NCBI GenBank assembly: GCA_003647765.1
Contig: QMNM01000003.1
Coordinates: 1 to 17,922, forward strand
Reading direction: 5' to 3'
Length of the DNA: 17,922 nucleotides
Origin: Candidatus Cloacimonadota bacterium
GTDB taxonomy: Bacteria > Cloacimonadota > Cloacimonadia > JGIOTU-2 > B8-G9
Of the stretch, positions 1-17,922 are shown piece after piece (within the stretch, counting starts at the first letter, position 1; each line of letters starts with the position of its first letter). The position numbers and the translations under genes were made by a program. The notes below the pieces were generated by a model. The model had not been told where the DNA came from, did no database searches, and saw nothing but the letters and a program-made list of their open reading frames with translations.

Positions 1-72
1 AAAGATTTAATTTATAAAAAGGTTCGCGTAAGTTTGCCATAGTTCGTATAAGTCCGCGATTGCAAGTCCGCG
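1..72 (+). repeat. Interspersed TTCG-rich repeat, copy 1
   Basis: This stretch begins with an A/T-rich lead (AAAGATTTAAT...) followed by several GTTCG or GTCCG blocks spaced 8-12 bases apart. The same layout, lead included, occurs in reverse orientation at 12816-12885. The shared core is GGTTCGCGTAAGTT, followed by ATAGTTCGTATAAGT. No reading frame across it looks like protein. It is probably an intergenic repeat that occurs many times in the genome. The left edge of the window may cut it. Confidence 0.7.
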
Positions 73-93
73 TTTAATTTCTCCAAGAAAAAT

Positions 94-124
94 TTGACAG
101 AGAAATTCGGGATTTTTTTATTTT
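94..124 (+). promoter_or_regulatory. Candidate promoter for the TPR lipoprotein gene
   Basis: A perfect TTGACA hexamer lies at 94-99. The best following -10-like hexamer, TATTTT at 119-124, has a 19-base spacer, which is long. This is the only sigma-70-like -35 box seen upstream of the gene starting at 277. The weak -10 makes the call tentative. Confidence 0.3.
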
Positions 125-276
125 AGTCCCAAGTTTAGATGAATTATGCAAAATTAGGTAAAAATAGTATCATCGTGAGGAATGGAGTGACTCTGCAATC
201 TCTATAAGTGACAGGAAAATTCTATTTTGCAATTTTATTATTTATATTCAATAAGGAGTTATATGTAGGAGGAAAT

Positions 277-1302
277 GTGAAAGCAAAAAATGTTTTCGTT
301 AGTATCTTGATGATTATTATGCTTATATCTATTGGATGTAAAAGTGTATATATGCGTACTGGTTACTTAGCATTGAGAGATGAAAAAGACCCTGATAAAG
401 CGTTGGAGAATTTCAAAAAAGAATTGGAACTGCATCCGGATAATGCTGAAGCTTATATGTTCATTGCAAAAATCTATGGACAAAAAGATGATTATACAAA
501 GGCGTATGAGAATGCACAACAAGCTGAAAAATACGGCTGGGATAAAAAAGAAATAGATATGCTTTATAAGACCATCTGGGCTAAATCACATAATAAAGGT
601 ATAACTGAATATAATGCTGAAAACTACGATAAGGCACTTGAGCATTTTGATTTAGCAATAACAATCTTTCCGGATAGTGTAAAGTCCGAGAAAATGAAAG
701 CTGCAACATTAGTAAAACTGAATAAAGAAAAAGATGCAATGGCAATCTATACTAAAATTGCAGAGAAATATCCAAATGATACTTCATCACGCATTCAACT
801 CGGTAATTATTATGCCAAAGAAAAGGATTATCAAAATGCTGTAAAATATTACAAACAAGCTGTTGATATTGAACCTGAAAATTCTACTATCTTATATAAT
901 CTCGCTATTTCTTATAGTAACTTAAAACAAACTGATAATGCTATTGAATTTTACAAAAAAGCATTAGAATATGAGCCAGATAATACTGATATTCTTTTCA
1001 ATATAGCGGCACTTTACTTTGAGAAAAAAACAGACACCGGATATCAAGAGGCAATTGAATTTTACAGAAGAATATTAAACTTGAAGCCACAAAACTTAAA
1101 AGCAATAAAATATCTTTGCTTCTGCTATGTCAATATAAGGGACTATGAAAATTTAGCAAAATATGCTAAAAAATGGATTGAATTAGAACCTGATAATATT
1201 GAGCCCTATGATTATGTGATTCCAGCCCTATACAAAATTGGGAACGAAGCTGAAGCTAAAGAATATTTTGATAGGAAAAATAAATTGGGAGAACAGAAAT
1301 AA
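277..1302 (+). CDS. TPR-repeat lipoprotein
   Basis: This is a predicted membrane-anchored lipoprotein of 341 residues made almost entirely of tetratricopeptide repeats, a scaffold for protein-protein contacts. I chose the GTG at 277 because an AGGAGG ribosome site sits at 267-272. Starting there gives a compact signal peptide: a basic start (MKAK), a hydrophobic stretch, then SIG-C with the lipid-accepting Cys at residue 21. The lipobox is slightly atypical, with Ser at -3. The open frame extends back to a GTG at 208, but that start has no ribosome site and would bury the signal peptide. About eight TPR units follow, with repeated endings such as HPDN, FPDS, YPND, EPEN and EPDN, and helices of the form A-x-x-Y/F-x-x-A. 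The target is unknown. In FCB bacteria such proteins often belong to envelope assembly or secretion machineries, but nothing nearby points to one. A terminator follows directly. Confidence 0.85.
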   Translation: MKAKNVFVSILMIIMLISIGCKSVYMRTGYLALRDEKDPDKALENFKKELELHPDNAEAYMFIAKIYGQKDDYTKAYENAQQAEKYGWDKKEIDMLYKTIWAKSHNKGITEYNAENYDKALEHFDLAITIFPDSVKSEKMKAATLVKLNKEKDAMAIYTKIAEKYPNDTSSRIQLGNYYAKEKDYQNAVKYYKQAVDIEPENSTILYNLAISYSNLKQTDNAIEFYKKALEYEPDNTDILFNIAALYFEKKTDTGYQEAIEFYRRILNLKPQNLKAIKYLCFCYVNIRDYENLAKYAKKWIELEPDNIEPYDYVIPALYKIGNEAEAKEYFDRKNKLGEQK

Positions 1303-1316
1303 TCAATACAAGTTGT

Positions 1317-1360
1317 AAAACCCGTTTAATCTTAGATTATCAGAATAAACGGGTTTTTGT
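1317..1360 (+). terminator. Rho-independent terminator after the TPR gene
   Basis: The arms AAAACCCGTTTA (1317-1328) and TAAACGGGTTTT (1346-1357) are exact complements, with a 17-base loop and a T-rich run downstream. It begins 15 bases after the TPR gene's stop codon and ends that transcript. Confidence 0.85.
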
Positions 1361-1456
1361 TTTGAATCTATAACTTAAGCTTTTCTATTATTTCTCTCTC
1401 TGTGTGGAAAAAATCTATATCTACAAAAGTCCAAACATAAATAAAGGTGCTATATT

Positions 1457-1795
1457 ATGAAGGATGAAATGTCTAAATATGATATACTGTTTCAACAGCT
1501 AATATTATCATTGCAAATGCAGGCAATGATTTTTATGGGAAAGGTAATGAATCCTGCAACACAAAAAATTGAAAAAAATCTGGATGCAGCTCAGTATTCC
1601 ATTGATTCTTTGATAGCCATACGAACAAAAGTAAAGGGCAATCTTAGCAAAGAAGAAGATGATATGCTTAATAAAATTATCTATGACTTACAACTCAACT
1701 ATGCTGATGAAATTAAGCAGAAAGACATGGAAAAACAAGAGCCAGACAATAAGATAACTGATACAGAGCATAGGGATAAAGCAAATGCAAAATAA
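1457..1795 (+). CDS. DUF1844 family protein
   Basis: This is a small soluble protein of 112 residues matching the DUF1844 pattern. A helix near residues 11-30 (FQQLILSLQMQAMIFMGK) is followed by a proline-containing turn (NPAT). Next come NLDAAQYSIDSLIAIRTKVKG-type helices and the signature GNLSKEEDDMLNKIIYDLQLNY (about residues 61-82). The last 30 residues are charged and look disordered. Function is unknown; the family is widespread in Bacteria as a single short gene. The start at ATG 1457 is preceded by AAAGGTG. It lies between two hairpins (1317-1357 and 1821-1859) and is probably transcribed alone. Family recognition is by pattern only. Confidence 0.8.
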   Translation: MKDEMSKYDILFQQLILSLQMQAMIFMGKVMNPATQKIEKNLDAAQYSIDSLIAIRTKVKGNLSKEEDDMLNKIIYDLQLNYADEIKQKDMEKQEPDNKITDTEHRDKANAK

Positions 1796-2131
1796 AGATG
1801 GAATTAATTAATAGTGTACAGAAACCCGACTCGGGTTCTTTGAACTCGAGTCGGGTTTCACGGTATATTGTCTGAAAATGTGTAGTCAGGTATAAGTAGT
1901 TGTATTCTGAGATGCTTTATTTAATAAATCATTCACCACTACTTCTGGGGGAATACCAAAAATTTAATAAGTTTGGCATTGCTTAGCAACGAAGACCCTA
2001 AGATTATTTCTCTATCTGTGGCGATGAAGAATATTATGTGGAATGCTAAATTCCCCTAATATCTAATTTTATTAGTGTTCTTCCGCGCACTTTGTGGCTA
2101 AAATCTAACAATCCCTATGTTTCATAAAAAT
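1796..2131. other. Gene-free gap between convergent genes
   Basis: The gap holds the hairpin at 1821-1859, then about 270 bases in which I see no convincing gene. A fragment near 2086-2105 (CACTTTGTGGCTAAAA) resembles the ACTTTGTGG-type intergenic repeat also seen at 12060-12100. No terminator with a T-run was found for the minus-strand gene ending at 2132. Confidence 0.5.
1821..1859 (+). repeat. Long hairpin, dispersed copy 1 (possible terminator)
   Basis: Arms 1821-1838 and 1842-1859 pair over 18 bases with one G-U wobble and a three-base TTT loop. The core is CCCGACTCGGGTTC. A near-identical hairpin lies at 15529-15566. It follows the DUF1844 gene by 25 bases and may end its transcript, but no T-run follows. 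It may therefore be a REP-like dispersed element as much as a terminator. Confidence 0.75.
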
Positions 2132-5100
2132 TTACACTTTCAACTTCTGCTCCAATTTAATAATCCGCTTTCTAATTATATCATAATTTCTGAACTGCGA
2201 GACACTGTGTTTAAGCATAAATTGTAAGTCAACTTTCTTTTCTATATGTAGTCGCTTCTGTTTATTATACGAATATGGAGTGTCATTTTCCCAATTGACA
2301 AGTAATGAGTTTTCATTAATATTTTCGTTAAGAAACATATTAAGCACTTCAATATTACTTTTTCCAGATATAGGCCTTAATATTTGTTTTACTTCCTGAA
2401 CAGTGCCGTCATCAGAAATAAAGCTACCTTTTGATTCAGCAAAAGTTGCACTTGGTAAAACTACATTCGCCATCCTGGCTGTCTCTGTTAAATAAGAATC
2501 CATAACTATCAAAAACTCCAAATTATTAAGCCAATTATATACATTCATTTTATTATCAATTAGCGGGTCTTCATTAATAATAAAAGCAGAATTAATATTT
2601 GGAAGTTGGATAATCGGTCGGAAATTCAGAGATTGCAATGCTCTTAAATTTGCTATTTCAGAAGTGGAAATAATTCCTTCACCTTCTATACCAATATCGC
2701 CTTTGAGTGATGCTAAATTAAATATGGACTGCTGAACATCTCTACTAATGCGTGATTCTGAATAAATAATGATTGACTTTTTACATTCGGCAAACAATTT
2801 TGCGCATTCTTCGTATTTAGTGTCCTCATTATAATTAGCAACACCTTTTTGAACCTGATGGTTATATTCAGTAAAATTATTAACATTTCTCGTAATTGCA
2901 GATACATTATGCTTACGATTTATTATTAAATATTTGGCTACATAATTGAGCAATCCACCATAATCATCTGTTTTAATAAATACATCTGCTAATTTTTTGA
3001 ATTTGTTATCTTCTGGTGAGATGACTATCAATTTTTTGCCCTGTCTTTTAGCAGATAATATTTTTATACCAAGAGTATGGCTTAGCTGTCCAACTACTAA
3101 TATTATGTCTGTTAATTCCAGGTCAGAAATTGGATTTGGAGAATAATTAAAATGAAGCTTTTCATTCAGGAATGAATGTGGAATGCTGAACGAGTATTTC
3201 CTTTCAGGAGAGAATCTTTCAGCAATTTTATTTACTATGGAAAGCTCTTCTGATGTCATTCTACCACTTGTGAATATTGCAGAATTATCAGACAATTTTT
3301 CAATATTTTCTTTAATGTATTTCTCTGCTTCTTGCCATGATACTGTTTTTAATGTACCTTCTCGCCTAATCATAGGATTAACTAATCTATCATTTTCCTG
3401 TAATGCTTCATAACCAAAATGAGCAAAGAAGCAGATATTATTATCACTTACAATACCTTCTGCGGCTGTGGTTCGTAATATTTTCTTATCAGCAGGTTCC
3501 ATATAAAGTTGACATCCTGTTCCACAAATACCGCAGGTCGTTTGAATTTTTTCTCTCTCATATGGAGCTAGTTTATGATAAATTGTCTTTTCTGTCAAAG
3601 CACCAACAGGACATACAGTAATACATTTGCCACAAGATTCACAGTCGGTTTCCTGTAATGGACTTCCGAATTCTGGACCTACGATTGTAGAAAATCCACG
3701 ATACATAAAGCCCAACACACCCACACCTTGAATATCCATACAGGTGCGTACACATCTACCACAATTTATACATTTATTTGGATCGCGTAAAATAAAAGGA
3801 TGATTATCATCTATAATATAATGATTTGATTCACCAATTAAATCTTTTAGCACTATATTATAATTAGTTGCATACTTTCGCAAATCACAGGTCTCATTAA
3901 CCTGACAACCACATTCCATGCATCGTTTGCATTCTTCAATTGCCTGCTCATCTGTAAAGCCCTGCTCTATCTCATTAAAATTAGTGATTCTCTCTTCTAC
4001 TGATAATTCTGGCATTTTTGCACGAGGAACTTTCTCAAACCGTTCATATTCTTTAACATCAACATCCTTAATATCCTCTGCTTTTTTGCTGTTGAATTTC
4101 TCATCTATGGGTATAATTTCTTCGCCTTTTAGATATTTATCAATATAAAAAGCTGCTTTTCTTGCATCAGCAATAGATTCCACTACTGTTGAAGGCCCAC
4201 GCGTTACATCTCCACCAGCAAATACTTTATCAATATTCGTTCTTTGCGTCTTTTCATCTATAACAATTGTATTCCATTTAGTTAAATCCAGGTATCTATC
4301 TTGTATGGAATAATTTTCTTTTGTTAAGAATTTTGTATCAGGAGATTGGCTAACAGCAGAAATAATCATATCTATTTCTATTGTATATTCAGAATTTTCT
4401 ATAGGGATAGGTCTTCTTCTACCGCTTTCATCAGGTTCGCCAAGCTTCATTTTTATAAGTTCAATACCACTAACTTTACCATTTGTGCCAAGAATTTTAG
4501 TTGGATTGCGAAGTAATTCTAAATGAATGCCTTCTTTTTTTGAATATTCAATCTCTAGTTTTTCTGCTGGCATTTGCTCTTCTGCACGACGATAAATAAT
4601 ATACACTTGTTCTGCACCTAATCGCAACGCGGTTCGTGCAGAATCAATAGCAGTATTACCACCACCAATAACACCGACCTTTTTACCAATCTTAATATCT
4701 CTTCCCATTGCTATTTCTCGCAGAAAATCAATGCCAAGATAATAGCCATCCAAATCTTCACCTGGTATTCTTAAACTGATTGCCTTGTGAGCACCCATTG
4801 CTAAATAAATAGCATCGTATTCCTTAGATAAATATTGCAATGTAAAGTCCCGTCCCAATTTCTCATCGTTTTTAATTTCTACACCTAATTCTTCAATGAG
4901 TGATATTTCTTTATCTAAAATATCCTTTGGTAGCCGATACTCAGGAATACCATAACGAAGCATTCCACCACTTTTTTGTAATGCTTCGTACACAACACAT
5001 TTATGTCCTTGTTTAGCCAAAAAATAAGCCGCAGATAATCCTGATGGTCCAGAACCTACAATTGCCACTTTTTTGCCTGTCCATTCCTTGATTTCTGGCT

Positions 5101-5653
5101 TGTAATGAAACTCAGATTGGATGTCTTTATCAGCGACAAACCTTTTCAATTGTCTAATAGCAATCGGTTCATCAACAATATTTCTACGGCATTGTTCTTC
5201 ACATGGAGCAGGACAAACTCTGCCAATTGTAAGAGGGAAAGGTAATTTCTCTTTTATCAAGCTAATTGCTTTCCTATATTCACCATTACTGATAAGAGCA
5301 ATATAAGATTGCACATTGATTCCAGCTGGGCAAGCTAAATTACAAGGGGCTACGCAATCTGCATAATGGTCTGATAATAATAGTTCTAAAGCCATTTTCC
5401 TTGCACAATGAATATCATCATTATCTGTTTCTATTTCCATTCCTTCTTGAACAGTTGTGCCGCAAGATGTAACAAATCCTTTTGCTCCTTTTACTTGCAC
5501 AAGACAAACCCAACAAGAACCATAAGGTTTTAAGTACTTATCATTACATAAAGTTGGGATTTCAATGTTGTTCTTTTTAGCGACTTCTAATATTGTTTTC
5601 CCTGATTCTGTACATATTTTCTTACCATTTAATTTTATCGTTATCTCTGACAT
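2132..5653 (-). CDS. stnC: Stn-type transhydrogenase, large subunit (2Fe-2S / GltD-like / NuoG-like fusion)
   Basis: This 1173-residue cytoplasmic protein is a predicted NADPH-handling subunit of an electron-bifurcating transhydrogenase. In order it shows: an N-terminal 2Fe-2S domain (Cys 36, 47, 50, 64); HxxxCxxPCxxxCP and VCPAPCEEQC cysteine motifs at about 96-155, as in GltD; an FAD site GSGPSG at 200-205; an NADP site GGGNTA at 330-335 followed by YRR at 354-356, which favours NADPH; and a second FAD contact AGGD at about 479-482. Next come a Cys-rich linker (575-589), two 4Fe-4S clusters (628-638 and 671-681), and a NuoG/formate-dehydrogenase-type cluster (Cys 707, 710, 714, 741). The final 430 residues are a molybdopterin-oxidoreductase fold without an evident catalytic Sec/Cys or a C-terminal cofactor-binding domain. 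I prefer ATG 5653, with GAGAGG upstream, over the GTG at 5668 that overlaps the stnB stop. GltD plus NuoG in one chain beside NuoE and NuoF matches StnC. The symbol is by architecture, not by search. Confidence 0.82.
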   Translation of the reverse strand: MSEITIKLNGKKICTESGKTILEVAKKNNIEIPTLCNDKYLKPYGSCWVCLVQVKGAKGFVTSCGTTVQEGMEIETDNDDIHCARKMALELLLSDHYADCVAPCNLACPAGINVQSYIALISNGEYRKAISLIKEKLPFPLTIGRVCPAPCEEQCRRNIVDEPIAIRQLKRFVADKDIQSEFHYKPEIKEWTGKKVAIVGSGPSGLSAAYFLAKQGHKCVVYEALQKSGGMLRYGIPEYRLPKDILDKEISLIEELGVEIKNDEKLGRDFTLQYLSKEYDAIYLAMGAHKAISLRIPGEDLDGYYLGIDFLREIAMGRDIKIGKKVGVIGGGNTAIDSARTALRLGAEQVYIIYRRAEEQMPAEKLEIEYSKKEGIHLELLRNPTKILGTNGKVSGIELIKMKLGEPDESGRRRPIPIENSEYTIEIDMIISAVSQSPDTKFLTKENYSIQDRYLDLTKWNTIVIDEKTQRTNIDKVFAGGDVTRGPSTVVESIADARKAAFYIDKYLKGEEIIPIDEKFNSKKAEDIKDVDVKEYERFEKVPRAKMPELSVEERITNFNEIEQGFTDEQAIEECKRCMECGCQVNETCDLRKYATNYNIVLKDLIGESNHYIIDDNHPFILRDPNKCINCGRCVRTCMDIQGVGVLGFMYRGFSTIVGPEFGSPLQETDCESCGKCITVCPVGALTEKTIYHKLAPYEREKIQTTCGICGTGCQLYMEPADKKILRTTAAEGIVSDNNICFFAHFGYEALQENDRLVNPMIRREGTLKTVSWQEAEKYIKENIEKLSDNSAIFTSGRMTSEELSIVNKIAERFSPERKYSFSIPHSFLNEKLHFNYSPNPISDLELTDIILVVGQLSHTLGIKILSAKRQGKKLIVISPEDNKFKKLADVFIKTDDYGGLLNYVAKYLIINRKHNVSAITRNVNNFTEYNHQVQKGVANYNEDTKYEECAKLFAECKKSIIIYSESRISRDVQQSIFNLASLKGDIGIEGEGIISTSEIANLRALQSLNFRPIIQLPNINSAFIINEDPLIDNKMNVYNWLNNLEFLIVMDSYLTETARMANVVLPSATFAESKGSFISDDGTVQEVKQILRPISGKSNIEVLNMFLNENINENSLLVNWENDTPYSYNKQKRLHIEKKVDLQFMLKHSVSQFRNYDIIRKRIIKLEQKLKV

Positions 5654-5664
5654 TGTTAAACCTC

Positions 5665-7443
5665 TCACTTCTTTATAATAGCATCAAATTTACATACTTC
5701 ATAACAAGCACCACATTTAATACAAAGCTCTTGGTCAATAGTATGTTTTTGTTTAACTTCACCTGTAATTGCATTAACTTTACATACTTTGAAACATCTA
5801 TGGCATCCATTACAATTATCAGTAATTTCATAAGTTATTAATGCATTACATACTCCTGCTGGACAATGCATGTGTTCAATATGCTCTTCGTATTCGTCAC
5901 GAAAATATTTAATAGTAGTAATCACAGGATTTGGTGCTGTTTGTCCTAAACCACATAAGGAAGCTCGTTTGACTTTATCAGACAATTCTAATAATAATTC
6001 AATATCTCCTTTTTTGCCATTTCCTTGTGTGATTCTATTTAGAATTTCTAACATTCTTTTAGTTCCGATGCGGCAGAATGTACATTTACCACAGGACTCA
6101 TTTTGAGTGAAAGTGAGAAAATATTTAGCCACTTCTACCATACAGGCAGTTTCATCCATAACTACCATTCCGCCAGAACCCATAATCGCACCAGTTGCAG
6201 TAAGAGAATCATAATCTACTTGTGTATCCAACAATTTTTCTGGAATGCATCCGCCTGAAGGTCCGCCTAATTGTACTGCTTTGAACTTTTTATCATCCTT
6301 TATGCCTGCTCCAATATCAAAAATTACTTCTCGTAAAGTTATACCCATTGGGACTTCAATTAAGCCACTCTTTTTAACTTTCCCTGCTAAAGCAAATACT
6401 TTTGTGCCTTTACTTTTTTCTGTGCCATGTTTATTGAATTCTTTTGCACCATTGCGAATAATCCAGGCTACATTAGCATAAGTTTCTACATTATTGATAT
6501 TGGTTGGTTTTCCCCAAAGTCCTGATATTGCTGGGTAAGGTGGTCTAATTTTTGGCATTCCTCTTTCGCCTTCAATAGATGCCATTAGTGCTGTTTCTTC
6601 ACCACAGACAAAAGCACCAGCTCCTTCCATTATTTTTAATTCAAAGTCAAAACCAGTTCCAAGAATGTCTTTTCCCAAAAATCCCTTTTCCTGAGCATTT
6701 TTTATTGCTTTTCTCAATCTTTTTACTGCTAATGGATATTCAGCACGCACATAAACAAATCCATGAGTCGTGCCAATAGCATAAGCTGCAATAATCATTC
6801 CTTCCAGTACCGAATGTGGGTCACCTTCAAGAACGCTACGATCCATAAATGCACCTGGGTCACCTTCATCAGCATTACATATAAGATATTTTTCATTTCC
6901 AGGAGAATTATGAGCAAATTGCCATTTTACGCCAGTAGGAAATCCAGCACCACCTCTACCACGCAATCCTGATTCCTTTATCTCATCAATTACTTGCTGG
7001 GACTTCATATCAGTAAGCACTTTTTTTAAGGCATCATATCCACCTATCGCAATATATTCTTCAATAGATTCCGGGTTAATTCTACCACAATTTCGCAGAA
7101 CAATTCTTGTCTGTGAATTGATAATCTGAGTTTCACTTCCACCAAATTTATCAGAAAGCACAATATTATTTAGCATTGGCTTTTTATTGATAATATGGGA
7201 CTCAATGATTTGTCCAACTTGTTCGGGTTTTACTTCACCGTAGATAATTCTGCCTATATCTGACCCTGATATTTCCAAAAGTGGCTCTTTATAACACATT
7301 CCTATACAGCCAGTTGGGACAAGCTCGGCATCAATATTATGTTCTTTAATATATTCCTTTGCCTTTTCAAATACATAATTTCCACCAGCGGCAATGCCAC
7401 AACTTGCTAAACCAACAGTAATTCTTATATTTTTATTTTCCAA
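5665..7443 (-). CDS. stnB: NuoF/HydB-like flavin and NADH-binding subunit of the Stn-type complex
   Basis: This 592-residue protein is the predicted NADH-oxidising, FMN-containing bifurcating subunit. The N-terminus is a thioredoxin-like 2Fe-2S domain (Cys 15, 46, 50 and a partner). The NuoF core follows, with GRGGAGFP at 162-169 and NADEGDPGA at 190-198 for FMN/NADH, GEETAL at 281-286, and a 4Fe-4S site at Cys 451, 454, 457, 497. The C-terminus adds two ferredoxin-type 4Fe-4S clusters (Cys 544-554 and 574-584). Complex I NuoF lacks this extra tail, but HydB-type bifurcating subunits have it. The start is a TTG at 7443, supported by a strong AAGGAGG five bases upstream and by no nearby ATG. 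The stop lies 11 bases before the stnC ATG, so the two are surely co-transcribed. A terminator-like hairpin separates it from stnA. HydB of an FeFe hydrogenase is the alternative, but no HydA is in the window. Confidence 0.87.
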   Translation of the reverse strand: MENKNIRITVGLASCGIAAGGNYVFEKAKEYIKEHNIDAELVPTGCIGMCYKEPLLEISGSDIGRIIYGEVKPEQVGQIIESHIINKKPMLNNIVLSDKFGGSETQIINSQTRIVLRNCGRINPESIEEYIAIGGYDALKKVLTDMKSQQVIDEIKESGLRGRGGAGFPTGVKWQFAHNSPGNEKYLICNADEGDPGAFMDRSVLEGDPHSVLEGMIIAAYAIGTTHGFVYVRAEYPLAVKRLRKAIKNAQEKGFLGKDILGTGFDFELKIMEGAGAFVCGEETALMASIEGERGMPKIRPPYPAISGLWGKPTNINNVETYANVAWIIRNGAKEFNKHGTEKSKGTKVFALAGKVKKSGLIEVPMGITLREVIFDIGAGIKDDKKFKAVQLGGPSGGCIPEKLLDTQVDYDSLTATGAIMGSGGMVVMDETACMVEVAKYFLTFTQNESCGKCTFCRIGTKRMLEILNRITQGNGKKGDIELLLELSDKVKRASLCGLGQTAPNPVITTIKYFRDEYEEHIEHMHCPAGVCNALITYEITDNCNGCHRCFKVCKVNAITGEVKQKHTIDQELCIKCGACYEVCKFDAIIKK

Positions 7444-7567
7444 AATTCCTCCTTATATCGCATTCTCAGTGAAATCATTTTATATAAAAAATGCATGATA
7501 TACAAATGCGAGTGAGTATTATGCTAAAAGACATATCCGCCTTATACGAAAGCCCACACATCAGCTC

Positions 7568-7592
7568 AAAAAAAAGCGTTCTGAAAAACGCT
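7568..7592 (-). terminator. Intrinsic terminator inside the stn cluster
   Basis: Read on the minus strand, AGCGTT and AACGCT pair around a six-base loop and run straight into seven T residues. It lies between stnA (ends 7662) and stnB (starts 7443). It could lower stnBC expression relative to stnA or be a regulated attenuator. The stem is short, so termination may be partial. Confidence 0.6.
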
Positions 7593-7608
7593 ATTCAATA
7601 GGACGCAT

Positions 7609-7635
7609 CTACGGTCTTTTGTGAATTAGCCGTAG
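7609..7635 (-). promoter_or_regulatory. Hairpin upstream of the internal stn terminator
   Basis: CTACGG and CCGTAG form a six-base-pair stem with a 15-base loop, 17 bases before the terminator hairpin on the minus strand and just after the stnA stop codon. A structured element followed by a terminator is the usual layout of an attenuator or riboswitch. I do not recognise any known class here. It could equally be a simple mRNA-end structure. Confidence 0.35.
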
Positions 7636-7661
7636 CGACTCCACATTTTATTATCAATCTT

Positions 7662-8123
7662 TTAGTATTCAGCCAATATTTTCTTTATCTTATCAGGAGT
7701 TAAGCGTCCATAAGTTTTTTCGTTAATCATAATTACTGGTGCTAAACTACAACATCCCAGGCATGCTACTATTTCCACAGTAAATTTTCCATCCTTTGTA
7801 GTTTCTCCTTCTTTAACTCCTAAGTAATCTAATATGGAATGTATAATGCCAATAGCATTTGAAACATGACAAGCAGTCCCATTGCAAATCCTGATAATAT
7901 TTTTGCCAATTGGCTGTAATCTAAATTGAGTATAAAAAGTAACAATCCCATAAATGATGCTGGCTGATTTACCTGTTTTTTGTGCAATATATTTCATTAC
8001 ATCTCTTGATAAATAACCATTAACTTGTTGAACCTCTTGAAGAATTGGTATAAGAGTTCCACGCTCTCCTTCATATTTAGAGACGATATTATCAATCAAT
8101 TGCATATCTGAATATTCATTCAT
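7662..8123 (-). CDS. stnA: NuoE/HydC-like 2Fe-2S subunit of the Stn-type complex
   Basis: This 153-residue thioredoxin-fold 2Fe-2S protein is of the 24-kDa complex I type. The helical N-terminal part (about residues 10-65) includes GYLSRDVMKYIAQ and SIIYGIVTFYTQF, hallmarks of the family. The cluster ligands are C80-x4-C85 and C121-x3-C125 (in CLGCC), followed by APVIMINEKTYGRLTPDKI. It should pass electrons to or from the FMN of the NuoF-like partner. The ATG at 8123 has AGGAG five to six bases upstream. It is the first gene of the cluster in the order NuoE-like, NuoF-like, GltD/NuoG fusion, the order I recall for stnABC in Sporomusa. About 220 bases holding a hairpin and a terminator separate it from stnB, which is unusual for an obligate complex partner. 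Family certainty is high; the Stn assignment comes from the neighbours. Confidence 0.87.
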   Translation of the reverse strand: MNEYSDMQLIDNIVSKYEGERGTLIPILQEVQQVNGYLSRDVMKYIAQKTGKSASIIYGIVTFYTQFRLQPIGKNIIRICNGTACHVSNAIGIIHSILDYLGVKEGETTKDGKFTVEIVACLGCCSLAPVIMINEKTYGRLTPDKIKKILAEY

Positions 8124-8209
8124 TTTCGCTCCTAATTAAATTACTAAAAACTGACGAAACTTTGGAAAAATAAAATTGTTAGTCAAATTTTTATCAATCC
8201 GTATATTAA

Positions 8210-8229
8210 GTGGTTATTGTAAAAACCAC
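8210..8229 (-). terminator. Weak terminator-like hairpin after ruvA
   Basis: GTGGTT and AACCAC pair around an eight-base loop between ruvA and stnA. The minus-strand tail is only TTAATAT, so termination would be weak. It is the only candidate boundary between the ruvCA and stn transcripts. Confidence 0.3.
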
Positions 8230-8272
8230 CCGAGTTATGCTCCAAAAAATTTTCGGACAGCCAGATTGGATA

Positions 8273-8875
8273 TTACCGATTATAATTTTTTCTAATGACA
8301 CCCTTTATCAAATTTTCTGAAGAGGATACTTTATTATGTCTAAGGAAGTTGATAATTTCCTTTCTTGCCCTATTTTTTGGATAACCCAATGAAATTAAAG
8401 CAGATTCTGCATCATTTATAATCTCCCTGGATATTCCTAAATCAACAATTTCGTAATCTGTATCTTTACCATACTTATCAATCTTTTCTTTTAAGTCAAT
8501 AATAATCCGTTGAGCAGTTTTCTTTCCAATACCTGGTATGGTGGACAGTAAATCCGCATCATTGTTTAATATCGCTTCTGATAAGGAATTAGCAGACATT
8601 TTTGACAGTATAGAAAGAGCTATGTTCGGTCCGATTTTAGACACGGAGATAAGCAATTCAAATAATTCTTTCTCGTTTTTATTTGAGAATCCATATAATT
8701 TAATGTCATTATCTCGGACATAGTGGTAAATATAAAGAGTATAATCTTTTCCTTTATTAGGTAAGTTCTCAAAAGTATTAAGAGAAATATTTATTAAATA
8801 TCCGATTCTCTGATTATCTATAATAACAAAGTTAGGAGTTTTTTCAATAATTTTTCCCGTAATATATGCATACAT
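8273..8875 (-). CDS. ruvA: Holliday junction branch migration protein RuvA
   Basis: This 200-residue protein, the usual RuvA length, forms the tetramer that binds Holliday junctions and loads the RuvB motor. The N-terminal OB-fold begins YAYITGKIIEKTPNFVIID and contains GYLINIS. Two helix-hairpin-helix segments follow: ELLISVSKIGPNIALSILS (about 75-93) and LLSTIPGIGKKTAQRII (about 110-126). A C-terminal domain ends in SLGYPKNRARKEI, the RuvB-contact region. ATG 8875 is preferred because AAAGGGAA lies upstream; a TTG two codons earlier also leaves the frame open. It lies about 50 bases after ruvC on the same strand. ruvB is not present in the window, so the third Ruv gene must be elsewhere in the genome. 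Confidence 0.95.
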   Translation of the reverse strand: MYAYITGKIIEKTPNFVIIDNQRIGYLINISLNTFENLPNKGKDYTLYIYHYVRDNDIKLYGFSNKNEKELFELLISVSKIGPNIALSILSKMSANSLSEAILNNDADLLSTIPGIGKKTAQRIIIDLKEKIDKYGKDTDYEIVDLGISREIINDAESALISLGYPKNRARKEIINFLRHNKVSSSENLIKGVIRKNYNR

Positions 8876-8924
8876 AAGCAATTCCCTTTAACATTCTGAA
8901 AGTTTTAAGATTATATGAGCTTTG

Positions 8925-9485
8925 CTATTTCCATTTTTTTGAATGAAAGTGTGCTAAAGCAATTGCCAATGCATCTGCTGAGTCATTTGAAGGTATGTTT
9001 GTTAGATGTAGCAATTTTTTTACCATATATTGTACTTGCTGTTTAGATGCATTACCATTACCTACAACAGCTTGTTTTATTTTTCGTGGAGAGTATTCAA
9101 ATATAGGAATATTTCTTATTGTAAGTGCAAGAATTTCTACGCCTCTTGCTTGTCCAAGTGAAAATGCGGCTTTAATATTTCTACCGTAGAATATCGCTTC
9201 AATTGCTGCTTCATTCGGTTGAAATTCATCTAATAGATTTCCCATTTCATAATAGATTCGGGCAATTCTCCTTTCCAGTGGGACATTACTTTTTGTTTGT
9301 ATCACACCGTATTTAATAGGAATGGCTTGCTGTTTGCTAACTTTTAGAATACCATATCCAGTAATTGCCGTGCCTGGATCAATGCCAATAATTATCTGTT
9401 TTTGCGATGAGTTAGAATGTACAGATTCGTTTTTGGGATGACAGTCATTTTTTAGCAACGACTGAGCAGTGTTGATTGTTTTCAT
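8925..9485 (-). CDS. ruvC: Crossover junction endodeoxyribonuclease RuvC
   Basis: This is the resolvase that cuts Holliday junctions, working as a dimer with RuvAB. All four acidic catalytic residues are visible: Asp36 in IGIDPGT, Glu96 in AAIEAIFYGRN, and Asp168 and Asp171 in SNDSADALAIALAH. These correspond to D7, E66, D138 and D141 of E. coli RuvC. The protein is 186 residues, with about 30 hydrophilic residues (rich in N, S, K, Q) before the first beta strand, where most RuvC proteins begin within about five residues. No internal ATG would remove this extension and no good ribosome site precedes ATG 9485, so the true start could be a rarer codon further in. A heptanucleotide tandem array begins 34 bases upstream. 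ruvA follows on the same strand. Confidence 0.94.
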   Translation of the reverse strand: MKTINTAQSLLKNDCHPKNESVHSNSSQKQIIIGIDPGTAITGYGILKVSKQQAIPIKYGVIQTKSNVPLERRIARIYYEMGNLLDEFQPNEAAIEAIFYGRNIKAAFSLGQARGVEILALTIRNIPIFEYSPRKIKQAVVGNGNASKQQVQYMVKKLLHLTNIPSNDSADALAIALAHFHSKKWK

Positions 9486-9519
9486 AATTTTTACTTTTTA
9501 TCGGGTCTTCCATTACATA

Positions 9520-9598
9520 GCGTAATGCGTAGAGCGTAATGCGTAGAGCGTAATGCGTAGAGCGTAGAGCGTAGAGCGTAATGCGTAATGCGTAGTGC
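9520..9598. repeat. Heptanucleotide tandem repeat upstream of ruvC
   Basis: Eleven consecutive seven-base units fill 9520-9596 without interruption. They come in two main variants, GCGTAAT (A) and GCGTAGA (B), ordered A B A B A B B B A A, with a final GCGTAGT. It is far from random and much richer in G and C than its surroundings. It lies 34 bases before the ruvC start codon. Confidence 0.95.
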
Positions 9599-9685
9599 AA
9601 ATATCAGTTCCATTCTCCACAACTGAAACTGTTGGTTCACCTGATACATTCAGATCTTTTTAGAGCGGTCTCATCAATAAAATCT

Positions 9686-10126
9686 TTATTCTAAATGTTC
9701 TAAATCAGCTAAATCCTGATATCTGCCAGTGAGTTCTTTGTTCTTTTTAAGGTCATCCAAACCAATAAAGTTTATTCTTGTTCCATTAATATTCAATTCT
9801 ATTCTTGAAGCATAACATTTGTCAAAATCAAGTCCTGTAACTGTTGTTAAAAGATCAATTCGGTTTGGAGGATAACCTAATTGAATCACATAACCTGGTG
9901 TAAGAAAGTCCTCCACTTTCAGTCCAAGTGAACTGAATCCAAAGTCATCCAAAACTTTAATAAGATTTTCTGCGTTTTCTCTATTTAACCAAATCCACAA
10001 ATCAATATCCTTTGTATAATGTGGGTAACCATGAAAAGCAACTGCATATCCTCCTACTACAAGATAACGAACATTATTATCATTTAATAATTGTATAAAC
10101 TCTTTGAAATCCTTGTTGAGTATCAT
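9686..10126 (-). CDS. Nucleotidyltransferase family protein (MNT/AbiEii-like, DUF6036-type)
   Basis: This 146-residue protein carries the nucleotidyltransferase-fold signature. VRYLVVGGYAVAFHG (about 19-33) provides the GG motif, and KDIDLWI (about 39-45) provides the paired Asp residues that bind metal. A third acidic strand follows in NRIDLLTT (about 88-95). It ends with the TGRYQDLADLEHL segment typical of this subfamily. Relatives are usually found beside a small partner gene and are suspected toxin-antitoxin or defence components. Here the upstream 66-residue gene overlaps its start by 47 bases in another frame, pointing to translational coupling. Substrate and target cannot be read from sequence. 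The pair sits between yebC and ruvC. Confidence 0.8.
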   Translation of the reverse strand: MILNKDFKEFIQLLNDNNVRYLVVGGYAVAFHGYPHYTKDIDLWIWLNRENAENLIKVLDDFGFSSLGLKVEDFLTPGYVIQLGYPPNRIDLLTTVTGLDFDKCYASRIELNINGTRINFIGLDDLKKNKELTGRYQDLADLEHLE

Positions 10127-10280
10127 ATTTCCAACTATTATATTCTATTCTGATAGCTTCCAAAGTTGCAAGCCGTTCCTCATAAGATTTGGTTTGCCAA
10201 TAAGCAAAATCGCTTTGAGAATCTTTTATTTTTGCCTTTGTAAAGAATGTTCTATCAACTTTATATGTTGTTTCTGTCAT
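10080..10280 (-). CDS. Small partner protein of the nucleotidyltransferase
   Basis: This is a 66-residue charged protein with no membrane segment. I know no formal family name. Its pattern, with DFAYWQTKSYEERLATLEAIR in the middle and GFQRVYTIIK at the end, recurs in short hypothetical proteins encoded directly before nucleotidyltransferases of the type that follows here. The stop codon lies inside the next gene (47-base overlap), so both are likely made from one transcript and coupled. The ATG at 10280 has no obvious ribosome site. A role as the other half of a two-component, possibly toxin-antitoxin-like, module is an inference from pairing. Confidence 0.65.
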   Translation of the reverse strand: MTETTYKVDRTFFTKAKIKDSQSDFAYWQTKSYEERLATLEAIRIEYNSWKYDTQQGFQRVYTIIK

Positions 10281-10439
10281 TGCTATGCGAGTTTAATGTC
10301 TTTATGTATTTTTATGACTTAATATTCTAATAATGGCTTATCTACCAGTTTTTACAGGGAATAGCCACAGAGATACAGAGTAGGATAATTAAATATGCTC
10401 TATTTTTTAAACTTGTTATATCTTTTGATGCTGTAAAAT

Positions 10440-11189
10440 TTAAACATCAGAAATCCTCTCTAAAATTTCATCGTCAATTTCAAAATTAGCATACACATGT
10501 TGAATATCATCATTATCTTCTAATTCATTTATAAGTTTAATAACAGTTTGAGCGTTGTCGTTCATATTCACAGTATTTTTAGGAATCATAGTTAATTCAG
10601 CACTTTCAATTTCTATATCCTGTTGTTCCAATTTTTGTTTGACCTTATGAAATTCTTTTGGATCTGTATAGATAATATAGTATTCATCTTGGGTAATGAA
10701 ATCTTCTGCACCACATTCTAAAGCAGTCATCATTAGTTCATCTTCATCATATTTATTTCGTAGAATCATAATCATTCCTTTTGATTCAAAATTCCATGCG
10801 ACTGAACCCTTTTCTGCCAATGTGCCACCAAATTTATTTAAAGTATGTCTTACTGCTGGAATAGTTCTATTCCTGTTATCTGTCAGCAATTCAACGAAAA
10901 TAGCAACTCCATTAGGTCCGTATCCTTCTAAAGTAGATGCTTCATATCGCACACCTTCTAATTCTCCTATGCCTCTTTTGATTGCCCGTTCAATATTTTC
11001 TTTAGGCATATTTACAGCATTTGCTTTGTCAAGAGCAGTGCGTAAATCAGCATTATTTTCTGGATCGCCTCCACCATCACGCGCAGCCACAGTAATCATA
11101 CGGATAATTTTGGTAAATGCCTTCCCTTTTTTCGCATCTTCTTTTGCTTTCTTGTGCTTTATAGAACTCCATTTATTATGTCCTGACAT
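10440..11189 (-). CDS. yebC: YebC/PmpR family protein
   Basis: This 249-residue protein shows the YebC/TACO1 signature throughout. It starts MSGHNKWSSIKHKKAKEDAKKG, has GGGDPENNADLRTALDKA near residue 40, NMPKENIERAIKRG near 60, EGYGPNGVAI near 87, RNRTIPAVRH near 105, and LNKFGG...GSVAWNF near 115-130. The family is annotated as transcriptional regulators, and more recent work links YebC proteins to translation of proline-rich stretches. ATG 11189 is clearly the start, since GGAGG lies just before it. The TTG at 11201 that also opens the frame is part of that ribosome site. In many bacteria yebC is directly followed by ruvC and ruvA; here an accessory gene pair and repeats lie between. Confidence 0.95.
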   Translation of the reverse strand: MSGHNKWSSIKHKKAKEDAKKGKAFTKIIRMITVAARDGGGDPENNADLRTALDKANAVNMPKENIERAIKRGIGELEGVRYEASTLEGYGPNGVAIFVELLTDNRNRTIPAVRHTLNKFGGTLAEKGSVAWNFESKGMIMILRNKYDEDELMMTALECGAEDFITQDEYYIIYTDPKEFHKVKQKLEQQDIEIESAELTMIPKNTVNMNDNAQTVIKLINELEDNDDIQHVYANFEIDDEILERISDV

Positions 11190-11227
11190 ATATACCTCCA
11201 AAGATTGCTTGGAATTTTGTAAAGGTA

Positions 11228-11695
11228 CTAAACCTTTGTAAAGTTAATTGCCTTAAATCCTTTTGGTATTTTAAGTGTAAATGTCTCATCATCTATCGCA
11301 GTAATAACTCCAAAAAGGGCTTTATCTCTATGTTCAGGAAAAAATTTAGGAAATTTTCTTAACTTTTCTATCATCTTGTCAATATCATCATCTCGCAAAC
11401 GACTTTTTGTTTCTACTACATAAACTTCCTTCTTAGTTCTATTAGAGTAAGCAAGAACATCTAATTCATAAGAGTCCCCACTTTTTCTAACCAGAACTCT
11501 GGGACTGATAAATTCCATACCAAATTTTTCAATCAATATTCTCTTCATAGAAGAAAAAGCCATTCCTTCGGTAAATCCACCAAATTTATTTCCCAGGCCT
11601 TCTATCTGCTTCTTGAGCTCTTTTATTTATTTATCTGTCTCTTTAAATAAAGCCCATACTTCACTAATTGCTTTGTCTATTTCTTTGCCTGTCAT
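11228..11695 (-). pseudogene. DUF3782-like PD-(D/E)XK protein gene interrupted by a stop codon
   Basis: The reading frame from ATG 11695 encodes MTGKEIDKAISEVWALF and so on, then hits TAA at 11627-11629 (codon 23). It continues in the same frame with IKELKKQIEGLGNKFGGFTEG up to MAFSSMKRILIEKFGME. This flow (a helix with FKETDK, then IKEL, GLGNKFG, FTEG) matches DUF3782-type proteins without a gap, so the stop is a single-codon lesion. The remaining 111-residue frame from 11563 keeps a PD-(D/E)XK-like core: LDVLAY, then VYVVETKSR with an E-x-K. It lacks its own ribosome site and the N-terminal helices. I call it a probable pseudogene; the downstream part could still be translated. A read error at this base is the alternative. 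Confidence 0.65.
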
Positions 11696-11721
11696 TTATT
11701 CGTCTACTATTTCTTTTATTT

Positions 11722-11988
11722 TCATAGATTTTGATAGATACTTTTACGCTTTCCGAGTTTTATAATTTTAATTATTAGTGTTTGTTTATCAACAGGGTAT
11801 ATTATTCTGTAACTACCCATTCGTAAGCAATATCTGTTTTGACTTTCCTTTTAATTCTTTACATCCATAGGCAAAGGAAGTCCAGCTTAAAGAATCAATT
11901 GTTTTTGCTATCTTAATGCGATTTTTTTCTATCAAGCTTTGTTAATTCTTTTTCTAGCAGATTTCTTGATAGCAATTTGAAATTTCAT
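11722..11988 (-). pseudogene. RelE/ParE-family toxin gene with three frameshifts
   Basis: On the minus strand, ATG 11988 opens MKFQIAIKKSARK. If one A is dropped from the A run at 11949-11953, the frame continues KELTKLDRK. If one A is dropped from the seven-A run at 11922-11928, it continues NRIKIAKTIDSLSWTSFAYGCKELKGKSKQ. After a third one-base shift near 11838-11845 it reads YCLRMGSYRIIYPVD, then IIKIIKLGKRKSIYQNL and stops at 11722. The stitched product of about 88 residues has the full RelE layout: KKSARKEL, GCKELKG, YRIIY, KLGKRKSIY. No antitoxin gene is seen beside it. The stop overlaps the ATG of a nine-codon frame before the DUF3782 pseudogene. Confidence 0.7.
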
Positions 11989-12013
11989 AGCACGGGAAAC
12001 CGCAAATATCAAA

Positions 12014-12090
12014 CACAGAGTAACAGAGAACACAGAAAAAATTTAACTTTTCTATTATAAAAACTATTTGAGAACTTTGTGGTTTTGTGT
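12014..12090. repeat. ACACAGAG / CTTTGTGG-type intergenic repeat pair
   Basis: The segment CACAGAGTAACAGAGAACAC (12016-12035) is followed about 40 bases later by CTTTGTGGTTTTGTGTCTTT (12075-12094), roughly its reverse-complement style. Related fragments lie at 10368-10380 and near 2090. Such sequences are common in gaps of Bacteroidetes-like genomes. The second half forms the 3' end of the DUF2442 gene. Confidence 0.5.
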
Positions 12091-12336
12091 CTTTGTTGAG
12101 TTAGTTGTGTATTTATATAATGTTTCTGGAGCAATATCAGCTCCATTTGGCCACGCAATTGTCCAACCATCAATAAAAAATTTGCTAAAATAATCTTTAT
12201 TTTTTAACGGTTTAAATATCTTTCCTTTTAGCCAATTTTTGCAATCTATCGTCTTTTTTACCCCATTATCAAATTCCACTTCAATTTTATAATCGCTAAT
12301 ATATTTTGCGTTGATAACAATTGGTAAATATCCCAT
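12064..12336 (-). CDS. DUF2442 domain protein
   Basis: This 90-residue protein has the DUF2442 pattern: an N-terminal strand pair VINAKYISDYKIEVEFDNGVKKTID, a middle L...IFKPLKNKDYFSKFFIDG, and the hallmark WTIAWPNGADIAPETLY (about 58-74). Members are usually encoded next to a DUF4160 gene, as here, where only eight bases separate them and the ribosome site TTAGGAG overlaps the upstream stop. The pair is suspected to act as a toxin-antitoxin-like unit, without firm proof known to me. The last about 14 residues (NSTKTQNHKVLK) are encoded by an interspersed repeat, so the original C-terminus may be lost. The fold-defining part is complete. Confidence 0.8.
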   Translation of the reverse strand: MGYLPIVINAKYISDYKIEVEFDNGVKKTIDCKNWLKGKIFKPLKNKDYFSKFFIDGWTIAWPNGADIAPETLYKYTTNSTKTQNHKVLK

Positions 12337-12344
12337 TTTTACTC

Positions 12345-12605
12345 CTAATCTAATGGTGCAATTCTAATTAATTCTTCACCATTATTTATATTGTTCCAAT
12401 TACTCTCAAGTTCTTTTTTATGAATTAAAGCCCATTTTTTTATAATTTTTCTGGCTGTTTTTGATCGAATTTTACCATCAATCAAATTGCCATTAAAATC
12501 AAATATACCTCTTTGTCCTTGATATTCTGCGTGAAAATGAGGAGGATTATGTTCATTATAAAACATCCTGATAATTATACCAAAAAACATAGAAATATAT
12601 GGCAT
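12345..12605 (-). CDS. DUF4160 domain protein
   Basis: This 86-residue protein matches DUF4160: MPYISMFFGIIIRMFYNEHNPPHFHAEYQG, where the HNPPHFHA block (about 19-26) is the family hallmark. Then follow IFDFNGNLIDGKI and a helical C-terminus with KTARKIIKKWALIHKKEL. The ATG at 12605 has GAGG five bases upstream. It is the first gene of a tight pair with the DUF2442 gene, and this partnership recurs in many bacteria. The histidine-rich block suggests metal or nucleic-acid contact, but no activity is established that I know of. No promoter is obvious upstream. Confidence 0.85.
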   Translation of the reverse strand: MPYISMFFGIIIRMFYNEHNPPHFHAEYQGQRGIFDFNGNLIDGKIRSKTARKIIKKWALIHKKELESNWNNINNGEELIRIAPLD

Positions 12606-12933
12606 TTATTCCTCATTTTAAATTGGTAATGTTAACTATGAATTTAACTTAAGCCGATATGCCTGAGTTAAATATTATAAATAAAGCATTCTGATATTAT
12701 TAGGATAAATATTTGTAAAATAAAAATGCCTTTAAAAATCGGTGAGCCACTGGGTTTCAAAGTTACTTTTCAACAATCCTTACAATCTTTCTATGTCTCT
12801 TCCTATTAACTAATCTTGCAGACGCGAACTTATACGAACTATACGAACTTACGCGAACCTTTTTTATCTTTTTTATAAATCTTTTGTGATGAGTTTGTTG
12901 AGTTAGCGTTTAGTTTGCGTTTAATCTCTCTAA
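12606..12933. other. Gene-free gap with dispersed repeat
   Basis: The gap contains the TTCG-rich repeat at 12816-12885 and otherwise AT-rich sequence with no credible gene. I saw no classical terminator for the EF-G gene ending at 12934 and no clear promoter for the DUF4160 gene. Confidence 0.5.
12816..12885 (-). repeat. Interspersed TTCG-rich repeat, copy 2 (inverted)
   Basis: On the minus strand this reads AAAGATTTATAAAAAAG, then GGTTCGCGTAAGTTCG, ATAGTTCGTATAAGTTCGCG. It matches the first 60-70 bases of the window in the opposite orientation, with small indels. It lies downstream of the EF-G gene. Confidence 0.7.
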
Positions 12934-14982
12934 CTAATTGTCTCTTTTACTTTCCTGAATAACCTTCTCAGCTAATTCAAAAGGAAGTTTTTGATAATAT
13001 GCAAATTCTTGTGTAAATGAGCCCTGACCTTTACTTATGGATCTCAAACTCGTGTGATAGCTATATAACTCAGATAATGGCAGTTCTGCTTTAATTACTT
13101 GTCTATTTCCATTCTGTTCCATTCCAAGAATTTTTCCTCTACGAGTACTTAAATCACTCATTACATCACCCATAAACTCTGTTGGCACTGTAACATTCAG
13201 CTTATGAATTGGCTCTAATAATATAGGCTTAGCCTCCATAAAGCCCTTTTTCAAAGCATGAGAAGCTGCGAGTTTAAAAGCCATTTCAGAAGAATCAACA
13301 TCGTGATACGAACCATAATATAGTTCAACCTGAATATCAACAATAGGATAATTAGCAAATATGCCTTTTTCCAAAGTTTCTTTGAGACCTTTTTCAACAG
13401 CAGGTATAAATTTGGATGGGATAACTCCGCCAACAATAGAATTTACAAATTCAAAGCCCTGTCCTTGTGGCTTAGGTTTAATGCGGAAATATACCTCCCC
13501 ATACTGTCCTCTACCACCAGTTTGTTTCTTATGACGATAACTTACATCAGCACTTCCTTCAATTGTTTCTTTATATGGAATCTTTGGATTTTTTAGAGTT
13601 GCGTCAACATTGAATCTATCTTTTAGACGCTTTTTTACTAAATTAACTTGAACCTCGCCTAATCCGCTAAGTATTTGTTCAGATGTGGCAATATTAAATT
13701 CTGCACGTAAAGTCGGATCTTCATCTATCAATTTTGACAATGCACTTGAGATTTTATCTTCATCACCTTGTTTTACGGCTTTAATCGTCTGCCAATATAC
13801 TGGTGATGGTAAATTCACTGGCTTAATTTTTATAGATTCATTGCTATCTGTTAGAGTATTTAATGACTTAGCAGTTTTTAATTTTACTAAAGCACCAATA
13901 TCTCCAGTATGAATCATCTCCATATCATCACGCTTTTTCCCACATACCTTAAATATTTGACCTATTCTTTCTTTATTGTTTTTCTCTGGCACATAAACAG
14001 TGTCTCCGTATTTTATTTCACCGGAATAAACTCTAACAAATGCTAATTCTCCAAGATTTTGTTCAGAAATTGATTTGAAAATATATGCTAATTTGGGCTT
14101 ATCTTCACCAGTTTCTAATTTTATCTCTTTTCCATCTTTTATTACATCTATTATGTTTTTATCTTTTGGAGATGGTAAATAATCAGAGATTGCATTCATT
14201 AGATTTTTTACGCCAATATTAAGTTCTGCTGAGCATGCAATCACAGGCAGAATATTTCCCTGCTGAATTGTATTCTTCAATCCTGTAATTATCTCTTTTT
14301 CTGATAGAGTGCCTTGTTCAAAAAATTTCTCCATCAAGGCATCATCACTTTCAGCAGCTGCTTCAATTACTGCTTCATGCTTTTTATCAACTAAATCCAT
14401 CATATCCGAAGGAATACTCGCTTCTTTTCCTTTAATATATGCTTTCTTGTTAATAACATTCACTATCCCGTTAAATGTTTCACCAGTTCCAATTGGCAAA
14501 ATAATTGGCAGAGGTATTTTATCAAACTTCTTCTCAATATCATCAAGAACATTATCAAAATTTGCCTTTTCTCTATCCATTTTATTTATAACCACAACAT
14601 TGGCATTTTTATATTCTTCGGACAATTGCCATATCTTTTCTGTATCTACTTCTATACCATTAACAGCATTAACCACAATTATAGATGATTCGGTAACTTT
14701 GATTGCAATTATAACATCACCAAGGAAATCTGGATAACCTGGTGTATCAATTAAATTGAAATTCGTTTTATTCCATTCTAATTTTGCTAATGAGAGATTG
14801 ATTGACATTCTCTTTTCTATTTCATCTTTATCATAATCCATTACTGTATTTCCATCTTCTACTTTACCAATTCTATTTACAACACCAGCATTGTACAACA
14901 TCAATTCTGCAAGTGAAGTTTTCCCAGAACCACTAGCTCCGACTAATGCAAAATTACGAATTCTGTCCATATCGTATTTCAT
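12934..14982 (-). CDS. Elongation factor G-like GTPase (EF-G paralogue)
   Basis: This 682-residue translational GTPase has the EF-G domain layout. The G domain has the P-loop GASGSGKTS at 15-23, DTPGYPDF at 79-86 and NKMD at 133-136. Domain II starts near residue 300 (AYIFKSISEQNLGELAFVRVYSGEI). Domain IV has HKKQTGGRGQYGEVYFRIKP. Domain V ends with EPIHKLNVTVPTEFMGDVMSDLSTRRGKILGM. The P-loop and the switch I segment (IEKRMSINLS instead of the usual RGITI type) differ from housekeeping EF-G and fit the EF-G-2-like subfamily. No ribosomal protein or tufA gene is nearby, which also suggests a paralogue. ATG 14982 has AGGAGG seven bases upstream. It should bind the ribosome and hydrolyse GTP; its exact step (translocation, recycling or other) cannot be told. 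Confidence 0.9.
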   Translation of the reverse strand: MKYDMDRIRNFALVGASGSGKTSLAELMLYNAGVVNRIGKVEDGNTVMDYDKDEIEKRMSINLSLAKLEWNKTNFNLIDTPGYPDFLGDVIIAIKVTESSIIVVNAVNGIEVDTEKIWQLSEEYKNANVVVINKMDREKANFDNVLDDIEKKFDKIPLPIILPIGTGETFNGIVNVINKKAYIKGKEASIPSDMMDLVDKKHEAVIEAAAESDDALMEKFFEQGTLSEKEIITGLKNTIQQGNILPVIACSAELNIGVKNLMNAISDYLPSPKDKNIIDVIKDGKEIKLETGEDKPKLAYIFKSISEQNLGELAFVRVYSGEIKYGDTVYVPEKNNKERIGQIFKVCGKKRDDMEMIHTGDIGALVKLKTAKSLNTLTDSNESIKIKPVNLPSPVYWQTIKAVKQGDEDKISSALSKLIDEDPTLRAEFNIATSEQILSGLGEVQVNLVKKRLKDRFNVDATLKNPKIPYKETIEGSADVSYRHKKQTGGRGQYGEVYFRIKPKPQGQGFEFVNSIVGGVIPSKFIPAVEKGLKETLEKGIFANYPIVDIQVELYYGSYHDVDSSEMAFKLAASHALKKGFMEAKPILLEPIHKLNVTVPTEFMGDVMSDLSTRRGKILGMEQNGNRQVIKAELPLSELYSYHTSLRSISKGQGSFTQEFAYYQKLPFELAEKVIQESKRDN

Positions 14983-15149
14983 TACGACTCCTCCTATATT
15001 TTTGATTAAGATAACTAAAAACTATATAGAGTAATTTCTTTGTCAACTTTTAGATACTCTTCTTCAAAAAACTATACATTTCTGTTTTTATAAAGTAAAA
15101 TTATGCTTTTTTAAACAAAATTCCATATTAAAATTTGACAAAATTTTAT

Positions 15150-15166
15150 ACTCATAATTTATGAGT
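15150..15166. promoter_or_regulatory. Perfect palindrome in the divergent promoter region
   Basis: ACTCATAA and TTATGAGT are exact inverted repeats around a single central T. It lies between the divergent EF-G gene (starts 14982, minus) and the TIGR04076 gene (starts 15243, plus), ten bases after a TTGACA at 15135-15140. This placement fits an operator for a dimeric regulator, but no regulator is identified and a matching -10 box is unclear. Confidence 0.4.
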
Positions 15167-15242
15167 GTTAATTATGCATGTTAATTTATAGATTAAATGA
15201 ACTAGTTGAGATTTATAACATAGTAAAATATGGAGTATAATT

Positions 15243-15512
15243 ATGAAAGAATTAAAGATAGTTGTAGAAGAGATTGTGGATCATTGTGGAGCAAAACTAA
15301 AACCAGGTGATAGCTTTTATGTTACTGGAAAAGGCAAGATTATGATACCTGATAATAAAGAAATCTGTATGTTTGCTTTGCATAGTTTAATCCCTTTTCT
15401 TGCAAGTAAACAGCGTGAGGATGAATTAATAGGTGAAGATTATATCAAAGAAATGAAGAAATTATGCTGTCCTGACCCAGGAGGCGTTGTGTTCCGAATT
15501 GAAGATAAATAG
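15243..15512 (+). CDS. TIGR04076 family protein
   Basis: This 89-residue cytoplasmic protein matches the TIGR04076 pattern. It has an N-terminal strand (KELKIVVEEIVDHCG), then KPGDSFYVTGKG. The middle helix has ICMFALHSLIPFLASKQRED, and the end is CCPDPGGVVFRIED. Conserved cysteines lie at 15, 42 and 75-76, which suggests metal or cluster binding, although the family has no proven function that I know of. ATG 15243 is preceded by GGAG eight bases upstream. The next gene follows after 75 bases that contain a long hairpin, so co-transcription is uncertain. A palindromic candidate operator lies about 80 bases upstream. Confidence 0.8.
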   Translation: MKELKIVVEEIVDHCGAKLKPGDSFYVTGKGKIMIPDNKEICMFALHSLIPFLASKQREDELIGEDYIKEMKKLCCPDPGGVVFRIEDK

Positions 15513-15528
15513 TGGATATTTTAATACA

Positions 15529-15566
15529 GAACCCGACTCGGGTTCTATGAACTCAAGTCGGGTTTC
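15529..15566 (+). repeat. Long hairpin, dispersed copy 2 (possible terminator)
   Basis: Arms 15529-15545 and 15549-15566 form a long stem around a TAT loop, with one wobble and one or two imperfections. The sequence is nearly the same as the hairpin at 1821-1859, including CCCGACTCGGGTTC and AGTCGGGTTTC. It lies between the TIGR04076 gene and the reductase gene. The tail is TTAATAAAAAAGG, not a T-run, so it may only partly terminate. Confidence 0.75.
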
Positions 15567-15587
15567 TTAATAAAAAAGGAGTCAATA

Positions 15588-16880
15588 ATGAAAATTGGAA
15601 TTAGACGAGAGAATAAGAACAAATGGGAAAAAAGAGTACCACTTACTCCAAATGATATGAAAATATTGATAGATAAATACAATTTACAATTTATACTTCA
15701 GCCATCACCAATAAGAATTTTTACTGATGAAGAATACATCAGCATCGGAGCAGAAATAAATGAGAATTTGTCAGAATGTAGTCCAATATTTGCAGTTAAA
15801 GAGATTCCATTATCTTTTTTTGAAAAGGATAAAACATACATATTTTTTTCTCATACAATAAAAGGTCAGGCATATAATATTCCAATGCTTAAAAGAATGA
15901 TGGAGTTAAAGGATAATCTCATTGATTACGAAAAAGTGGTTGATAAACATGGGAAAAGATTGATATTTTTTGGCACTTATGCTGGCTATGCAGGAATGAT
16001 AGATTCTTTTTATGCTCTTGGTAGAAAGCTTGATTGGCTTGGAATAACTAATCATTTTGATGAAATAAACATGGCACATTCATACAAAAGTTTGGAACAA
16101 GCAAAGCAGGCAATCAGAAAAATCGGTCAGGAAATAGCAAGACATGGGTTACCAAAAGAGATTACTCCTTTTATATGTGGCTTTGCTGGATATGGTCATG
16201 TATCTACTGGAGCACAAAAAATCTTTGATTTACTACCTTACGAGGAAATTTCACCAAAAGAATTATTAACAAGGGAACTCGTTTCCTATTCCAATAAAAA
16301 ATTATATAAAGTTATATTTAAGGAAGAACATATTGCTAGACCGAAAAATGATAATGATAAATTTGAATTACAGGATTATTATCATCATCCAGAGAAATAC
16401 ATTAGCAATTTTGAGCAATTTATTCCATATCTATCAATGTTAATAAATGGCATTTATTGGGATGAACCTTACCCTAAATTGATAACAAAAGATTATGTAA
16501 AAAATAATAAATTAAAATTATTAGTAATTGGTGATATAAGTTGTGATATTGAAGGTGCAATAGAACTGACAGTTAAAGCTACTGAGCCAGATAATCCGAT
16601 ATATGTGTATAATTCTTCAACAGGTGAAATTAGTGATGGAGTAGAAGGAGATGGTATTGTAATTATGGCTGTGGATAATTTACCTTGTGAGATTTCAAAA
16701 GAAGCATCTATTTATTTTAGCAAGCAGCTAATGAAATTTGTTCCAGCCATAGCAAAGGCAGATTTTTCCAGTTCAATTGAAAAATGTCATCTACCTGATG
16801 AGATAAGAAGAGCTTTGATACTTTATCATGGAAAATTGACAGATAAGTTTAAGTATATGGAAAAATTTCTGCATCTTTAA
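15588..16880 (+). CDS. Lysine-ketoglutarate reductase-type (LOR/SDH-like) dehydrogenase
   Basis: This 430-residue protein resembles the lysine-2-oxoglutarate reductase half of the bifunctional alpha-aminoadipate semialdehyde synthase. It starts with the family hallmark IGIRRENKNKWEKRVPLTP (residues 3-21). Next are QPSPIRIFTDEEYISIGAEI, FFSHTIKGQAYNIPML and LIDYEKVVD, typical of the alanine dehydrogenase/PNT N-terminal fold. The FGTYAGYAGMIDSFYALG stretch and a central ITPFICGFAGYGHVSTGAQ follow. The C-terminal part (LLVIGDISCDIEGAIE onward) completes the enzyme. The separate C-terminal saccharopine dehydrogenase domain of eukaryotic fusions is absent. The likely chemistry is NAD(P)H-dependent, joining or splitting lysine and 2-oxoglutarate, but the substrate is not proven. 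ATG 15588 has AAGGAG upstream. Its partner saccharopine dehydrogenase is not in the window. Confidence 0.8.
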   Translation: MKIGIRRENKNKWEKRVPLTPNDMKILIDKYNLQFILQPSPIRIFTDEEYISIGAEINENLSECSPIFAVKEIPLSFFEKDKTYIFFSHTIKGQAYNIPMLKRMMELKDNLIDYEKVVDKHGKRLIFFGTYAGYAGMIDSFYALGRKLDWLGITNHFDEINMAHSYKSLEQAKQAIRKIGQEIARHGLPKEITPFICGFAGYGHVSTGAQKIFDLLPYEEISPKELLTRELVSYSNKKLYKVIFKEEHIARPKNDNDKFELQDYYHHPEKYISNFEQFIPYLSMLINGIYWDEPYPKLITKDYVKNNKLKLLVIGDISCDIEGAIELTVKATEPDNPIYVYNSSTGEISDGVEGDGIVIMAVDNLPCEISKEASIYFSKQLMKFVPAIAKADFSSSIEKCHLPDEIRRALILYHGKLTDKFKYMEKFLHL

Positions 16881-16905
16881 TAAAAATATGAGTTTTGCAG
16901 TTACA

Positions 16906-16943
16906 AAAAGCGTGTAGGTTCATCCACACGCTTTTGTTTTATT
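16906..16943. terminator. Bidirectional terminator between convergent genes
   Basis: AAAAGCGTGT (16906-16915) and ACACGCTTTT (16926-16935) are exact complements, with extra GG/CC pairing inside the loop. On the plus strand it is followed by GTTTTATTT, and on the minus strand by a T-rich stretch from the AAAAA before the left arm. It can serve both the reductase gene (ends 16880) and the minus-strand gene ending at 16939. Confidence 0.85.
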
Positions 16944-17922
16944 TAAGCAAAATTATCTTACGAGCCGATAAATACTTATTAGTTTGCATTATCACAAAAT
17001 AAACACCTGAACTGCACATCTGCGAATCATCATTTTTTCCATTCCATATTATAGAATGTGTCCCAGATGATAATCTATCTTCTATCAATGTCTTTATCTT
17101 CTGCCCTTTGATATTATAAACTTTCAATGTGCAGAAAGTATTGTCCTCCCCAATATTAAAGCAAATTGTAGTAGTCGGATTAAATGGATTCGGATAGATG
17201 TTTGCTAAATATGATTTTCTAACAATATTTGTGCATTGCATTGTTGTGAAATATCCTAATTTTGAACTTTTAGCAGTTAATTTTCCACTTTTATATTCAC
17301 TTGCCAATTCTATCCAATTCCCATTTTCATAACGATAGATTGACTGATTTGGCTTTACATTGGTAAAATAAATCTCTGCTGGTTTGCTCAAAATAATTCC
17401 ATCTGTTCCTACTATGTAGGCATTTTTATTATCAAGTTTATTCAGGATTAAAGAAGAATCCAAAAGGACAATAAAAGAATTACTTGGCAAACTGCCCTGT
17501 TGTATTTTAGCACCGAATTTTCCATCAAAAGATGAGCCAATACCACCTTTACCACCATCTATCACATCAAAATAGCGAATTATTGTGCTATCGCCAATCT
17601 CATTTTCAGCAAATACTTCAAGAGTACAAGTTCCACTATTTTCAAAATGATATGAACAGATATAACTGCTTGTGTCAATTTTTGTTAGTTCAATTTCCTC
17701 GCCATTGACTTTTAGACATAGAGACTCCTCAATACCTTCAATAATATTCACTGCGAATTGTGCGTAATTAAGCTGATACGGATTTTGCATCACATAGATG
17801 GTGGGAACTGGCAGAGAGATAGTAAGAGTAAAATTAACTACATTATGAAATTGGTCAATCACACCATTCCATTTATCCAACGAATATCCATATAAATAAG
17901 CAGAAGCAGTGTAAGTATCATA
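16939..17922 (-). CDS. Secreted protein with type IX sorting (FlgD-like) C-terminal domain, partial
   Basis: The frame is open without a stop from 16939 to the window edge (17922), so the N-terminal part, including any signal peptide and catalytic domain, is missing; 328 residues are visible. The first 120 or so residues look like beta-rich extracellular modules (TCTLEVFAENEIGDSTIIRYF). The last about 85 are a Por-secretion sorting/FlgD-like Ig domain: YPNPFNPTTTICFNI, then LKVYNIKGQKIKTL, then WNGKNDDSQMCSSGVYFVIM, ending ARKIILLK. Such domains direct proteins through the type IX system to the cell surface in FCB bacteria. A TTG at 17880 is not the start, since upstream codons continue. The enzymatic class is unknown. 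Confidence 0.85.
   Translation of the reverse strand, partial: YDTYTASAYLYGYSLDKWNGVIDQFHNVVNFTLTISLPVPTIYVMQNPYQLNYAQFAVNIIEGIEESLCLKVNGEEIELTKIDTSSYICSYHFENSGTCTLEVFAENEIGDSTIIRYFDVIDGGKGGIGSSFDGKFGAKIQQGSLPSNSFIVLLDSSLILNKLDNKNAYIVGTDGIILSKPAEIYFTNVKPNQSIYRYENGNWIELASEYKSGKLTAKSSKLGYFTTMQCTNIVRKSYLANIYPNPFNPTTTICFNIGEDNTFCTLKVYNIKGQKIKTLIEDRLSSGTHSIIWNGKNDDSQMCSSGVYFVIMQTNKYLSARKIILLK

Follow-up and report, generated by a model that had tools for sequence, protein, structure and literature searches.

A predicted Stn-type electron-bifurcating transhydrogenase encoded by stnABC in the phylum Cloacimonadota

The window analysed here, a stretch of 17,922 nucleotides from a Candidatus Cloacimonadota genome (contig QMNM01000003.1, assembly GCA_003647765.1), carries three neighbouring genes on its minus strand between positions 2132 and 8123. 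Their domain content had been described in an earlier note on this DNA, with which the open reading frames and a domain search agree exactly:

7662..8123, minus strand: stnA, ATG start, 153 aa, a NuoE/HydC/BfuC-like [2Fe-2S] subunit of thioredoxin fold
5665..7443, minus strand: stnB, TTG start, 592 aa, a NuoF/HydB/BfuB-like FMN/NADH subunit with a C-terminal two-[4Fe-4S] ferredoxin domain
2132..5668, minus strand: stnC, GTG start, 1178 aa, 2Fe-2S, GltD-like and NuoG/FdhF-like parts in one chain

The A-B-C gene order is conserved in nearly all relatives of the class that were examined. A gap of 218 nt separates stnA from stnB, the end of stnB shares 4 nt with stnC, and AAGGAGG lies immediately 5' of the stnB TTG start. 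The true start of stnC is likely the internal ATG at 5653, from which a protein of 1173 aa with the same start point as Sporomusa StnC is predicted. An Rfam search of the window gave no match, and promoter-like and terminator-like sites within it occurred at chance level only.

The following features stand out in the two smaller subunits:

stnA, minus strand: cluster A1 ligands C80, C85, C121 and C125
5674..5823, minus strand: stnB ferredoxin tail (residues 541-590), clusters B3/B4, the presumed ferredoxin site
5881..5883, minus strand: stnB His521, the histidine of bifurcating BfuB proteins, present in 31/31 Stn-type rows

StnA consists of a PF01257 domain and matches 9bov_C (3.1e-51) and 8oh5_A (2.4e-46), its scores against 9bov_C and Thermoanaerobacter kivui HydC being about equal. 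StnB, which combines PF01512 and PF10589 with two Fer4 domains, matches 9bov_B with E = 2e-258, and its bit scores against 9bov_B (862), 9n5u_B (846) and 8oh5_B (830) compare with 730 for the best [FeFe]-hydrogenase HydB. The phylogeny covered StnB only and was a quick tree with SH-aLRT support and no bootstrap; in it, the window sequence falls within a clade of 34 Stn rows (SH-aLRT 100) together with the known Stn/NfnABC B subunits, and the hydrogenase HydBs lie outside. The eight cysteines of the tail are invariant across the alignment (31 of 31 Stn-type StnB rows), the ligands of this C-terminal dicluster span C544-C584, and every B3/B4 ligand is retained, as are C434, T472, C527, C532, E193 and D195. 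The histidine occurs in virtually all BfuB proteins and is missing from non-bifurcating homologues (Schut 2022, PMC9304861).

StnC joins Fer2_4, Fer4_20, Pyr_redox_2, Fer4_Nqo3 and molybdopterin domains, and matches 9bov_A (4.5e-273) and, across residues 6-1110, 8oh5_C (8.4e-241). Its parts are arranged as follows:

5354..5653, minus strand: N-terminal [2Fe-2S] domain (residues 6-105; PF13510), ligands C41, C52, C55 and C69, invariant 29/29
4109..5356, minus strand: GltD/NfnB-like FAD/NADPH module (residues 105-520), Fer4_20 plus Pyr_redox_2
5144..5146, minus strand: Lys175, equivalent to Sporomusa K170, which ligates the FAD-proximal cluster C7; NfnB has Glu here
5312..5314, minus strand: Val119, equivalent to Sporomusa C114; V/I in all 29 aligned relatives
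2339..3856, minus strand: NuoG/FdhF-like part (residues 605-1110), PF22117, PF04879 and PF00384

The GltD-like module superposes on Pyrococcus NfnL over 402 residues at 1.4 A rmsd. The NuoG/FdhF-like part holds an 8-Cys dicluster, a MopB-type [4Fe-4S] site (C712, C715, C719, C746) and a degenerate molybdopterin domain. In the sequence alignment, every StnC cluster ligand, those of the HxxxCxxxCxxxCP and CxxCxC...C motifs among them, is invariant (29/29), and Arg245 is present. The AlphaFold model of StnC has a pTM of 0.50, with uncertain domain packing and low pLDDT at residues 607-703. A scan of genome contigs with StnC as the single query returned mostly GltD-only matches; only a few loci (L006, L007, L076 and, in part, L018) matched beyond that module. 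The ligand comparison with the Sporomusa Stn structure that the earlier note had called for found all StnC cluster ligands checked, and K175, in place. Val119 calls for caution, as its Sporomusa counterpart C114 tunes cluster C7.

Judged by its subunits and their architecture, by the diagnostic residues and by the StnB tree, stnABC very probably encodes a Sporomusa-type electron-bifurcating transhydrogenase (Stn, alias Nfn-Bfu or NfnABC), as had been assigned from the letters of the DNA, although the coupling of NADH, NADPH and ferredoxin itself is read across from homologues. For StnC and StnB, 9bov, 8oh5 and 9n5u score above any hydrogenase, complex I or formate dehydrogenase chain, and the fold comparison ranks the NfnABC of Caldicellulosiruptor saccharolyticus, the StnABC of Sporomusa ovata and the NfnABC of Thermococcus sibiricus at the top. 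The C. saccharolyticus enzyme (PDB 9bov, 9bp5), the top-scoring system for both StnC and StnB, shares the three subunits, the full-length StnC architecture and the Lys at the C7 position, but comes from a Firmicute and has Cys where the window has Val119. S. ovata StnABC (PDB 8oh5, 8oh9) resembles the window enzyme in architecture, in K170, R239, E184 and D186, in both Cys-rich motifs and in the degenerate N-terminal thioredoxin domain of StnB; it differs in having C114 in place of Val119, and its acetogenic host possesses both Rnf and an electron-bifurcating hydrogenase, whereas neither was found in the window genome, a metagenome-assembled genome (MAG). T. sibiricus NfnABC (Nfn-Bfu; PDB 9n5u, 9n5v) shares the reaction class, the Lys and, in NfnA, a Val at the C114 position, whereas it is archaeal and its StnC is shorter by about 200 residues and contains only part of the FdhF domain.

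The more distant relatives were rejected as identities. NfnAB of Pyrococcus and Thermotoga shares the GltD-like FAD/NADPH module, but has Glu at the proximal cluster, an NfnA partner and no HydBC-type core, whereas the window has Lys175 and an operon without NfnA. The HydC and HydB of the bifurcating hydrogenase HydABC are homologous to StnA and StnB, yet the window has no H-cluster subunit and HydB belongs to a separate BfuB clade. In formate dehydrogenase, the catalytic Sec aligns to Pro830 of StnC, an unconserved position, and the C-terminal molybdopterin domain PF01568 was not detected in StnC by the domain search. A complex I NuoEFG fragment is at odds with the GltD insertion at StnC 105-520 and with a window devoid of Nuo membrane genes.

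The molybdopterin-oxidoreductase domain of StnC, and the separate HydABC and formate dehydrogenase clusters with their own BfuB in other Cloacimonadota, could suggest that the three proteins are NADH-dehydrogenase-type accessory subunits (Hyd/Hyl/FDH-type Bfu) serving a formate dehydrogenase or a hydrogenase that has its catalytic subunit encoded elsewhere. We consider this very improbable: StnC contains the GltD module and lacks both the catalytic Sec/Cys and PF01568, and the relatives have their hydrogenase and formate dehydrogenase clusters at separate loci, with BfuBs that group outside the Stn clade. Moreover, no [FeFe] hydrogenase domain (PF02906) was found in the window genome, an 88.8% complete MAG of 360 contigs, with Thermotoga maritima as a positive control; only one NuoF-like gene and no Rnf were detected there, absences that are soft because of the state of the assembly. 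A formate dehydrogenase-like identity or a HydA/FdhA partner, which the earlier note had named as outcomes against the Stn reading, therefore finds no counterpart here: there is no formate dehydrogenase or hydrogenase catalytic site, and no HydA was found in the genome.

Based on the characterised homologues, from which cofactor occupancy, electron path and bifurcation are transferred, we propose a hypothetical scheme in which (i) the FAD of the GltD-like module in StnC would be reduced by NADPH; (ii) the iron-sulfur chain of StnC would conduct electrons onward to the FMN of StnB; (iii) a hydride would be transferred to NAD+ at this FMN; and (iv) low-potential electrons would travel through the [2Fe-2S] arm of StnA and reach the StnB ferredoxin tail. 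The reaction would be reversible, and its net role in a fermentative host is likely the formation of 2 NADPH from NADH and reduced ferredoxin for biosynthesis, a direction that we infer for the cell. Sequence alone cannot reveal coupling, and Val119 stands where Sporomusa has the Cys that tunes cluster C7, so that the same parts might form an NADPH:NAD+ or NADPH:ferredoxin oxidoreductase that has lost bifurcation; this is improbable given the BfuB His and the complete set of B3/B4 ligands, and the T. sibiricus enzyme bifurcates with Val at the same site (PMC9304861). Less probable still is a Bfu-type enzyme whose third substrate is not NADP(H), such as the sulfur/oxygen reductase that the homologous Nso of Thermococcus litoralis was initially proposed to be. 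Nso is highly similar and owes its name to NADPH-dependent sulfur/oxygen reduction (Kremp 2020, PMC7483475); the closest solved and assayed relatives are transhydrogenases, and Nso may itself be one according to the same authors. A working NADH/ferredoxin:NADP+ transhydrogenase is the most likely prediction for stnABC.

The FCB-group host that had been guessed is borne out as phylum Cloacimonadota, in which StnC is encoded by 70 of 75 good genomes. This placement was made through a further genome, whose Kce matches 2y7d with full identity over 275 residues; 2y7d comes from Candidatus Cloacamonas acidaminovorans. The characterisation of kce in that organism is published (PMC3149608). The accompanying claim that such a host extends the known range beyond acetogens is not supported, the taxonomic point being only half new, and the enzyme is not new in kind: stn clusters had been published from non-acetogens in several phyla, namely Firmicutes, Proteobacteria, Synergistetes and the archaeon T. 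litoralis (Kremp 2020, PMC7483475), and Nfn-Bfu from Euryarchaeota, Firmicutes, Synergistetes and Bacteroidetes (Schut 2022, PMC9304861). New are the near phylum-wide presence of Stn in Cloacimonadota, its near-exclusion with Glu-bearing NfnAB, and the loss of the Lys from both stnC genes found without stnAB, compared with its retention in 28/28 stnC adjoining stnB. This loss in orphan StnC, independent of mutants, supports a predicted importance of the Lys for the partnership with StnAB.

Reconstructions of Cloacimonadota metabolism (PMC7382037, PMC8542988, PMC13082233) name Rnf, Sud and hydrogenases with no mention of Stn, and Cloacimonadota are not among the several phyla to which PMC7382037 assigns Nfn; our literature search, which did not reach supplementary tables, found no published work naming Stn in Cloacimonadota. 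Annotation can easily mistake StnC for a formate dehydrogenase, a molybdopterin oxidoreductase or a glutamate synthase, and other reconstructions may therefore share this gap. If nearly universal, Stn would provide the connection that is missing between the pools of ferredoxin, NADH and NADPH in an uncultured phylum that is important in anaerobic digesters and propionate syntrophy.

NfnB with the Glu ligand occurs in 4 of the 5 Stn-less genomes versus 7 of the 70 Stn-bearing ones (Fisher p = 0.0013, in a test that ignores shared ancestry and contig breaks). We tentatively hypothesise, at somewhat less than even confidence, that Stn is the ancestral, nearly phylum-wide NADPH route of Cloacimonadota in place of NfnAB, and that the Glu-less NfnAB-like pair remaining in the window's order serves another purpose. 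Such a pair is present in the window genome, so Stn may not be its sole NADPH-linked route. The proximal-cluster Glu of the pair is replaced by Gly there and by Phe in three relatives from the same order, and in the window genome a membrane-bound NiFe hydrogenase belongs to the same operon-like group as the pair, a setting that may give the pair a different function.

The cluster comprises three neighbouring open reading frames on one strand, and ORF calls and Pfam searches bore out the positions and domain make-up described in the earlier note:

window 7662-8123, minus strand: stnA, with PF01257
window 5665-7443, minus strand: stnB, with PF01512, PF10589 and two Fer4 repeats
window 2132-5668, minus strand: stnC, with Fer2_4, Fer4_20, Pyr_redox_2, Fer4_Nqo3, weak Molybdop_Fe4S4, Molybdopterin

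The stnC start is likely the ATG at 5653, from which StnC has 1173 residues, the length noted earlier, and begins level with the first residue of its S. ovata counterpart. A terminator-like stem with a T-run (window 7575-7592, minus strand) lies inside the 218-nt stnA-stnB gap; the frequency of such sites is not above chance in the region. The product of window 15588-16880 combines the N-terminal and C-terminal AlaDH/PNT domains.

Among solved structures, StnC matched 9bov_A (912 bits over residues 9-1110) and 8oh5_C (805 bits over residues 6-1110) end to end, followed by 9n5u_A; NfnB, glutamate synthase, formate dehydrogenase (FDH) and complex I ranked later, on single domains only. The fold search titles 9bov, 8oh5 and 9n5u as C. 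saccharolyticus Nfn-ABC, S. ovata StnABC and T. sibiricus NfnABC, respectively. StnB scored 862, 846 and 830 bits to 9bov, 9n5u and 8oh5, against at most 730 for hydrogenase HydBs, and StnA resembles T. kivui HydC and 9bov_C to about the same degree. The AlphaFold model of StnC (pTM 0.50, full-chain rmsd ~30 Å) is usable per domain, not for packing. By every testable defining feature, the cluster belongs to the Stn / Nfn-Bfu family, as the earlier note had assigned it. NfnAB, FDH, FeFe-HydABC and complex I were rejected as identities, the cluster fitting the definition of none. Pfam detected no C-terminal molybdopterin domain in StnC, and the counterpart of the FDH catalytic selenocysteine is Pro830, a variable position among relatives.

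We placed StnC residues by alignment to the Stn cryo-EM paper (PMC10482914). In this comparison, proposed in the earlier note, all Sporomusa cluster cysteines were matched, and S. ovata K170, R239, Y117 and C114 correspond to K175, R245, Y122 and V119. Neither these cysteines nor the HxxxCxxxCxxxCP histidine varies across 29 aligned StnC rows (window, class relatives and one Firmicute), and every row has Val or Ile at position 119. The C114-equivalent is Val in T. sibiricus NfnA, which also keeps the Lys, and Cys in Caldicellulosiruptor; the cryo-EM paper denies strict conservation of C114 (PMC10482914). StnB has the counterparts of Sporomusa E184 and D186, at E193 and D195, and retains the H521/C434/C527/C532/T472 set, which Schut et al. 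(PMC9304861) describe as an unusual site of BfuB proteins that bifurcate.

Judging from the homologous S. ovata complex (PMC10482914), NADPH would reduce the FAD in the GltD module of StnC, whose electrons would pass through the StnC clusters to the StnB FMN; the FMN would pass a hydride to NAD+, and the StnA arm would lead through the ferredoxin tail of StnB to ferredoxin. Ligands were found for every station of this path; cofactor occupancy, coupling and direction are inferred. Since no Wood-Ljungdahl role is evident, the host likely uses Stn to make biosynthetic NADPH from NADH and reduced ferredoxin.

The host, a member of Cloacimonadota, shares its class with Cloacimonas and belongs to a different order. 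This placement came through genome G018 of that class, whose Kce matches PDB 2y7d, the Kce of Ca. Cloacamonas acidaminovorans, with full identity over 275 residues; that kce has been characterised in this organism is confirmed by PMC3149608. Its 1.97-Mb MAG (88.8% complete) yielded no [FeFe] hydrogenase, which argues against the cluster being accessory to a HydA catalytic gene, no RnfC match above cut-off and only one NuoF-like protein. Contig C99 (L102:249-5606; also L141) carries an NfnAB-like pair followed by a large subunit of the group-4 NiFe hydrogenase type, bearing the motifs CGIC and DPCYCC, and by Mbh/Mrp-type membrane subunits. This NfnB has Gly at the position of the ligand Glu of Pyrococcus and Thermotoga NfnB; three relatives of the order (G001, G004, G007) have Phe. 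Two HdrA-like proteins encoded in tandem and a GltD fusion protein resembling YgfK (L121:1316-5669 and L103:2421-5891) are further candidate enzymes of flavin-based electron transfer in this genome.

A StnC-type match occurred in 70 of 75 Cloacimonadota genomes (at least 90% complete by search, the window's own, at 88.8%, being counted among them), split by contig ends in a few and absent from G005, G039, G071, G074 and G080. Nearly all loci read keep the A-B-C order. In a quick StnB tree (SH-aLRT supports, no bootstraps), the window falls within a 34-row clade (100) alongside the B subunits of the three solved Stn-type complexes; HydABC- and FDH-linked BfuBs from the same genomes lie separately, outside it. 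Rows from Cloacimonadota cluster together as a single group (98), and their branching tracks the class's families, a pattern suggestive of vertical inheritance. Genome G045 carries, besides a standard stnABC, a second, divergent Stn-like pair (C314, L118:2783-8277; StnC 35% and StnB 58% identical to the window). A Victivallales and a Bacteroidaceae MAG (L007:1425-5599; L076:3602-6987) have Stn-like genes with an apparently shortened StnC, the Bacteroidaceae StnB forming a long branch.

A Glu-bearing NfnB was found in four of the five Stn-less genomes (G005, G039, G071, G074) versus 7 of 70 Stn-bearing ones (Fisher p = 0.0013, uncorrected for ancestry), echoing the near mutual exclusion of Stn and Nfn reported in acetogens (Kremp et al., PMC7483475).

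The observation and assignment are sound; the suggested widening of Stn beyond acetogens, however, had been anticipated, several other phyla being listed as carriers (Kremp 2020, PMC7483475; Schut 2022, PMC9304861). The published Cloacimonadota accounts consulted name Rnf, Sud and hydrogenases and do not mention Stn (PMC7382037, PMC8542988, PMC13082233), although a supplementary table may list the phylum; PMC7382037 ascribes Nfn to other phyla only. Modestly new are the taxonomic scope, the Stn/Nfn complementarity and natural lysine losses.

These losses concern two genomes that carry stnC with no adjacent stnAB and yielded no full BfuB match:

L140:2662-5793: orphan stnC of G008 (92% complete)
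L111:4002-7589: orphan stnC of G016 (59% complete)

The K170-equivalent lysine is replaced in both (Asn, Gln) and kept in 28/28 aligned stnC genes adjoining stnB. With only two losses, one of them in the incomplete G016, this pattern fits the idea that K170 may be important when StnC must feed StnAB. Genome G013 encodes a 960-residue protein that fuses a BfuB core to a GltD module (C239, L143:5223-8105; C102, L135:3542-5911); the BfuB core has no ferredoxin tail, and the GltD module carries the Stn-type Lys. With the adjacent 2Fe-2S/dicluster and Glu_synthase-domain proteins, the fusion is possibly an NADH-fed glutamate synthase.
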